Shown here: positions 1-64,000 of the stretch, in pieces
How positions within the stretch are numbered: the first letter of the stretch is position 1
Layout: each line of letters opens with the position of its first letter
The notes under the pieces: generated by a model
What the model saw: the letters and a program-made list of their open reading frames with translations, nothing else
Told to the model about the DNA's origin: nothing
Databases searched by the model: none
Translations under genes and position numbers: made by a program
DNA from: Sulfurimonas crateris
Lineage (GTDB): Bacteria; Campylobacterota; Campylobacteria; Campylobacterales; Sulfurimonadaceae
DNA: 64,000 bases
NCBI RefSeq assembly: GCF_005217605.1
Contig: NZ_SZPX01000002.1
Location: 1 to 64,000 of the forward strand
Direction: 5' to 3'

Positions 1-45
1 ACGGTTATATCTAAGTACATAAAAGTATGTATTTAAATGTGACTG

Positions 46-162
46 TCTAGGTGGCTATAGAGAGAGGGAAACGCCTGGCCCCATTCCGAACCCAGAAGCT
101 AAGCCTCTCATCGCTGATAATACTGCATCTTTCAGGTGTGGAAACGTAGGTCGCTGCCTAGT
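46..162 (+). rRNA. rrf: 5S ribosomal RNA
   Basis: The stretch carries the conserved 5S core (CCATTCCGAACCCAGAAGCT at 81-100). Its ends pair: CTAGGTGGC at 47-55 with GCTGCCTAG at 153-161, forming helix I with one or two G-U pairs. The length of about 117 nt fits bacterial 5S rRNA. It is the last gene of an rRNA operon whose 16S and 23S genes would lie to the left of the window. The exact ends are approximate. Confidence 0.93.
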
Positions 163-255
163 TGGTCATTTCTTCTACAATATAAATAATCAAAACAAAA
201 GCATGAAAGCTTATTCAATAAACTAATTTACAATCTTTTTAAAATAAAATTTATA

Positions 256-261
256 TATAAT
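256..261 (+). promoter_or_regulatory. -10 element of the ung promoter
   Basis: A TATAAT hexamer lies 27 nt before the ung start in a very AT-rich leader. No good -35 is seen, which is usual for Campylobacterota sigma70 promoters. A ribosome binding site (AGGAT, 279-283) follows. Confidence 0.5.
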
Positions 262-287
262 CAGTCAATTACTTTCATAGGATTCTA

Positions 288-953
288 ATGATACTTAACA
301 GTGAGTGGCATACTTTTTTAGAGGACGAGCTCTCAAAAGATTACTTTATAAAACTTCAGCGATTCATAGAGTCGGAGTACAGAACAAAAACAGTATTTCC
401 AAAATATGAAAATATTTTTAGAGCTTTTAACCTGCTTCATCCGGATAATGTTAAAGTTATAATAATAGGGCAGGACCCATATCACGGTCATAATCAGGCA
501 AACGGACTCGCTTTTTCAGTGTGTGATGAGTGTAAGATTCCCCCATCACTGGTCAATATCTTTAAAGAGCTGCAAGATGATCTACATTGTTCTATGCCTG
601 TAAACGGCAATCTGACTAAGTGGGCGGAGCAGGGTGTCTTGCTTATCAATAGTGTTCTTACTGTTGTAGAGGCTAACCCCAACTCGCATAAAAACATGGG
701 GTGGGAGATATTTACCGACTCGGTTATAAATAAACTCTCTTTAAGATATGAGGGCATAGTTTTTGTTTTATGGGGAGCTCCGTCTCAGAAAAAAGAGAGG
801 CTGATTGATTCAAAAAAGCATCTTGTACTAAAAGCGCCTCATCCCTCACCACTCTCTTCATATCGCGGTTTTTTCGGCTCTAAGCCTTTTTCACGATCAA
901 ACTCTTATCTTAAGGCTCATAATAAAGATGAGATCGACTGGTGTCTTAATTAA
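288..953 (+). CDS. ung: Uracil-DNA glycosylase (family 1)
   Basis: Removes uracil from DNA by cleaving the N-glycosidic bond, the first step of base excision repair of deaminated cytosine or misincorporated dUMP. The 221-residue length is typical of family 1. The water-activating motif GQDPYHG is near residues 61-67 (Asp63 is the catalytic base) and the DNA-intercalation motif HPSPLSSYRG is near residue 185. The start ATG is preceded by AGGAT at good spacing. It stands alone after the rRNA operon and its last 8 bases overlap the convergent hydrolase gene that ends at 946. Confidence 0.97.
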   Translation: MILNSEWHTFLEDELSKDYFIKLQRFIESEYRTKTVFPKYENIFRAFNLLHPDNVKVIIIGQDPYHGHNQANGLAFSVCDECKIPPSLVNIFKELQDDLHCSMPVNGNLTKWAEQGVLLINSVLTVVEANPNSHKNMGWEIFTDSVINKLSLRYEGIVFVLWGAPSQKKERLIDSKKHLVLKAPHPSPLSSYRGFFGSKPFSRSNSYLKAHNKDEIDWCLN

Positions 954-1950
954 CTCTGAATTTTGCTGTTACGCTCAGGTGGTCAGAGTAGCCTTTGCCC
1001 TTGTGTTTTGGCACCTTTGCACGAGATACTTCCCATCTGTTTATGCTCTTTTTTTTAAAGAGATACTCTTTGTCAAAATTTGAGATGGTGCCATGAATAT
1101 ATGAGATACCTTTCTGGTCTAAAAGGGGCTGAGAGATAAGTATATTGTCTAAAACCTCTTTTTTGCCTCTGTAGATGTATGTGTATCTGCTCTCTTTGTC
1201 TGCATCGTACCAGAGGTTATAGAAGCTATCTTTTGCATACTCTGCCTTTGAAGCTCTATCTCTTTGATTAATGGTTCCTAGTATGTGGTTTATCCCTGTT
1301 ATGCCATCAGTGTCGTTATGTTTTCTTTTTCTTTTAAACTTTATATACTCTTCGTAGTCTGAGTTAAAATCTCCAAGCAAGATGATATTTTTCTCAAACC
1401 CTATCTCAGAGACTCTTTTTTTAAGCGCTTTTGCAGAGATTATTCGTCTGCTCTCGGCTCCCGATTTTGATTTCCAGTGATTTACAAAAACATATAACTC
1501 TTTGCCGTTAACTACAAATTTATTCTCAAGGATGTTCCTATACTCTAACGTCTGCGTCACGCTTACCTCTTTGGAGTAGACAAATGGAATTTTGCTAAGA
1601 AGCGCTACTTTAATAGTGGTATCTTTTTTATCTGCAATGCTGTAGTATTGGTAATATAGCCCATGCTGTTTTAGCGTAAATCTCAGGTCAAGCAGTGCCT
1701 GAAGCGATTCAACCTCTTGAAGAGCTATGATGTCCGCATCAATCTCTTTTATCACCTGTGCGATATTTTTGAGCTTTATCTTGTAGTTTTTTTGGTTCCA
1801 AAGCGAAGAGCCGTTTGGAATATACTCACTGTACTCATGTCCGCTTTTTTGCAGGTCAAAGAGATTCTCTACATTATAGGTTGCTATTTTCAAAATTTTC
1901 TCTCCAAAAAGTGTTGCGCAGAACAAGAGAGCCAAAAACAGGTGTCTCAA
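946..1950 (-). CDS. Secreted endonuclease/exonuclease/phosphatase-fold hydrolase
   Basis: This 334-residue protein belongs to the EEP (DNase I-like) superfamily. The first ~16 residues (MRHLFLALLFCATLFG) form a signal peptide, so it should act in the periplasm or outside. Core motifs are intact: ATYNVENLFD near residue 23, ALQEVES with the metal-binding Glu, NHWKSKSG, GDFNSD, and the C-terminal SDHLSV with the catalytic Asp-His pair. The substrate cannot be told from sequence; nucleic acid or a phosphodiester/phospholipid are both possible. It is the last gene of a four-gene minus-strand run, one base after the M3 peptidase, and its 3' end overlaps ung tail-to-tail. Confidence 0.85.
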   Translation of the reverse strand: MRHLFLALLFCATLFGEKILKIATYNVENLFDLQKSGHEYSEYIPNGSSLWNQKNYKIKLKNIAQVIKEIDADIIALQEVESLQALLDLRFTLKQHGLYYQYYSIADKKDTTIKVALLSKIPFVYSKEVSVTQTLEYRNILENKFVVNGKELYVFVNHWKSKSGAESRRIISAKALKKRVSEIGFEKNIILLGDFNSDYEEYIKFKRKRKHNDTDGITGINHILGTINQRDRASKAEYAKDSFYNLWYDADKESRYTYIYRGKKEVLDNILISQPLLDQKGISYIHGTISNFDKEYLFKKKSINRWEVSRAKVPKHKGKGYSDHLSVTAKFRVN

Positions 1951-1951
1951 A

Positions 1952-3901
1952 CTATATGATCCCGTTTAGACGAAGCAGACTATCAGGGTTTGGCTCTCTT
2001 CCCATCAGCTCTTTAAAGAGTGTGCTCATGCTTTTTGCCCCGCCGCCCTCTAATATTATATGTAAATATTTTTTAGCGATCTCAGAGTCAAATATTCCCT
2101 CTTCTACAACGCCGAAAAATGCGTCGGCACTTAGAACTTCCGCCCATTTGTAACTGTAGTATCCTGCCGCATATCCGCCCGCAAAAATATGGGCAAAGCC
2201 GTTTTGAAACTTGTTGTACGATGGCGGTTTTATAAGTGCCGTATCTTCTCTGATGGAGTCTAGGAGATTTTGAACATCTTCGCCTTGATAGAGTTTTGTG
2301 TGGAGTTTAAAGTCAAAAAGAGAGAATTCAAGCTGTCTTAACATCCCAAGAGCAGAGAGGAAGTTTTTGCTCTCTACGAGCTTGTCTATCATCTCATCGG
2401 GAATGATCTCTTCTGTTTTATAGTGGCGTGCAAAGAGTTTTAACACACTTGGCTCGTAGGCAAAGTTCTCCAAAAATTGCGATGGAAACTCTACTGCATC
2501 CCACTCTACGCCGTTTACGCCGCTTACTTCATTCTCGCTTACATTGCTTAGCATATGATGCAGAGCGTGCCCCATCTCATGAAAAAGGGTCACGACATCA
2601 TCATGTCTTAGAAGTGAGGGATTTTTGCTTGAAGATGGCGGAAAATTACATACTATTACGGCTGAGGCGAGTTGTTCTTTGCCCTTTTCATCTTGGCAAT
2701 GTGTCTGGAAGTTGTTCATCCATGCACCTCCTTGCTTGCCCTTTCTGGCTTCAAGATCAAGGTAGAGCCTCGCTTTTAATCTGCCATCCAGATAGAGATC
2801 ATAAGAGAGAGCTTTTTTATGCCACAGCTCCTCGTCTACCTTTTTAAAGCTTATTCCAAAAAGTCTGTTTAAAAATTCAAACATCCCGTCTAAAACGCTT
2901 TTTTGCTCAAAATAGGGACGATACTCCTCCTCATCGATCTCATACTTCTCTTTTTTTAGTATCTCGCTGTAGTAGGCACTGTCAAAGCTTTTCAGCGGTT
3001 TTTTTGCTATCTTTTGAAGCTCCTCTAGCTCTTTTTTTGCCTGTGCTCTAGAGTTTAGTATCAGTTTTTCTAAAAAATCGACAACACTCTTCTCATCTTT
3101 TGCCATCTTGCTTGCAAGTGAGTATGAAGCGTAGTTTTTAAAGCCTAAAAGGGAGCTCATCTCATCTTTTAAAGATAAGAGCTCATCTATGATCTTGGCA
3201 TTTTGCGGCGCTCTTGTAACATAGGCACGGTAAAGCTCCTCTCTTATCTTCTCGTTCTTGCCGTAGGTCATATAGGCGATATATGAAGGCATCTGAAGCG
3301 TAAACCTATATTTTGTAACACCCTTTTCTTTAAATTTTGCGCTCTCTTTATCACTCTGTGGCAAGCCCTCTACATCTTTGGCATCGTTTATAATATACTC
3401 ATACTCATTTGTAGCATCAAGAAGGTTCTGAGAGAAGCTGTTTGATAGTTCACTCTTCTTTATGTTTATCTCTCCGAGCCTTGCTTTGCTCTTCTCATCA
3501 AGATGCGCACCGCTTAGTTCAAAGTTTAGTATATTGAGCTCCAAAACTCTTTTTTGTTCCTGATTTAGACTCTTGTGCTCTTTTTTTTCTATCTCTTTGT
3601 AAGCTTTGTAGATATCCAGGTTTTGTGAGAGCTTTGTAGAGTACTCTGTTATGATAGGCAGAGAGGCTGCGTATATCTTTTGCGTCTGCTTCGTGTTTTT
3701 AACGGAGTTTAGATGCGAGAGCGGAGTGAAAAACTGCTCTAGGCTCTCCTCCATCATCTCAAGCGGTTTTACAAAGTTTGCAAAACTCTTCTCTTGTATC
3801 TTTAAGAGTTTCTCTATTTTTTTATTATTGCTCTCTATTTTCTCGTTTAGCTCTTTGATAAAGCTCTTCAAATCTACTTTGAACTCTGGAAATTTACTCA
3901 T
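1952..3901 (-). CDS. prlC: M3 family zinc oligopeptidase (oligopeptidase A / thimet type)
   Basis: A cytoplasmic zinc metallopeptidase that cleaves short peptides, including those left by larger proteases and cleaved signal peptides. The 649-residue length and all-helical character fit the M3 family. The gluzincin motif HEMGH is near residue 440, inside the family pattern FHEMGHALHH, and is followed by the third-ligand region (GVEWDAVEFPSQFLENF). There is no signal peptide. It sits 2 bases after the trypsin-like protease gene and 1 base before the EEP hydrolase, so the two proteases are very likely co-transcribed. It could equally be named oligoendopeptidase F-like; the oligopeptidase A subgroup is my best match. 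Confidence 0.88.
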   Translation of the reverse strand: MSKFPEFKVDLKSFIKELNEKIESNNKKIEKLLKIQEKSFANFVKPLEMMEESLEQFFTPLSHLNSVKNTKQTQKIYAASLPIITEYSTKLSQNLDIYKAYKEIEKKEHKSLNQEQKRVLELNILNFELSGAHLDEKSKARLGEINIKKSELSNSFSQNLLDATNEYEYIINDAKDVEGLPQSDKESAKFKEKGVTKYRFTLQMPSYIAYMTYGKNEKIREELYRAYVTRAPQNAKIIDELLSLKDEMSSLLGFKNYASYSLASKMAKDEKSVVDFLEKLILNSRAQAKKELEELQKIAKKPLKSFDSAYYSEILKKEKYEIDEEEYRPYFEQKSVLDGMFEFLNRLFGISFKKVDEELWHKKALSYDLYLDGRLKARLYLDLEARKGKQGGAWMNNFQTHCQDEKGKEQLASAVIVCNFPPSSSKNPSLLRHDDVVTLFHEMGHALHHMLSNVSENEVSGVNGVEWDAVEFPSQFLENFAYEPSVLKLFARHYKTEEIIPDEMIDKLVESKNFLSALGMLRQLEFSLFDFKLHTKLYQGEDVQNLLDSIREDTALIKPPSYNKFQNGFAHIFAGGYAAGYYSYKWAEVLSADAFFGVVEEGIFDSEIAKKYLHIILEGGGAKSMSTLFKELMGREPNPDSLLRLNGII

Positions 3902-3903
3902 AT

Positions 3904-4995
3904 TTAATCATCCTCTTCATCTCTTTTTTGTTTTGTGGCACCAAATCTCTCTATCAAAATATCATCATACTCGTTTGCTTTTTTAAATAGTCTCTCCATG
4001 GCAGTTTTTCCCTCTTTTAGCGTTAATGAGGAGTCGATTATAAGGTATGATAGATATATAAAATTCTCATTTATAGAAAAACGCAGGTAGGAGAGGTTGT
4101 TGTTCTCGTTCAATAAAAAATCATAAATTTCAGATATGTTTTTTTGAGGTATTACGCAAAGTTTGGAGTCGCCTATGATGATCCCGTTGTCGTAGTAGTT
4201 TATCTCGATACGTGCAGTGCCGTGATCGACCCTCCATGAGGCTTGAGATCTTCTGGCAAGCGTTACGTTTACATCCAAAGACTCCAATATCTCTTCAAGC
4301 AGTTTTGTGCTGCCGATGGGGTTGTACCCCTTTCTTCGCAGTTTGGCTATCTCTAGCTTGCTTCCGCACTCAGGGCAGTAGTCGTTTTTTATCTTCTCTT
4401 CTTTTATGAGGTTCTTGCAAAATGGACATTTTATAATGTTTTGAGCGTTTATGTTTTTGTACTCTTTTAGCGCTTCATCAACGTAAAAGTAGGGAAGGGC
4501 AAAGCCCAGATTGTTGGAGTTTTGTATAATGAATGTATTTACTCCGATAACCTCTCCGTCCGTGTTTAAGAGCGGTCCACCGCTGTTTCCGGGGTTTATA
4601 GCGGCATCTATCTGAACATACTCAAGTTCCCCGTATATTCTTGAAGCTTTTGAGACTATTCCTTCGGTAGCGCTGTAGTGAAGTCCGTAAGGGTGACCGA
4701 TAGCTACTACGGTATCTCCATTTTGTACTCTTTTTGTTGAGAGGATAAGTGGATTTTTCGGCCTTTCAAAATCATAACTTATGAAAGCGAGATCAAAGTA
4801 TGCATCATCATAAACAACTTGAGCTATGCTTCTTTTTATCTTTTTTGCACTTATTACAACCTCTTTTAGACCTGCAACAACGTGGGAGTTGGTTACGATA
4901 ATATTATCTACAATAAAGCCTGTGCCGCTTCCGTATGGGGTCATGATCTGTATAATATTTTCGGCGTAGGTCTCTAATATAGCTTGAGTGTTCAT
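3904..4995 (-). CDS. Cytosolic trypsin-like (S1C) serine protease with zinc ribbon
   Basis: The N-terminal ~175 residues are a DegP/HtrA-like chymotrypsin fold with a complete triad: His in NSHVVAG (near residue 34), Asp in YFDLAFI, Ser in NPGNSGGPL. Unlike HtrA it has no signal peptide and no PDZ domain. The protease fold is followed by a zinc ribbon (CPFC...CPEC, near residues 192-212). A C-terminal ~130-residue alpha/beta domain follows that loosely resembles YbjN/secretion-chaperone-like folds. The architecture suggests a cytosolic protease with its own substrate-recognition domain. It follows a 437-aa gene of unknown function by 2 bases and precedes the M3 oligopeptidase, which could finish its peptide products. 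The function assignment is domain-level only. Confidence 0.8.
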   Translation of the reverse strand: MNTQAILETYAENIIQIMTPYGSGTGFIVDNIIVTNSHVVAGLKEVVISAKKIKRSIAQVVYDDAYFDLAFISYDFERPKNPLILSTKRVQNGDTVVAIGHPYGLHYSATEGIVSKASRIYGELEYVQIDAAINPGNSGGPLLNTDGEVIGVNTFIIQNSNNLGFALPYFYVDEALKEYKNINAQNIIKCPFCKNLIKEEKIKNDYCPECGSKLEIAKLRRKGYNPIGSTKLLEEILESLDVNVTLARRSQASWRVDHGTARIEINYYDNGIIIGDSKLCVIPQKNISEIYDFLLNENNNLSYLRFSINENFIYLSYLIIDSSLTLKEGKTAMERLFKKANEYDDILIERFGATKQKRDEEDD

Positions 4996-4997
4996 GG

Positions 4998-6311
4998 TTA
5001 TATCTCTTCAAAGTCAAGATTTTTAAGTTGCAGATAAAAGCTGTTGCTAAACTCGTTTAGGGATGTAAAGTTGAGCTTATCACCAAAGGGTTTCAGCATC
5101 TTGTAACGGCTCTGATAAGGAGAGATAATATCTTCTATCTTAGAGATAATAGCCTTTTTTGAAAAGGTGGCATTTTGCTCATCATAAAGAGTCGTGTAGC
5201 CTAAAGCGCTGAAAAACTCAGGATTTTGAATCTCTACAAGTGTGTGCAAGAGAGCTTTTGTAACGGGATGAAGCCCGTAGTTATAGAGCAGATAGAGGGC
5301 TACATATTTGTACATCGTAGGAATGACCTGATTGTATCTGTTGTTTTTATACCATCTTATCTTTGCAAGAGAGTCGTTTATAAAAATCTCTATCTCTTCA
5401 TGAGTAGATCTGTCACTTGGGTTGAAGGTGTATTTGGCATCATAAAAGTTGGTCTTGAACTCTTCAAAATCCATCTCGCCTAGCTCATTGATATACTCTC
5501 TTATCTCCTCGTTCTTCGACTCGACGGTTAGGTTCTCATCGCTAAAGTACTCAATGATCTTTTTGCTTGATTTCTGAAAAATTCCATACTTTGGCACGAT
5601 GAGATAATCTATTTTAAAAATAAGATACAGAAGAATAAATGACTGCATGGCAGCATTATCGTTTGAAGGCAGTGTGGCGATTTTGGCGTTTACTTCATCG
5701 ATCCATCTCTGTATAAAGTCGTACTTTAACTTTAGCTCCTCCTCGTCCATGCTCTTTAAATGCGCTATATCTTCAAGAGCGATCTCCGGAAATTCGCTTC
5801 TTGTGTACTCTTTGTCGAAGTCGGCGTTTAGAGCTATTTCTCTAAGTGGAAAAAAGATTTTTTGAGGCGTCATGGTGATGTTGTCAAGAAAAAGTTTTAG
5901 TTTTATATGCTCATCATCGCTGAAGTAGTAAGCGTATGTAAGCTGGTAGTTTCTCTCCAAGATTAGTCGTTTAAGAGCAACGTTTGCGGACGCTTTTTTT
6001 ACTAGTATCGCTTCTGCATAGAGGTTCTCTCTAGTGATCACTCCAGTTACTCTTGCCGTTCCTTGAAATAGTTCAAAGAGGAGCTTATCATCCTCTTTGG
6101 TGATTATAATGTTCTCATTTGATTTTGAGTCTGAAAAGTTTTCAAGAGATCTGAAAAAGAACTCATAGGCATTGAGAATCTCTTTTGCCTCAAACGCTTC
6201 GTTTGATCTGTTGAATAGATCCTCTTCATCCTTGGAGAGGTTCGCATTTATGCCTCTTCCAAATGAGTGCTTACGCTCGATCTTAGGTTCGAAAAAGTTT
6301 AGCCAATCCAT
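4998..6311 (-). CDS. Hypothetical acidic protein, first gene of the protease operon
   Basis: I do not recognise this 437-residue protein. It is acidic and predicted mostly helical, without signal peptide, membrane segment or cysteine motif. The first ~60 residues include an amphipathic charged stretch (NLSKDEEDLFNRSNEAFEAK). The middle contains long helical tracts with a hydrophobic patch (MQSFILLYLIFKIDYLIV). It starts the run that continues 2 bases later with the trypsin-like protease, so a partner, substrate or inhibitor role for that protease is possible but purely inferred. The divergent FNT gene lies across a 126-bp promoter region. Confidence 0.75.
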   Translation of the reverse strand: MDWLNFFEPKIERKHSFGRGINANLSKDEEDLFNRSNEAFEAKEILNAYEFFFRSLENFSDSKSNENIIITKEDDKLLFELFQGTARVTGVITRENLYAEAILVKKASANVALKRLILERNYQLTYAYYFSDDEHIKLKLFLDNITMTPQKIFFPLREIALNADFDKEYTRSEFPEIALEDIAHLKSMDEEELKLKYDFIQRWIDEVNAKIATLPSNDNAAMQSFILLYLIFKIDYLIVPKYGIFQKSSKKIIEYFSDENLTVESKNEEIREYINELGEMDFEEFKTNFYDAKYTFNPSDRSTHEEIEIFINDSLAKIRWYKNNRYNQVIPTMYKYVALYLLYNYGLHPVTKALLHTLVEIQNPEFFSALGYTTLYDEQNATFSKKAIISKIEDIISPYQSRYKMLKPFGDKLNFTSLNEFSNSFYLQLKNLDFEEI

Positions 6312-6403
6312 TGAGCCTCTTTTAGATGTTTATGACTCTAATTATAGTAAAAGCTTCTTTATAGCAGATTATAGTTTTCTATATTCTTTTAAAGATAGTT
6401 GCC

Positions 6404-6409
6404 TATAAT
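6404..6409 (+). promoter_or_regulatory. -10 element upstream of the FNT gene
   Basis: TATAAT in the context GCCTATAATTTG lies 29 nt before the FNT start codon. The 126-bp region also has to serve the divergent minus-strand operon. The ribosome binding site CAGGAG (6426-6431) follows. Confidence 0.5.
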
Positions 6410-6437
6410 TTGTTTTTATTTTATACAGGAGTATAGC

Positions 6438-7247
6438 ATGTCCTATTTGGTTCCTAGCGAGTTTGCAGTAAAAATGGTCGATGCAGGCGAGTCAAAAGTC
6501 TATATGTCAACAAAAGATACGGTTATTAGAGCTTTTATGGCGGGAGCTATCTTGGCTCTTGCAGCCGCTTTTGCCATTACTGTCAGTATGCAGACAGGTT
6601 CGCCGCTGCTAGGGGCGATCCTGTTTCCTGTTGGTTTCATTATGCTTTATCTTATGGGGTTTGACCTGCTAACCGGTGTTTTTGTTTTGGTTCCTCTTGC
6701 TCTTATCGACAAACGTCCCGGTGTGACTATAAAGCAGGTTCTTAGAAACTGGGGTCTTGTATTTGTGGGCAACTTTGCAGGAGCTCTTGTGGTTGCGTTT
6801 ATGATGTCGTTTATACTTACCTACGGTTATCAGATAGATCCAGGTGAAGTGGGCAGAAAGATCGGCTCGATCGGAGAAGATAGAACGATTGGCTATCAGG
6901 AGCACGGTGTCTGGGGATGGTTGACGGTTTTAATGCGCGGAATGCTCTGTAACTGGATGGTCTCAATGGGCGTTGTCGGTGCGATGATATCGACGACCGT
7001 AAGCGGAAAAGCGATAGCCATGTGGATGCCGATTATGCTCTTTTTCTATATGGGCTTTGAACACTCAATAGTCAATATGTTTCTGTTTCCCTTCTCTATG
7101 ATAATGGGCGGTGATTTTACGATAACTGAGTATCTTTTATGGAATGAGCTTCCCGTGGTTCTTGGCAACCTTGTAGGCGGGCTTGCGTTTACCGGACTTA
7201 CCCTTTATGCAACGCATATTAAGACCGGCGCAAAGAGAAAACTGTAG
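6438..7247 (+). CDS. Formate/nitrite transporter (FNT) family channel
   Basis: Pentameric inner-membrane channel for small monovalent anions (formate, nitrite or hydrosulfide). I chose the ATG at 6438 because AGGAG sits 7 nt upstream; an in-frame extension to 6399 has no ribosome site. The resulting 269 residues match the family. There are six hydrophobic segments. The second conserved loop shows GFEHSIVNMF, which carries the pore histidine, and GNFAGAL marks the Thr/Asn half-helix region. Formate and nitrite subtypes cannot be separated safely by eye; both fit a denitrifying, formate-using organism. A terminator-like hairpin starts at the stop codon, so it is probably monocistronic. Confidence 0.9.
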   Translation: MSYLVPSEFAVKMVDAGESKVYMSTKDTVIRAFMAGAILALAAAFAITVSMQTGSPLLGAILFPVGFIMLYLMGFDLLTGVFVLVPLALIDKRPGVTIKQVLRNWGLVFVGNFAGALVVAFMMSFILTYGYQIDPGEVGRKIGSIGEDRTIGYQEHGVWGWLTVLMRGMLCNWMVSMGVVGAMISTTVSGKAIAMWMPIMLFFYMGFEHSIVNMFLFPFSMIMGGDFTITEYLLWNELPVVLGNLVGGLAFTGLTLYATHIKTGAKRKL

Positions 7248-7271
7248 TTTCATAACTCATGAAACATTTTT
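7247..7271 (+). terminator. Rho-independent terminator after the FNT gene
   Basis: A perfect 7-bp stem (GTTTCAT / ATGAAAC, loop AACTC) at 7247-7265 starts at the last base of the stop codon and is followed by ATTTTT. Confidence 0.65.
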
Positions 7272-7403
7272 ATAAATATATCTACTCTTTTCATATCCAA
7301 ATCCGCTATAGTATGCTTAAGCTATTAATATCAAAAAAACAAATTATTATTATACTTTTAAGTTATTTTTGCTAATATTCCTCAAATATTATAAGGAAAT
7401 AGT

Positions 7404-8789
7404 ATGAGAAAGATAAGTTCAATAGCTTTAAGTTTACTTTTAGGGAGTTCACTTTTGGCAAGCGATGCTGCTATGCAAGAGCAGATCGATATGTTAAAAA
7501 AAGAGATAGAGAGTCTCAAAAAAGGGCAAGAGAAGAGTGATGCGCTAGTTGCAAACGTACAAAAAAGTTCTGCTATGGATAAGGTAAAGTTTGGCATTGA
7601 TTTTAGAAATGCTTATGAGATGCTTGATTATCAAGACAATCTCAACAACACAAGCGCGCAAAATAATTCACTCTTAACAAGCAGATTTTTACTAAGCATG
7701 TCGGCTTCTCCGATGAAGGGTTTGGCGTTTAAAGGTAAATTGGCGGTTTACTCTACGTGGGGCTCGCATCTTTATGTTGATGATGTGCCTTTAAAAGATT
7801 GGTCAGCAAACTCAAAGGCTGATGATACGGTTATGAGAATTAAAGAGGCATATTTTGTCTATAAAAACAAGATGGGTTCGCAGCCATACGTATTTAGCAT
7901 CGGTAGAAGACCATCAAGTACTGGCTTTTTGGCAAATATGAGAGAAAATGAGGAGATTGAAGGCTCTCCTTTGGCGCACATTACAAACATGGAAGTAAAC
8001 GGTGCGATGTTAAAACTTGACTGGAGCCGTTTTATAGATGGTGCATATACGAAATTTGTTTATGGACGTGCACATACGGGTGATATTACAAATGTTTATG
8101 GAACAGACAGTTCGTCTAATTTTGCGTGGGGACCATATGCTAGCACTGAGAGTGAAGATCAAGATGTCGACTTTTTTGTACTTTTAGGCGATGCATATAA
8201 TGATAAAAAGCATCAGATAATGTATGAGTGGGCGCATATATTTAACACAAAAGGGAAAAATCTTGCAACAAACGCCAATGCAGTTGATGCCGGAGTTGCG
8301 GATCTCTTTGCGCTCTCTTACAAAATCAATGGTCTCTCAGAAGATAAATCCTCTTTTTTAGGTAAAAGTATTGCTTTTGCTTCTATAGCTTCAACAAGAT
8401 ACAACGCAAAAAGCGGCTATACGCTTAATGGTTCATCAAATGGCGGTACGGCAAACGGTCACTCTTTTTGGGCAGGTGTCAATATTCCGGATATGATTAC
8501 AGAAAAGGGAAAAATCGGTTTTGAGTATAACTACGGCTCAAAACACTGGACTCCTATGACATGGGCGGAAGACACTGCTATTGGCTCAAAAATAGCTGTG
8601 AGAGGAGAGGCGTATGAGGCATACTGGAACTTTGATCTCTTTGGCGTCAAATACTTACCGTCTCAAATCAGATACACCTACGCACAACATGACTATACGC
8701 CAAATGTGAACTGTTCGGGATGGCTTCCTGTTGAAGAAGCTGATCTAGTTGCTCAAAACTTAAGATTTTTCGTAAGTTACAGATACTAA
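7404..8789 (+). CDS. Outer-membrane beta-barrel porin with N-terminal coiled coil
   Basis: The protein has 461 residues. Residues 1-19 are a signal peptide ending at SLLASDA. A short coiled coil follows (MQEQIDMLKKEIESLKKGQEKSD, ~24-46), of the kind that anchors trimeric porins to the cell wall. The rest is alternating aromatic beta-strand sequence, ending in RFFVSYRY with the C-terminal aromatic residue used by the BAM insertion machinery. I believe it belongs to a Campylobacterota-restricted barrel family (DUF3373-like), but I could not check this. The substrate is unknown. The ribosome site AAGGAAA lies just before the ATG. The neighbouring minus-strand mod operon converges on its 3' end. 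Confidence 0.8.
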   Translation: MRKISSIALSLLLGSSLLASDAAMQEQIDMLKKEIESLKKGQEKSDALVANVQKSSAMDKVKFGIDFRNAYEMLDYQDNLNNTSAQNNSLLTSRFLLSMSASPMKGLAFKGKLAVYSTWGSHLYVDDVPLKDWSANSKADDTVMRIKEAYFVYKNKMGSQPYVFSIGRRPSSTGFLANMRENEEIEGSPLAHITNMEVNGAMLKLDWSRFIDGAYTKFVYGRAHTGDITNVYGTDSSSNFAWGPYASTESEDQDVDFFVLLGDAYNDKKHQIMYEWAHIFNTKGKNLATNANAVDAGVADLFALSYKINGLSEDKSSFLGKSIAFASIASTRYNAKSGYTLNGSSNGGTANGHSFWAGVNIPDMITEKGKIGFEYNYGSKHWTPMTWAEDTAIGSKIAVRGEAYEAYWNFDLFGVKYLPSQIRYTYAQHDYTPNVNCSGWLPVEEADLVAQNLRFFVSYRY

Positions 8790-8806
8790 ATTTTTCGTAT
8801 TTTAAA

Positions 8807-8836
8807 AGTAATGCTATAAGGTTTGTAGCGTTACTT
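8807..8836. terminator. Possible bidirectional terminator between porin and mod operon
   Basis: An imperfect hairpin (AAGTAATGCTA / TAGCGTTACTT) lies between the convergent genes and overlaps the last codons of the TOBE gene. U-rich stretches flank it only loosely, so the call is tentative. Confidence 0.35.
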
Positions 8837-9209
8837 CACTCGCCTTCACAATCCATTGAAATTCATCTCCAACCTTGCATTTTAGTCCATGAAGTGCGCC
8901 TTTGGTGATGAGCGCATTGATGTCATGCCCTAAAAAATCAAGTCTGATATTTGCAAGAACTTTTCCGTTTTCTATATGGGTGATTTTTGAGACAAATGAA
9001 TTTCTCTCACTCACAATAGAGTCCGTAGTTGCAAGAGTAACCTCTGTCTCTTTAAAGATGAGATGCACATCCATCCCGACCTCCAGCCGATTTTCGTCTG
9101 AGTTTTCAAGAAGCAAAGAGTTGAAAATATGCCCCTCGACTTCCATAAAAACAAGCATCAGACTGTCACTCTCTTTAATAGAGACAATATCTCCCTTTAA
9201 GATATTCAT
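8814..9209 (-). CDS. Molybdate-binding TOBE-domain protein (Mop-like), operon end
   Basis: The 131 residues consist of two tandem TOBE/Mop repeats (about residues 1-66 and 67-131); the second contains the pattern FVSKITHIENGKVLANIRL. Such molbindins bind molybdate or tungstate oxyanions and act as storage or buffering proteins in the cytoplasm. The gene is last in the mod operon. Its ATG overlaps the TGA of the modD remnant (ATGA at 9209-9206), so translation is probably coupled to whatever ribosomes traverse the remnant. It is the second TOBE protein of this operon, beside the one at 11765-12166, and ModE and ModC also carry TOBE domains. Confidence 0.82.
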   Translation of the reverse strand: MNILKGDIVSIKESDSLMLVFMEVEGHIFNSLLLENSDENRLEVGMDVHLIFKETEVTLATTDSIVSERNSFVSKITHIENGKVLANIRLDFLGHDINALITKGALHGLKCKVGDEFQWIVKASEVTLQTL

Positions 9210-9447
9210 CTGTTGTCTGTTTTGGATGCAGCACGCATCTGCACTTTTATATCAAGCGGTTTTGCATGGTATGGCGAAGATGTTACTGTGAGATCAACTC
9301 CCATTTTTGCAAACTCTGTAATATTTTTAAACTCATCTTTAAGAGCAACACACTCTCTTAGAGTCTCAAAATCCATCTTTACTACCAATTTTCTAACCCA
9401 AAAGTTGTCAAGTCAAAATAGCCGCCGTCTTCAAATAACAGATCCAT
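9206..9447 (-). pseudogene. modD: Decayed modD (quinolinate phosphoribosyltransferase-like), internally deleted
   Basis: The end of the mod operon holds two pieces of a gene that looks like ModD. First, an ATG at 9447 encodes 21 residues, ending in YFDLTTFGLENW, then TAG at 9384-9382. This resembles the N-terminal (L)LxEDxxYxDLTTxxL motif of ModD. Second, in another frame, 9388-9206 encodes a tail with LRECVALKDEF, then ITEFAKMGVDLTVTSSPYHA and KPLDIKVQM. This matches the ModD C-terminus (EYAxTGVDxxVTSxPYxAKPxDIKVxM). An intact ModD has about 280 residues; here about 190 central residues are gone. The usual GGI segment between the helix and EFAK is also missing, which suggests a second deletion. 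The downstream piece may still be translated, because its stop overlaps the next start. Confidence 0.72.
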
Positions 9448-9450
9448 ATA

Positions 9451-10224
9451 CTAAGCCTTTTTTTTACTAAAAAGTTTATATGCGGAGATTAAAAGGATAA
9501 CTCCAAGCAAAGCTTCTAAATAAAGGGCATCTACTATCCCGTACGCTAAAGCTCCTATAAAAGCACCGATTATAGAACCGATTGCCATATAGATGATAAT
9601 CTCTTTAAACCCAAAAACTTCTTGCAGTCTCTTTGTTTTATTGTATTTATAAATACCCACAAGTAAAGTAGGAAACGATATAAGCAGACTTAATGTTCCT
9701 GCTGTTTTTATATCCACCGAATATAAAAGTACAATAGTAGGGATAAGAAGCTCTCCGCCGGCGACTCCTAAAAGAGAACTTATCATCCCTATACCCACGC
9801 CAAGTAAAAACCCTAAAACAATCTGAATCGGTAACGGAAGTAAAACTTCACTTTTAAAATCAAAGAACAGATGGCTAAAAAGAACAAAACTCAAAAATAC
9901 AAGTAAGATAAATATATAGCCGTTTAGCTTTTGTTTATCAATGCTTGAAGCTTTATTTGCCCCGATGTAAGCACCGATGAGAGTTCCTGCTAAAAGATTG
10001 GCAACTATATAAAAATTTGAATATATACTCTCATCTATCCCTCTAAAAATCAAGGCGAAAAATACTGTTACCAAAGAGATAATAATATTGAGCATTACCG
10101 CATGGAGGGTGTCTATTTTTAAAACACCGACTAAAAATGGAAGGCGAAACTCTGCACCTCCCAAACCGATAAGTCCTCCTAAGGAGCCTATAGAAGCTCC
10201 GCCTATAAATGATTTGAGTTTCAC
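9451..10224 (-). CDS. TSUP/TauE-SafE family membrane permease in the mod operon
   Basis: A 257-residue inner-membrane protein with about eight hydrophobic segments, arranged as two similar halves with glycine-rich starts (IGSLGGLIGLGGAEFRLP near residue 12, and MISSLLGVAGGELLIP near residue 140). These are the hallmarks of the sulfite/sulfonate exporter (TSUP) family, which moves small sulfur oxyanions or organic sulfonates. The gene starts with GTG at 10224, whose G is the last base of the modC stop (TAGTG), so it is translationally coupled to the molybdate ATPase. This placement suggests molybdate, tungstate or competing sulfate/thiosulfate as substrate; that is an inference from context. 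Confidence 0.83.
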   Translation of the reverse strand: MKLKSFIGGASIGSLGGLIGLGGAEFRLPFLVGVLKIDTLHAVMLNIIISLVTVFFALIFRGIDESIYSNFYIVANLLAGTLIGAYIGANKASSIDKQKLNGYIFILLVFLSFVLFSHLFFDFKSEVLLPLPIQIVLGFLLGVGIGMISSLLGVAGGELLIPTIVLLYSVDIKTAGTLSLLISFPTLLVGIYKYNKTKRLQEVFGFKEIIIYMAIGSIIGAFIGALAYGIVDALYLEALLGVILLISAYKLFSKKKA

Positions 10225-11078
10225 TACAAACCTCTGATCATAGGGCTAAATGCTTTAGTGCTTAAACTTACACTTTGACCTATTTTTAAACTATGAGCTT
10301 CATCATCACTTATTACCACTTCAACTAACTGTTGACCGACTGAGACGATGGCTATGTTTATCACATCTACTTTTACTATATCGAGTAACTCACCCTCAAA
10401 AGAGAATTTTTGACTGCCGCTAGTTTTAAGTAAAATATCTTTTGGCGAGCCGTCGCTTACAATCTCTCCAAAATTTAACATAATCACTCTTTGTGCTAGT
10501 CTATATATCTCACTTGGATCATGGCTTACCATAATTGTTGTCGTACCAAACTCTTTATGGAGTGTTAATATCTCTTGTTGAAGTTTTGTTCTCATCTCAG
10601 GATCAAGTGCCGATAAAGGCTCATCCATAAGTAAAAGTTTTGGTTTGTTCATCATAGCACGACAAAGACTCACACGCTGTTTTTGCCCACCGCTTAGAGT
10701 GTTTGGCAGTCTTGTCTTTAGTTCAGCCAACTCTGTCATCTCTAGTAGACTCTCTGCTAATCGCTTATCTTTGTGTACATATAGTAAATTATCAAGTACG
10801 CTCATATTATTAAAGAGTGCATAATCTTGAAATACAAACCCTATTTTCCTTTTTTGCGATGGTAAACAAAACTTCTTATCAAGCCAAATTTCATCACCTA
10901 TTTGAATAGTTCCGCTAGCTTCTTCAAGACCTGCTAAAATTCTTAAAAGTGTAGTTTTTCCACTTCCGCTTTGCCCTGCAAGTGCGACAAAGTCACCATC
11001 TTCAACAGTTAGATTTACGCTCAAATCCATTTGACCGTCTGCACCATGGAGTTTTTTATTTATAGCTATTTTTATCAC
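10224..11078 (-). CDS. modC: Molybdate ABC transporter ATP-binding protein ModC
   Basis: The ATPase subunit that powers molybdate import with ModA and ModB. Within 284 residues the ABC elements are complete: Walker A GQSGSGKTT (near 34-42), Q-loop region FVFQDYALF, signature LSGGQKQRV, Walker B LLLMDEP, and switch histidine in SHDPSE. Residues ~220-284 form a C-terminal TOBE domain that can sense molybdate and feed back on transport. It lies 1 base after modB and shares one base with the TSUP gene downstream. The gene order modA-TOBE-modB-modC supports the substrate assignment. Confidence 0.93.
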   Translation of the reverse strand: MIKIAINKKLHGADGQMDLSVNLTVEDGDFVALAGQSGSGKTTLLRILAGLEEASGTIQIGDEIWLDKKFCLPSQKRKIGFVFQDYALFNNMSVLDNLLYVHKDKRLAESLLEMTELAELKTRLPNTLSGGQKQRVSLCRAMMNKPKLLLMDEPLSALDPEMRTKLQQEILTLHKEFGTTTIMVSHDPSEIYRLAQRVIMLNFGEIVSDGSPKDILLKTSGSQKFSFEGELLDIVKVDVINIAIVSVGQQLVEVVISDDEAHSLKIGQSVSLSTKAFSPMIRGL

Positions 11079-11079
11079 T

Positions 11080-11772
11080 TTATACTCCTATCTTTTTATT
11101 CTGTTTGCCGTTAAAAACATAAACACTAAGAAGTACCAAAAAGCTAATAACCACCATGATTGCACTGTAAATATGAGCTGAAGTATAATCCATTATTTCA
11201 ACCATCTCATAAATAGCAACAGATGCTACTTTTGTCTCACCCGGGATGCTTCCTCCAACCATCAAGACAACTCCAAACTCTCCGACCGTGTGGGCAAATG
11301 TAACTATAATAGCAGTCATAAGTGCCGGTTTCATGTTTGGAAGAGCAACTTTAATTATAGTTTCAAACTTACTTTTACCGGCTAAATAGCTAGCTTCGAG
11401 CATATTTTTATTTATAGATTCAAATCCCCCTTGAAGAGGTTGCACCATAAACGGAAGAGAGTAAAAAATACTAGCTACTACAAGCCCCGTAAAGTTAAAA
11501 ACAAGTTTTACCCCAAAAACATCTTCAAAAAACACCCCAATAGGAGAGTTTTGTGATAATGCCACAAGGATATAAAAACCTAAGACAGAAGGCGGCAGCA
11601 CAAGAGGAAGCGCTGTTAAACTCTCCCAAAACGGCTTCATCTTTGAGTTTGTTTGAGATAGATACCAAGCCAGAGGGATACTAATAATAAAAAGTATCAA
11701 AGTTGTCAAACCCGCTAGTTTAAAAGAGATCAGAAATGGCTCAAATTCTAACTCATGAAACAGATCAATCAT
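11080..11772 (-). CDS. modB: Molybdate ABC transporter permease ModB
   Basis: Inner-membrane channel subunit of the molybdate importer, with about five transmembrane helices. The cytoplasmic coupling loop (EAxxxAGxxxxxxxxxVxLP) is visible as EASYLAGKSKFETIIKVALP. The hydrophobic N-terminal helix begins LISFKLAGLTTLILF. I chose the ATG at 11772 (230 residues). A GTG four codons earlier is also in frame. Either start overlaps the end of the TOBE gene, whose TGA is at 11767-11765, so coupling is likely. The product would pair with ModC encoded 1 base downstream. Confidence 0.92.
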   Translation of the reverse strand: MIDLFHELEFEPFLISFKLAGLTTLILFIISIPLAWYLSQTNSKMKPFWESLTALPLVLPPSVLGFYILVALSQNSPIGVFFEDVFGVKLVFNFTGLVVASIFYSLPFMVQPLQGGFESINKNMLEASYLAGKSKFETIIKVALPNMKPALMTAIIVTFAHTVGEFGVVLMVGGSIPGETKVASVAIYEMVEIMDYTSAHIYSAIMVVISFLVLLSVYVFNGKQNKKIGV

Positions 11773-12166
11773 CACAAATCTCACTTATTGAAACTTCACT
11801 TGCTTTTATAAAAGCCATGACCCTATCTCCTGCTTTTAAATTCATTCGTTTAGATGAATCCACGGTAATAATTGACTCCAAATCAGTGTCAAAAAACTTA
11901 AGTTTTATGTTGGATAAAAGTTGCCCGTTTTCACAAGATACAATGGTTGTTTCTAGTTTATTTGAGTAACTAACCTCTCCGCTGAAATCTTTGGCAATTG
12001 CTATATGAGATGGCTTGACGGCAAGCTTCACTTTTGTTCCAACTTCGATGGCATCAGTTAAATCCAAACTCATCATAGATAAAGTTTGATTATGACAATC
12101 AAACTTTACTATATGCAAACTATTACAAGCTTCTATTTGTGTTACAGTTGCAATCAAACTGCTCAT
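11765..12166 (-). CDS. Tandem TOBE-domain molybdate-binding protein between modA and modB
   Basis: A 133-residue cytoplasmic protein made of two TOBE/Mop repeats (about 1-65 and 70-133). The second repeat ends with the typical VMAFIKASEVSIS. It resembles molbindins and the ligand-binding half of ModE, without a DNA-binding domain. Its ATG overlaps the modA stop (ATGA) and its 3' end overlaps modB, so it is firmly embedded in the transporter operon. It may buffer molybdate at the transporter or modulate ModC; the exact role is not known from sequence. It resembles the protein at 8814-9209 but is clearly diverged from it. Confidence 0.82.
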   Translation of the reverse strand: MSSLIATVTQIEACNSLHIVKFDCHNQTLSMMSLDLTDAIEVGTKVKLAVKPSHIAIAKDFSGEVSYSNKLETTIVSCENGQLLSNIKLKFFDTDLESIITVDSSKRMNLKAGDRVMAFIKASEVSISEICDD

Positions 12167-12909
12167 GGAACCATATATCCAAAATCAATTAGTATTTTTT
12201 TCGCTTGAGCACTTAACATAAAATCATAAAATGCTTTCGCATCACTGTTGTCTTTAGCATTTTTAATGATTACAATCCCTTGGTCAATCGGGGTGTAAAG
12301 CTTAGAATCCACATCTACCCAATGCACACCCTCTTTGTACTGAGTCATTTTAGGGCTGTAGAGTGAAGATTTTGCAATGAAGCCTATATCTGCAGCTGTT
12401 ACAGCATAAGAAACTGTTTGGGAGATAGATTCTGCATATACAAATTTACCCTCTACATCAGCTAATACTCCGGCATTTTTTATAGCTTCAAGAGCCGCTT
12501 TACCGTACGGGGCAGTTTTTGGATTTGCTATTGCTATTTTCTGGATACTTTGATCTTTAAGAAGATTTATTGATTTTGAAAAATCTTTTTGACTATTGCT
12601 CAGCATCGCTAAACTTCCTTGTGCATACACAACCGGTACCGTAATCGCAGTACCTTCTTCATATAAGTTTTGCGGAAACATCATATTTGCCGCCATAAAA
12701 AGTTGGTATGGCGCACCGTTTTTAATTTGAGCAGTGAGTTTTCCACTACTCCCTAAAGTTACCTTTACTTGTGTGTCGGGATTTGTTTTATGAAACTCCT
12801 CCAAAAGGGTATCCATAGCATAACTCACATTTGCAGCAACGGCTACATTGATAGTTCCTGCAAACAGACTCATACTTAAAACCATTAAACTTAAAATTAT
12901 TTTTTTCAT
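12163..12909 (-). CDS. modA: Molybdate-binding periplasmic protein ModA
   Basis: The periplasmic substrate-binding protein that delivers molybdate (or tungstate) to ModBC. Of 248 residues, the first ~17 (MKKIILSLMVLSMSLFAG) are a signal peptide. Family features follow: the VAVAANVSYAMDTLLEEF start of lobe 1 with anion-binding serine, the TLGSSGKLTAQIKNGAPY loop (SSGKL), ANPKTAPYGKAALEAI in lobe 2, and the C-terminal FYDFMLSAQAKKILIDFGY. It lies 9 bases after the porin gene and overlaps the TOBE gene by 4 bases. Confidence 0.94.
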   Translation of the reverse strand: MKKIILSLMVLSMSLFAGTINVAVAANVSYAMDTLLEEFHKTNPDTQVKVTLGSSGKLTAQIKNGAPYQLFMAANMMFPQNLYEEGTAITVPVVYAQGSLAMLSNSQKDFSKSINLLKDQSIQKIAIANPKTAPYGKAALEAIKNAGVLADVEGKFVYAESISQTVSYAVTAADIGFIAKSSLYSPKMTQYKEGVHWVDVDSKLYTPIDQGIVIIKNAKDNSDAKAFYDFMLSAQAKKILIDFGYMVP

Positions 12910-12918
12910 TTTTTCTCC

Positions 12919-14394
12919 TTAAAACAGATAATTAAGCTCAAAACGAGCATCTAAACTATCCGCATCTACTTTATCAGTATCCGTATAACCTAATCTTAAA
13001 CGCCACTGTAACTCCGGCATCATAGGTAAGTTTTGAACAAAGCCCGCGTAATAGAAGTTTTCATCAAACTGTCCTTTATTCTCATCAGCGTCTGTGTGAA
13101 GAGCAGAGAGCTGCATAAACACATCTTTATAAACTCCTGTTTTATTTGGATTTATGGTTAATTCAGCACGATAACTTTTTGTATTTGCTACCCAGTTGTA
13201 TCTTGCCATAGAACGAGTATAGCCTGCTGTTGGAAATCCTCTCCAAGGAGTCACTAAATCCGCTTCATCCATAACTTGAGAATAGCCTAGATTTAATTTA
13301 AAATTTTTATATGCTCCTACTAAACGAGCCGCTATCATTTGCGAATCAAGAGAAGAAGCATCTTTGTAGCCGCCAAATGCACCGCTTTTTCCTACTAATT
13401 TACCGTTAATAGCTGCTCCGCCAATTTCACCTGCTCCGTTATCAAACTGTTTGATGTAGCGAACACCCGGCGAGAGAGAAAAGCCATCCATGTTTATTTT
13501 GTAATTTGCCTCTGCCATTATTTCAGATACAAGCTCAGGTACTACGTAAAATGAAGTGTTGAGTTTTAAATTCTCTATAGAAGTATTCTGAATATCTCCT
13601 GTTATTAACGGGGCATCTTCTTTCCCGGCATCTTTTAGTTTTGTATATGTCAAACCCTTATGCATTGCCGAATCATCATTTTGATCCCAAGATGGGCTGT
13701 CCGATGAAGAAGAGTTTGCATCACCGTATGCCAAAACTGAGTGCGTGTCTGTATGCGCACGGAGTTTTTCTTTTGCTAGATACGCAAGTTTAATCGGAGT
13801 TTTTGAAACAAGAGTTGTGTTAAAAACTATACCGTCAAAAACGTTTGGTATCATTTTTGTATCGTTTGAAGCGGTATAAAAAGTTTCTACTAGCTGACGA
13901 CCAACTGTTATGTCACTTTTTTCTAAACCGCTATAGCGGATGTAAGCCTGCCCTAAAGCACTCATATTTTGATTTCCCGTATTGCTATAATCAAATCTAC
14001 TAAGAACATCTTGCCCTGGTTTGGCAAATTTAATGTCAGCTTCTGATAAGTTTGTAAATCCATGACTATAGTAAAGAGCGCCTCTAAAATCAAAGTCATT
14101 ATAGATGGCACTTTGATACACTAATGAACCGCCCAAACCACTTGTGTAGTGATCTTTTTGATCTGTATTTTCTTCTTCCCATTTGTACATAAATGTATTT
14201 GAGCGAAGTCTGCCGTAAAAAATCCCCTCTTTAAACATTTCTAAAAAATTATCAACTTGTTTAGGTTTTTGACTATAGACCAGTTGATAATTTGATTTGA
14301 GTGCCTGTTTAGGAACTTCGTCATTTGCACTTGTTACGGTTGTTACAAGTAGTGCCGCCGCTATAATAGTGTTTAATCTAATTTTTGTTTTCAA
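12919..14394 (-). CDS. OprD-family outer-membrane porin, first gene of the mod operon
   Basis: The protein has 491 residues with an N-terminal signal peptide (ending near TVTSAN, residue 24). It begins after the signal with the OprD-type pattern of Campylobacterota, FKEGIFYGRLRSNTFMYKWEEEN, and has repeated amphipathic strands and a C-terminal DARFELNYLF with terminal Phe. Such monomeric 18-strand porins pass small solutes. The start codon is TTG at 14394 with AAAGGA upstream. Only 9 bases separate it from modA, and a candidate ModE operator precedes it. I infer that it admits molybdate or tungstate through the outer membrane when molybdenum is scarce. Confidence 0.82.
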   Translation of the reverse strand: MKTKIRLNTIIAAALLVTTVTSANDEVPKQALKSNYQLVYSQKPKQVDNFLEMFKEGIFYGRLRSNTFMYKWEEENTDQKDHYTSGLGGSLVYQSAIYNDFDFRGALYYSHGFTNLSEADIKFAKPGQDVLSRFDYSNTGNQNMSALGQAYIRYSGLEKSDITVGRQLVETFYTASNDTKMIPNVFDGIVFNTTLVSKTPIKLAYLAKEKLRAHTDTHSVLAYGDANSSSSDSPSWDQNDDSAMHKGLTYTKLKDAGKEDAPLITGDIQNTSIENLKLNTSFYVVPELVSEIMAEANYKINMDGFSLSPGVRYIKQFDNGAGEIGGAAINGKLVGKSGAFGGYKDASSLDSQMIAARLVGAYKNFKLNLGYSQVMDEADLVTPWRGFPTAGYTRSMARYNWVANTKSYRAELTINPNKTGVYKDVFMQLSALHTDADENKGQFDENFYYAGFVQNLPMMPELQWRLRLGYTDTDKVDADSLDARFELNYLF

Positions 14395-14432
14395 TCTGTT
14401 TTCCTTTAATGTAATTTTAATTTGTTATACTT

Positions 14433-14508
14433 TTATCGCTTCTTCCAAAGCACTTGTCTTGCAGTTACCGCTGCAAGGCTTTTAATTCTCATCTCTCATT
14501 TAACCTCC
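14433..14508 (-). other. Structured leader of the porin-mod operon with a 19-codon ORF
   Basis: Between modE and the porin the minus strand reads a strong ribosome site (GGAGG, 14508-14504), then two ATGs. The first (14499) gives a 5-codon ORF; the second (14492-14433) gives MRIKSLAAVTARQVLWKKR and a stop. The same stretch contains a perfect 7-bp inverted repeat (CTTGCAG / CTGCAAG, 14458-14477). The repeat is bracketed by AAAGC (14447-14451) and GCTTT (14478-14482). A translated leader overlapping a hairpin could regulate the porin genes, but no known riboswitch or leader family was recognised. The spacing of the second ATG to GGAGG (11 nt) is long. Confidence 0.35.
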
Positions 14509-14521
14509 AACTTTTAATTTT

Positions 14522-14545
14522 CGTAATATTAAAAAATCCATAGCG
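14522..14545 (-). promoter_or_regulatory. Candidate ModE operator before the porin-mod operon
   Basis: A 24-bp site has the spacing of known ModE boxes. On the plus strand the halves are CGTAATATT, six A, TCCATAGCG. Compared with the half-site CGnTATATA, the plus-strand half matches 7 of 9 and the other half (CGCTATGGA on the minus strand) also 7 of 9. It lies 9 bases beyond the modE stop and ~130 bp before the porin start. A TAATAT on the minus strand inside the box may be the -10. ModE with molybdate would block it. Confidence 0.5.
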
Positions 14546-14553
14546 ATGATTTT

Positions 14554-15345
14554 TTACCATCTGCCTAAGATAATGCTTTTTGGTTTACAAAAGGCGCTCA
14601 CCTGCATCCCGTTTTTGAGATTCAGTTTTTTAAGCATCTCTATAGGTAGAGTCGAGCATACCGTGTTAGAGCCTTTTAGCTCAATGATAACCTCTGCATT
14701 TAAACTATCATGCTCTATTCGGACAATTTTTCCTATAAAAATATTTATATCGTCTTTCGCCGCCAAAGTTTCGTCGCCTATAATCAAAGCATTTGCTTTA
14801 AAGAGTGCATATAGCTCCATGCCTACATCAATTTCAAGAGTAGTTAATGAATCGTTTGTTATTACGGCTGTTATACTCTCTTTGTTGCCCAGTTCAAGGA
14901 AGACTCTGCTCTCAACAACACCTCTTTGAATACTTAAAACTTTTGTCTTTAGCTGATTTCTTGCACTTATACGAATATCCATGCTCTTTAAAAGATGGAT
15001 ATGCCCATTTTTTTCGCTTACGCGTTTTGATAGATTGTCTAAAAATTGCTGATGCTCTTCTTGAAGGATTTTGTAGGTGTTTATAAGTTCTTTTGCATAT
15101 TCACTTAGATGTGTTCCACCGCCGCCTTTGCCGCCTTTAGAACTCGTGACAAGTGGAAACTCCGAGAGGTTGTTCATGGCATCTACGGCATCCCATGCAG
15201 CTTTGTAGCTCATCTTCATAGATTTTGCTGCTTTTGTTATGGAACCATCTTTTTGGATGTGCATTAAAAGTTCCATGCGGCCTTGTCCAAGGAAGTTATG
15301 CTCTGACTTGTTTATCCATAAACGACCGTTAACGTTATTTTGCAT
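14554..15345 (-). CDS. modE: Molybdate-responsive transcriptional regulator ModE
   Basis: The 263-residue length is standard for full ModE. Residues ~10-80 form the LysR-like winged helix (HIQKDGSITKAAKSMKMSYK, then AAWDAVDAMN). A glycine-rich loop, SSKGGKGGGGTHLSEYAKEL, typical of ModE follows. Residues ~125-263 are two TOBE repeats that bind molybdate and trigger dimer repression. It sits directly upstream of the porin-modABC genes on the same strand, with a candidate operator on each side of it. That implies autorepression plus repression of the transporter when molybdate is plentiful. Confidence 0.94.
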   Translation of the reverse strand: MQNNVNGRLWINKSEHNFLGQGRMELLMHIQKDGSITKAAKSMKMSYKAAWDAVDAMNNLSEFPLVTSSKGGKGGGGTHLSEYAKELINTYKILQEEHQQFLDNLSKRVSEKNGHIHLLKSMDIRISARNQLKTKVLSIQRGVVESRVFLELGNKESITAVITNDSLTTLEIDVGMELYALFKANALIIGDETLAAKDDINIFIGKIVRIEHDSLNAEVIIELKGSNTVCSTLPIEMLKKLNLKNGMQVSAFCKPKSIILGRW

Positions 15346-15370
15346 GATTATCCCTAATTAAGCTTGAAAC

Positions 15371-15402
15371 CGTAGTATATTAAAATATATAACGCTTGTC
15401 AA
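15371..15402 (-). promoter_or_regulatory. modE promoter overlapped by a ModE box
   Basis: On the minus strand a near-ideal sigma70 promoter reads TTGACA (15402-15397), 17 bp, TATACT (15379-15374). A 24-bp ModE-like inverted repeat occupies 15371-15394. One half is CGTTATATA, a perfect CGnTATATA match; the other, on the plus strand, is CGTAGTATA with two mismatches; the centre is six bases. The box covers the spacer and the -10, the arrangement expected for direct autorepression. Confidence 0.65.
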
Positions 15403-15452
15403 TCAGCGGAGGGAAAATAGATGCAAGAAGTATATCTTGCATCTATGATTGG

Positions 15453-17672
15453 TTAGAAAGGTAATAGATTTTTGATTGAGTCGGTAGCAGAACCTGTGCC
15501 GATAGAGCTTGACTCAGAGAGTAGTTTCTCAAGTGCGCCGCTTTGTGAACCTACCAAAGAGTTGATGTCAGGAATGCCTGAGGCAGAGCTGTTTACTCCT
15601 TTTAGCTGCTCTTGCATCTTCTCATTTAGCATCGTCTGCAGCTGGGCTTCATACTTTTTTGCCTCTTTTGAAAAAACGCCGCTGAGTGCCGCTGATATTT
15701 TTTTGTCCAGATCCGTTTTGACATCTACTGCAGGAGTCTTAAGTGAGCCTGTTGCATCTGTTTTAACGTAAAAACTATTGACCTCTGATAGTGTGGAGTT
15801 TATAATATCTGCATACTTCTCATCAAGCCCATCTATAGAGATAGCGGCATTTTTAAAATCAAGATTGCTCTTTAACTCCAGTTTTGACAAGTCGAAGATA
15901 TCGGCACTCCCTTTAAGTGCAATATCGCTTTTTTTAAGAGTCAGCGAAGAGAGAGCAAGGCCATCCAAAGGTATCCTTTTTGCGCTGAACACAGCACTTT
16001 CGTGAGCAACTTCGCCGAGTCTGTCATCTTTGCCTTCAAGCAGAAATTTCTCTACGACATCTCCGTCACTTGTCACTTTAAAAGTGGTTGCCTTGCCAAG
16101 AAGTTTTTGGTCATCTGCTATGTTGTTAATAGCCCCTGTAAAGTCTTGACTCTTAAGCTTTCCGCTCAGATCCACTTTTGCCACATAGATGTCCGGAGAT
16201 GGAACCTCTTCTTTGAACTTTATCCATCTTCCCTCTCCGCGCGGAGGTTTTGGCGGCTCTACTTTTGCTTCGCTTTTCATATAAGGCTGGGCAAGTGCGT
16301 AATATTTTTTTGCCATTGCTATATACTCTTTTATCTTCTCGCCAAAGATGGTGCCAACGACATTGATGGCACCGCTTCCATCAAGTGAATAAGCGCTTTT
16401 AAGATTGTTGTAATCACTCTGCGGAGCGCTTTTAATCTCGCCAATAAGCTTGGATATTCGTGCTTTGTCATTTGCAAAATCTTTTTTGATAGATGCGAGC
16501 TTTGCCTTATGCGCATCTATCTTTTTCTTAAATGCCGTAATGTCATCTTTTAGTTTTAAGAGCTGCGTGGGATCTTTTGATTTTGAAGCCGATTTTATAG
16601 CATCAAGATCTTTTTTATACTCATCCAGTTTATTTGAACTAAGCTCTTCTTTGGAGAGTCTCTCCCATTTTACCTTTATCTCATCTATCTCTTTTTGAGC
16701 CTCATTGTAGATTTTTACAGACTTTAGATCTGCGTTTGCAAGAAGCTCTTTTGGAGTCGGCAGTTTAATATTCGGCATTGTAAAAGAGGATGAGTCTGCA
16801 GCAGCCGAGCTTGTCTGCTCTTTTGTGGATGAGGGTTTTGGATTTGAGCTGGGTGTGTCAAAGCCGATGCCTGTCACTTGAACAAGCTCCATATGTGTTT
16901 TTCTTAGAAGAAGCGCATTGAAATCGAGATCTGCCAAGATGTTTTGGATACTTACGCTGTTTGTCTTGCCGTTATCATCTTGGACCTCAAGATTGCTTAT
17001 GCGCAAAGAGGCATTGCCAAAACTTGTCTCTACATCTTTAATGAGCACATCTTTACCGGTAGCACTTGAGAGCCCTTTTTCTAGTGTAAATTTTATAACA
17101 GGGTCTATCACAAGCATAGCAACTGCAAGAACTAACGCAGTGGCTACGGCAAATACGCCTACACCAATAATGCGAAAAGTACTATCTTTTTTATCGCTTT
17201 TTTTAAGAATGCCAAACTTTGCTAAAAGCGGGTATCTATCTATAAAAAGAGTGATTTTGCCGCGTGAAGTATCTATAACTCTGTTTAAGATGATATATAG
17301 AGGAAGTGAGAGAACTATAGCAACAACAAAGGAGCCAAGAACTATGGTGTTGTTAAAGTATGTAAGGCGCATAATGCCGCTGTTGTACATCGCACTCCAT
17401 AGCCCTTGGAGTCCATGGGCACTAAGAAGCGTGTACCCGAATGACTCAAATAGCGGATCAAAGATATACCCGACACCTGCAAAAAATGCACCCGATACCA
17501 AAAAAAGACCAAAATGTATATTTATTAGAAGTGCCAAAAAGATGATAAGAACCGTTTGAAGCCCGCTTGTAGGAGTAAGTCCCATGACCATACCTAAAAC
17601 AATCGCCAGTGTTACCTGCCATGGAGTCTGTCCGGAGTTGAGTGCTTTAAAAAGCTTTATTATAAAATTCAT
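15453..17672 (-). CDS. Fusion membrane protein: TIGR03546-like head and TIGR03545/AsmA-like body
   Basis: A 739-residue protein with two parts. Residues 1-~160 are a compact membrane domain (NSGQTPWQVTLAIVLGMVMG, with LTPTSGLQ and helices to ~130) resembling TIGR03546. After a linker and another helix at ~170-190, the body reads FTLEKGLSSATGKDVLIKDVETSF and continues with LALSSLTLKKSDIALKGSADI. This is AsmA/DUF748-like beta sequence plus a charged coiled coil (~310-430), resembling TIGR03545. As I recall, these are two neighbouring separate genes in gammaproteobacteria. The C-terminus would face the periplasm, suggesting an envelope lipid-transfer or assembly role; this is inference. It lies upstream of modE on the same strand but has its own region. 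Confidence 0.7.
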   Translation of the reverse strand: MNFIIKLFKALNSGQTPWQVTLAIVLGMVMGLTPTSGLQTVLIIFLALLINIHFGLFLVSGAFFAGVGYIFDPLFESFGYTLLSAHGLQGLWSAMYNSGIMRLTYFNNTIVLGSFVVAIVLSLPLYIILNRVIDTSRGKITLFIDRYPLLAKFGILKKSDKKDSTFRIIGVGVFAVATALVLAVAMLVIDPVIKFTLEKGLSSATGKDVLIKDVETSFGNASLRISNLEVQDDNGKTNSVSIQNILADLDFNALLLRKTHMELVQVTGIGFDTPSSNPKPSSTKEQTSSAAADSSSFTMPNIKLPTPKELLANADLKSVKIYNEAQKEIDEIKVKWERLSKEELSSNKLDEYKKDLDAIKSASKSKDPTQLLKLKDDITAFKKKIDAHKAKLASIKKDFANDKARISKLIGEIKSAPQSDYNNLKSAYSLDGSGAINVVGTIFGEKIKEYIAMAKKYYALAQPYMKSEAKVEPPKPPRGEGRWIKFKEEVPSPDIYVAKVDLSGKLKSQDFTGAINNIADDQKLLGKATTFKVTSDGDVVEKFLLEGKDDRLGEVAHESAVFSAKRIPLDGLALSSLTLKKSDIALKGSADIFDLSKLELKSNLDFKNAAISIDGLDEKYADIINSTLSEVNSFYVKTDATGSLKTPAVDVKTDLDKKISAALSGVFSKEAKKYEAQLQTMLNEKMQEQLKGVNSSASGIPDINSLVGSQSGALEKLLSESSSIGTGSATDSIKNLLPF

Positions 17673-17812
17673 GCTCGTGCCTTGTGCTTTGATAATTTAT
17701 CTGTTAGTTTAGCATATTTAATTGTGCTAACAATAAAAATAATTTTGCTCAGCTCAAAAAACAAAGCAAAACAAAAGCCAAGTTTAAGTACAATTCGCGC
17801 AGTTATAGATAA

Positions 17813-17854
17813 GGGCATCTCTGTAAAAACATTATAGGATTTTTAGAGATGCCC
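17813..17854 (+). other. Long stable hairpin in the pyrH leader
   Basis: GGGCATCTCT (17813-17822) pairs perfectly with AGAGATGCCC (17845-17854). A further A5/T5 pairing extends the stem after a 2-base GT bulge, leaving a ~10-base loop. It ends 4 bases before the pyrH ribosome site (AAGGAAG, 17859-17865). No U-tract follows, so it is not a classical terminator. It may protect the mRNA or control pyrH operon translation. Confidence 0.55.
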
Positions 17855-17858
17855 ATAA

Positions 17859-18581
<723 letters not shown>

Positions 18582-18586
18582 ATTTC

Positions 18587-18656
18587 TGACACGAAAGTGT
18601 CAAGCTTTAGTGACCAAAGCGGTCTAAGCGAAGTAGAAGGGACTTGTTCCTTTTAC
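18587..18656. repeat. Cluster of three short hairpins between pyrH and rpoZ
   Basis: Three inverted repeats follow each other: TGACAC-GAAA-GTGTCA (18587-18602); a shorter GACC/GGTC stem with flanking CTTAG-type pairing (18605-18628); and GTAgAAGGGA / TTCCTTTTAC (18633-18656). None has a clean U-tract. Similar compact hairpin clusters lie at 34598-34682 and 50733-50812. They could be processing sites or a mobile palindromic repeat family. Confidence 0.5.
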
Positions 18657-18685
18657 GGACTAATAATAAACCTTAAGGATATAAA

Positions 18686-18904
18686 ATGAGAGTAGAAGAG
18701 TTAACAGCAAAGATATTAGACAACAATCCAAATATGGATCGTTACCAGTTAGCGATAGCAGTTTCAAAAAGAACAGACGAGCTTTTAAACGGAGCGGTAA
18801 CAAAGCTTAACGTTGCAAAAAATGTTAAAGTTGCAGATTTGGCTTTGATGGAGATAGCTGAGGGTCTTATAACGATCAAGGGCTTTGCGGATAACAAAAA
18901 ATAG
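18686..18904 (+). CDS. rpoZ: RNA polymerase omega subunit
   Basis: A small (72-residue) subunit that helps fold beta-prime and forms part of a ppGpp site. Recognisable pattern: MRVEELTAKILDN, then RYQLAIAVSKRTDELLNGA (the conserved YxLaxxvakRaxxL helix), then KVADLALMEIAEGLI. AAGGAT precedes the start. It lies 19 bases before spoT, the same rpoZ-spoT pairing seen in many proteobacteria. Confidence 0.93.
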   Translation: MRVEELTAKILDNNPNMDRYQLAIAVSKRTDELLNGAVTKLNVAKNVKVADLALMEIAEGLITIKGFADNKK

Positions 18905-18923
18905 TTAATCGAGTCTGGGTCAA

Positions 18924-21062
18924 ATGGATATCGAAAAAATAAAGCAGATAGATAATGTTGACTCGGCAACAGAGTACCTTTTTGAGCAGATGCCTCACAG
19001 CGATGCTCTCCAGAAGGCTCTAGAGTACTCAAAGTCTGCTCATGTGGAGCAGTTTAGAAAAAGCGGTCAACCATATGTTGTCCACCCCATTTTAGTAGCA
19101 GCCATTGTCTCATCCATCACAAATGACGAAGCGATGGCAATAGCCGCACTTCTTCATGATATCGTAGAAGATACACATGTCAATATTGATGAGATAAAAG
19201 ATCTTTTTGGTGATGATGTAGCGCATCTGGTCGAAGGTCTTACAAAGATAGACAGTATCAGGGATGCCGAACTTATTCCCTCTAACTCCAATGAAAAACT
19301 TGTTGCATCGGCACTCTCATTTAGAAAGATGCTCTTAGCGAGCATAAAAGATGTAAGAGTCTTAGTCGTAAAACTTTGCGACAGATTTCACAATATGCTG
19401 ACCCTTGATGCTCTTCCTGCACAAAAACAGAATAGAATCGCAGAAGAGACGCTAGTCGTCTACTCACCGATCGCTCATCGTCTTGGAATCTCTTTTTTAA
19501 AAAATCTACTGGAAGATTTGAGCTTCTCATACCTTTTTAAAGAGGAGAAACGTCATATAGACAGCTACCTTGAGATGAACTATCATGCAATAGAGATGAA
19601 GCTCGATGAGTTTAAGCAGTCGATAAACAAGGTTTTGGTTCAAAACGGCTTCTGCGAAGATGATTTTGAGATACTCTCCCGTGTTAAACATAAATACTCT
19701 ATTTATTTAAAAATGCAGAGAAAAGGTGTCGGTATAGATGAGGTCCTTGACCTTTTGGCAGTCAGGATATTAACCGATGATGCCGTTAATTGCTACAAGA
19801 TACTTGGACTGATCCATCTGCACTTCCAGCCGCTCTCTTCAAGATTTAAGGACTATATAGCAGTACCTAAAGATAATGGATACAGAACTATTCATACGAC
19901 TGTTTTTTATAATACGGCAATTTTTGAAGTACAGATAAGAACTTATGATATGCACAAAACAGCAGAACTAGGTGTTGCGGCACACTGGAAATATAAGAGT
20001 GGCGCAAATGATAGCATAAAACTTGACTGGCTTAACAATCTCGGGTACCAAAACGAGTCTGTAGAGGAGTTTTATGATCTGATAAAGAATGACCTCTACA
20101 GCGAAGATATATCTGTTTTTTCTCCTACGGGCGAAGCATTTACGCTTCCGCGCGGTGCAGTTGTCCTTGATTTTGCATACGCTGTGCACACTCATGTCGG
20201 CAACCACGCAAAATCGGCTCTGGTCAACAAGACAAAAACATCCCTTATAAACGAGCTTCATAACGGAGATATAGTAAAGATAGAGGTCGCAGAGAGCAGT
20301 ATAACAAGATGCAGCTGGATCGATGCGGTGAAGACCTCCAAAGCAAAAACAAATATGAAGTATAAGTGCAATGCCAGAATAAGAGACATTAACTCCAGAT
20401 CAAGCGTGAGCATAGTAGCTACCGCTATGAACCTTAACCACTCCAGAGTAGAAGAGTGGTTCGAGAAAAACGGATGTGAGAAAGTAGCTACGATAGCTAC
20501 TGATATTGAGCATTTTCGTGAAGTTATCCATAAATATATAACAGATATAAATCAAAACAACAGATTTAAAAGATTTCTATCAAGACACAGGTTTAAGATA
20601 AAACGCTACCCATTCGGTGATCTTGAGGTTTATAATACTTCTAGTCTAAGCGATGTGGTTTTTGACTACTGCTGTCATCCAAAGAACGGAGATGAGATAA
20701 TGGCGTTTTTGGAGAAGGGTAAAGCGCATGTACACCATAAGATGTGTTCAAGCGCTTCAAAAAAACTTGAAAACCATGAGCCGATGGTATTTATAAGATG
20801 GCAGAAGCTAAATACGTTTAACTACAATATGATAGTCTCACTCCATAGCGGAGTAGGTACTTTGGCTGAGTTTTTAAACTACCTTGCAAAACTAAAGATA
20901 GATATAACACAGATAGAGCTTGGAAAAAACAGAAGCGAGACTACAAAGTATTGTGAAATAGGGTTTGAGAGCAAAGAAGCTGATATTAACTTGCTTCGTG
21001 GTAAAATCGAGCAAAAAATAAAAGTGATACATCTAATCCGCACCGATGATGCATACAAATAG
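18924..21062 (+). CDS. spoT: Bifunctional (p)ppGpp synthetase/hydrolase
   Basis: The single long RelA/SpoT homologue makes and degrades the stringent-response alarmone. Of 712 residues, the N-terminal HD hydrolase is intact: HVEQFRKSGQPYVVHP, ALLHDIVEDT with the HD pair (near residues 72-80), and LCDRFHNM. The synthetase shows KHKYSIYLKMQR, LAVRILT, YRTIHTT and EVQIRTYDMHKTAELGVAAHW. TGS (EDISVFSPTGEAFTLPRGA, ~390) and a C-terminal ACT domain follow. Both activities are expected. It follows rpoZ by 19 bases and precedes tyrS by 27. Confidence 0.95.
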   Translation: MDIEKIKQIDNVDSATEYLFEQMPHSDALQKALEYSKSAHVEQFRKSGQPYVVHPILVAAIVSSITNDEAMAIAALLHDIVEDTHVNIDEIKDLFGDDVAHLVEGLTKIDSIRDAELIPSNSNEKLVASALSFRKMLLASIKDVRVLVVKLCDRFHNMLTLDALPAQKQNRIAEETLVVYSPIAHRLGISFLKNLLEDLSFSYLFKEEKRHIDSYLEMNYHAIEMKLDEFKQSINKVLVQNGFCEDDFEILSRVKHKYSIYLKMQRKGVGIDEVLDLLAVRILTDDAVNCYKILGLIHLHFQPLSSRFKDYIAVPKDNGYRTIHTTVFYNTAIFEVQIRTYDMHKTAELGVAAHWKYKSGANDSIKLDWLNNLGYQNESVEEFYDLIKNDLYSEDISVFSPTGEAFTLPRGAVVLDFAYAVHTHVGNHAKSALVNKTKTSLINELHNGDIVKIEVAESSITRCSWIDAVKTSKAKTNMKYKCNARIRDINSRSSVSIVATAMNLNHSRVEEWFEKNGCEKVATIATDIEHFREVIHKYITDINQNNRFKRFLSRHRFKIKRYPFGDLEVYNTSSLSDVVFDYCCHPKNGDEIMAFLEKGKAHVHHKMCSSASKKLENHEPMVFIRWQKLNTFNYNMIVSLHSGVGTLAEFLNYLAKLKIDITQIELGKNRSETTKYCEIGFESKEADINLLRGKIEQKIKVIHLIRTDDAYK

Positions 21063-21089
21063 AAATAAAAACAGGAAAAACAGAGAATT

Positions 21090-22289
21090 ATGTTACAAGA
21101 AGCTTTAAGAGAGATAAAAAGAGGCACAGCCGAGATAATAGACAATGAAAGAATCGAGAAGCTGTTAAAAGCGTACTTTGAAGAGGGAAAAACATACACG
21201 GTAAAAGCGGGGTTTGATCCGACTGCACCCGATCTGCACCTGGGACATACGGTACTGCTGCAAAAGCTTGCAATATTTCAAAAATATGGGGCAAGCGTGC
21301 AGTTTCTTATCGGTGACTTTACCGCGCAGATCGGTGATCCGACAGGAAAGAGCGCTACAAGAAAGACGCTCAGCGCGCTAGAGATACAGGAGAACGCAAA
21401 GAGCTACAAAGAGCAGGTCTTTAAGATCTTAGACCCTTCTAAAACGGAAGTGCTCTTTAACTCAGACTGGATAAATCCGCTTGGGGCTTCTGGAATGCTG
21501 ACACTTACGACAACTTTTAATGTTGCAAGGATGTTGGAACGTGACGACTTTGACAAAAGATACAAAAGCGGAACGTCCATCTCTATAAGCGAGTTTATAT
21601 ATCCCCTTCTTCAGGGCTATGACAGTGTGCATTTAAAGAGCGATATTGAGATCGGAGGCACTGACCAGAAGTTCAATCTTCTCATGGGTCGTCATCTTCA
21701 GCGAGCTTATGAGATAGGAAAAGAGCAGTCGGTTTTGATGATGCCTATCTTAGAAGGTCTTGATGGCGTACAGAAGATGAGTAAATCACTAAACAACTAT
21801 ATAGGTGTTGCAGATGAGCCAAACGATATGTTCGGAAAGATCTTAAGCATCTCTGATGAGTTGATGTGGAGATATTACGAACTGCTTAGCACAAAAACAT
21901 TGGATGAGATAGAGCTCTTAAAAAAAGGTGTAACCGATGGTTCTCTTCATCCAAAAGCGGTTAAAGAGGATCTGGCTTTAGAGATAACCCAGAGATTTCA
22001 CTCAAAAGAGGCGGCTATTGCTGCAAAAGCCGAGTTTGAAAAAGTGCATGCAAACAACCAGATCCCTACAGAGATCGACGAATACAGCTCTGATGAAGAG
22101 ATCTGGATCGCAAAAGCCCTTGTTGATTGTAATCTAGCACCCTCAACATCTCAGGCAAGAAGAGATATTAAGCAAGGTGCTGTTAAAATTGATCAAGAGA
22201 AAGTTAATGACGAGCAGCTACAATTAGCAAAAGGGGAGTATATCCTCCAAGTCGGAAAAAGAAAATTTGCAAAGTTAAAGGTAAACTAA
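21090..22289 (+). CDS. tyrS: Tyrosyl-tRNA synthetase
   Basis: A class I aminoacyl-tRNA synthetase that charges tRNA-Tyr. The HIGH-type motif is DLHLGHT (near residue 49), the mobile loop is KMSKS (near 230), and the C-terminal ~60 residues are an S4 RNA-binding domain ([19 protein letters not shown]). The 399-residue length is that of the TyrS form common in Campylobacterota. Its TAA stop shares a base with the next ATG (TAATG), indicating coupling to the nitronate monooxygenase-like gene. Confidence 0.96.
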
Positions 22290-23380
22290 TGAGCTATAAA
22301 GCATTGAAAATCGGTAAATATATCATAGAAAAACCTATAGTTCAAGGCGGAATGGGTGTCGGTATAAGCTGGGATCAGCTTGCCGGAACCGTTTCAAAAG
22401 AGGGCGGACTGGGTGTTATCAGCGCCGTTGGAACCGGTTACTATGAGAATAAAAAATATGCTTCAAAACTTGTAGCAGACAGACCGCTTGATGCTCTTGG
22501 TTTTTATTCAAAAGAGGGTTTTGACGCTATTATAAAAAATGCCAGAAAAATATGCGGTGATAAACCTCTTGCTGCAAATATTCTATATGCGATAAATGAC
22601 TATGGAAGAGTTGTCCGTGATGCATGTGAGAGCGGCATAGATATTATTATAACAGGAGCCGGTCTTCCTACAAATATGCCTGAGTTTACTGAAGGGTATC
22701 CAGATGTGGCACTTGTGCCTATCGTATCATCTGCAAAAGCGCTCAAGATAATCTGTAAGAGATGGAAACAGAGATACAACAGACTTCCGGATGCTGTTGT
22801 GTTAGAGGGTCCAAAAAGTGGAGGGCATCAAGGTTTTACCTATGAGCAGTGTAAAATGCCGGAGAATCAGCTTGAAAACTTAGTAAGACCTGTTGTTGAA
22901 GAGGCCGCTTTGTGGGGCGATATTCCAGTGATAGCTGCAGGCGGGATCTGGGATAAGAGCGATATAGATGAGATGATGTCGCTTGGTGCAAGAGGTGTTC
23001 AGATGGGGACACGCTTTATTGGAACTCATGAGTGTGACGCGCATGAGAACTTCAAACAAGTACTTTTAGATGCAAAAAAAGAGGATATTCAACTCTTCTC
23101 TTCACCTGTAGGTTACCCTGCGCAGGGTGTTAGAACAAACCTGACCGCTCTTGTTGAGAAGAGAGAGGGGCCTGCTATAAAGTGTATATCAAACTGTGTT
23201 GCTCCGTGTAATCGCGGTGAAGAGGCAAAAGAGGTTGGTTACTGTATCGCAGACAGACTAAGTGATGCCTACAACGGAAACCTTGAGACAGGACTCTTCT
23301 TCTCAGGCACGAACGGATATAGACTCGATAAGATAATCTCGGTAAAAGAGTTGATGGATAAATTACTCAACGGTGAATAG
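22289..23380 (+). CDS. Nitronate monooxygenase / FabK-like flavoprotein
   Basis: An FMN-dependent TIM-barrel enzyme of the 2-nitropropane dioxygenase family. Of 363 residues, the N-terminal VQGGMGVGISWDQLAGTVSK binds FMN phosphate side chains, GPKSGGHQGF carries the catalytic His near residue 180, and IAAGGIWDKSDIDEMMSLGA plus GVQMGTRFI complete the flavin site. A cysteine group, C-x3-C-x3-C-x12-C (KCISNCVAPCNRG...GYC, near 299-322), is extra compared with classic enzymes and might bind metal or Fe-S. The reaction could be nitronate oxidation or enoyl-ACP reduction; sequence alone does not decide. Confidence 0.85.
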   Translation: MSYKALKIGKYIIEKPIVQGGMGVGISWDQLAGTVSKEGGLGVISAVGTGYYENKKYASKLVADRPLDALGFYSKEGFDAIIKNARKICGDKPLAANILYAINDYGRVVRDACESGIDIIITGAGLPTNMPEFTEGYPDVALVPIVSSAKALKIICKRWKQRYNRLPDAVVLEGPKSGGHQGFTYEQCKMPENQLENLVRPVVEEAALWGDIPVIAAGGIWDKSDIDEMMSLGARGVQMGTRFIGTHECDAHENFKQVLLDAKKEDIQLFSSPVGYPAQGVRTNLTALVEKREGPAIKCISNCVAPCNRGEEAKEVGYCIADRLSDAYNGNLETGLFFSGTNGYRLDKIISVKELMDKLLNGE

Positions 23381-23387
23381 AAGGGTG

Positions 23388-24779
23388 ATGTTTAAGCTTT
23401 TTTTACTCTCTTTTCTTTTTCTTATCTCTCTTGAGGCTTCCACAAAAAGCAGTGAGCTTTTAAAAAGAGCACAGAGCTATATGAAGAGCAACTCTACAAG
23501 CGATACTTTTCGCGCATATGATGACTATAAAACTCTCTATCTTCGTTCAATGGTCGATAACGACAGCTCTTTAAAGTTTGAGGCTTTAAAGGGGATAGTA
23601 AAGAGCGGAGAGAGACTTAGCATTGATGTCTCTAAATACTCTCAAGAGCTTAAGACCCTTTCGCAAAAAAGCAGTTACAACAAACCTGAGCCAAAAGAGA
23701 TGAAAAAGAGTAAGCATATCGAAGATGTTCATGTTGATCCTCTGCACAGGCTAAAATCAGTAGAGTGGAGAGAAGATACACTGCTTTTGGAGTTTAACAA
23801 AGAGCTTACATCTTCTCAGATCGAACACTTTACGCTTCACGATACGATTAAGGGCAGATACAGATATGTCTTTGATATTAAAACTGCCATGCTTACAGAC
23901 TCCCAAAATATTAAAAGCAATGATATAGATAGAATAAAAATAGCACAGTTTGATCCACAGACGCTAAGACTGGTGATAGATCACAACGCAAAAATAGAAG
24001 TCGCACACAGTATTGACTCTAAAACATTAGAGGTAAAGCTAAAGACAAAAACCAGCAAAGTAGTACCTGCTCTTGAGAGTGTCGTACCGATAAAAAGAGA
24101 CAGAGGAAAAGTGATCGTTATAGACCCCGGTCATGGTGGAAAAGACCCTGGTGCAGTGGGTTATAGAAAATATAGAGAGAAAATCGTTGTCTTTGATGTA
24201 GCAAAAGAGCTTGAGAAGATATTAGAATCGCGCGGCTACAAAGTCTATATGACAAGAACAGCGGATAAATTTGTAAAGCTGAGCGATAGAACAAAGTTTG
24301 CAAATAAAAAGGGAGCGAATATTTTTGTCAGTATTCATGCAAATGCGATCGATGGCAAACATGCAAACAAAGTGCACGGGGTTGAGTGCTACTTTCTCTC
24401 TCCTTCACGTTCTGAGAGAGCAAAAAGTGTTGCGGCACAGGAGAACTCCGCAGATCTAAGCGATATGAATATATATGGAAAAGATAGCTATCTTAACTTT
24501 TTGAACCATCACAATACCGTAGCATCAAATAAACTGGCGATTGATCTGCAAAGAGGAATGCTCGGCGCGCTTGCTAAAAGGTACAGCGGTGTAAAAGATG
24601 GCGGAGTCCGTGAGGGTCCTTTTTGGGTCTTGGTGGGAGCACAGATGCCATCGGTTTTGGTAGAGGTCGGATTTATTACCCATCCTACGGAGGCTAGACG
24701 CCTAGTTGATAAAAACTACTTAAAAACAATGGCTCTTGGCTTGGCTGACGGTATCGAGAGATACTTCGCCAATAATTAG
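23388..24779 (+). CDS. amiA: N-acetylmuramoyl-L-alanine amidase (Amidase_3) with AMIN-like domain
   Basis: A periplasmic zinc amidase that cuts the peptide stem from muramic acid, needed for daughter-cell separation. From the ATG at 23388 the signal peptide is MFKLFLLSFLFLISLEAS; an in-frame GTG at 23373 overlaps the previous stop and is an alternative. A central beta domain (~120-225) resembles AMIN. The catalytic domain has VIDPGHGGKDPGA (His ligand, near 250), MTRTADKFVKLSDRTKFAN, FVSIHANA (His) and VLVEVGFITHP (Glu). It is last in the pyrH-tyrS operon. It converges with the DHH gene, 8 bases apart. Confidence 0.9.
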   Translation: MFKLFLLSFLFLISLEASTKSSELLKRAQSYMKSNSTSDTFRAYDDYKTLYLRSMVDNDSSLKFEALKGIVKSGERLSIDVSKYSQELKTLSQKSSYNKPEPKEMKKSKHIEDVHVDPLHRLKSVEWREDTLLLEFNKELTSSQIEHFTLHDTIKGRYRYVFDIKTAMLTDSQNIKSNDIDRIKIAQFDPQTLRLVIDHNAKIEVAHSIDSKTLEVKLKTKTSKVVPALESVVPIKRDRGKVIVIDPGHGGKDPGAVGYRKYREKIVVFDVAKELEKILESRGYKVYMTRTADKFVKLSDRTKFANKKGANIFVSIHANAIDGKHANKVHGVECYFLSPSRSERAKSVAAQENSADLSDMNIYGKDSYLNFLNHHNTVASNKLAIDLQRGMLGALAKRYSGVKDGGVREGPFWVLVGAQMPSVLVEVGFITHPTEARRLVDKNYLKTMALGLADGIERYFANN

Positions 24780-24787
24780 AGGTGCTA

Positions 24788-25867
24788 TTAACTCTCTTTT
24801 TTGTACTCTAGTTCTCCGGCTACGGACTCTTTTTCGTTGATTATCTTCTCAATCTGAGCCTTTACCTTGTCGTATCTGTACTGCTCTTTAAAGCCGATTA
24901 TGCGACCCCCTGCCGCATTAGGATGTCCGCCTCCGCCTGTCCACTCTTTTGAGATAAGTGCGACGTTTACAGTGTTATTGGCTCTTATGCTCAGAGTTCC
25001 CCTAAAGCTTACATCTACAATAAAGTCATACTCAGGATATGCAAGTAAAAAACCGTTTCCGATTATAGATGTGTTTCCGACACCGTAACTAAGATATCCT
25101 CTGTAGCCTTTGTAGTAAATGGTCTTCTCATCTCTAGCTTTGCCCAGTAGTTCAACTATATACTCGGTTGCAAGATTATCAAGTGTGTTGTCATGATCTT
25201 TTTTAAAAAACTCTTTTTTTATTTTATGGATGTTTTCATCAAGGACTATAGGAGCATTCTCTTCGTTAATATACTTTACGGCTTCAAGCAGCAAAGAGAG
25301 CTTGTAGTTGTTGTCATCTTGTGCAAACATCACTTTGTTAAGCTCTCTCATCTCTGAGACAAGACGCATACAGACCTTTCCATACTCAAAGTTCTCATTT
25401 TCTTCCATCTTCCAGAGATCAACGGCATTTACTATATTTACAAACTTCTCCATCCAAGCGGGCTCGTTTAGTTCAAAATGCTCTTTTGCGTAGTCATAAG
25501 TTATCTTTGTAGCGCATCTTGAAGTATCTAAATAGTACCACTCATACTTGTTTGCACTCTCTTCTCCGCTTCCGTGGTGGTCAAGAAGCAGCAGGGTTAT
25601 CTTTTTGTTTTTTTCGTTTAGTTTTTCAACTTCACTGTTTAGCCACTTTGCCTCATCCGCGTTTAGATTAAGATCTGTAATAAGTATAGAAGCCTCTTTG
25701 TTATCTTTTTTAATATTTTGCAGCATCAACTCTAGCGTCTGTTTTACCTCTGCTCCGTAGTTCGCGTTGTAGTTAAAAAGCGTATATGGTGTCTCTTTCA
25801 TTACCAGCTGGCAGCTGTAACCGTCAAGGTCCGTATGTGATAGGTGGTGCATTATTTTGTTATTCAT
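24788..25867 (-). CDS. DHH-family phosphoesterase (NrnB/cyclic nucleotide type)
   Basis: A cytoplasmic Mn-dependent phosphoesterase of 359 residues. The DHH domain shows HTDLDGYSC near residue 10, LITDLNLN, and the namesake LLLDHHGSGEES near residue 95. The C-terminal DHHA1 domain ends with WTGGGGHPNAAGGRIIG, the substrate-binding GGGHxxAAG loop. Members hydrolyse short oligonucleotides (nanoRNA), pAp or cyclic dinucleotides; I cannot tell which here. It lies downstream of flhA on the same strand with 66 bp between, containing a 14-bp palindrome. Confidence 0.87.
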   Translation of the reverse strand: MNNKIMHHLSHTDLDGYSCQLVMKETPYTLFNYNANYGAEVKQTLELMLQNIKKDNKEASILITDLNLNADEAKWLNSEVEKLNEKNKKITLLLLDHHGSGEESANKYEWYYLDTSRCATKITYDYAKEHFELNEPAWMEKFVNIVNAVDLWKMEENENFEYGKVCMRLVSEMRELNKVMFAQDDNNYKLSLLLEAVKYINEENAPIVLDENIHKIKKEFFKKDHDNTLDNLATEYIVELLGKARDEKTIYYKGYRGYLSYGVGNTSIIGNGFLLAYPEYDFIVDVSFRGTLSIRANNTVNVALISKEWTGGGGHPNAAGGRIIGFKEQYRYDKVKAQIEKIINEKESVAGELEYKKES

Positions 25868-25906
25868 TATTCTCTTTCTTATTTTTATTTGATGTTATGC
25901 ATTAAA

Positions 25907-25920
25907 ACGAACGCGTTCGT
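25907..25920. repeat. Perfect 14-bp palindrome ACGAACGCGTTCGT
   Basis: The palindrome lies between the flhA stop and the DHH start. Its core GAACGCGTTC recurs, one base different (GGACGCGTTC), in the palindrome at 50789-50812. In both the left flank is TAAAA followed by a pyrimidine. Confidence 0.5.
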
Positions 25921-25933
25921 ACTAGGCTATATA

Positions 25934-28108
25934 TTATTTATCCTGTTCTTTTATTGAGATCGATCCCATTACTTCAAATGTAGCACTTGAGTCTATCTCT
26001 GCATGTGAGAGTGTTACCACGTCAAGCGAGAACCTCTCAAATATCTCTGCAACGCCGCGGCGAAGTTGAGGATCGACTATAACTACGACAGGAGAGACCC
26101 CTTTTTGAAGCAGTTCTGCCGCCTTGGCACTCGTTGCTTGGATAAGAGCATTTATCTCGCCGACGTTTAGCATTAGATTTCTTGTGCCGTCTCGCTCCTG
26201 AGACTTCTCAAGCATCAACTGCTCTGAGGGGGTATCAAATGTAAGAAGTCTTATTACTCCGTCTTCGCCTGAGTACATCTTTGTAATGATGCGTGAGAGT
26301 TTTGCGCGTACCTGCTCGGTGATGACGTCCACATTTTTGGTAAACTCGGCTACATCTGCAATGGTCTCAAGGATCGTGAGCATATCTTTAAGAGGTACTT
26401 TCTCATGCAGAAGAGCTTTGAGAACTCTTTGGATAAGCCCGATAGAAGCGACCTTGGTAACATCATCCACAATAATAGGAAAGTCGTTCTTGATCTTATT
26501 GATGAGAGTCTGAACCTCTTGACGGGTCAATAGGTCCTCAGCATTTTTCTTTATCAGCTCACTCATATGAGTCGAGATAACCGTAGCAGGATCAACGACG
26601 GTGTATCCGTTGATGATTGCATCCTCTTTTAACTCAGGCGCGATCCAAAGAGCTTCAAGACCAAATGCAGGCTCTTTTGTTCTCTCCCCATTGATCTCTC
26701 CCGTTGCCATCCCGCTGTCCATTGCCAAGAATTTATCAGGCATAATAGTGCCCTCGCCGATAGGTATCCCTTTGAGGAGTATTTGGTACTGCTGTGGCTG
26801 GAGGTGAAGATTGTCTCTTATGCGCACCTGAGGCATTAAAAAGCCAAAGTCTGATGCTATCTTTCTTCTCATCGAGCGGATTCTCTCTAAGAGATCGCCG
26901 CCTTGGGCACTATCTGCAAGACGAATAAGCTGATAACCGAGCGTGAGCTCTAGCATCTCTACTTTTAGTATATCTTCAAGAGCGCTCTCCTCCTCTTTAG
27001 CTATCTCTTCGTTAGATTTTGCAGGGCGCATAGCCTTCTGTTTTGCTTCTTGCTCTTTTGTCTTTGAGAGAATGTTATTTACATCAAGAATACTTAGCTC
27101 GCCTTTTTCATATTTGTAGATAGACCAGCCAAGAAGAGCAAACAAAATACCGACAAAGCCCATAGATGCAGTTGGAAGCCCTGGTACCAGAGCAAAAAGG
27201 ATCATAATGAAACCTACAATCATCATGATCTTTGCATTGCCTGTGATCTGATTGATAGCGCCCTCTGCAAAGTTGTCTCCCTCTCCGGAAGAGCGGGTTA
27301 TCATGATACCTGTCGCTGTTGAGATTATAAGAGCGGGTATCTGTCCGACAAGACCGTCACCGATCGTTAGAAGGGTAAATGTTGTAGCACTGTCGCCGAC
27401 TGTCATATCGTGTTGAAAGACACCTATTAAAAAGCCGCCGATTATATTGATAAGAGTGATGATTATACCGGCAACCGCGTCACCTTTTACGAATTTAGAC
27501 GAACCGTCCATTGCTCCGTAAAAGTTTGCATCTTGGAGTATCTCTGCTCTTCTTCTCTTTGCCTCTGCATCGTCGATAAGTCCTGCATTTAGGTCGGCAT
27601 CGACTGCCATCTGCTTACCCGGCATCGAATCGAGTGTAAAACGTGCAGCAACCTCTGCAACCCTTGTTGAACCCTTTGTAATAACCATAAAGTTTATAAG
27701 AACAAGGATCGAGAAGACGACGATACCGATAACATAGTTTCCGCCGACAACAAAATTTCCAAAGCTGTTAATAATACTGCTTACTTCATCAGGACCTTCA
27801 TGCCCGTGGCTTAGGATCATTCTGGTGGTCGCAATATTAAGAGCGAGCCTAAAGAGCGTAAGTATTAAAATAAGTGTCGGAAAAGTGGTCAGGTCGGTCG
27901 GTTTTGGAACATAGAGCGATATAAGCAGAATAAGTACCGCAAGAGCCATAGATATAGTAAGTAAAACGTCCAGTATGGAAGATGGCAGAGGAACAATGAT
28001 TATAGCAAGTATTGCCATAACGAAAACTACTACACTTAGATCTTTTTGACCAAGTAAAAAGTTTAAGGTAGTGCCGATCTGCTGCCTAGTAGTTAATTTT
28101 TTTGCCAA
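25934..28108 (-). CDS. flhA: Flagellar biosynthesis protein FlhA
   Basis: The main export-gate component of the flagellar type III secretion system in the inner membrane. The protein has 724 residues. The N-terminal half has about eight transmembrane helices. The FHIPEP signature region ([19 protein letters not shown], then [17 protein letters not shown]) lies at ~145-180. The C-terminal cytoplasmic ring domain is complete, ending near [12 protein letters not shown]. The Rrf2 regulator gene ends 4 bases upstream, so regulator and flhA are probably one transcript. The large flagellar clusters are elsewhere, as is normal in this phylum. Confidence 0.97.
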
Positions 28109-28112
28109 TTTT

Positions 28113-28514
28113 TTACTCTAATACGTCTGCTAAAGTCAAGTCTGCTAAAAAAGAGTCTATCTTACCTTGTAATTTATTTAAAAAAGGCCATATTGAACAT
28201 AGAGAGCCTTTGTCTAGTGGGCAACTCTCAAGAGACGGTGCGCAATCAAAAACTTTAGGCGCTTTGCCTTCAACTGCAGACATGATCTGCAACATACTTA
28301 TATCTTTTGGCTCACGAGCAAGAGCAAAACCGCCGTTTACGCCTTTATATGACTTTAAAAGACCCTGCTTAGCCATAGATTGCAGGATTTTAGCTAAAAA
28401 ACTTTTTGGAATAGAGAGCTGGCTTGATAGTGTTTCGCTGTCCATTGGAGTGGAAGCTTTTGTCAAAACGATTAGGGAGAGTATCGCATACTCACTAGCA
28501 CGGGTTATTAACAT
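28113..28514 (-). CDS. Rrf2-family transcriptional regulator with Fe-S cysteines
   Basis: A 133-residue winged-helix protein. The DNA-binding region is [17 protein letters not shown] through [20 protein letters not shown] and the wing [13 protein letters not shown]. Three cysteines, Cys91, Cys98 and Cys106 (C-x6-C-x7-C), sit where IscR and NsrR hold an Fe-S cluster, so it probably senses iron-sulfur status, oxygen or nitric oxide. It is encoded 4 bases before flhA. Whether it controls flagellar genes or itself cannot be seen. IscR-like and NsrR-like are both possible names; the spacing matches neither exactly. Confidence 0.88.
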
Positions 28515-28651
28515 AATGATTACTTTAATTAGATTTTTTAAATTATATCAAAAGAAGTTGAAATAAAAGAATAAATTAGATATCATTTCACTTCAACTTT
28601 ATACACTGAATTTGTGTGGACTGTTAGATTATATACCTTTTGGAGGCCATT

Positions 28652-28927
28652 ATGGCTTTAGATTCGGCTAAAAAACAAGAAATTGTTGCAAAATACGGTC
28701 GTGGTGAGAATGACACTGGTTCAAGTGAAGTTCAAATCGCATTATTAACAACTAGAATCAGTGAACTTACTGAGCACTTAAAAGTGTTCAAAAAAGATCA
28801 CGCATCAAGACTTGGTCTTTTAAAATTAGTAGGACAGCGTCGCCGTCTTATGAAATACTTTAAAAGAAAAGATAAAGATGCTTATCTTAAACTTGTAGCA
28901 GATTTAGGTATTCGCGACAATATCTAA
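28652..28927 (+). CDS. rpsO: 30S ribosomal protein S15
   Basis: A primary binder of 16S rRNA helices in the small-subunit platform. I chose the ATG at 28652 because a full GGAGG (28642-28646) precedes it at good spacing; an in-frame extension to 28640 would begin inside the ribosome site. The 91 residues are typical for S15. It shows [21 protein letters not shown] and the [18 protein letters not shown] helix. A strong terminator follows 5 bases after the stop. It is divergent from the Rrf2-flhA pair. Confidence 0.97.
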
Positions 28928-28932
28928 ATACC

Positions 28933-28960
28933 AAAACGAAGCTTTTTTGCTTCGTTTTTT
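28933..28960 (+). terminator. Rho-independent terminator of rpsO
   Basis: A perfect 10-bp stem (AAAACGAAGC / GCTTCGTTTT) with a T6 loop is followed by more T. It is AT-symmetric, so it may also serve the convergent XRE gene. Confidence 0.92.
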
Positions 28961-28977
28961 CTTCTTTTGATTTTTTA

Positions 28978-29256
28978 CTATTCTGTTTCCACTCTACAAA
29001 TATCATAATCAACACCATTAAAAAAATCCTTCATCATTACGTCAAGCACCAAAGAAATTTTATATAAATGCTCTAAATTGAAATGTTTTTTGTTGTGGTA
29101 AATTTCTGCAACAGAAATTAATCCTACTGATTTTAGCCCAATAGCAAGAGCTAAATCTAACTGAGTCATCCCTTTTGCTTTTCTTATACGCATTACATTT
29201 GCACCAATAGTTCGATAAAGTGTATCTATATCTTCCTGATTTGCTATTTTGTGCAT
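28978..29256 (-). CDS. XRE-family helix-turn-helix regulator
   Basis: A 92-residue protein with a Cro/C1-type HTH at ~18-72 (IGANVMRIRKAKGMTQLDLA, then LAIGLKSVGLISVAEIYHNK, ending with FNLEHLYKISLVLDV). It has no other domain. It is transcribed away from an outer-membrane protein gene at 29351. The 94 bp between them hold nested inverted repeats that look like its operators. It probably represses itself and the neighbour. The small size also fits a toxin-antitoxin or phage-type repressor, but no partner is adjacent on its own strand. Confidence 0.8.
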   Translation of the reverse strand: MHKIANQEDIDTLYRTIGANVMRIRKAKGMTQLDLALAIGLKSVGLISVAEIYHNKKHFNLEHLYKISLVLDVMMKDFFNGVDYDICRVETE

Positions 29257-29263
29257 AAACTAC

Positions 29264-29328
29264 CTATAGTTAAAGTTGATGTAAGTGTAATATCAATACA
29301 ATCTAACATCAACTAACTATGGTTAGTT
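29264..29328. promoter_or_regulatory. Nested inverted repeats in the XRE/OMP divergent promoter
   Basis: The left arm (29264-29282) contains ATAGTTA-AA-GTTGATGT. The right arm (29306-29322) contains its complement ACATCAAC-TAACTAT. A second repeat, AACTAAC-TATG-GTTAGTT, covers 29311-29328. A likely -10 for the plus-strand gene, TACAAT (29297-29302), lies between the arms, and the left arm overlaps the expected -35. This layout suits binding of a dimeric XRE regulator. Confidence 0.55.
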
Positions 29329-29350
29329 AGATTCAACATTAGGATAAAAA

Positions 29351-29893
29351 ATGAAAAAAATAGCGTTGGCGGTATTGCTTGCGAGTGGTTTGATTGCTGC
29401 GGATAGTGGAAATTATATTGGTATTGACATTGGAAATACTAAGTTTGATATGAAAGCTTCTGCTGCTGGAGTTAGCGCAGAAGAGAGTGATGATGGCGGT
29501 TCCGCAACTTTCAAGCTTGGATACTATTATGATAAAAATAGCCGTGCATTTATTAGCTATCAAAATATTAATGTAGATGGCGGAGATGCATATTATGCCG
29601 GTATTGGTTACGACTATTTAATCGGCGATAATGATATCAAGCCATTTGTTGGTGGTTTTGTAGGGTATGGTTCAGCGGAAGTTGATGATCTAGCAGATTT
29701 AGATATTTCAGGAGTTGTGTACGGTGCGCAAGCTGGTGTAAACTATGCTATAAATGAAAATTTTTCAGTTGAAGCTGGTTATCGTTATATGAAGTCAAAT
29801 ATGGAAGATACAATAACAGTGAGTGGTGTTGATGTTAAACTTGAGATTGACCCAATTTCAAACTGGTTTGTTGGTGTAAACTATAAATTTTAG
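29351..29893 (+). CDS. Small outer-membrane beta-barrel protein (OmpA/OmpW-like barrel)
   Basis: A 180-residue protein with a clear signal peptide (MKKIALAVLLASGLIAADS). The mature part of about 160 residues has eight alternating strands (YIGIDIGNTKFDMKA, ATFKLGYYY, YAGIGYDYL, IKPFVGGFVGYGSA, SVEAGYRYMKS) and ends in WFVGVNYKF with terminal Phe. The glycine/aromatic pattern is that of 8-stranded barrels of the OMP_b-brl class. It has no peptidoglycan-binding OmpA domain. The function is unknown. The divergent XRE regulator and operator-like repeats point to conditional expression. Confidence 0.82.
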   Translation: MKKIALAVLLASGLIAADSGNYIGIDIGNTKFDMKASAAGVSAEESDDGGSATFKLGYYYDKNSRAFISYQNINVDGGDAYYAGIGYDYLIGDNDIKPFVGGFVGYGSAEVDDLADLDISGVVYGAQAGVNYAINENFSVEAGYRYMKSNMEDTITVSGVDVKLEIDPISNWFVGVNYKF

Positions 29894-29908
29894 TTTTTAA
29901 TTCTCCTG

Positions 29909-29934
29909 TTGCCATGCCCTCTTAAGCATGGCAA
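29909..29934. terminator. Hairpin after the outer-membrane protein gene
   Basis: A perfect 9-bp stem, TTGCCATGC / GCATGGCAA, with an 8-base loop lies 15 bases beyond the stop. There is no T-run after it on either strand, so it may be a weak terminator or a processing site. Confidence 0.45.
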
Positions 29935-29940
29935 ATTCGC

Positions 29941-29970
29941 TATAAAAAAATCTCAACCGCTCTTTTTAAA
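29941..29970 (-). repeat. 30-bp direct repeat, left copy: duplicated kdsB 3' end
   Basis: It is identical at 29 of 30 positions to 30680-30709, the last codons of kdsB. On the minus strand it still reads LKRAVEIFL followed by a stop (TAG). With the right copy it brackets the hepT-mntA module; the unit length is 739 bp. A gene-end duplication that preserves the reading frame is the signature left by integration into the 3' end of a gene. Confidence 0.85.
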
Positions 29971-30020
29971 AGGGAGAAATTCTCCAAACTCTCTCTTTCC
30001 CTAGTTAATCAATTAAAAAT

Positions 30021-30359
30021 TTACATTTTATCTACAAGAATTTGTATTTCACTTCTGAGTGGAATAAGTTTGTTTTGTATAATATCCCAAATTTCATCTG
30101 CGTCAATACCAAAATAGTCATGTGCGATTATATTTCGAAAGTCTTTTATCTTTTGCCAAGGTATGTGCTGATGAGTTTTTTTAAATGATTCATCCAGACG
30201 AGTAATTGTTTCACCAATGACTACAAGTTGCATCATAGAAGCATCGAAACTTTTTTGATCATTGTAAAAATCATCAGCATTTAAAAACTCTTGTGAATAG
30301 TTTTGAATTTTATCAATTGATTCTATTAACGACAAAAGATCAAATTTAATTTTAGACAT
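30021..30359 (-). CDS. hepT: HepT-like toxin (HEPN/DUF86 ribonuclease)
   Basis: Toxin of the HepT-MntA type VII toxin-antitoxin system. HEPN RNases cleave RNA with an R-x4-6-H motif, here RNIIAHDY near residue 90 of 112, which also includes the tyrosine that MntA AMPylates. The fold is helical and there is no signal peptide. I placed the start at the ATG at 30359; another in-frame ATG at 30368 is possible. Either overlaps the end of mntA. Homologues are called DUF86. It lies inside a 739-bp unit bracketed by kdsB-derived repeats. Confidence 0.85.
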   Translation of the reverse strand: MSKIKFDLLSLIESIDKIQNYSQEFLNADDFYNDQKSFDASMMQLVVIGETITRLDESFKKTHQHIPWQKIKDFRNIIAHDYFGIDADEIWDIIQNKLIPLRSEIQILVDKM

Positions 30360-30651
30360 AGATTGCATCTTTTAAGATAAACTCTTTTGCGTAGGGCTTT
30401 AGATACTTTTCTCTTGCTAGATCGACACTGCGATCGAAAGAATGAGATAAAAACTGTTTTAATGACTCTTTTGTGTCATAAACATCTATCAGGTTATCGT
30501 CAAGCTCAATAAGCAGATCCACATCACTGCCATCCGTCTGTTCATCTCTTGCAAAAGATCCAAAGAGAGCTATTTTTGTGATGTGAAATGTCTTGCAAAT
30601 GTATGCTCTGTTTTTTTGCAAAAATGTAATGATTTCATTTTTTGTTTTCAT
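30352..30651 (-). CDS. mntA: MntA-like minimal nucleotidyltransferase antitoxin
   Basis: A 99-residue nucleotidyltransferase-fold protein that neutralises HepT by transferring AMP to its active-site tyrosine. The catalytic motif GSFARDEQTDGSDVDLLIEL (GS-x10-D-x-D) starts near residue 31. It is upstream of and overlaps hepT, the standard order. The ATG lies only 7 bases after a TATAAT on the minus strand, and no ribosome site is visible, so the transcript may be leaderless. The pair has its own promoter inside the repeat-bracketed unit. Confidence 0.86.
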   Translation of the reverse strand: MKTKNEIITFLQKNRAYICKTFHITKIALFGSFARDEQTDGSDVDLLIELDDNLIDVYDTKESLKQFLSHSFDRSVDLAREKYLKPYAKEFILKDAIYV

Positions 30652-30658
30652 AAAAAGT

Positions 30659-30664
30659 ATTATA
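30659..30664 (-). promoter_or_regulatory. -10 element of the mntA-hepT promoter
   Basis: The minus strand reads GTGCTATAATAC; the TATAAT ends 7 bases before the mntA ATG. A start about 7 bases downstream would make the mRNA begin at or next to the start codon. Confidence 0.5.
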
Positions 30665-30678
30665 GCACGAACTGAAAA

Positions 30679-31395
30679 TTATAAAAATATCTCAACCGCT
30701 CTTTTTAAATCCTCCTCGGTATCTATCCCAAAGCCCGTGCTTGTTACTTTAACCATGCTTATCTTTTTTTGATGGTAGATTGCGCGAAGCTGTTCTAGTT
30801 TTTCTATATCTTCAATAGGCGCATCATTAAGATCACAAAACTCTTTTAGGCTCTTTTTGCTAAAACCGTATATCCCTATATGACCGAAGTACTGCGCTTC
30901 TCCGCTTCTATTATATGGGATTGGGGAGCGTGAGAAGTAGATGGCATTGTCTTGGTCGTCTAACACCACTTTTACCAAGTTGGCATCTTGTGCAGATTCG
31001 CTGTTTATAGAGTTGTAGCAGCTTGCCATGATAAACTCTTCGCCCTTTTGCTTCAGCTCCTCTAATCTTTTAATAAGCTTTTCGACAACATCCGCCTCAA
31101 TAAAAGGCTCATCTGCTTGAACGTTTATAATAAGCTCATCATCATCTACCTTTAGAATATTTGCACACTCATTTATACGGTCGGTTCCGCTTTTGTGAGT
31201 TGTTGATGTAAGCATCGCCTCAACACCGTGGGCTCTGCATGTTGAGATGATCAGCTCATCATCAGCCGCAACGACGACTCTGCCCAGATGTGCAACTCTT
31301 TGAGCAGTTCGCACTACCATCGGAACTCCGCCGATGTCTGCTAAGACTTTTTGTGGAAATCTGCTTGAAGCAAGCCTTGCCGGAATAATTATCAT
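30679..31395 (-). CDS. kdsB: 3-deoxy-manno-octulosonate cytidylyltransferase
   Basis: Activates Kdo as CMP-Kdo for the inner core of lipopolysaccharide. The 238-residue length is normal. The sugar-nucleotidyltransferase start is MIIIPARLASSRFPQKVLAD (signature xxIPARxxSxRxPxK). It is followed by SGTDRINECA, the metal-binding NVQADEPFI, and HIGIYGFSKKSL. Its last 30 bases recur beyond the HepT-MntA genes, marking its 3' end as an insertion point. It is divergent from the methyltransferase gene at 31460. Confidence 0.95.
   Translation of the reverse strand: MIIIPARLASSRFPQKVLADIGGVPMVVRTAQRVAHLGRVVVAADDELIISTCRAHGVEAMLTSTTHKSGTDRINECANILKVDDDELIINVQADEPFIEADVVEKLIKRLEELKQKGEEFIMASCYNSINSESAQDANLVKVVLDDQDNAIYFSRSPIPYNRSGEAQYFGHIGIYGFSKKSLKEFCDLNDAPIEDIEKLEQLRAIYHQKKISMVKVTSTGFGIDTEEDLKRAVEIFL
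30680..30709 (-). repeat. 30-bp direct repeat, right copy: native kdsB 3' end
   Basis: The last nine codons of kdsB (LKRAVEIFL) and part of its stop. A 29/30 copy lies at 29941-29970 on the other side of hepT-mntA. No integrase or transposase is encoded between the copies. Confidence 0.85.
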
Positions 31396-31459
31396 TTAAA
31401 GCCTTTAATAATATAATGGCAAAATTATATCCAAAAATGAACTTTTAGGAATTGCATAT

Positions 31460-32155
31460 ATGCTTCTTTATCAGCCGCAAGAGGGCTACTGCTACAACAG
31501 CGACTCAATCTTTTTATATGACTTTGTAAATCATTTTAAACCTAGAGGAAAGATTTTAGATGTTGGAGCAGGGTGCGGTGTTGTGGGACTTTTGGTCGCA
31601 CGAGATAACGAGAAAGTTGAACTTGAAGCCGTTGAGAAGCAGGATGTTTTTGCAGAGTATGCCTCTATTAATGCGAGAGTTAACAAGATAGATTACAGAC
31701 TCCACAAGAGTGATTTTTTAGAGTTGGATGAAGATGTTAAGTATGACTTTATCATCTCAAATCCCCCCTTTTATCATGAGGGTGTGACAAAGAGTGAAAA
31801 TGAGATGTTATTTAATGCACGCTATAATGTCAACTTACCGTTAGATAGATTTTTCAAAAAGGTCTCAAGACTCTTAAAACCGAGGTCTCATTTTATTTTC
31901 TGTTATGATGCTTCGCAGTTTGGACTTATCTGCGCGGAGCTTACAAAAACAAATATGAGAGCGGTTGATGTACGTTTTGTTCATCCTAAAAGTGATAGGG
32001 CGGCATCTCTTGTGATGATACATGCCAGAAACGGCTCAAAGTCACTTATGAAAATTTGGGCGCCCTTTATCAGTTTTGACGGGGAAGAGTTTTCACAAGA
32101 GGCTCAAAATATATATAAAAAAGCACGGACACAAAGTATAAAATGTCAAATATAA
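31460..32155 (+). CDS. tRNA1(Val) A37 N6-methyltransferase-like protein
   Basis: A class I SAM-dependent methyltransferase of 231 residues. The SAM loop is LDVGAGCGVVGLLVARD (near residue 35), the acidic motif is LEAVEKQ, and the catalytic amino-methylase motif is SNPPFYHEG near residue 109 (NPPF/Y for N6-adenine). The arrangement, starting LLYQPQEGYCYNSDSIFLYDF, matches TrmN6/YfiC proteins that modify adenosine next to the anticodon. RNA substrate identity is inferred. AGGA precedes the ATG. It overlaps the YkgJ gene by 13 bases and starts a four-gene run to trpC. Confidence 0.85.
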   Translation: MLLYQPQEGYCYNSDSIFLYDFVNHFKPRGKILDVGAGCGVVGLLVARDNEKVELEAVEKQDVFAEYASINARVNKIDYRLHKSDFLELDEDVKYDFIISNPPFYHEGVTKSENEMLFNARYNVNLPLDRFFKKVSRLLKPRSHFIFCYDASQFGLICAELTKTNMRAVDVRFVHPKSDRAASLVMIHARNGSKSLMKIWAPFISFDGEEFSQEAQNIYKKARTQSIKCQI

Positions 32156-32523
32156 TTAAAAAAGACGGATACGACTACATTTTTGATGCCTCTGCATGCA
32201 GCTCATGTCAGGCGAGATGCTGCACTGGAGAGAGCGGATATATCCATGTGAGTGCCTCGGAGATAGAGAGTATTGCCGACCTATTAGGATTAGAAACCCA
32301 AGCGTTTAGCGAAAAATATCTTTTTAAACACGGATACAGATACTCCATAAAAGAGAGAAAAATTGGCGAGAGTTACGAGTGCGCTTTTTATGACAGAGAA
32401 TCAAACGGATGCGCTATTTATGAAGCAAGACCGCAGCAGTGCAGAACTTTTCCTTTTTGGGACTACTTTAAAACAAGAGTCGATGAGTTGAAACTAGAGT
32501 GCCCAGGAGTTATTGATGCATAG
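32143..32523 (+). CDS. YkgJ-family cysteine-cluster protein
   Basis: A 126-residue protein of the YkgJ (UPF0153) family. The cysteine pattern is visible as CSSCQARCC (near residue 17-25), then CAFYDRESNGCAIYEARPQQCRTFPFW (near 79-105), and a final Cys near 120. The eight or so conserved cysteines probably bind zinc or an Fe-S cluster. The biochemical role of the family is not settled. It overlaps both neighbours, by 13 bases with the methyltransferase and 8 with the lipoprotein, so expression is coupled. Confidence 0.87.
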   Translation: MSNIIKKDGYDYIFDASACSSCQARCCTGESGYIHVSASEIESIADLLGLETQAFSEKYLFKHGYRYSIKERKIGESYECAFYDRESNGCAIYEARPQQCRTFPFWDYFKTRVDELKLECPGVIDA

Positions 32524-33802
32524 TCTTACTAGATTTTCTCTTCTTATTGGGGTACTTATTTTTATTCTCGGGTGCTCCTCTAAAGATATAGAGGTAAAAG
32601 GGCATCAGAAAGTCTTTGAGTATGAGGATCTTTACATACTAAATGCTCTCTGGTTTGAAGAGAGGCAGGATTACAAGAACTCATCAGATATATTTAATAC
32701 TCTCTACTTAAAAACAGGCAAAAAAGAGTACCTATACCGCTCCCTAAGAGATGAGTTGGCTGCAAATGAGAACGAACGCGTCATAAGCAGAGCAGACGAT
32801 GCTTTAGGGGATGAGATAGATGATTTTGAGCTTATAAGGATAAAAATAGTAGCCCTTATGAGAGCAGATAGACTCTTGGAAGCAAAAGAGCTTGGTCTAG
32901 AGCTTGTTGCAAAGTCAAACAGTGTTGATGACTATCTGCTTGTAAGTGAGATATATGTAAAACTAAAACAGTTTGACACCGCGGTGAAGTATCTAGAGGG
33001 CGCATATATTAAAAACTATAACGAGAAGATACTTGAGAAGATGGCAGTCATCTTGTATGTAAATCTGGAGAGAAAAAAAGATGCGATCGCACAGCTTGAG
33101 ACTCACTCAAGAATACATGGATGTACAAAGCTAATCTGCTCAAAGCTTATCGGTTTTTACAGCAACGACAACAATGTCGATGGTCTTTTATCGACATACT
33201 TAAGACTTTACAAGATAGATTCAAGCAGAGATATAGGTGAAAAAATAGTCCAGATATACGGCTATAAAAAAGATTACAAAAAGATGGTCGAGTTTTTGGA
33301 GCAGAGCAGCATCAACAAGGAACTGCTTCTTCAGCTCTACATAAAGATGAAAAATTATAAAAAAGCGGTCGGTATTGCAAAAGAGCTATACGATGAGAGC
33401 GGTGATGCCTCTTATCTTGGACAGAGTGCAATATTTGAGTATGAGAGCGCTGAGGATAAGAGCGATACAGCGATGCATAAAAGCGTTATCTCCAAACTAA
33501 AAGAGGTAATAGAGACAAAAAGAGAGGGCATGTACCTTAACTATCTCGGTTATCTTTTGATAGATCACGGAATTAATGTAAAAAAAGGGATAGCGTATGT
33601 GAAAGAGGCGCTTAAGATAGAGCCAAACTCTATCTACTATCTTGATTCACTTGCTTGGGGATACTATAAACTCGGAGATTGTAAAAGAGCTGCAAAGATC
33701 ATGAAAAAAGTTGCAAATATGGACGGCAGCAGCAACAGCGAGGTTGTTGAACATATTGAAGCTATAAAAAAATGCAATAAAAAACAAAAGGGTACAAAGT
33801 AG
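32516..33802 (+). CDS. TPR-repeat lipoprotein
   Basis: A 428-residue lipoprotein whose signal peptide ends in a lipobox (LIFILGCSS; Cys near residue 20). The mature protein is helical, with tetratricopeptide-like units: [26 protein letters not shown] near 145, [14 protein letters not shown] near 285, and a final [21 protein letters not shown] near 385. TPR lipoproteins act as scaffolds in envelope complexes; the partner is unknown. I chose the ATG at 32516 because AGGAG lies 6 bases before it; a TTG one codon earlier is an alternative. trpC follows after one base. Confidence 0.83.
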
Positions 33803-33803
33803 A

Positions 33804-34604
33804 ATGATTTTAGACGAGATAATAAAAAAAACAAGAGAAGATGTAATAAAAAGAGAGAAGGAGTTTTCACTTGACTGGCTTGGACGCTCACTTGCCTTTA
33901 ATGCAAGAGCGCCGAGAGATGTTTTTCCATACTTGAGAGCTACGGATGAGGATCCATACAGAATAATCGCAGAGGTAAAAAAAGCCTCTCCTTCAAAAGG
34001 TGTGATCCGTGAAGATTTTGATCCCATAGCGATCGCACAGAGCTATGAGAGAGGAGGGGCAAGCGCTATCTCTGTTCTTACCGAACCTCACTTTTTTCAA
34101 GGAAATCTGGACTATTTGGGGCAGATAAGAAGATATGTAGGGATTCCGCTACTTAGAAAAGATTTCATAGTAACAAAATATCAGATACTCGAAGCAATGG
34201 TTCACGGTGCAGATTTTATTCTTCTTATTGCCGCGGCTCTTAGCAAAGGCGAGCTTAAAGAGCTTCTTGGATATACAAGACATCTGGGCATGGAGGCACT
34301 TGTTGAGGTACATGACAAGAGCGATTTGGTAAAAGCGATCTATGCTGGGAGCGATATTATCGGGATAAATCACAGAAATCTTCAAACTTTTGAGATGAAT
34401 ATGCAACTCTCCTACGAGCTTATTCCGATGATACCAAACGGCAAGATAATCGTTGCAGAGAGCGGTATTTATGAGCATGGACAGCTTGAAGATCTCTCTA
34501 AAGCGGGAGTCGATGCCTTTTTGGTAGGTGAGTCTCTGATGAGAGAAGCTGATGAGGAAGCAGCGCTTAGAAAACTGAAATACGGAAAAAATAAAAACGC
34601 CTAA
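33804..34604 (+). CDS. trpC: Indole-3-glycerol phosphate synthase
   Basis: Closes the indole ring in tryptophan synthesis (CdRP to indole-glycerol phosphate, CO2 and water). Within 266 residues the (beta/alpha)8 barrel motifs are clear: [13 protein letters not shown] (catalytic Lys, near residue 60), [24 protein letters not shown] (catalytic Lys), [27 protein letters not shown], and [10 protein letters not shown]. It stands apart from trpB, so the trp pathway is split. A degenerate copy of its LRKLKYG tail occurs 63 bp downstream. Confidence 0.95.
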
Positions 34605-34682
34605 AAAGAGGCGAATGCCTCGCACACGCTTAGAAAATTGAAGTTTGGCTAAGCCAAGAGCAAGAGAAGAGTCTCTTCTCTT
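34598..34682. repeat. Hairpin cluster and vestigial trpC tail
   Basis: Between trpC and the convergent YqeY gene lie three inverted repeats: GAGGC-GAAT-GCCTC (34608-34621), TTGGC-TAA-GCCAA (34645-34657) and a 9-bp perfect stem AAGAGAAGA-GTC-TCTTCTCTT (34662-34682) that covers the YqeY stop codon. In their midst GCTTAGAAAATTGAAG (34628-34643) repeats the trpC C-terminal codons (GCTTAGAAAACTGAAA at 34565-34580) and would encode LRKLKFG then a stop. The last hairpin may terminate both genes. Confidence 0.5.
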
Positions 34683-35124
34683 ATGACAATAGTGCCTTTG
34701 CGCACTCATTAATTCTTTTGCCGTCAGCCTTGCCTGATAGCTCTTTAGATGCCGCCCCCATCACTTTTCCAATATCCTTGATAGTTTCAGCGCCTACTTT
34801 TGCGATTATATCTTTTATCGCTTTGCTTAGCTCATCATCGCTAAGTTGTGCAGGCAGATACTCTTTGTAACAAGCAATCTCATCAAGCTCTTTTTGCATC
34901 AGATCGTCGCGCCCTGCATCTCTGTACTGCGTTGCCGCATCATCTCTTCTTTTGACCTGTGATTGAATTATTTTAATAACGTCATCATCGTTAAGCTCTT
35001 TTCTCTCATCGACCTCTATCTGCTTAAAAGCACTTGTCAAAAGTCTTAGAGCATCTCTTTTTTTGTTATCTTTTGCTTTCATAGCATCTTTGACATCTTG
35101 ATTTATCTTATCTCTTAAATTCAC
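34681..35124 (-). CDS. GatB/YqeY-domain protein
   Basis: A 147-residue helical protein of the YqeY family, related to the tail domain of the amidotransferase subunit GatB that contacts tRNA. Typical features are the N-terminal LRDKINQDVKDAMKAKDNKK, then RDALRLLTSAFKQIEVDER, and the C-terminal IKDIGKVMGAASKELSGKAD. The family has no proven enzymatic role; a tRNA-binding or amidotransferase-related role is inferred. It converges with trpC and diverges from flgH. Confidence 0.9.
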   Translation of the reverse strand: MNLRDKINQDVKDAMKAKDNKKRDALRLLTSAFKQIEVDERKELNDDDVIKIIQSQVKRRDDAATQYRDAGRDDLMQKELDEIACYKEYLPAQLSDDELSKAIKDIIAKVGAETIKDIGKVMGAASKELSGKADGKRINECAKALLS

Positions 35125-35193
35125 GATTTTCCTTTTATGTGGAACTATTATTGCTAGAATTATAACTAATAAAACAGAAGCAAAAGAGAAAAA

Positions 35194-35916
35194 TTGAAAA
35201 AAACTATTTTAATGGTGCTGATGCCGATTTATGCTATACTATTTTTTTCCGGTTGTACGGCAAATTTGACGGATCCTGAGATAGACTTTGAGCCTCCTGC
35301 TTATGTAGAGCAGATGCCATCACGCGAAGACAAGAAGGATTTTGCTTCGGTTGGCAGTATTTTTGGTCAGGGCGAAAACCCACTTTTTACAGACCACAAA
35401 GCTATGCACGTAAATGATGTAGTAACGGTTATAATATCTGAAAATGCTCAGAGTTCAAGTACAGGTTCAAAACAGCTCAGTGAAGATGATACGATGGGCT
35501 TGGGTGGCGGTCTCTTTAGTGCAGGCGGCACAAACTCTGCGGTAAATTCGGCAGTAAACAAACTAAACGGCTTAAGCAACGTAGGATTTACAGGCAGTTC
35601 AAGCAGTGCCTATGCGGGTCAGGGAAGTGCATCAAGAGATGCATCGTTTACTACGACAATTTCTGCTAGAATTGTAAAAGTGCTTGAAAACGGAAACTAT
35701 TTTATATCCGGCAAGAGAGAGATTTTGGTAGATGATCAGAAGCAGATCATACAGATAGGCGGCGTAATTCGCCCTTATGATATTGATCAATACAACAGAA
35801 TAGAGTCTTCACAGATAAGTGATGCCAAGATTCTTTATAAGACAGAGGGAGATGTTGACCGTGCGACAAAACAGGGCTGGGGTACAAAAATTATTCAGGC
35901 TGTCTGGCCGTTTTAG
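35194..35916 (+). CDS. flgH: Flagellar L-ring protein FlgH
   Basis: An outer-membrane lipoprotein that builds the L ring around the flagellar rod. The 240 residues start with TTG at 35194 (TTGAAAAAAACT, encoding MKKT). The lipobox is ILFFSGC (Cys near residue 21). Family motifs are SVGSIFGQGENPLFTDHKAMHVNDVVTVIISENAQSSS and the C-terminal ISGKREILVDDQKQIIQIGGVIRPYDI. It overlaps the following gene by about 60 bases in another frame, so the two are co-expressed. flgI and the rest of the rod genes are not in this window. Confidence 0.95.
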   Translation: MKKTILMVLMPIYAILFFSGCTANLTDPEIDFEPPAYVEQMPSREDKKDFASVGSIFGQGENPLFTDHKAMHVNDVVTVIISENAQSSSTGSKQLSEDDTMGLGGGLFSAGGTNSAVNSAVNKLNGLSNVGFTGSSSSAYAGQGSASRDASFTTTISARIVKVLENGNYFISGKREILVDDQKQIIQIGGVIRPYDIDQYNRIESSQISDAKILYKTEGDVDRATKQGWGTKIIQAVWPF

Positions 35917-37342
35917 TCTACTTATTGCGCTGAGTTTTTCACTCACCTTTGCCCAGCAGAGTTTTAAAGATTTTAAAAAGTCTCAAACAGACTCCTTTAA
36001 AGAGTATAAAGATGAGAGGGACAGGGCTTTTAGCAACTACTTAAAACAGGAGTGGAAAGCCTACGCACTTGAGGAGATGAAGCCTCTTTACGAGAAGCAA
36101 AAACCCCTAACGATCGAGCCCGCAAAACAGACTCAGATCAAGCCTGTCGGACCAAAGATAAACATACAGATAGAAGAAAAAAAAGAGGTTAAAGAGGATC
36201 TGCCACCACCTCAAAAAGAGCCTGCTAAATCTTTGCCTACACAAAAAGTGCAAAAAGATATATCATTTGATTTTTACGGTAAAAATTTGGAGTTTGATAT
36301 TTCAGACGGTATAAAAAGAGCAACTTTTTACCCTACAAATCAGACAGGAATTGCCAACTTTTTCGATAGTGTTGCTTCAAGTGAGTATGCAGATCTGGTT
36401 TTAGATATACAAAGAGTCTCAAAATACATGAACTTAAATGATTGGGGTATCTACCTTTTAGTCTCGAAAATATCTCACAGCATATATGAGAACAGAGACA
36501 ACTCTAAGCTTCTTAGTTGGTTTTTACTAAACAAATTGGGATACGCCGTAAAAATCGGTTTGGACGACAGACACGTAGTTTTGATGCACTACTCGACAAA
36601 AACGATCTACGCTGCGCCTAGCTTTAATTTCGATAGCAAAAAATATTATGTTTTTTTAGGTAACTCCAAAGATAGCATAGGAAGAGTTTTTTCTTACAAG
36701 CAGGATTATCCGAATGCCACAAAGCCGCTTGATCTCTCAATGGATGAGCTCCCGATTTTGGGAAGTGATTTTGATAATAAACTTCTGAGCTTTGAGCACT
36801 TTAGCAATAGGTATGAGATTGCGTTCTCTTACAATAAAAATCTTATAGAGTTTATGTCAACATATCCACAAGCTGATTATGAGACCTTTTTTAACGCCCC
36901 TATTGACAAGAGGACATACAGAGAGCTGGCGATATCCATCAAAAAATATATTGACGGCAAAAAAGCGAGCGAAGCTATGAACTTTGTGCTTACTTTTGTA
37001 CAGAAATCGTTTAAATATGAGCAGGATAATCAGCAATTCGGAAAAGAGAAGGTGATGTTCGCGCAGGAGACGCTTTTTTACGACAGGTCAGACTGTGAAG
37101 ACAGGGCGGTTCTCTTTTCATATCTTATGAGAGAGCTTTTCGGAGTTAGCGCACTCGGTGTAAAGTATGAGGATCATATGGCGACAGCACTATATATCCC
37201 GCTTGATGGAGAGAAGATAAGAGCAGGTTCAAAAGAGTATGTTATAGCAGATCCGACATATATAAACTCAACTATCGGCACGGGAATGCCAAAATACAGA
37301 TCCGTGAAGCCTCAAAGCTATATACTTCTAAAGAGCAACTAA
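35852..37342 (+). CDS. Periplasmic transglutaminase-like cysteine protein
   Basis: An exported protein of about 496 residues. The start is uncertain: ATG 35852, GTG 35861 and an ATG at 35819 are in frame, all inside flgH. The hydrophobic segment SLLIALSFSLTFAQQ looks like a signal peptide. A proline/lysine-rich coiled stretch follows, then the catalytic core: Cys in YDRSDCEDRAVLFSYLM, His in EDHMATALY, Asp in VIADPTYI, a complete Cys-His-Asp triad of transglutaminase-like proteases. LapG, which is of this fold, cleaves adhesins under c-di-GMP control. The adjacent EAL protein makes a similar circuit conceivable but unproven. Confidence 0.75.
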   Translation: MLTVRQNRAGVQKLFRLSGRFSLLIALSFSLTFAQQSFKDFKKSQTDSFKEYKDERDRAFSNYLKQEWKAYALEEMKPLYEKQKPLTIEPAKQTQIKPVGPKINIQIEEKKEVKEDLPPPQKEPAKSLPTQKVQKDISFDFYGKNLEFDISDGIKRATFYPTNQTGIANFFDSVASSEYADLVLDIQRVSKYMNLNDWGIYLLVSKISHSIYENRDNSKLLSWFLLNKLGYAVKIGLDDRHVVLMHYSTKTIYAAPSFNFDSKKYYVFLGNSKDSIGRVFSYKQDYPNATKPLDLSMDELPILGSDFDNKLLSFEHFSNRYEIAFSYNKNLIEFMSTYPQADYETFFNAPIDKRTYRELAISIKKYIDGKKASEAMNFVLTFVQKSFKYEQDNQQFGKEKVMFAQETLFYDRSDCEDRAVLFSYLMRELFGVSALGVKYEDHMATALYIPLDGEKIRAGSKEYVIADPTYINSTIGTGMPKYRSVKPQSYILLKSN

Positions 37343-37344
37343 TA

Positions 37345-38565
37345 ATGCAGGATATAAATAGAGACTCATTAACATCCCTTCCAAGCAGATTTGCTTTAAT
37401 CGAGCATCTTGAATCTTTGGAACACGCCAATGTTTTTTTAATAGATGTGGATAATTTCAGTAATATAAACAGTGCGTACGGATTTGAGATAGGTGATAGA
37501 GCACTTGTCGAGATAGCAAGACTAATTGATATTGCAAAGCCGCTCTCTTCAACTCTTTTCAGGTTAAACTCTGATGAATTTGTACTTGTATGTACGGAGA
37601 TGATGAGTTCAAAAAAGTTATCAGAACTTGCAAGCTCTTTGATATCCTTTTTCGACCAGACAGAAGTTTTGGCTCTTGATGATGATACAGATATAAAAAT
37701 ATCTATAAGTATAGGCATTGCAATAGGCAGAGAGAGTGGAATTTTAAGTCATGCAAGAACTGCTATAAAAGAGCTAAGAGAGCATAAAAGAGCATCGTAT
37801 AAAATATATGACCCGCACTCTGTTTTTATAAAAAAACAGCAGGAGAACATCTACTGGATACATAAGATCAAAGAGGCTTTTGAGAATGAGCAGTTAGTTA
37901 CCTATTATCAGCCTATAATAAATAACAAGACGAAAAGAGTAGAGAAGTATGAGTGTCTGATAAGAATAAGAAATAACGGGACAATCACTCCCCCGATAAG
38001 GTTTATGGAAGCTTCAAGGCTTACGGGAACACTCACGCTTCTTACAAAGTGCGTAATAGAGCAGAGCTTTAAAAAGTTTAGCACTACCGAGTATGAGTTC
38101 TCCATAAACATTACAAGTACGGATCTGCATCTTAACTATCTGGAGGAGTATCTCTTAAAGTGTGCCAAAAAGTACGGCATCAATCCATCAAAGGTCACTT
38201 TAGAGATGCTTGAAGATATAAGTACTATTAATACTCCAGAGATTCTTACTCAGCTAAACTCTCTTAGATATCACGGTTTTAAGATCTCAATAGATGACTT
38301 TGGAAGCCAGAGCTCAAACTTTTCAAGACTTCTTGAGTTCTCACCGGACTATCTTAAAATAGACGGCTCTTTTATAAAAAATATTTTAAATGATAAAAAC
38401 AGTTTGGTAATAGTCGAGGCGGTAGTTCTGCTTTGTAAAAAGAGCAATATTAAGGTTATAGCCGAGTTTGTACATAGCGCAGAGGTTCAAGCCAAAGTAG
38501 AAGAGCTTGGAGTCGATTACTCACAAGGTTACTATTTCAGTGAACCTAAAGAGGAGCTGGAGTAA
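37345..38565 (+). CDS. Degenerate GGDEF plus EAL c-di-GMP phosphodiesterase
   Basis: A soluble 406-residue protein without sensor or membrane segment. The GGDEF domain (residues 5-~150, starting DSLTSLPSR) has NSDEF in place of GGDEF, so cyclase activity is unlikely. The EAL domain (~165-400) has ECL in place of EAL but retains the catalytic Glu, the Asn of SINIT, Glu in TLEMLED, the Asp pair in SIDDFG, Lys in LKIDG, Glu in IAEFV and Gln in YSQGYYF. It is therefore probably an active phosphodiesterase. It starts 2 bases after the transglutaminase-like gene. Its end overlaps the convergent SulP gene by 20 bases. Confidence 0.88.
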   Translation: MQDINRDSLTSLPSRFALIEHLESLEHANVFLIDVDNFSNINSAYGFEIGDRALVEIARLIDIAKPLSSTLFRLNSDEFVLVCTEMMSSKKLSELASSLISFFDQTEVLALDDDTDIKISISIGIAIGRESGILSHARTAIKELREHKRASYKIYDPHSVFIKKQQENIYWIHKIKEAFENEQLVTYYQPIINNKTKRVEKYECLIRIRNNGTITPPIRFMEASRLTGTLTLLTKCVIEQSFKKFSTTEYEFSINITSTDLHLNYLEEYLLKCAKKYGINPSKVTLEMLEDISTINTPEILTQLNSLRYHGFKISIDDFGSQSSNFSRLLEFSPDYLKIDGSFIKNILNDKNSLVIVEAVVLLCKKSNIKVIAEFVHSAEVQAKVEELGVDYSQGYYFSEPKEELE

Positions 38566-40189
38566 TACTCTTGGCTCTTTTTACCGCCTCATCAAATGAG
38601 TCAAGTATGTTTCCCTCCTCAAGTAAATTGGTGATCTCATATTTTTTTAAATCTTGCAGTACATCGCTGTTTACACCTGAGAGAAGCACTATGACATCTG
38701 ACTTTTGCAGTGTTTTTAGCATCTCCTCAAAATTATGAAGCGCAGTTGAGTCTACAAAAGGAACATGGCGCATACGGATGATGAGTATCTTGCTCTTAAG
38801 CCCTATCTCTTTTATCACTCCCGAGTACTGTTTTGCAGAGGCAAAAAATAGCGGACCGCTTATCTCGTAGATAGAGACGCCCTCAGGCAAATCAGAGTAA
38901 TCTTCAAGCAGATCGCTGTCAACATGGCATGGAGTCTTTATGCCGATATCCGCCATTCTCTTCATAAACAGAAGTGAGGAGAGAACAACGCCGATCTGTA
39001 TCGCCACGGTCAGATCCACAAACACTGTAAGTAAAAATGTACTAAGCAGGACTATAATATCAAAAGGAGAGCCTTTTAAGATCGAGATAAAAGAGCGCCA
39101 CTCGCTCATATTATAAGCAACCACGATCAAGATCCCCGCCAGACATGCCATCGGAATAAGCTTCGCATAACTTGCAAAAACAAGCATAATAAGCAGAAGG
39201 GTCATAGCGTGTACAATTCCCGCAATTGGAGTTCTTCCGCCATTTTTCACGTTTGTAGCAGTTCTCGCGATCGCCCCCGTTGCCGCAATGCCGCCAAATA
39301 TAGGAGTGAGAATATTCGCCATCCCTTGAGCTATCAGCTCCGTGTTTGAGCGGTGGTTACCGCTTATCATACCATCAGCAACAACGGCAGAGAGAAGTGA
39401 CTCTACACCTCCAAGCAGAGCTATTGTAAGAGCGGGAGCGATATAGATATAGAGGTTTTCCATCTCGATATTAGGCAGTGAGAAAGTAAAAGTGTTTGGT
39501 ATCTCTCCGAAGAATGACTCAATGGTAGTTACCGGAATATTTGCTGCTTGAACGATAAAAGTGATGAAAAGTATGGCAACAAAAGAGCCCGGAACTCTGG
39601 CAGTTATCTTTTTAAAATAGATAGTTATTAAAATTGTCACAGTTGTAATTGCGAGTGCATAGAGGTTTGTCTCATCTACTTGAGAAAAATAGGCAACCCA
39701 CTTCTCAAAGAACTCCGATGGCATTTTCTCAATACCCAGCCCCAATGCATCTTTTATCTGCGTTGAGAATATAATGACGGCAATACCGCTTGTAAAGCCT
39801 ACAATCAGCGGATGCGGAAAGTATTTTAAAAGATTGCCCAGACGTAAAAGCCCAAAGAGTATGAGGATGACTCCCGCCATCATAGTAGAGATGATAAGCC
39901 CGTCAATTCCATACTCTTGAACTATAGCATATATGATTACTATAAATGCTCCCGTAGGGCCGCCGATCTGAACTCTGCTGCCGCCAAAAAAAGAGATGAT
40001 AAAGCCGGCAATAATTGCAGTGATCAGACCTTTTTCAGGAGAGACGCCTGAAGCTACGGCAAATGCGATTGAGAGAGGAAGTGCAACTATACCGACAACA
40101 ATGCCGGCAAAGATGTCAGAGATAAGCTGATCTTTGCTTATCCCAGATTTTAGAAGTGTAAAAAGCTTAGGTTCAAAAACTTTGTTCAT
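38546..40189 (-). CDS. SulP-family anion permease with STAS domain
   Basis: An inner-membrane transporter of the SLC26/SulP family, 547 residues. The membrane part (about residues 15-420) shows the SulP pattern SDIFAGIVVGIVALPLSIAF, then GGSRVQIGGPTGAFIVI near 70, and a long hydrophobic region with LLGGVESLLSAVVADGM. The C-terminal ~110 residues form a STAS domain (LFFASAKQYSGVI, RMRHVPFVDSTALHNFEEML). Substrates of bacterial members include sulfate, bicarbonate and dicarboxylates. Sulfate or bicarbonate are both plausible in a sulfur-oxidising CO2 fixer. It starts directly after the valS stop on the same strand. Confidence 0.9.
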   Translation of the reverse strand: MNKVFEPKLFTLLKSGISKDQLISDIFAGIVVGIVALPLSIAFAVASGVSPEKGLITAIIAGFIISFFGGSRVQIGGPTGAFIVIIYAIVQEYGIDGLIISTMMAGVILILFGLLRLGNLLKYFPHPLIVGFTSGIAVIIFSTQIKDALGLGIEKMPSEFFEKWVAYFSQVDETNLYALAITTVTILITIYFKKITARVPGSFVAILFITFIVQAANIPVTTIESFFGEIPNTFTFSLPNIEMENLYIYIAPALTIALLGGVESLLSAVVADGMISGNHRSNTELIAQGMANILTPIFGGIAATGAIARTATNVKNGGRTPIAGIVHAMTLLLIMLVFASYAKLIPMACLAGILIVVAYNMSEWRSFISILKGSPFDIIVLLSTFLLTVFVDLTVAIQIGVVLSSLLFMKRMADIGIKTPCHVDSDLLEDYSDLPEGVSIYEISGPLFFASAKQYSGVIKEIGLKSKILIIRMRHVPFVDSTALHNFEEMLKTLQKSDVIVLLSGVNSDVLQDLKKYEITNLLEEGNILDSFDEAVKRAKSITPAPL

Positions 40190-42820
40190 TTAGTTTTTCA
40201 GTGAATTTAACTGCTCTAAAACTTTTTGCTGTTTATCTTGTGCATCTGCTAGAAGCTCTCTGTTCTTTGCAAGAACATCTTCAGGTGCATTTGCTACAAA
40301 GCGTTCATTATTTAGCATACCGCTGAGTTTATCGATCTCTTTTTGTAGCTTCTCATCCTGTTTTGAAAGACGGCTGATAATAGGTGCAAGGTCAATTGAA
40401 TCAGTTGGAATAAATGTCTCACATTTTTGCGAGATGTCACTTACGGAGTTTTCTACTTTAGATTCAGTGAACTCTATAACATCTACTTTGGCAAGTTTGA
40501 GTATAAAAGGCTTCATCAGCTCTTGCTCTTCTTGTGAGATGCCATCAATCTTGACAAATGCTTTTGCTATCTTCTGATTTGCGAGATCTACCAAGACTTT
40601 TGCACGTCTGATGGAGATGATAACATCCATTATCACCTCAAATCTAGCCTCGTCTTTTAGACGTCTCTTCGTCTTATACGGATACTTCATAACCATAACA
40701 GACTCAGAGCTATCCAGGCTTGTTGCAGAGAGTTCATGGTAGAGATACTCTGTGATGAACGGCATAAACGGATGCAGAAGCTTCATAGACTCTTTAAAGA
40801 TAGCGCCAAGTTCAACAATTGAGCTTTTGTCAGCTTTGCTAAGTTCAATTCCCCAGTCGCAGAACTCGTTCCATATAAAGCGGTAAACAGCAGTTGCAGC
40901 GTCGTTAAATCTGTACTCATCCATAGATGAGCGAACTTCTTGCGTAGCGACATTAAGGCGTGAGACCATATATCTTCCAAGCGGAGTCTCGATGCAAAAA
41001 CCTTTTATATCAGGAAAAGTATCTACATTCATCTGCAGAAATTTCGCAGCATTGTAGAGCTTGTTCGTAAAGTTACGGTTCTGTTCGAGCTTATCCGTAC
41101 TCATTCGTATGTCACGACCTTGTGCCGCACTGATGGCAAGAGTGAAGCGCAGAATATCGGCGCTGTACTTCTCTACCATATCAAGCGGGTCGATAACATT
41201 GCCTTTTGATTTGCTCATCTTCTGACCGTTCTCGTCGCGTACAAGTGCGTGAAGGTAGATGTGGTTAAACGGAAGATTGCCCATAAAATTCTCACCCATC
41301 ATCATCATTCTAGCAACCCAGAAAAAGAGTATGTCAAAGCCCGTAATAAGAAGCGAGTTCGGGTAGAACTCTTTTAGGTCGTCTGATTGGAAGAGTTTGT
41401 CCATCTCAACGTCGCCATTCCCCCAGCCAAGCGTTGAGAACGGCCATAGAGCTGAGCTGAACCAAGTGTCAAGAACATCAGGGTCTTGATGAATGTTTTT
41501 TGAAGCACACTTTGGACACTCATGCTCTTCGTCTTTTAAACTTGCCCACTCATGGTCGCAGTCGTTGCAGTAAAAAACAGGGATCTGATGTCCCCACCAG
41601 AGCTGACGGGAGATACACCAGTCTCTTAGATCACCCATCCACGAGTTGTATGAGTTTATCCAGTGAGGCGGAAAGAATTTTGCTTCGCCGCTGTTTGTTT
41701 TTTCTATAGACTTCTTTGCAACTTCGCTTCTTACAAACCACTGTTTTGAGATGTATGGTTCAACGATGTTTTTACATCTGTAGCAGTGTCCTACTTGATG
41801 TTTGTGATCTTCTATCTTTACGACAAAGCCTTCAGCTTCTAGTTTTTTAACGATTATATCGCGGGCTTTAAGACGCTCTAAGCCTGCAAACTCTCCGGCG
41901 TACTCGTTTAAAATACCCTTCTCATCAAATACGGTAATAAACTCTAAGTCGTGTCTTTTACCAACTTCGTAGTCGTTTTGGTCGTGCGCGGGAGTTACCT
42001 TGACCACGCCTGTTCCAAACTCCATATCTACATGCTCATCCGCAATGATCGCGACTTCTCTGTTAGTTAGAGGAAGTCTTATCTTCTTGCCTATGATATC
42101 TTTGTACCTTGCATCATCCGGATGTACCATAACCGCTGTATCGCCGAAGTATGTCTCAGGTCTAGTGGTCGCAACTTCAACAAAACCGCTGCCGTCTGCA
42201 AAAGGGTACTTAATATGGTAAAACTTGCCCTCATGCTCTTCATGCTCAACCTCTATGTCGCTAAGCGCGCCGTCATGCGTACACCAGTTTACCATGTAGT
42301 TTCCGCGAACGATAAGTCCTTGGTTGTAGAGATGAACAAACGCCTCTTTTACTGACTTTTGAAGTCCCTCATCCATTGTAAAGCGCTCACGTTTCCAAGC
42401 TGGAGAGACTCCCATTTTGCGCAGTTGCGAGGTCATAACTCCCGCAGACTCCTCTTTCCACGCCCACGCACGCTCTAAAAACGCCTCTCTGCCGATCTCC
42501 TCTTTTGTAGTGCCTTGTGCTAGAAGCTGTTTCTCGACCACGTTTTGCGTTGCGATCCCCGCATGGTCGGTTCCAGGCTGCCAAAGAGTTTTGTATCCGT
42601 CCATTCTTTTGTAGCGGGTGATAATATCTTGAAGTGTAAACGTAAGGGCATGACCTATGTGAAGACGACCTGTGACATTTGGAGGAGGCATCATGATGGA
42701 GAAATTTTTTCCCTCTTCTTGAATGGCTCTGTTGCCATCTACCTCAAAGTAGCCTCTCTCTTCCCAAATTTTGTAAAATTCATCTTCCGTAATGCTCGGT
42801 TCATAGCTCTTTGCTGACAT
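40190..42820 (-). CDS. valS: Valyl-tRNA synthetase
   Basis: A class Ia synthetase with an editing domain. I chose the ATG at 42820, which gives 876 residues beginning MSAKSYEPSITEDEFYKIWEER, has AAGG upstream, and matches family length; the open frame extends 48 codons further without support. The HIGH motif is PNVTGRLHIGHALT near residue 45, the KMSKS loop is QKMSKSKGNVIDP near 520, and the C-terminal coiled coil (ISRLSKQDEKLQKEIDKLSG) is the tRNA arm. Four Cys (YRCKN and CNDC, CPKC) suggest a zinc knuckle. It shares its strand with SulP. Confidence 0.96.
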   Translation of the reverse strand: MSAKSYEPSITEDEFYKIWEERGYFEVDGNRAIQEEGKNFSIMMPPPNVTGRLHIGHALTFTLQDIITRYKRMDGYKTLWQPGTDHAGIATQNVVEKQLLAQGTTKEEIGREAFLERAWAWKEESAGVMTSQLRKMGVSPAWKRERFTMDEGLQKSVKEAFVHLYNQGLIVRGNYMVNWCTHDGALSDIEVEHEEHEGKFYHIKYPFADGSGFVEVATTRPETYFGDTAVMVHPDDARYKDIIGKKIRLPLTNREVAIIADEHVDMEFGTGVVKVTPAHDQNDYEVGKRHDLEFITVFDEKGILNEYAGEFAGLERLKARDIIVKKLEAEGFVVKIEDHKHQVGHCYRCKNIVEPYISKQWFVRSEVAKKSIEKTNSGEAKFFPPHWINSYNSWMGDLRDWCISRQLWWGHQIPVFYCNDCDHEWASLKDEEHECPKCASKNIHQDPDVLDTWFSSALWPFSTLGWGNGDVEMDKLFQSDDLKEFYPNSLLITGFDILFFWVARMMMMGENFMGNLPFNHIYLHALVRDENGQKMSKSKGNVIDPLDMVEKYSADILRFTLAISAAQGRDIRMSTDKLEQNRNFTNKLYNAAKFLQMNVDTFPDIKGFCIETPLGRYMVSRLNVATQEVRSSMDEYRFNDAATAVYRFIWNEFCDWGIELSKADKSSIVELGAIFKESMKLLHPFMPFITEYLYHELSATSLDSSESVMVMKYPYKTKRRLKDEARFEVIMDVIISIRRAKVLVDLANQKIAKAFVKIDGISQEEQELMKPFILKLAKVDVIEFTESKVENSVSDISQKCETFIPTDSIDLAPIISRLSKQDEKLQKEIDKLSGMLNNERFVANAPEDVLAKNRELLADAQDKQQKVLEQLNSLKN

Positions 42821-42986
42821 GTTTTTGACCTTAAATCGTTTTTCGCGATTATATCCAAAAAGATGTGAGGCTTTGCTTATTTGAGTTTTATTTGTTCTTG
42901 TGCAAACACTACACAATAGAAGCTCTATTTTAAAAAGTTGAAGCTTATAATAGTATAATTTCACTCTTAATTTTAGAGGAGTTTTT

Positions 42987-45065
42987 TTGCCACTTTCGCG
43001 TTTAAATCAGCAACAGTACCTCGCTGCAACATCAAAAAACAGCCAAAATCTCATCATAGCTTCTGCAGGAACGGGCAAGACATCTACAATTGTCGGCAGA
43101 ATCGCTTATCTTTTGGATTCGGGCGTAAAGCCTCAAGAGATTTTACTTCTAACATTTACAAATAAAGCCGCGGCAGAGATGGTTCAGCGCGTTGGGGATT
43201 TTTTCGGCAAAGATGTAGCTTCAAAGATAGATGCGGGGACATTTCATGCGGTGAGTTACAGATGGCTTAAAAAAGAGGATAAAAAAGTTGTCCTCAAACA
43301 GCAAAGAGAGTTAAAAACGCTCTTTAGAAGTGTCTATGAAAAGCGCTCTTTTGGTCATATTGGAGCGGAGATAATGCCTTATGGCGGAAACTATCTCTAT
43401 GATGTCTACTCTTTTTACCAAAACACGGAACTTGTAGATAATTTTGAGGAGTGGGTCAGAAACAGATACCCTGAACATGAGCTTTTTGCGATGATATATG
43501 CGGATATTGTCGATGAGTTCGAGGGTTTAAAAAAAGAGTACGGCTTTGTAAACTTCAATGACCTGCTTTTAAACTTCAGAGAGATGTGCAAGAGTAAAGA
43601 TCTGGGTTACAAAGAGGTGCTTGTAGATGAGTATCAGGACACAAACGCGCTTCAGGGCACGCTTATAGATGCGATGAGTCCGCCATCACTCTTTTGTGTC
43701 GGGGATTACGACCAGAGCATCTACGCTTTTAACGGAGCGGACATTTCGATAATAGGGACATTTTCAAAAAAATTTCCGAGCGCACAAGTGCATACTTTGA
43801 CAAAAAATTACCGCTCGACCGTGCCGATCCTCTCACTTGCTACAAAAGTAATAGAGCATAATGAGCGGATTTACCCTAAAAAACTTGAAGTTACACGCGG
43901 ACACACTTCGCAGCCTCCGACACTTCTGGCTTACGATGAGCTGTTTGAGCAGTATCATGATATTGCCAGAAAAATAAGTGCCACGCAGACACCGCAGGAA
44001 GAGATAGCCGTTATTTTTAGAAACAACTCCTCGGCTGACGGCATAGAGGTCGGACTTCGTGAGCTTGGCATCTCGTGTAAGCGAAAAGGGGGAACAAGCT
44101 TTTTTGATTCACGTGAGGTTAAAGCGGTTTTAGATTTCTATACTTTGCTTGTAAATGAGTCTGATATGATGGCATTTATCCATCTCTTTGAGTTTGCAAG
44201 AGGTATTGGAAGTGCGATGGCAAAAGAGCTCTACATTGCTCTTAAGACACTTGGACACGGGAGTATATTTTACGGGCTTTATGCACCTGATGAATCAAAC
44301 AAGAACCCCTTTGAGAAGAGAAAACTGAACCATCAGCTCGGCCTTTTTGATGATTTTTTAGAGCTTGGCAGTGTTGGTAAATTTGCAAAGCTTGGATTTG
44401 AAGATAAATTTATGCGCAATCCCATTTTAAAACATCCAAAACTTACAAAAGAGAACGCAACTTTTTTGCATGATTTTTACCTGCTGTTTCGAGATCTAAA
44501 GGGTGTTAAACAGCCGCGTACCATCGTAAAAAAGATTGCTGAGTCTGCAATTTACAAATATATAGCCGAATTTCTGGCAAGTAGAAGAGCGCAGCTTAAA
44601 GACGGCACTATTGATGAGAAGCAAAAGGCGGATGCACTCTCTAAGATAGCCAGAAAAATGGTTTTGCTAGAGGAGCTCTCAAAGCCATACAGCGAACATG
44701 AGAGATTTTTAAATGCAATGATACTAGGTTCATCAGATCTGACACAGGGTGAGGGTGTAAACCTGCTTAGCGTGCACGCTTCAAAAGGGCTGGAGTATAA
44801 AGAGGTCTATATAGTTGATTTGATGGACGGACGCTTTCCAAACCGTAAACTTATGCAGCGCGGAGGCTCACTGGATGAGGAGAGAAGACTCTTTTATGTA
44901 GCAGTAACGCGCGCAAAAGATATACTCTACCTTAGCTACGCAAAATATGACAAGATCAAAAAACTAAACTTCCTGCCATCACAGTTTTTGTACGAAGCCG
45001 GATTGGTTCCAAAGGATGAGGCTTTTAGGGCCATGGTCTTAAAAGAGGAGGGCAAAGAGGAGTAG
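42987..45065 (+). CDS. UvrD/Rep-family DNA helicase
   Basis: A superfamily 1A 3'-5' helicase of 692 residues. Motifs in order: Q-motif LNQQQYLAATS, Walker A IIASAGTGKTSTI (near 29), Ia LLLTFTNKAAAEM, Walker B KEVLVDEYQDTNALQ, III GDYDQSIYAFNGAD, IV NYRST, V LLSVHASKGLEYKEVYIV, VI FYVAVTRAKDILYLSYA. The start is a TTG at 42987 after GAGGAG. The closest named relatives are Rep, PcrA and UvrD; the exact type is not separable here. Such enzymes act in repair and replication restart. It is divergent from valS. Confidence 0.92.
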   Translation: MPLSRLNQQQYLAATSKNSQNLIIASAGTGKTSTIVGRIAYLLDSGVKPQEILLLTFTNKAAAEMVQRVGDFFGKDVASKIDAGTFHAVSYRWLKKEDKKVVLKQQRELKTLFRSVYEKRSFGHIGAEIMPYGGNYLYDVYSFYQNTELVDNFEEWVRNRYPEHELFAMIYADIVDEFEGLKKEYGFVNFNDLLLNFREMCKSKDLGYKEVLVDEYQDTNALQGTLIDAMSPPSLFCVGDYDQSIYAFNGADISIIGTFSKKFPSAQVHTLTKNYRSTVPILSLATKVIEHNERIYPKKLEVTRGHTSQPPTLLAYDELFEQYHDIARKISATQTPQEEIAVIFRNNSSADGIEVGLRELGISCKRKGGTSFFDSREVKAVLDFYTLLVNESDMMAFIHLFEFARGIGSAMAKELYIALKTLGHGSIFYGLYAPDESNKNPFEKRKLNHQLGLFDDFLELGSVGKFAKLGFEDKFMRNPILKHPKLTKENATFLHDFYLLFRDLKGVKQPRTIVKKIAESAIYKYIAEFLASRRAQLKDGTIDEKQKADALSKIARKMVLLEELSKPYSEHERFLNAMILGSSDLTQGEGVNLLSVHASKGLEYKEVYIVDLMDGRFPNRKLMQRGGSLDEERRLFYVAVTRAKDILYLSYAKYDKIKKLNFLPSQFLYEAGLVPKDEAFRAMVLKEEGKEE

Positions 45066-45074
45066 TCTTGGCTT

Positions 45075-46619
45075 TTAGATGAAGTTTTTGTCATTATATA
45101 TGACAACCTGATTGCGTCCGTTCTCTTTTGCCATGTATAGTGCCTTATCTGCGCATCTGTATATTTCGTTAACATTGTGCAGTGTATCTGGTTCAATGAC
45201 AATAACTCCCATTGAGATAGTTAGATAATCGCTCACCTGATTTTTTTCATGCTTTACTTTTTCATTTTCAATGCGCTCTTTTATACTGTTTGCAAAAGAG
45301 AGAGCTTCTGAATGACTCATACCGATACACAGTATTCCAAACTCTTCGCCTCCGAGTCTAAAAGCCATATCTCCGGCTCTTTTAAGAGAGGCTCTCAGGT
45401 TTTTTGCCACAATCTTTATAACAATGTCCCCTGCTTGATGTCCATAAGTGTCGTTGTACTGTTTAAAAAAATCAATATCTAAAATAATAAAAACAAGCGG
45501 CTGTTTTGTTCTGCTCTGTATCTTTAGGTTATCTTCAAAAACTTTGTCAAAGTGTCGTCTGTTATACAGAGAGGACATAGAGTCGGTAATTGTCAATTTT
45601 TGTATATTTTTTATATATTTTCTGTTTTTACAATAAAATATCCCGTTTATATATCCGATAAATAAGATAGATAAAACCCCCGCCAATATTACGTAGTTAG
45701 AGACTTCTTTTGTCTCATTTAGCCTGTTGTTTAGACTTTTCTCCAAGTAAATTACGTTTGCATCGTAAAGAGCGATTATGAGATTGATGTTTTTAGTGAT
45801 CAGATCAAAAATGCCATCCGGTTCAAGAGCTACACTACCGGTACCCAAGAGATTTATTTTAGTAAATTCAATAATAGCTTTTTGAGCTTTTCTCATCTTT
45901 AGATGATGCTCTTTTATATCAATATTTTGATCTGTTTTGTAGAGCATATCCAGATTGAACTCCAGCTTTTTTAGTACCTCTTCTATCTTGTTTAGCTGTA
46001 TAGCAAAATACTCTTTTTGGTACTCTGTAAGTTCTCCGTCTTTTGTACTTGCCGCAATTGCTCTTATCTGTCCGTTGTATTCGATAAGCCGTGGAAGAAG
46101 ATATACAACATTCTCTATCATTACATAAGAGTCCATTTTAGGGTCTAATATAAGATTACATCCGTAAGAGATACGGTTGGAGTAGCTCATAAACTCCTCA
46201 ATCAATTTGGAAAAATAGTCAAAACTGGCGAACACTAAAGTACTTTTATTTATAGAGTCTGTAAAATTTAATAGTTCCGATTTTAAAAAGTCATTTTTAT
46301 TATGAGCGCTAATACCTTCTCTTAGGGATACGAGATTTTTTGAGATTTTCTCTTTAGTAAGTTCGAGTTCTTGAAGTAAGTTTGTTGAAGGCTCTTGTAT
46401 ACACGTCAGACCTCTTGCTCTTTGAAGGTTAAAAACCGTATTTTGCACCTCTTTTATAGTTGATAAACCTCTTATTTCATCAATTATAAATTCTAAATCT
46501 TTTTGAAGGTGTAAAAAAGCGTAGGAGAATATGACAATAATACCTATTATAGGCATTATAGTAATCAAGATGAAGTATTTAAAATTTTCTTTTGTTTTGT
46601 CATGGTCTATATTTTTCAT
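45075..46619 (-). CDS. Membrane diguanylate cyclase with NIT-like sensor
   Basis: A 514-residue protein from the ATG at 46619; an ATG 13 codons upstream lacks a ribosome site. It has TM1 at ~15-37 and a long helical periplasmic region (~40-310). That region starts with FNLQRARGLTCIQE, reminiscent of the arginine-glycine signature of nitrate/nitrite-sensing NIT domains. TM2 (VILAGVLSILFIGYINGIFY) follows, and then a GGDEF domain (LTITDSMSSLYNRRHFDKVF, FKQYNDTYGHQAGD, RLGGEEFGILC) with an intact active site. It should make c-di-GMP in response to a periplasmic signal. It converges with the helicase gene. Confidence 0.87.
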   Translation of the reverse strand: MKNIDHDKTKENFKYFILITIMPIIGIIVIFSYAFLHLQKDLEFIIDEIRGLSTIKEVQNTVFNLQRARGLTCIQEPSTNLLQELELTKEKISKNLVSLREGISAHNKNDFLKSELLNFTDSINKSTLVFASFDYFSKLIEEFMSYSNRISYGCNLILDPKMDSYVMIENVVYLLPRLIEYNGQIRAIAASTKDGELTEYQKEYFAIQLNKIEEVLKKLEFNLDMLYKTDQNIDIKEHHLKMRKAQKAIIEFTKINLLGTGSVALEPDGIFDLITKNINLIIALYDANVIYLEKSLNNRLNETKEVSNYVILAGVLSILFIGYINGIFYCKNRKYIKNIQKLTITDSMSSLYNRRHFDKVFEDNLKIQSRTKQPLVFIILDIDFFKQYNDTYGHQAGDIVIKIVAKNLRASLKRAGDMAFRLGGEEFGILCIGMSHSEALSFANSIKERIENEKVKHEKNQVSDYLTISMGVIVIEPDTLHNVNEIYRCADKALYMAKENGRNQVVIYNDKNFI

Positions 46620-46748
46620 AATGTTGTTCCCATTTAAGATATAACAACTTTTAATCATTCTACTTTTATTTTTCTAAAAAGTATAATTTTAAATAAAGTA
46701 GAGAAAAATTGTTAATAAAAATTTTATATTTGAGTTCATAAATTATAG

Positions 46749-46754
46749 TATAAT
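46749..46754 (+). promoter_or_regulatory. -10 element of the cytochrome gene promoter
   Basis: TATAAT in the context TAGTATAATGAAA lies 20 nt before the ATG, in an A/T tract with T-rich waves upstream. A strong AAGGAG (46763-46768) follows at ideal spacing. Confidence 0.6.
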
Positions 46755-46774
46755 GAAAAAAAAAGGAGAGTGCA

Positions 46775-47296
46775 ATGAAAATTTTAATATCGTCAGTGTT
46801 AGCCCTATTTCTACTTGGTTGTAGCGGTGAGAACAAACAAGAGACAAAAGAGGTGATAGCCGAGAAGAAAGAGAGCGTAGCTCAGAGTGCTGAAGAAGTA
46901 AAAGAGGAAGTCGCCACAAAAGTTGAAGAGGTAAAAGAAGCGGTTGTTGAAACAGCCGAGCAAGTAAAAGAGGAAGTTACTACAAAGGTTGAAGAGGCTA
47001 AGGAAGTGGTAACAGCTAAGGTAGAAGAGGCAGAGACGGCAATAGCCGAAGCTCAGGTTGACGGAGCAAAACTTTACCAAGTGTGTGCTGGATGTCACGG
47101 TGCAGACGGCTCAAAAGCAGCATTAGGAAAATCTCAGATCATTCAGGGCTGGGATGCTAAAAAAACAGCAGATGCACTTAATGGGTACAAAGCAGGAACG
47201 TACGGCGGGGCTATGAAAGGTATCATGGTAGGGCAGGTCTCCAAGCTTGGAGATGCTGAGATACAAGCCCTCTCAGAGCATATTTCTAAACTCTAG
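46775..47296 (+). CDS. Lipoprotein c-type cytochrome with charged repeat stalk
   Basis: A 173-residue envelope protein. The lipobox LFLLGC puts the lipidated Cys at residue 16. Residues ~24-93 are an unbroken Lys/Glu/Val/Ala helix with repeats of the type EEVKEEVxTKVEE-(V/A)KE-(A/V)V, like apolipoprotein or LEA amphipathic repeats. The C-terminal ~80 residues are a class I cytochrome c with heme motif CAGCH (104-108) and a likely Met ligand in GGAMKGIM (~147-151). It is a membrane-tethered electron carrier on a long stalk. It is transcribed alone from a strong-looking promoter. Confidence 0.87.
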   Translation: MKILISSVLALFLLGCSGENKQETKEVIAEKKESVAQSAEEVKEEVATKVEEVKEAVVETAEQVKEEVTTKVEEAKEVVTAKVEEAETAIAEAQVDGAKLYQVCAGCHGADGSKAALGKSQIIQGWDAKKTADALNGYKAGTYGGAMKGIMVGQVSKLGDAEIQALSEHISKL

Positions 47297-47300
47297 TCTT

Positions 47301-48512
47301 TTAAATATCTTTTAGAGGAATAGGATAATTTTCTACAATGTAGTCAATATCCTTATCTCCTCTTCCGCTGAGGTTTACTAAAATAGACTCTTTTGGGTTC
47401 TCTTTTGCATATTTCATGGCAAAAGCAACAGCGTGCGCGGACTCAAGAGCAGGGATGATCCCCTCATGTTGAGATAACTTGTAAAACGCATCAACCGCTT
47501 CATCATCACTGCAAAGACCTATACTTGTTCTTCCTATACTGTTTAAGTATGCATGTTCAGGTCCTACGGACGGGTAATCTATACCGCTTCCGATTGAGTG
47601 TACAGGTGCGGGATTGCCTTCGCTGTCTTTTAACATAATAGAGTTAAATCCATGCATCACCCCTTCGCTTCCATATGTCAAACTTGCACTATGCTCACCT
47701 ATGTTTGAACCTTTTCCTGCAGGCTCAACAGAGTATAGCTTTACGCTATCTTCTATAAAAGCGCTAAAAATTCCCATAGCATTGCTTCCGCCTCCTACAC
47801 ACGCGGTTACCATGTCCGGAAGTTTGCCCGTCATCTCAAAGAACTGCTCTTTTGCTTCGATTCCCACTACGCTTTGAAAGTCTCTTACCATCTTTGGAAA
47901 AGGATGAGGACCGACAACAGAGCCTATTGCAAAGAGCTGATTGTCCGTATCTTTTAAGTATGCATCAAATGCGCTGTCAACCGCTTCTTTAAGGGTTTTA
48001 AGCCCGTGAGTTGCAGGAACTACTTTCGCACCGAGTATCTGCATACGCACTACATTTGGATGCTCTTTTGCAATATCCACTTCGCCCATATGTATCTCAC
48101 ACTCAAGTCCGAAGTATGCTGCCGCGGTCGCAAGAGCCACGCCGTGCTGTCCCGCACCGGTCTCAGCTATCAGTTTCTTTTTACCTAAATATTTTGCCAA
48201 AAGCGCCTCCGCCATACAGTGGTTGAGCTTATGCGCACCCGTATGGTTAAGATCTTCACGCTTAAGGTAAATCTGTCCTCCGCCGATGAAATCTGAGAGG
48301 TTTTTACAGTAGGTGATGGGAGTAGGGCGACCTTGGTAATGTTTTCTGATCTTTTTAAGTTCATCAAGAAACTCAAAAGATTTTGAGAGTTTGTCATACG
48401 CTTCGTTTATATCTTGAAAAGGTTTTTCAAGCTGAGGCGGAATAAAAGCTCCCCCAAACTTTCCAAAAAATCCATTTGCGTCTGGCATAGAGTCTAAATA
48501 TGGTTTCTTCAT
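47301..48512 (-). CDS. trpB: Tryptophan synthase beta chain
   Basis: Makes tryptophan from indole and serine with PLP. From the ATG at 48512 (403 residues) it begins [20 protein letters not shown]; an upstream TTG is not supported. The PLP lysine is in [15 protein letters not shown], the phosphate loop is [10 protein letters not shown], and [10 protein letters not shown] and [17 protein letters not shown] are typical of TrpB1. trpA is not adjacent, so the trp genes are scattered. It is divergent from a lipoprotein gene at 48580. Confidence 0.95.
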
Positions 48513-48579
48513 GATTACTTTTCCCTTTTTTGTCAAATTGTAGCGATTAAGAGATAAAATTAGAGAAAAAGAAAATTTT

Positions 48580-48999
48580 ATGAAAAATACTATTTTAGTT
48601 CTGTTACTTTTTCTCTTTGCTGGATGTGACGGAAAGATTTATAAAAATATATATGACAAGAGCAAGATAGGTGTAACTATCCCATCTATAGAGGTCGTCG
48701 CAAATGATGAGCGCTCTCTTGTCATCTCACAAAATATTATGGAGAAAAAAGGTTTTATTGTCGGTAAGTCGGATTATATGCTGCGAGTTGAGTATAGGGA
48801 TTATACTCTCTCATGCACAAATCCGCTCTCTAAAACATCTTCTGATTACACCTACGAAGGATTGCTTGTTTTAGAGCTTTTTTACAACGGCAATAAAGTT
48901 TACTCGATCTACAGAGATATTAAAAAAGATGTCAGCGAGAAACACTATTTGACTCTTATTGAGATCATGCTTGAAGATCTTGAGCTAAAGAGGGGCTGA
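48580..48999 (+). CDS. Small lipoprotein of unknown function
   Basis: A 139-residue exported protein. The signal sequence [16 protein letters not shown] ends in a lipobox with Cys16. The mature part is beta-rich ([56 protein letters not shown]) and ends in a short helix. It resembles no family I recognise. It is divergent from trpB, and its last 35 bases overlap the convergent EI24-type gene. Confidence 0.72.
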
Positions 49000-49774
49000 G
49001 TGCTCTGATTTTTCTTACCTCTAGAAAGTATGTGTGTCCAAGATAGATAACAAAAAAGATCGCTCCAAAAAAGATGGCAAACGGAACAAGCGAGATAAGA
49101 TAGAGCAGAAGTGTTTTTAGCCTGATGTTGTTTTTGTTGAAAAATGCGATCTGCTTAGCCTCTTCTTTTGTGCAGATGCTTGAAGAGACATCAAATGTGA
49201 GCATCTTATGAAAAAAGTAGTAGAGCGGTATATTGATCGCCACTATATTTAGAAGTGGTACAAAGTAAAAAGGGATAAGCAGAAAAAACAGCAAAATCAT
49301 TACCGCAGAGTATTTGATGGCTAAAAAGATTGCAGATATCAGGTTTGAGTGTCCTATCATATCAACATCTTTGTAGTGTCTTAGACGAAGCTCTTTTAGT
49401 ATGAGAGGAGTTAAAAAACCTATGATTATCACTGCTACAAAGACAGAGAGATAGATGGTTAAAAAACCTCCGATTACATAGATAAGAAAAGTAGCCAGCC
49501 ACGATGTTATCGTGTAGCTCATTAAAAATTTCATAATTGCAGAACCTTCAAGTTCTGCTTCTATGTTTTCAGTATGAGGGATGCCGCCATGCATAGTTGT
49601 CTGAGAACTCTCTACATGCATAGTTCCAAGTTGCTCAACTCCCATACCTGCTACAGTAAAGAAAATAATATACATAATAATAATGCTTATTATAAAAGGA
49701 AAAAGAGCATATTTGAGCATTTTTGGGGTTGAAAAATCCTTTATACTTTGAAACAGTATCTCTTTTTCGTTCAT
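48965..49774 (-). CDS. EI24/CysZ-like membrane protein
   Basis: A 269-residue inner-membrane protein with about five hydrophobic segments. It begins ILFQSIKDFSTPKMLKYALFPFIISIIIM, a pattern of EI24-domain proteins (related to the sulfate permease CysZ). Helices occur at ~20-42, 75-125, 155-185 and 225-255. A histidine/methionine-rich loop at ~50-70 (MHVESSQTTMHGGIPH) is notable and might touch metal. It lies 3 bases inside the DUF3137 gene end, and the LemA gene follows upstream, so the three may work together at the membrane. Confidence 0.75.
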   Translation of the reverse strand: MNEKEILFQSIKDFSTPKMLKYALFPFIISIIIMYIIFFTVAGMGVEQLGTMHVESSQTTMHGGIPHTENIEAELEGSAIMKFLMSYTITSWLATFLIYVIGGFLTIYLSVFVAVIIIGFLTPLILKELRLRHYKDVDMIGHSNLISAIFLAIKYSAVMILLFFLLIPFYFVPLLNIVAINIPLYYFFHKMLTFDVSSSICTKEEAKQIAFFNKNNIRLKTLLLYLISLVPFAIFFGAIFFVIYLGHTYFLEVRKIRALSPSLAQDLQA

Positions 49775-50712
49775 CTTTTACTCCATAATTTTTGATTTAG
49801 TTTTAGCTCTTCAACGACGCTTATAGCCAGATGCAGAGTTTTTACATACTCCATAGCCACTTTGTAGTCTAGCAGCGAGCGAAAAATAGATGGTTCAAAT
49901 AGGTCTTTGTTGTAGCTGATTGCCATATAAATATGATTTTGTATAAAAGAGATATGAACTTTATGGCTTGATTTTTGTTGAAAAGCCAGAAGTTTTTTCA
50001 TTAGCGAATTTGAGAGAATATATCTCGCTTCTACTTGGTCGGTAGAGTATACGACAAACTCCTTCTCAAACTCAGGATCATCCATCTTTACCAGTTCATC
50101 TCTTGCCATATTGTTTGACTGCAGCCAGTGTCCTATCAGATCGCCAAATGTACTTTGTGCGCTGTCGGGCAGAACAACGGTCTCACCGCTGAAGTTCTTG
50201 TTGAAATCGGCAACTATAAAAAGCCCCTGAAAAAGTGTGCTCCAACTCTCTCTTCCTTTGGAGTTTTTGTGTCTTTTTTGGGCATGAATATCTGAAAATT
50301 GTATGTTGATACCGTCAATTTGTCCTTTGACATAGTCGTTTCCGCCCAGTTTGTCAGGTTTTTCAAAGAGTTTTGAACGCTCGAAATAGTAATCAGAGAC
50401 ATGGGTTGTAGATGAGTATAGAAGCGAAGAGTCTATGGCATGAATAAGCGGCTTTATAACACTCATCTTAAACTCATGCGTATAGTCGTGAATTAAAAAT
50501 TTGTAAATTATAGCTCCAATTGCTATATATGCAAAGATGATAAATTCGTAAAAATTGACTAAAGTGTAAGCAATGGCAGCGCAGAGGAGGGTATACACAA
50601 GTGCGACAATGACTATCTTATATCTAAGGTTTTTTCTCTTGTTCTCTAATTGTTCAAGAGTAGGAAAGAGATTTTTATAGTAAAAATCTGTAAGCTCGCT
50701 TACGCTTTTCAT
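49771..50712 (-). CDS. DUF3137-type membrane protein
   Basis: A 313-residue protein with two hydrophobic segments near the N-terminus (~28-70: IVALVYTLLCAAIAYTLV and FAYIAIGAIIYKFLI). A cytoplasmic domain follows, with YVKGQIDGINIQFSDIHAQ, FQGLFIVADFNKNFSG and the C-terminal HISFIQNHIYMAISY. I recognise this as the DUF3137 (galanin-like) family that commonly sits beside lemA. The function is unknown. It overlaps the EI24-like gene by 4 bases (ATGA) and is 109 bp downstream of lemA. Confidence 0.75.
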   Translation of the reverse strand: MKSVSELTDFYYKNLFPTLEQLENKRKNLRYKIVIVALVYTLLCAAIAYTLVNFYEFIIFAYIAIGAIIYKFLIHDYTHEFKMSVIKPLIHAIDSSLLYSSTTHVSDYYFERSKLFEKPDKLGGNDYVKGQIDGINIQFSDIHAQKRHKNSKGRESWSTLFQGLFIVADFNKNFSGETVVLPDSAQSTFGDLIGHWLQSNNMARDELVKMDDPEFEKEFVVYSTDQVEARYILSNSLMKKLLAFQQKSSHKVHISFIQNHIYMAISYNKDLFEPSIFRSLLDYKVAMEYVKTLHLAISVVEELKLNQKLWSKR

Positions 50713-50732
50713 TTATAAGCCTTTGTAGTTCT

Positions 50733-50812
50733 CGAAAAACTTTGTTTTTCGTAGCTTTAGGGGGTTGTAGGGACGTCTGTCCCTGCCGCTAAAATGGACG
50801 CGTTCATTTTAG
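50733..50812. repeat. Three consecutive palindromes between lemA and the DUF3137 gene
   Basis: CGAAAAAC-TTT-GTTTTTCG (50733-50751), AGGGAC-GTCT-GTCCCT (50769-50784) and a 24-bp element CTAAAATG, GACGCGTT, CATTTTAG (50789-50812) whose two sides pair throughout with one G-T wobble. The core GGACGCGTTC nearly repeats the palindrome at 25907-25920. Together they resemble a small palindromic intergenic repeat (REP-like) rather than a terminator. Confidence 0.6.
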
Positions 50813-50821
50813 TGTTTAACA

Positions 50822-51376
50822 TCAATTAAAAAGCTCTTTGACATCTATATTTTTACGCTCACTCTCTACGATCTCAAACACCTGTTTTCTTCTGTAGTTC
50901 ATAAGTGAAGCCATAAAATTTGTAGGAACCATCTCTATAGCATTGTTGTAGTCTGTCACGGCTTGATTGTAAGCGCGTCTGGCAGCCGAGATCTGCTCTT
51001 CTACTTCATGTAGCGTATGTTGCAGATGCATTATATTCTCATTGGCTTTTAGCTCTGGGTAATCCTCGACTGCAATCATAATAGAGCCAAGAGCGGATGT
51101 TACCTTTGCATCAAGAGCTATTTTGTGTGCATCGCTGATGTCGGGCTTCATAGCTTCGGCACGAAGTTTTGTCACCTCTTCTAAGAGCGATTTTTCATGC
51201 TGCATATACTCTTTTACGGAGGCGACAAGGTTTGGTATGAGGTCATATCGTTTTTTAAGAGTTGTATCAACGCTTGCAAAGATGTTTTCAACTTGATTTT
51301 TCTTAGCGACGAGAGAGTTGTACATCAAAACCAAGATCAAGGCTAAAATGATGAGAATTATAAAAGGCATTGACAT
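50822..51376 (-). CDS. LemA-family protein
   Basis: A 184-residue protein. Residues 3-22 are a transmembrane helix (FIILIILALILVLMYNSLV). The rest is the LemA helical bundle: KNQVENIFASVDTTLKKRYDLIPNLVASVKEYM, VTKLRAEAM, YPELKANENIMHLQHTLHEVEEQISAARRAYN, MVPTNFMA. LemA proteins are membrane-anchored with the bundle on one side; their function is poorly known. The neighbouring DUF3137 gene is a frequent companion. Confidence 0.92.
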   Translation of the reverse strand: MSMPFIILIILALILVLMYNSLVAKKNQVENIFASVDTTLKKRYDLIPNLVASVKEYMQHEKSLLEEVTKLRAEAMKPDISDAHKIALDAKVTSALGSIMIAVEDYPELKANENIMHLQHTLHEVEEQISAARRAYNQAVTDYNNAIEMVPTNFMASLMNYRRKQVFEIVESERKNIDVKELFN

Positions 51377-51415
51377 TGTAGAGATCCTTTAATGGTAAGT
51401 GCTAGTAGTTTACCC

Positions 51416-51437
51416 TAAAATAGTTAAAACTATTTTA
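51416..51437. repeat. 22-bp perfect palindrome at the baiN-like stop codon
   Basis: TAAAATAGTTAA-AACTATTTTA is exactly self-complementary and begins with the stop codon of the oxidoreductase gene on the minus strand. No U-tract follows on the minus strand. It is a weak terminator or protein-binding site. Confidence 0.4.
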
Positions 51438-52625
51438 AGATTTTATTATATTATTTGCGGCCAAATAACCGCTTGCCCATGCAAAGGCAAAGTTGTATCC
51501 TCCGCGTCGCCCCACAACATCCATGACCTCTCCGCAGAAGTAGAGGTTTCTTTGCTTCAATGACTCAAAAGTTTTTGGGTTTACCTCTGCAGTATCAACC
51601 CCGCCGCCTGCAACTTCCGCATGCCTAAAACCGTGAGTGTCACTTACTTTAAAACGCCAATTCAGAATCTGATTCGCTATTTTTTTACTCAGCTTTGTGT
51701 CGATATTTTTACCGCTTAATGTGGCAGGAAGTTTTAACTCTTCTAAAGCTCCAGAAGCGATCTTAAGTGGAATAATCCCTGCTAAAATATCTGATAATGT
51801 AAGATCACTCTGCACGGAGGCAAGCTTGCTGATGTGGGAGGATAGCTTTTGGGCGTTTAATGATGGTAGCAGGTTTATGGATATGCTTACATCTACTCCA
51901 TCTCTTAGGGCAATGCTTGCAGCTTGCGAGATGTCAAGAATTGCAAATCCTGAAACCCCATAGTCGGTAAAGAGAATATCTCCGCTTGAGCTTGTCTCTT
52001 TTTTATTGTTAATAAGCAGTGAGACCTCCCCCTCTATTTTTGCGCCGCTCATCTTTTTTACAACTGATGAATTTAGGTGCAGCTGAACAAGAGAGGGGTA
52101 TGTTGGGATAATATTGTGCCCGACCTCTTTTGCGAACTCCAAGCCGTCTCTGTTTCCGCCAAGATGAGATGCAGCCTCTGAGCCGGTAGCGATAACTACC
52201 GAATCATACTCGTTTAAAAGCTTTTTTATATCTCTGATCTTTGTCTCTGTGTTTATCTTTACGCCCAGATTTTTTGCATAGCTAAGAAGCAGAGCGGCAA
52301 CGCTTTTTGCTTCATTGCTTAGTGGATAGACTCGTCCGTCATCTTTAGCGTCAAGCAGAAGTCCGATACTCTCGCAAAACTTCTCAAACTCATTAAACCC
52401 GAACTCCTTAAGTGCAAACTCCACAAAAGATGGATTTTGCGAGAAGTAGTCATTTGAACTTAAATTCTTGTTTGTAATATTACAGCGCCCGTTTCCCGAT
52501 ACCAATATCTTTTTGGCACACTTTTGGTTCTGCTCGAACAGCTCTACATCTGCGCCGCCTTTTGCACAAAAGATAGCACATATTAAGCCGCTTGCCCCGC
52601 CGCCGATGATCGCTGTTTTTTTCAT
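51435..52625 (-). CDS. BaiN/HI0933-type FAD-dependent oxidoreductase
   Basis: A 396-residue flavoprotein of the HI0933/BaiN family. The dinucleotide fold starts KTAIIGGGASGLICAIFCAKGG, followed by LVSGNGRCNITN near residue 40, VIATGSEA near 145, and the C-terminal FAD site FCGEVMDVVGRRGGYNFAFAWASGYLAANNI. Members reduce or oxidise C-C bonds with NAD(P)H; the substrate here is unknown. It starts directly at the mutS2 stop, so it is translationally linked to it. Confidence 0.9.
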   Translation of the reverse strand: MKKTAIIGGGASGLICAIFCAKGGADVELFEQNQKCAKKILVSGNGRCNITNKNLSSNDYFSQNPSFVEFALKEFGFNEFEKFCESIGLLLDAKDDGRVYPLSNEAKSVAALLLSYAKNLGVKINTETKIRDIKKLLNEYDSVVIATGSEAASHLGGNRDGLEFAKEVGHNIIPTYPSLVQLHLNSSVVKKMSGAKIEGEVSLLINNKKETSSSGDILFTDYGVSGFAILDISQAASIALRDGVDVSISINLLPSLNAQKLSSHISKLASVQSDLTLSDILAGIIPLKIASGALEELKLPATLSGKNIDTKLSKKIANQILNWRFKVSDTHGFRHAEVAGGGVDTAEVNPKTFESLKQRNLYFCGEVMDVVGRRGGYNFAFAWASGYLAANNIIKS

Positions 52626-54848
52626 TTAAAGTGTCACGACTTTCGCACCGAATCCACCCAGATGCTGTGGTGCGTCCTCGAATTTTTTTACTCTGGGGTG
52701 GGTTTTTAAAAACTCTTTGACGGCATAAGAGAGTTTTCCGGTTCCGATACCGTGATAGACTATAACCTCGTCCCAGCCGTTTATAAGCGCATCGGAGATA
52801 AATTTATCGAGCACTTCGGTTGCCTCTTCGGCTCTCATGCCGTGCAAATCACATTTTAGTCCCGCTCTTTTTTGAACATTTACTTTTATGTCAGTGGTCG
52901 ATTTTTGTTTTATGATCTGTGTATGTTTTAGCTGCGATGTTTTGACTCTCACACGCATACCGTCTACTTCTACTATCGCCTCTTTTTTATCTTTCATGGC
53001 GACGATAACGCCTTTTTTACTGTGGTACTTGACGTTATCTCCGACTTTAAACTCTGTGACATGCGCAATCTGCGGCTCTTTTTTCTCAAGAGGGAGCTTT
53101 TTATTGGCTTCGTTCATCGCTCTGTGGATAGCCTTCATATCACCCGCGCGAGCCGCTTTTTTTGCCTCATCTATTGCGGTTTTATAACTCTCTTTGAGCA
53201 TATTTTTTTCACGCTCAAGCTCATCAAAAACTCTAGCTCTCTCATCTTTTAGCTCACGCTCTTTTGTTTCGAGCTCATCTAGCTTTTCGTCAACCTTTTT
53301 ATGTTTTTGTTTGAGTTCGCGCTCCAGCTGCGAGCCCCTCTCTATAAGAAGATTTAGCTTTTCGCTGTTGTCTCCGTAGAGAGCTTTTGCCTCTTGGACG
53401 ATCTTGTTTGATATGCCGTATCTCTGCGCCGTCTCAAATGCGTAGCTTTTTCCGATGATGCCGTGCATAAACTCGTAAGTAGGGACTCTGTTCTTCTCAT
53501 CATAAATTGCTGCCATCAGCTCGACATCTTCACGGTCTGCCATCAGAGCTGCAAGACGTTTATGGTGGGTTGTGACCACTATTTTATGCCCTTTTAGTAT
53601 CAACTCGTCAAGTATCACTTTAAAGAGCGCTGCCGCCTCGTCGCTGTCTGTTCCAAGCTCTATCTCATCTACACCGACAAGCGCATCTCTGCACTCAAAT
53701 ATCTTTGAGAACTCCTGCATACGCCCGGCAAATGTGGAGATGTCGTTCTTGACGTTTTGAGGGTCGTCTATAATTGCAAGGACCTGCTTAAATCCTCCGA
53801 TATGGGACTTATGTTCATTGACCTTCATCGGGATAATATACTTTGCCATAAAAGCCGCACTCAGTATAGACTTGAGCAGCATCGTTTTTCCGCCGGCATT
53901 TACGCCTGTTATCATCAAAATATTTTTAGAGAAGTTCACGCTGGTCGGCTTTGCATTGTGAAGAGCAGGGTGGATAAAGCCCTCAAGTACTATTTTAGAA
54001 TCTTTTTTTGATTTTATCAGTTGTAGATCTCTGCTTTTTGCAAAGAGAACCCTTGCCTGATAGTTGTCAAACTTTGTAAACTCTTTGTCTATGAAGTTTA
54101 TAAAAGGAAGAAGCTCAGAGAGTTTTGAGGAGAACTCTTTTGCGTAGCTGTAAAAGATAGCTTCACGCTCTTCGTTGATGTAGCGGATCTGCTCTTTTGT
54201 CTTTAAAATGAGATCGGGTGAGACATAAAAACCTCCACTGCTGCTTCTGCCGACCATTGCGCCTTTTAGGACATGGTTAAATCCGCCGCGAACCAAAAGA
54301 CACTCTTCGTCGTTTATGAGGTGTACCTGCGTATCAATTAGGTAAGGGGAGAGCTTTTGGCTTGATGTGAGCCTTTTGAGCGATTCGTTAATATTGGCTT
54401 TATGCTCTTTTACTCTTGAACCCAGATTAAATAGCGTCTCATCAAGATTTTCATCAAACTTGCCCTCATGTGTAAAGTACTTCTCTACTTCAAGAAACTT
54501 TGGCTCGATGATAAACTTCTCCATCCATTCGCCGATTATCCCCTCAAGCTCTCTGTTTTGAAAGTAGCGAAAATATCGCACGACCTTTACTATCTCAAAT
54601 ATCTGCTCAAACTGAAGAACACCCTGCTTTTTGAGATGAAATTTTATATTTGTAAAATCACCAACTTTTGGAGGCGCTTTAAACTCTATGGCATCAAGCG
54701 CTTTGATGTAGCGGTAGTGAAGCTCTTGGTCTCCCTCTATGTAAAGGGAGCTCTCTCTGGAGAAAAATTGTCTAAAAAGGGATATGTGATCATTTAGATC
54801 AAGCTGATTGATGAGTGTATCAATCTTTGGATTGTTCTCTACTCGCAT
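52626..54848 (-). CDS. mutS2: MutS2 endonuclease / ribosome-rescue ATPase
   Basis: A MutS-related protein of 740 residues without the mismatch-recognition domain. The ATPase has Walker A MITGVNAGGKTMLLKS (near 315), Walker B LVGVDEIELGTDSDEAAAL and VVTTHHKRLAALM. A long charged coiled coil (~510-600) and a KOW-like segment follow. The C-terminal ~80 residues are an Smr domain (KCDLHGMRAEEATEVLDKFI, YHGIGTGKLS). Campylobacterota lack classical MutSL repair and use MutS2 in oxidative-damage repair or recombination control; elsewhere it splits collided ribosomes. Its start overlaps the preceding small membrane protein by 10 bases. Confidence 0.95.
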   Translation of the reverse strand: MRVENNPKIDTLINQLDLNDHISLFRQFFSRESSLYIEGDQELHYRYIKALDAIEFKAPPKVGDFTNIKFHLKKQGVLQFEQIFEIVKVVRYFRYFQNRELEGIIGEWMEKFIIEPKFLEVEKYFTHEGKFDENLDETLFNLGSRVKEHKANINESLKRLTSSQKLSPYLIDTQVHLINDEECLLVRGGFNHVLKGAMVGRSSSGGFYVSPDLILKTKEQIRYINEEREAIFYSYAKEFSSKLSELLPFINFIDKEFTKFDNYQARVLFAKSRDLQLIKSKKDSKIVLEGFIHPALHNAKPTSVNFSKNILMITGVNAGGKTMLLKSILSAAFMAKYIIPMKVNEHKSHIGGFKQVLAIIDDPQNVKNDISTFAGRMQEFSKIFECRDALVGVDEIELGTDSDEAAALFKVILDELILKGHKIVVTTHHKRLAALMADREDVELMAAIYDEKNRVPTYEFMHGIIGKSYAFETAQRYGISNKIVQEAKALYGDNSEKLNLLIERGSQLERELKQKHKKVDEKLDELETKERELKDERARVFDELEREKNMLKESYKTAIDEAKKAARAGDMKAIHRAMNEANKKLPLEKKEPQIAHVTEFKVGDNVKYHSKKGVIVAMKDKKEAIVEVDGMRVRVKTSQLKHTQIIKQKSTTDIKVNVQKRAGLKCDLHGMRAEEATEVLDKFISDALINGWDEVIVYHGIGTGKLSYAVKEFLKTHPRVKKFEDAPQHLGGFGAKVVTL

Positions 54849-55168
54849 TTAGATGCACTAATCATCTGACCACGGTTTGGAGTATTCTCTTTGCCTATGA
54901 AAGTGTAGGTGCCGATGCTTAGTGTGAAGTTCTCTTTGTTTACCTCTACGCCATCGCAAACAACTGTTTTATTTTGGTTAAATCTCAATACTGCATCTAG
55001 CATTTTTTGAGTTTTTGCATCGTTGTATTTGTTAAAAGCTATTGCAAATAGAACTATCAAAAGAACGACAGCCGTCACAGTTGCTTTTTGAGTGCGTGTT
55101 AGTTCCGTAAAGTAGTGCAGAGCCAAAAAGAAGAGACCGACTACTACGAGTCCAAATATATATGCCAC
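54839..55168 (-). CDS. Small two-helix membrane protein
   Basis: A 109-residue protein with transmembrane helices at ~2-19 (YIFGLVVVGLFFLALHY) and ~28-44 (TVTAVVLLIVLFAIAF). A C-terminal periplasmic or cytoplasmic domain follows with two cysteines (VVCDGVEV and the terminal ASKCE). No family was recognised. It shares a base with the murC stop and overlaps mutS2 by 10 bases, so it belongs to this operon. Its tight packing and conserved-looking tail argue that it is real. Confidence 0.72.
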   Translation of the reverse strand: MAYIFGLVVVGLFFLALHYFTELTRTQKATVTAVVLLIVLFAIAFNKYNDAKTQKMLDAVLRFNQNKTVVCDGVEVNKENFTLSIGTYTFIGKENTPNRGQMISASKCE

Positions 55169-56481
55169 TATGCTGTTCCTCTTATCTGATATGTCAAGTC
55201 TCCGGCGCCAAAACCGATTATAAGACCTTTGTCGAGTGTTTTTAACACCTCTTTGTCTTTGATGATTGTAATGGTGTTGTTAGCTCTTGTAACGTTGTCC
55301 GCCATTATAAGGTTGTATCCTTTAAACTTCTCTTTAAAATCGATCTCTCTGCTGCTCTCGCCTGCCGACCAAACAGGAAGGATGATAAGCTCCTGTGCTC
55401 CTTCAAAGCACTTTATGAACTCTTCAAGGTTGTCTATTGTACGAGAGTATTTGTGCGGCTGCCAGATAGCCGTGATCTTATCAAACCCTTTAAGAAGTGC
55501 ATACTCTTTGACCGATTCAAATGTAGCTCTTATCTCAGTCGGATGATGACCGTAGTCATCTATAATCACGCTGCCCTTTTGAGAGCCTACTATATCAAAG
55601 CGTTTTTTGATGCCTTTAAATGTAAGTATCTTCTCTCTAATAGTCTCAATGTCCATCGATTCATGAGCCGCTAAAATCGCTAATGACGCATCAAGAGCGA
55701 TATGCTTTCCAAATCCCCAAACATCAAAACTTCCCAGATCTTTGAGTTTGAATCTAGTATGCGGCTCATCGTCTATCAGCACAAACTCAATGTCCGTTAT
55801 ATCACGGCTTGGGTAGAGCCACTCTGCCTCTATCTCGTCCACAAGTTTGCTCAAAAACGGATCTTCGGCATTTAAAACACGACACGGAGCAGATTTTATA
55901 AATGTTTTGTATGAGTCGTAAAATAGCTCATAGTTGTAGTCGTAGTACTCCATATGCTCCGGTTCGGCATTGATGACAATAGCGCAGTGCGGATTTGAGT
56001 TTATAAAACTGCCGTCACTCTCATCTGCTTCAAAGAGCATAACGTCGCTTTGCGGGTTGTATCTTACATTTGAGCCAAATGCTTTTGATTCAGCTCCAAT
56101 AATTGCAGAGCCTTCCATAATAGCCGTCAAAATAGCAGTCGTTGTGCTTTTTCCATGTGCGCCTGCAACAGAGTAGACTTTTGAGGTGTCAAGTATGCGA
56201 AGAAGTGCTTCACGGCGTGCAAGAACTTCTATACCTTTGGCATTTGCCTCAACTATCTCGGGATTGTCAGGACGTATGATGGCAGAGTGAATGACAAGGT
56301 CTTGATCGGTGATCGCAGATGCATCATGAGGGACTGTAACACTTATACCAAGTTTACGAAGTTTTTGTGTGATTACAGTATCAGCTATATCCGAGCCGCT
56401 TACTTCATGACCTTGAAAGAGCATATATTGCGCCAATCCTGATATGCCTATACCGCCGATCCCGATAAAGTGAATTTTCAT
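55168..56481 (-). CDS. murC: UDP-N-acetylmuramate-L-alanine ligase
   Basis: Adds L-alanine to UDP-MurNAc, the first peptide step of cell-wall precursor synthesis. From the ATG at 56481 (437 residues; GGAG upstream) it starts MKIHFIGIGGIGISGLAQ, the UDP-binding motif. The ATP loop is VAGAHGKSTTTAIL near 110, followed by EADESDGSFIN, NAEPEHMEYY, and DDYGHHPTEI with the Mur His. The upstream ATG at 56496 is less well placed. No other mur gene is adjacent. Confidence 0.96.
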   Translation of the reverse strand: MKIHFIGIGGIGISGLAQYMLFQGHEVSGSDIADTVITQKLRKLGISVTVPHDASAITDQDLVIHSAIIRPDNPEIVEANAKGIEVLARREALLRILDTSKVYSVAGAHGKSTTTAILTAIMEGSAIIGAESKAFGSNVRYNPQSDVMLFEADESDGSFINSNPHCAIVINAEPEHMEYYDYNYELFYDSYKTFIKSAPCRVLNAEDPFLSKLVDEIEAEWLYPSRDITDIEFVLIDDEPHTRFKLKDLGSFDVWGFGKHIALDASLAILAAHESMDIETIREKILTFKGIKKRFDIVGSQKGSVIIDDYGHHPTEIRATFESVKEYALLKGFDKITAIWQPHKYSRTIDNLEEFIKCFEGAQELIILPVWSAGESSREIDFKEKFKGYNLIMADNVTRANNTITIIKDKEVLKTLDKGLIIGFGAGDLTYQIRGTA

Positions 56482-56485
56482 TGCT

Positions 56486-56998
56486 TTACTCCGCATCTGT
56501 TTTAGAGTTATCTAGCAATTTTTGTGCCTTTGTGTTAAAACAGCTTATATAAAATGTACCCGCATTTTGCGTCGCATCTACGTCTGCGATCTCTGAGAGA
56601 AAATCGTCTAAAGATATCTCTTCTTTAGCCGCGATCCAGTGAAACTTAAGTGCAGATGAGAACTTTTTGTCATTGCATAGTCCGCTTAAAACCTCAAAGA
56701 GCGCACTTGCATCATGCAGTTTTCCTGCGCTGTAGTGCTCAATTGCGTACTCATAGAGAGCTCTAAGAGTGGCAAAGTCTTGAACCTCGTTCATATCCAT
56801 AACTCTGTTGGCTTCAAGAGTGTTTGTGAGTCTCTCAAGCGCAATATCCAAGATGTTCATATAAAAACCTTGAAGCGTATTCTCGTCAAACGTGTCATGC
56901 GCACGCTGTTCTAGTACATACAGAGATGCAATGTCAGAGTTTTGTTGTGCTTGAAGCACCTCTTGCTTTAGTTTTTCTACTTCATTCACGATAGACAC
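56486..56998 (-). CDS. Hypothetical helical protein upstream of murC
   Basis: A 170-residue acidic, helical, cytoplasmic protein without recognised domain. It has an N-terminal coiled stretch (IVNEVEKLKQEVLQAQQNSD), repeated amphipathic helices (LRALYEYAIEHYSAGKLHDASALFEVL resembles one TPR-like unit) and one C-terminal Cys in FYISCFNT. It overlaps the aminotransferase gene by 13 bases and ends 4 bases before murC. A link to peptidoglycan synthesis is only suggested by position between dapC-like and murC genes. Confidence 0.7.
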   Translation of the reverse strand: MSIVNEVEKLKQEVLQAQQNSDIASLYVLEQRAHDTFDENTLQGFYMNILDIALERLTNTLEANRVMDMNEVQDFATLRALYEYAIEHYSAGKLHDASALFEVLSGLCNDKKFSSALKFHWIAAKEEISLDDFLSEIADVDATQNAGTFYISCFNTKAQKLLDNSKTDAE

Positions 56999-58122
56999 TC
57001 CTTTATTCTCTCTAATGCATCTTTTGTCTTTTTCGGCTCTTCGACCAGAGCTATTCTTATGAAATCTTTTCCGGGATTAACTCCGTTCTCATCATCTCTT
57101 GCCAGATACTCTCCGGGAAGGACCTTTACGTTGTATTTCTCATAAAGTTTTTTTGTAAACTCCAAAGGAGAGGGAACTTTTAGCCAGATGTAAAAAGTCG
57201 CATCCGGAATTTCTACGCCTAAAATTTCACGCGCGATCTCAAAGTTTTGTATGTAGATAGCACGTGCTGCTTCTACGTGCTCTTCATCTCTCCAAGCCGC
57301 TGCTGCAGCGCTTTGAAGTGGAAGAGGGGAGGCGCAGCCGATGTAAGTCCTGTAGTTTAAATACTCTTTTAATATCTCTTCATCGCCTGCAATAAAACCT
57401 GAGCGAAGCCCCGGAGCTGATGAGCGTTTTGAGATAGAGTTGATCACAAGCACGTTTTTAAATGTACTGTTTCCGACATGCAAAGAGGCTTCAAGAAGTG
57501 ATGGGATAGGCTTGCCTGTGTAAATTTCGCTGTAGCACTCATCGTTTAGGAGAACAAAGTCATGTTTAAGAGAGAGTTTTACCCACTCCCCTAGCTCTTC
57601 TACGCTTAGAGTAGAAGTTGTAGGATTGTTTGGAAAGTTTAAAATAACAAGATGGCATGCAGACAATCTCTCTTCATCGATCTTTGGCTTAAAATTATTC
57701 TCTTCTGTAAGGTTGAGATATATCGTCTTTGCTCTTGAAGCAATGGCCGCCCCCTCATAGATCTGATAAAAAGGGTTTGTAAAAGCGATAGTCGGCTCTT
57801 TTTTGTCAAAAAGAAAAAATTGAGGAAAGTTAAAAAGAACCTCTCTTGTACCAAATGTCGGGATGATCTGATCGTCACTTAGCTCAATGCCGAATCTTTT
57901 TACAATGAATGTTCTTTGCGCCTCTCTTAGACTCTCTTCACCTGCAGTTTTAGGGTATCTTCTAAGAAGAGAAGCGTTGTCGCATAGTGATTTTTGTATA
58001 AAACCTGGAGTTTCAAATTGCGGTTCGCCGATGGTTAGAGCCGATGGTTCATACTCACAGTTCGGTGTAATATCTTTGAGTAAATTGTTTAGTTTTTCAA
58101 ATGGATATGGTTCAAAATTCAT
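56986..58122 (-). CDS. dapC: Succinyldiaminopimelate transaminase-like class I aminotransferase
   Basis: A PLP aminotransferase of fold type I, 378 residues from the ATG at 58122. An in-frame start at 58152 is less likely. It begins NFEPYPFEKLNNLLKDI; further motifs are GEPQFETP, the Asn/Pro segment LNFPNNPTTS, NDECYSEIYTG (Asp-x-x-Tyr), and the PLP-lysine loop INSISKRSSAPGLRSGF near residue 225. Campylobacterota members of this group convert N-succinyl-2-amino-6-ketopimelate in lysine/meso-DAP synthesis. The neighbouring murC fits a cell-wall role. Other aminotransferase substrates cannot be excluded. Confidence 0.85.
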   Translation of the reverse strand: MNFEPYPFEKLNNLLKDITPNCEYEPSALTIGEPQFETPGFIQKSLCDNASLLRRYPKTAGEESLREAQRTFIVKRFGIELSDDQIIPTFGTREVLFNFPQFFLFDKKEPTIAFTNPFYQIYEGAAIASRAKTIYLNLTEENNFKPKIDEERLSACHLVILNFPNNPTTSTLSVEELGEWVKLSLKHDFVLLNDECYSEIYTGKPIPSLLEASLHVGNSTFKNVLVINSISKRSSAPGLRSGFIAGDEEILKEYLNYRTYIGCASPLPLQSAAAAAWRDEEHVEAARAIYIQNFEIAREILGVEIPDATFYIWLKVPSPLEFTKKLYEKYNVKVLPGEYLARDDENGVNPGKDFIRIALVEEPKKTKDALERIKECLS

Positions 58123-58179
58123 AGTTTTTAACGCCTTTAATAGTAGTCGCAATTATATCTAAAATCGCTAAAAGAGAAG

Positions 58180-58710
58180 TTAATGACTATCAAACTCCTC
58201 TAGACACGAGGCTTCGCCCTCTGAGACTCTGCAATATTTAGATCCTTTTTCAAAGGAGATCATATATGGGCGCTTGGTCATATCAAGAGTCGCAGCAACT
58301 TCGGCAATTTTACCCAGCGCATCTATGGTGCTTTCTCTTGCCTCATAACCGCTTAGGTCTACCTCATATTCATATACCATTATCTCCGTTAGCGTCTCTT
58401 TTGGATCTGAAGATTCGTAGATGTAGTGCATCATTTTTTCAGAATCTAATCGCGGCAGTCTATATAAAAAGATGTAGTATGTGTTTGAGAGTTGCAGCAT
58501 CCTGTTCTCATCGATTTTTTTCATAAGTGCACGTGAATATTTGCAGAGAGGGTCAATAAAGACATATACGTCGCTATCTTCTCCGGTGCCGAATTTTATA
58601 GCGTGTTTTGATATCGACTCAAGATCAGCTTTTGGCTTTTGTGAGACGGAGAGTATCTCTGCAGCGCTAAGGCTTAAAATAAATAAAAACAGTATTGAGA
58701 GAAGTTTCAT
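58180..58710 (-). CDS. Periplasmic thioredoxin-fold protein with CxxS motif
   Basis: A 176-residue exported protein with signal peptide MKLLSILFLFILSLSAAE. The mature part has a DsbC/DsbG-like thioredoxin fold: HAIKFGTGEDSDVYVFIDPLCKYSRALMKKI. The active site is CKYS (Cys56), i.e. C-x-x-S rather than C-x-x-C. Two more cysteines, Cys160 and Cys169, lie near the C-terminus. It may be a thiol chaperone or isomerase-like protein rather than an oxidase. It sits 9 bases after the ThiF-like gene. Confidence 0.78.
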   Translation of the reverse strand: MKLLSILFLFILSLSAAEILSVSQKPKADLESISKHAIKFGTGEDSDVYVFIDPLCKYSRALMKKIDENRMLQLSNTYYIFLYRLPRLDSEKMMHYIYESSDPKETLTEIMVYEYEVDLSGYEARESTIDALGKIAEVAATLDMTKRPYMISFEKGSKYCRVSEGEASCLEEFDSH

Positions 58711-58719
58711 AATATCTCC

Positions 58720-59391
58720 TTACACTTTTGGAAGAGAGAATTTTTGCGTTATCAGCTCTCCTTCATTGTTAAAAAAGAGGTAGTAGAGCCAATCCTTTTT
58801 AACGCTCAGACCTGCTAAGTATCTAAGTGCTAGATTTGCTTGAAGAGAGGCTATATGCATAACTATCGGGGCAGTAATCCCCTCAGGAGTCTTTGAGGTT
58901 ATTTTAAAAGCATCTCTAAATGATGACTCTTTAAAAAAACAGACTTGCCCGTGAAAAGCCTCAACACTTCCATATATCCAAGGTAGATTCTTGCCTCTGC
59001 AGTAGTCGTTTATCTCTGCGCGAGTTGGAAGATTGTCGGTCGCATCGATTATTAGATCGACCTCTATATTTTTTTCGCACCATTCAGTGAAGTTGCATTC
59101 ATGAGCAATTGCTTTTACAAACGGGCATCTCTGCTCTATAAGCTCACAATTCACAACTGCTTTATTCTTTCCCTCATCACCCATTTTAAAGGCGATCTGG
59201 CGGTGAATATTGTGCAGGGAGACTTCATCAAAATCGATCATATGGATCTCGCCTATCCCGCTTGCACCTAAAGCAAAAGCTAAAGAACTTCCAAGTCCGC
59301 CTGCACCTACTATCGCTATCTTTTTTTGCTGCAACTCTCTTTGGGTATCTTCTCCCCAAAGCTGAACTTGACGGTGAAAATACTTCATCAT
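58720..59391 (-). CDS. ThiF/MoeB/HesA-family adenylyltransferase
   Basis: An E1-like enzyme of 223 residues that adenylates the C-terminus of a small sulfur-carrier protein. It shows YFHRQVQLWGEDTQ, the nucleotide loop IAIVGAGGLGSSLAFALGASGIG, DFDEVSLHNIHRQIAF (Asp and Arg of the adenylation site), and DLIIDATDNLPTRAEIND. The two CxxC pairs that bind zinc in MoeB/ThiF are absent. Its carrier protein could be ThiS, MoaD or a Cys/Met-synthesis carrier; none is adjacent. It overlaps the nitrilase-like gene by 4 bases in the met gene run. Confidence 0.85.
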   Translation of the reverse strand: MMKYFHRQVQLWGEDTQRELQQKKIAIVGAGGLGSSLAFALGASGIGEIHMIDFDEVSLHNIHRQIAFKMGDEGKNKAVVNCELIEQRCPFVKAIAHECNFTEWCEKNIEVDLIIDATDNLPTRAEINDYCRGKNLPWIYGSVEAFHGQVCFFKESSFRDAFKITSKTPEGITAPIVMHIASLQANLALRYLAGLSVKKDWLYYLFFNNEGELITQKFSLPKV

Positions 59392-60185
59392 AGAGAGCTC
59401 CTTTTATGTATTGTCTCTTTAAAACCCCAAAACTTTCTTGCCCTTAGTACTTCAGAGTGCTGCATATCTACGATCATAAGCTCCTCTTTGTTTCCCAAGT
59501 GTTCAAGAAGTTCTCCGTTTGGCGAAGCCAGAAGCGAATCGCCGTAAAAATACCATGTAAAGCCGTCTTGAGTGTACTCGCCGATTCTGTTCGCTCTTAA
59601 AATATAGCAGTTGTGCGTAAAGGCGCGTGAGAGTATTAGCGCTTTCCACCTCTCGTATGAGTCAAACGTAGAGACACTCGGCAATAGAATACAATCAACA
59701 TTTTTAGAACTTATCTCTTCGAATATTTTATCAAAATGTAGTTCAAACCCGCTCATAACACCAAACTTAAATCCGTCTATTTTGAATATCAACGGGGATT
59801 CAATAGCTTTTTGCTCATTTGCAAAAAACTTCTCTTCATTCCAGTGCGAGTAGTTTATAAGAAGCTGTTGCTGGTAGTAAGATGTAGAGGAGGGTGCAAA
59901 TTTTGCAATAGTTTTATATATTTTGCCTCTTTTTACGATAATAATAGGAGCGATAATTGTGAGTTTGTATGTTGAAGAGAGCTCTCTTAACACTTTTATC
60001 TGATGCTCGGAGTGCTCTTTTATCATAGACGGTGAGAGGTTTTGAAGCTCTTTAAAAAAAGGGTTTAATATGTACTCGCCAAGCAGAAGGACTTTAACTC
60101 CCTGCTTAGAGGCAATGCGGATGTAGTTATAGAGCTTGGTCGAGCTCATTCCCTGTGCACTGAGTTGAAGTACAGCGGCGCGCAT
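59388..60185 (-). CDS. Nitrilase-superfamily protein lacking the catalytic cysteine
   Basis: A 265-residue protein with the carbon-nitrogen hydrolase fold: RAAVLQLSAQGMSSTKLYNYI at the N-terminus, the Glu in VLLLGEYILNPF, the Lys in IIVKRGKIYKT. The cysteine segment normally reads G-x-x-x-C-x-E/D-x-R-F but is GVMSGFELHF here, with Gly (GGG codon) at the Cys position. The protein should therefore be catalytically dead or use another residue. FTWYFYGDSLLASPNGELLEHL follows. It overlaps xseB by one base and the ThiF-like gene by four. Confidence 0.8.
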   Translation of the reverse strand: MRAAVLQLSAQGMSSTKLYNYIRIASKQGVKVLLLGEYILNPFFKELQNLSPSMIKEHSEHQIKVLRELSSTYKLTIIAPIIIVKRGKIYKTIAKFAPSSTSYYQQQLLINYSHWNEEKFFANEQKAIESPLIFKIDGFKFGVMSGFELHFDKIFEEISSKNVDCILLPSVSTFDSYERWKALILSRAFTHNCYILRANRIGEYTQDGFTWYFYGDSLLASPNGELLEHLGNKEELMIVDMQHSEVLRARKFWGFKETIHKRSSL

Positions 60186-60397
60186 TACTCTCCTTTTATC
60201 TGCGTGATCTTGATCTCTGCCTCTTCGAGGATCTTCTGAGCTTGGGTTAACTCTTTCATCCCTTGTTCATAAGCTTTTACGCTATCGGAGAGTGTGATCT
60301 CAGGGTTCATCAAAGTATCTAGAATTTTTTTGGCATTTTGCAGTTTTGATTCAAAATCAATGGTTTCTTCAGTAAAGCCCTCTTTTTCTTTAGCCAT
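60185..60397 (-). CDS. xseB: Exodeoxyribonuclease VII small subunit
   Basis: A 70-residue helical protein with the XseB pattern: FESKLQNAKKILDTLMNPEITLSDSVKAYEQGMKELTQAQKILEEAEIKI. XseB binds the large subunit XseA (not in this window) to degrade single-stranded DNA. Its start overlaps metX by 8 bases and its stop shares a base with the nitrilase-like gene, so it is expressed with the methionine genes. Confidence 0.88.
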   Translation of the reverse strand: MAKEKEGFTEETIDFESKLQNAKKILDTLMNPEITLSDSVKAYEQGMKELTQAQKILEEAEIKITQIKGE

Positions 60398-61496
60398 TTA
60401 GCACATCCTTAATATATTTTTCAAATTTATCGACCTCTACCAAAAAGGAGTCATGCCCATAATCGCTCTGGACATCAAGATAGTTATGGTTTTTGTATCC
60501 TATGGCTTTAAGCGTATCGTTTATCTCTTTCATCTCATGGCTTCTAAATAGCAGATCGTTGCTGAAGCTGATAAGATGAAGCTCGGCATTTACTTTCTGC
60601 AGAGCTTCGCCCAAAGAGTCAAATCCGCGAGATAGATCATATATGTTTATCGCTTTAGTTATATAGAGATAAGAGAGCGGATCAAACCACTTTGTAAAGT
60701 TGTAGCCGTTGTACTCCAAGTACATCTCCACTTGAAACTTTCCAAAAAGCTCGTAAAGACCGTCAGTTCCTCTATACTCTCTGCCAAATTTGCTCTGCAT
60801 GGATTCGGGTGAGAGAAAACTGATGTGTCCTGCCATTCTTCCCACTGCCATGCCTGATAGCCCACTCTTTGCTATTTCGGAGCTCTCATAATATCCGCCC
60901 TTAAAATCAGGATCTTTTAGTATCGCCTCTTGGGATATCTTGTTAAAGGCAATAGCCCACGGCTGAGTAGCGTGCGTTGTTGCCAGAGATATTATCTTTG
61001 AAGCAAAATCGGGATAGTGGATCGCAAAATGAAGCGCCTGCATACCACCCATTGAACCGCCAATAATAGCATGAACATTATGGATACCGAGCTTGTCAAA
61101 AAGAATTCTTTGTGCTTTTACCATATCTTTGATGGTTATAACAGGAAATTTATAACGATAAGGGTTATGGTGCGGATGCTGCGGGCTCATAGGTCCGGTT
61201 GAGCCAAAACAGCTGCCAAGAACATTTGTACATATAACAAAATATTTGTCCGTATCTACTGCTTTGGAGCTGCCGATAAGATTGTCCCACCATCCCGGTT
61301 TTTTATCTCCATCGTAAGTTCCTGCACAGTGGTGTGAACCTGTGAGTGCATGACATATGACGACAACATTGCTTTTGTCATCGTTTAGTTCGCCGTAGGT
61401 CTCGTAAGTTATATCGTATGGTTCTAAAATACGTCCGCTCTCAAGATAGAGCGGGTTTGTAAAATGTTCTGTGTATGTCTTTAAGTTTAGTGACAA
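60390..61496 (-). CDS. metX: Homoserine O-acetyltransferase
   Basis: Acetylates homoserine in the first committed step of methionine synthesis. It is an alpha/beta hydrolase of 368 residues: ESGRILEPYDITYETYGEL, VICHALTGSHHCAG, NVLGSCFGSTGPMS, the nucleophile Ser in IIGGSMGGMQALHFA (near 143), Asp in the SFSNDLLF region, and His in SDYGHDSFLVE. Acetyl rather than succinyl use is inferred from its closeness to MetX and from the metY neighbour. The metY stop is one base upstream. Confidence 0.95.
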   Translation of the reverse strand: MSLNLKTYTEHFTNPLYLESGRILEPYDITYETYGELNDDKSNVVVICHALTGSHHCAGTYDGDKKPGWWDNLIGSSKAVDTDKYFVICTNVLGSCFGSTGPMSPQHPHHNPYRYKFPVITIKDMVKAQRILFDKLGIHNVHAIIGGSMGGMQALHFAIHYPDFASKIISLATTHATQPWAIAFNKISQEAILKDPDFKGGYYESSEIAKSGLSGMAVGRMAGHISFLSPESMQSKFGREYRGTDGLYELFGKFQVEMYLEYNGYNFTKWFDPLSYLYITKAINIYDLSRGFDSLGEALQKVNAELHLISFSNDLLFRSHEMKEINDTLKAIGYKNHNYLDVQSDYGHDSFLVEVDKFEKYIKDVLNG

Positions 61497-61497
61497 A

Positions 61498-62763
61498 TTA
61501 CGCCTCTAGAGCCTGTTTCAAATCCGCGATCAAGTCTGCAGCGCTCTCAAGGCCGCAAGATATTCTAATAAGTCCAGCAGGAACTCCGCAGGCAATAAGC
61601 TCTTCTTGTGTAAGCTGCTGATGAGTAGTTGAAGCAGGGTGTGTGATTATCGACTTTGAGTCACCGATATTTACGACAAGAGAGTAGAGCTTAGTAGCAT
61701 CTACGATCTTTACAGCCTCTTCAAGAGAGCCAACTTCAAAGCTTAAAAGACCGCTGCTTGCACCGTTGTCAAAATATTTTTGAGCATTTTGATAGTTTGC
61801 ATTGCTCTTTAACCCTGGATAGTTTACCTTTTTTACTTTAGGGTGAGACTCCAAAAACTCTGCAAGTTCAAGTGCGTTTTTTGAGTGCTCTCTCATACGA
61901 AGAGACAACGTCTCGATCCCTTGAATAAACAGCCAAGAGTTAAACGGAGAGACAACAGCGCCCAGATCACGCAGAAGTGAGAGGCGGGCACGAAGCGTAA
62001 ATGGCGGAAGAGGCACATCAACATAGACAAGACCGTGATACGAGTGATCAGGCTCGTTAAAGTGTGCATAACGAGGGTTTGCCTTTAGTTTTTCAACAAG
62101 CCCTTTTCTCTCAACCAAAATACCTCCGATAGCAAGACCTTGACCGGTTGTGTATTTACTCGCACTATGAACCGTAACATCAACTCCATGCTCAAACGGA
62201 CGGCATAAAACAGGGGTTGCAACTGTGTTGTCCACTACCGTCAAAATGCCATACTTGTTTGCGATCTTAGTTATTGCTTCGATGTCTGCTACGTCAATGC
62301 TCGGGTTTGTCAGAGACTCAAAAAATATCACTTTTGTCTTGTCATCTATGAGTGCTTCCATAGCATCAGTGTCATGAACATTAAAAAATCTAGCCTCAAT
62401 GCCAAATCTCTTAAGGGTATGCGCGGTCTGAGTCAGAGTTCCGCCGTAAAGCTGTTTAGCACAAACAATGTTATCTCCTGCCTCTGCTGCATTGGCAATA
62501 GCAAAGAAGATAGCGCTCATTCCGCTTGATGTTGCAAGAGCAGCCTCGCCGCCTTCAAGAGAAGCAAATCTCTTCTCAAATACATCTGTAGTAGGATTGT
62601 TTAAACGAGTATAGATATACCCAAGTTCTTTTAGGGAAAATAGATTTCCTGCATGCTCGGCATCTCTAAATTCATAAGCCGTTGTCTGATAAATAGGAAC
62701 TGCCATAGCCCCCTCAGCCCCTTTTTCATAACCCTCGTGAAGTGCTCTAGTCTGTAAATCCAT
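61498..62763 (-). CDS. metY: O-acetylhomoserine sulfhydrylase (aminocarboxypropyltransferase)
   Basis: Uses sulfide to turn O-acetylhomoserine into homocysteine, direct sulfhydrylation with PLP. The protein has 421 residues. Motifs are TRALHEGYEKGAEGAMAVPIYQTTAYEF, YTRLNNPTTDVFEKRFASLEGG, ATSSGMSAIF, and the PLP lysine in VHSASKYTTGQGLAIGG near 205. An AHS-type 50-residue insertion is present. It begins the metY-metX-xseB run. An inverted repeat (62775-62836) and a TAGAAT -10-like sequence precede it. Confidence 0.95.
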   Translation of the reverse strand: MDLQTRALHEGYEKGAEGAMAVPIYQTTAYEFRDAEHAGNLFSLKELGYIYTRLNNPTTDVFEKRFASLEGGEAALATSSGMSAIFFAIANAAEAGDNIVCAKQLYGGTLTQTAHTLKRFGIEARFFNVHDTDAMEALIDDKTKVIFFESLTNPSIDVADIEAITKIANKYGILTVVDNTVATPVLCRPFEHGVDVTVHSASKYTTGQGLAIGGILVERKGLVEKLKANPRYAHFNEPDHSYHGLVYVDVPLPPFTLRARLSLLRDLGAVVSPFNSWLFIQGIETLSLRMREHSKNALELAEFLESHPKVKKVNYPGLKSNANYQNAQKYFDNGASSGLLSFEVGSLEEAVKIVDATKLYSLVVNIGDSKSIITHPASTTHQQLTQEELIACGVPAGLIRISCGLESAADLIADLKQALEA

Positions 62764-62774
62764 TTTATATATCC

Positions 62775-62836
62775 CCCGTTTTAAAAATAATTGTTGCTAT
62801 TCTATCTAAAATGGTTTAATGTTAGTTTTAAACGGG
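62775..62836 (-). promoter_or_regulatory. Inverted repeat and promoter region upstream of metY
   Basis: CCCGTTTTAAAA (62775-62786) and TTTTAAACGGG (62826-62836) are complementary arms 39 bases apart with one bulge. Between them the minus strand carries a possible -10, TAGAAT, and downstream a GGGGGAT ribosome site for metY. The arms could form a stem in the leader or bind a regulator. No SAM riboswitch sequence was recognised. Confidence 0.4.
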
Positions 62837-62842
62837 CTCTAT

Positions 62843-63229
62843 TTACTTCTTTAATCCCTTTGCCCAGCCCTCCATAAGTGCGTGCAGCTCCTCTTTTGGA
62901 GCCTCCATAAAGTCTATCACAATTCTATCGTTAAATTCACAAATTCCTATACTTCTAGGTCTTGCTGCGAGTATTTTTGTGTTTGGGATCGCTTGCCCGA
63001 AACAAAAAATAATATTTTTTGCATCAACTAGTCCATCGACCATCTCTCCGCCCAGTTTCTTTGTGTGGGAGTAGTGGTCAAACACAGCGATAAATTCAGC
63101 AATGGGATGTTTTAATATTTTTTCTTTAAAATACTCAATAGCTTCATTCGCAGATGAGACTTTTATCTCATTTTTTGATAACTCCAGACTGTAAACCGGA
63201 TACTTTTCCATAAAAATCGTTTTTTTCAT
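62843..63229 (-). CDS. Conserved hypothetical protein
   Basis: A 128-residue soluble protein with an alpha/beta pattern. Notable segments are HPIAEFIAVFDHYSHTKKLGGEMVDGLVD and NIIFCFGQAIPNTKILAARPRSIGICEFNDRIVIDFM, ending in LMEGWAKGLKK. I do not know a function; I think similar proteins occur in other Campylobacterota. It lies 3 bases after the SLAC1-type channel gene, so it is probably its operon partner, and it is followed by metY with a promoter between. Confidence 0.72.
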   Translation of the reverse strand: MKKTIFMEKYPVYSLELSKNEIKVSSANEAIEYFKEKILKHPIAEFIAVFDHYSHTKKLGGEMVDGLVDAKNIIFCFGQAIPNTKILAARPRSIGICEFNDRIVIDFMEAPKEELHALMEGWAKGLKK

Positions 63230-63232
63230 TTT

Positions 63233-64000
63233 CTACTCCTTAATGCAGATCTCTTTTTTCTTCATGTGCAACAGCGTCTGATACGCAACTATAAGTATGA
63301 CAATTGTAACAACCCCGACCATAAAGTAAGAGAGAAGCAGCAGAGGCAAGCACTCCCTTTCATGGTACATCAGCATAGAGCTTATCGCCATGGCAGCGAG
63401 CGGAAAAACAAATGCCCACCATGAGATGAAAAACTTTAATTTTATAAAATTTTTATACATAAAAGCTACCAAAAGAGTAAAGAATACCGCCATATTAAAG
63501 AGCATAAGAGCAAATACGTCGATAACGCCAAACATCTTAAAGTAGGCTATAAAACCGACTGCCGGAGGAGCGATGAGTATAAAGAGCGTAGGTACGAATT
63601 TTACCGCCATCTGGTTATGAAAAATTATTCTGTTGAGAATAACGGCAAATAGGATGATCCAAAAGAACATCCCGACACTGAAGAAATACATAAGCAGACC
63701 CAAGTTTACAAAACCTACACCTGCAACCGGAACTAAAACATTACCGACAATAGGAATAAACCACGCAGGGTTTGAGTGGTCTAACTGCTGATTTTCATTT
63801 ATCCAAAAAGCTATAGTGTGCATTGTGAGATAAAAATGAAGCAGAGTTCCAGGATACCAAAAAACGGCACTTATAGCAGGATAGCTCTCTTTGTATATTA
63901 TGGCAAGCATAAGCATAGAGATAGAGATCGCTGCAAAAAAGTTTATGCGAACGGGATGGGAAAACTCATTTTTTACCGCTACTTTGTATTTAAAAAATTT
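63233..64000 (-). CDS. SLAC1/TDT-family channel or transporter, cut by window edge
   Basis: The frame stays open from its stop at 63233 to the right edge of the window (255 codons and the stop), so the true start lies outside. The visible part has about seven hydrophobic segments. NEFSHPVRINFFAAISISML, near the edge, is typical of the tellurite-resistance/dicarboxylate (TDT, SLAC1, TehA) family. VFWYPGTLLHFYLTM, WFIPIVGNVLVPVAGVGF (inner proline-bent helix) and WWAFVFPLAAMAISSM also fit. Substrates in the family include chloride, tellurite, malate and sulfite. The gene for a 128-aa unknown protein follows 3 bases later. Confidence 0.82.
   Translation of the reverse strand, partial: KFFKYKVAVKNEFSHPVRINFFAAISISMLMLAIIYKESYPAISAVFWYPGTLLHFYLTMHTIAFWINENQQLDHSNPAWFIPIVGNVLVPVAGVGFVNLGLLMYFFSVGMFFWIILFAVILNRIIFHNQMAVKFVPTLFILIAPPAVGFIAYFKMFGVIDVFALMLFNMAVFFTLLVAFMYKNFIKLKFFISWWAFVFPLAAMAISSMLMYHERECLPLLLLSYFMVGVVTIVILIVAYQTLLHMKKKEICIKE

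Follow-up and report, generated by a model that had tools for sequence, protein, structure and literature searches.

The molybdate operon and the modD remnant

The window, the whole 64-kb stretch of Sulfurimonas crateris DNA that was analyzed, contains a molybdate operon on the minus strand with the gene order modA-TOBE-modB-modC-TSUP-TOBE. The remains of a modD gene (242 bp, window 9206-9447, minus strand) are placed between TSUP and the last TOBE gene (Table 1). The head and the tail of this remnant are in different reading frames, as given by the ORF positions. The TSUP stop and the head ATG are separated by 3 nt, the head stop and the tail ATG by 5 nt, and the tail overlaps TOBE by 4 nt. 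Upstream of modA, a 491-aa ORF (window 12919-14394) has no Pfam match at 1e-3 and is porin-like by eye.

Table 1. Features of the modD remnant and of the surrounding operon, in window coordinates.
Feature	Position	Strand	Description	Basis
modA	12163-12909	-		TIGR01256, E = 2e-51
First TOBE/Mop gene of the operon	11765-12166	-	ATGA overlap with modA	
modB permease	11080-11784	-		TIGR02141, E = 9e-68
modC-like ABC ATPase	10224-11078	-		profile search
TSUP (TauE/SafE) membrane protein gene	9451-10224	-		PF01925, E = 1.7e-26
modD remnant head	9385-9447	-	21 codons (MDLLFEDGGYFDLTTFGLENW), then TAG at 9382-9384	identity to intact modD, frame, alignment
One-base insertion region	9388-9396	-	GAAAATT, GAAAT in intact modD; throws head out of frame	alignment
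554-bp deletion junction	9373-9380	-	AAAGATGG, made from the two AAAGANGG sites	alignment, repeat positions
modD remnant tail	9209-9376	-	56 codons from ATG 9376; frame open upstream to TTG 9388; stop TGA 9206-9208	TIGR01334 match
39-bp in-frame deletion of GGI loop	9313-9331 (approximate)	-	between two TTAAAAATATT repeats	alignment, repeat positions
TOBE Shine-Dalgarno position	9213-9226	-	AAAGGAG in L033 and L034, AAAACAG in the window	
ATGA	9206-9209	-	tail stop overlaps TOBE start codon, as in intact relatives	
TOBE/Mop protein gene, 131 aa	8814-9209	-	downstream partner; purifying selection	TIGR00638, E = 6.7e-16; PF03459

The first 51 bases of the head are 96% identical to intact modD (E = 8e-17), and its 21 codons, too short for a profile match, give none against TIGR01334. 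Past the head stop, about eight more residues (IGSKDGF) are ModD-like in the alignment once the one-base insertion is passed. The tail (window 9209-9388, minus strand) matches positions 247-277 of the 277 positions of the NCBIfam TIGR01334 ModD profile (31.2 bits, E = 1.5e-7). It conserves the residues KMDFETL...PYHAKPLDIKV with ModD and its reading frame has no internal stop. The first-pass annotation had described a ModD-like head of 21 residues and a ModD-like tail of about 55 residues, in different frames downstream of TSUP, and a tail stop overlapping the start of the next gene. The profile match, the DNA identity and the frames agree with this description, apart from the extent of the pieces: the tail has 56 residues from its ATG and the similarity of the head runs beyond its stop.

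A scan with the TOBE protein, one genome per species, yields five Sulfurimonas-type loci and one distant locus. Two Sulfurimonas MAGs, Kmv11 (L033) and BM502 (L034), carry at the same place an intact modD of 834 bp (277 codons) that overlaps the corresponding TOBE gene by ATGA, and the Kmv11 operon (TOBE-modB-modC-TSUP-modD-TOBE) has the gene order of the window. The remaining three close loci have TOBE directly after modA or modC. In most loci the TOBE orthologue begins within an ATGA shared with the gene before it, be that gene modD or modA. The gaps before TOBE in L045 (200 nt) and L054 (175 nt) hold no ModD-like reading on inspection; the former, between modA and TOBE (L045 1301-1500), has within it a stretch resembling an inverted repeat (ATCCTGAATCAAGTTCAGGAT), which may be a small mobile repeat.

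Compared with Kmv11, the identity of the window is about 97% over modB, modC, TSUP and the first 51 modD bases and falls in the modD tail and TOBE (window 8814-9400) to about 85-88%. The dS of TOBE is 0.70 versus 0.10-0.18 upstream. The drop in identity and the jump in dS suggest recombination in one of the lineages.

Lesions of the modD gene

Two deletions and one insertion balance the size of the remnant exactly (834 - 554 - 39 + 1 = 242 bp, from the alignment and the repeat positions). The larger deletion, 554 bp, is out-of-frame and runs from one AAAGANGG site to the other (nt 67 and 621 of intact modD), with a perfect core of 5 bp at its junction. This main loss corresponds to about 185 codons, close to the 190 or so central residues that the first-pass annotation had reported missing. 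The GGI loop, also thought to have gone, is absent, but it was lost separately: the 39-bp deletion, in-frame and between perfect 11-bp repeats (TTAAAAATATT) at nt 671 and 710, removed the residues of the loop (VSATGGINVKNI and one more residue). The inserted base is a single A and shifts the frame.

Slipped mispairing is well supported as the origin of the 39-bp deletion and likely as that of the 554-bp deletion, because endpoint repeats of such length rarely occur by chance. When deletions were placed at random in modD by simulation, endpoint homology of at least 11 bp was found in about 4.5e-5 of them and a perfect 5-bp endpoint core in about 1%. With endpoints at a perfect 11-bp repeat and at the AAAGANGG pair, the remnant resembles ordinary bacterial pseudogenes formed by slipped mispairing between short direct repeats, with no notable difference.

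The remnant is very probably a modD pseudogene. An ancestral 834-bp modD between TSUP and TOBE would have been hit by the 554-bp deletion between short similar sequences, by the 39-bp deletion between direct repeats and by the one-base insertion, in whatever order. An intact orthologue at the same place in both relatives and three disabling, exactly placed lesions bear out the gene decay proposed earlier. Rhodobacter capsulatus ModD is an example of the ModD proteins (TIGR01334) with a quinolinate-phosphoribosyltransferase (QRPTase) fold that are encoded in modABCD operons (PMC6925177). The remnant is like such genes in the sequence of its head and tail, in its location in a molybdate operon and in the ATGA overlap with TOBE, as in Kmv11 and BM502. 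It differs from them in that about 198 of 277 codons are missing, the frame is broken and the catalytic core is absent. The tail scores far below the curated whole-protein cut-off of TIGR01334 (178.85 bits) and has no Pfam match to the QRPTase_N and QRPTase_C domains, both of which are present in the modD of Kmv11 and in a second modD of the same genome (L001). A working enzyme is not encoded by the stub. The case is one of ordinary gene decay, unusually well resolved. A literature search for a retained modD stub found no study.

Selection on the tail and on TOBE

Substitutions were assigned to the window branch by three-way arithmetic with L033 and L034. On this branch the estimate for the tail is about 9.25 nonsynonymous against 2.75 synonymous changes (omega about 0.93), whereas TOBE has 12.5 nonsynonymous and 24 synonymous changes (omega about 0.14). 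The omega of intact modD between L033 and L034 is 0.17. The tail differs from TOBE (Fisher p = 0.018) and from intact modD (p = 0.030), with only about 12 tail changes behind both comparisons. By these counts the tail appears to evolve about neutrally and TOBE to be under purifying selection. Approximately half of the amino-acid changes of the tail fall within its last six codons; without these codons there are about 3-4 nonsynonymous to 3-4 synonymous changes and neutrality is less clear. The in-frame 39-bp deletion and the stop-free tail run counter to decay, but both could be chance.

Possible coupling of the tail to TOBE

The lesions spared the 3' end of modD together with its ATGA, and ribosomes could pass from TSUP to the head, from the head to the tail and from the tail to TOBE. 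The pairing between the TOBE start region and the anti-Shine-Dalgarno sequence is +0.4 kcal/mol in the window versus -6.3 kcal/mol in both intact relatives. With ATGA at its start and without the Shine-Dalgarno site of the relatives, TOBE probably relies for its translation on ribosomes that have read the tail to its end. Reporter work on -4 nt overlaps has shown that termination-reinitiation needs no more of the upstream gene than its final 15 nt and that it is nearly lost across gaps of about 20 nt (Huber et al. 2023, PMC10666635). The window is similar in its ATGA overlap and in the short upstream 3' region that would be enough; it differs in that the upstream partner is a pseudogene tail and the coupling is putative.

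The tail was suggested in the first-pass annotation to be kept for this coupling. In its full form, the stub would now be a pure cis element retained by selection for coupling and not for a protein: termination at the tail TGA would lead to re-initiation at the overlapping TOBE ATG, and the tail ORF would be the only efficient ribosome route to a TOBE start that has lost its own Shine-Dalgarno sequence. The overlap and the pairing energies fit the dependence, as do the 5 nt between the head stop and the tail ATG, the ATGA overlaps of most TOBE loci and the purifying selection on TOBE. On the other hand, the overlap was inherited from intact modD, and selection need not be invoked to explain it. 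About 15 nt would be enough for re-initiation, not 56 codons, and the near-neutral tail also argues against retention. The loss of the Shine-Dalgarno sequence may equally be degradation, and alternatives exist, such as a TOBE with its own Shine-Dalgarno sequence (L035) or one coupled directly to modA. Among the genus genomes examined, no other lineage turned up that clearly retains such a stub. Selective retention is considered unlikely; if true, it would offer a compact test of whether dead genes can be retained for ribosome delivery. The remnant is better read as an ordinary pseudogene that plausibly acts in cis, though only passively: the link between TOBE expression and the rest of the operon probably persists as a side effect of where the lesions fell.

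Other readings of the remnant

It is very improbable that the tail is a functional 56-aa small protein in its own right. The open frame with an ATG and the residues conserved with ModD are compatible with such a protein, but it would lack the GGI segment and most of the barrel, no Pfam domain is matched and the substitutions are near-neutral. No stand-alone homologue is seen in the genus among the matches listed: a query with the Kmv11 ModD against 21 genus genomes returned full ModD, matches to the paralogous NadC, contig-edge pieces and one weak match of 58 residues (E 0.001, one TGA) in G005. The latter (G005:C114:3695-3865) shares its contig with a TOBE-domain match about 840 bases away and is possibly another remnant.

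The lesions are known from one assembly (100% complete, 0.23% contamination) of one strain, and an intact gene could have been broken by a sequencing or assembly error. This too has very little probability, given two deletions each flanked by similar sequences and the substitutions that remove the Shine-Dalgarno sequence and change the final codons of the tail; its relaxed divergence is a sign of genuine decay. Programmed -1 frameshifting that joins head and tail into a mini-ModD is rejected as extremely improbable. In its favor, the open frame of the tail extends about 12 codons ahead of the ATG and overlaps the head. On inspection, however, this overlap (codons ACT TTT GGG TTA GAA AAT TGG TAG) shows no canonical slippery heptamer, and the product would be devoid of nearly all of the enzyme.

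A second, intact ModD in the genome

The first-pass annotation also held that this lineage had dropped ModD. This is contradicted by a full-length ModD elsewhere in the same genome (G000:C5:125705-126505, L001), which scores 232.8 bits against the TIGR01334 cut-off of 178.85. Its gene is flanked by a FecCD-permease/ATPase pair on one side and by a periplasmic binding protein on the other, and TonB/ExbBD-like and receptor-like genes (by sequence reading) and a two-TOBE-domain protein are found nearby. The cluster resembles an importer of the MolBC-A type. In Haemophilus influenzae, MolBC-A is a type II molybdate importer that works in parallel with ModBC-A (PMC4031551). The S. crateris genome is similar in having a FecCD permease, ATPase and periplasmic-binding-protein cluster and a separate Mod operon. 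The cluster differs in that it also includes ModD and, from the sequence reading, TonB/ExbBD-like and outer-membrane-receptor-like genes, and its substrate is putative.

In the ModD tree, L001 groups with L011 (97/93), and L033, L034 and L016 form a separate clade (100/99). The two ModD copies of the genome are accordingly placed in different ModD clades. A recent duplication within the genome is rejected on the basis of these clades, and also because the tail DNA of the remnant is 86-87% identical to L033 and L034 versus 78% to the intact copy of its own genome.

The Kmv11 and BM502 genomes (G037 and G031, matched by identical ModD) have only the Mod-operon copy. In a sample of 399 genomes of the order, 153 contain ModD (match at E <= 1e-40), always as a single full-length copy, although these 153 share descent and are not independent. 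The stub of a second copy is clearly recognized in one of 135 genus genomes, that of the window. As the ModD-bearing genomes of this sample keep exactly one full-length copy, the stub appears to be what is left of the copy given up from a redundant modD pair, and redundancy followed by the loss of one copy is the simplest reading. The decay was probably tolerated because the genome also has a full-length ModD in the MolABC-like transporter cluster. The locus cleanly shows one of two apparently redundant modD genes on its way out, and every lesion can be assigned to the sequence that flanks it. That each of these genomes has a single copy suggests that the ModD proteins of Mod and Mol loci can replace one another, which is a lead on a protein of poorly known function.

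A TSUP-like gene is placed directly after the Mol-locus modD in L010 and L011; TSUP is thus a neighbor of ModD not only in Mod but also in Mol loci. In L017 (63-1043), an HTH_25 helix-turn-helix domain followed by a TauE/SafE (TSUP) match forms a single open frame directly upstream of modD.
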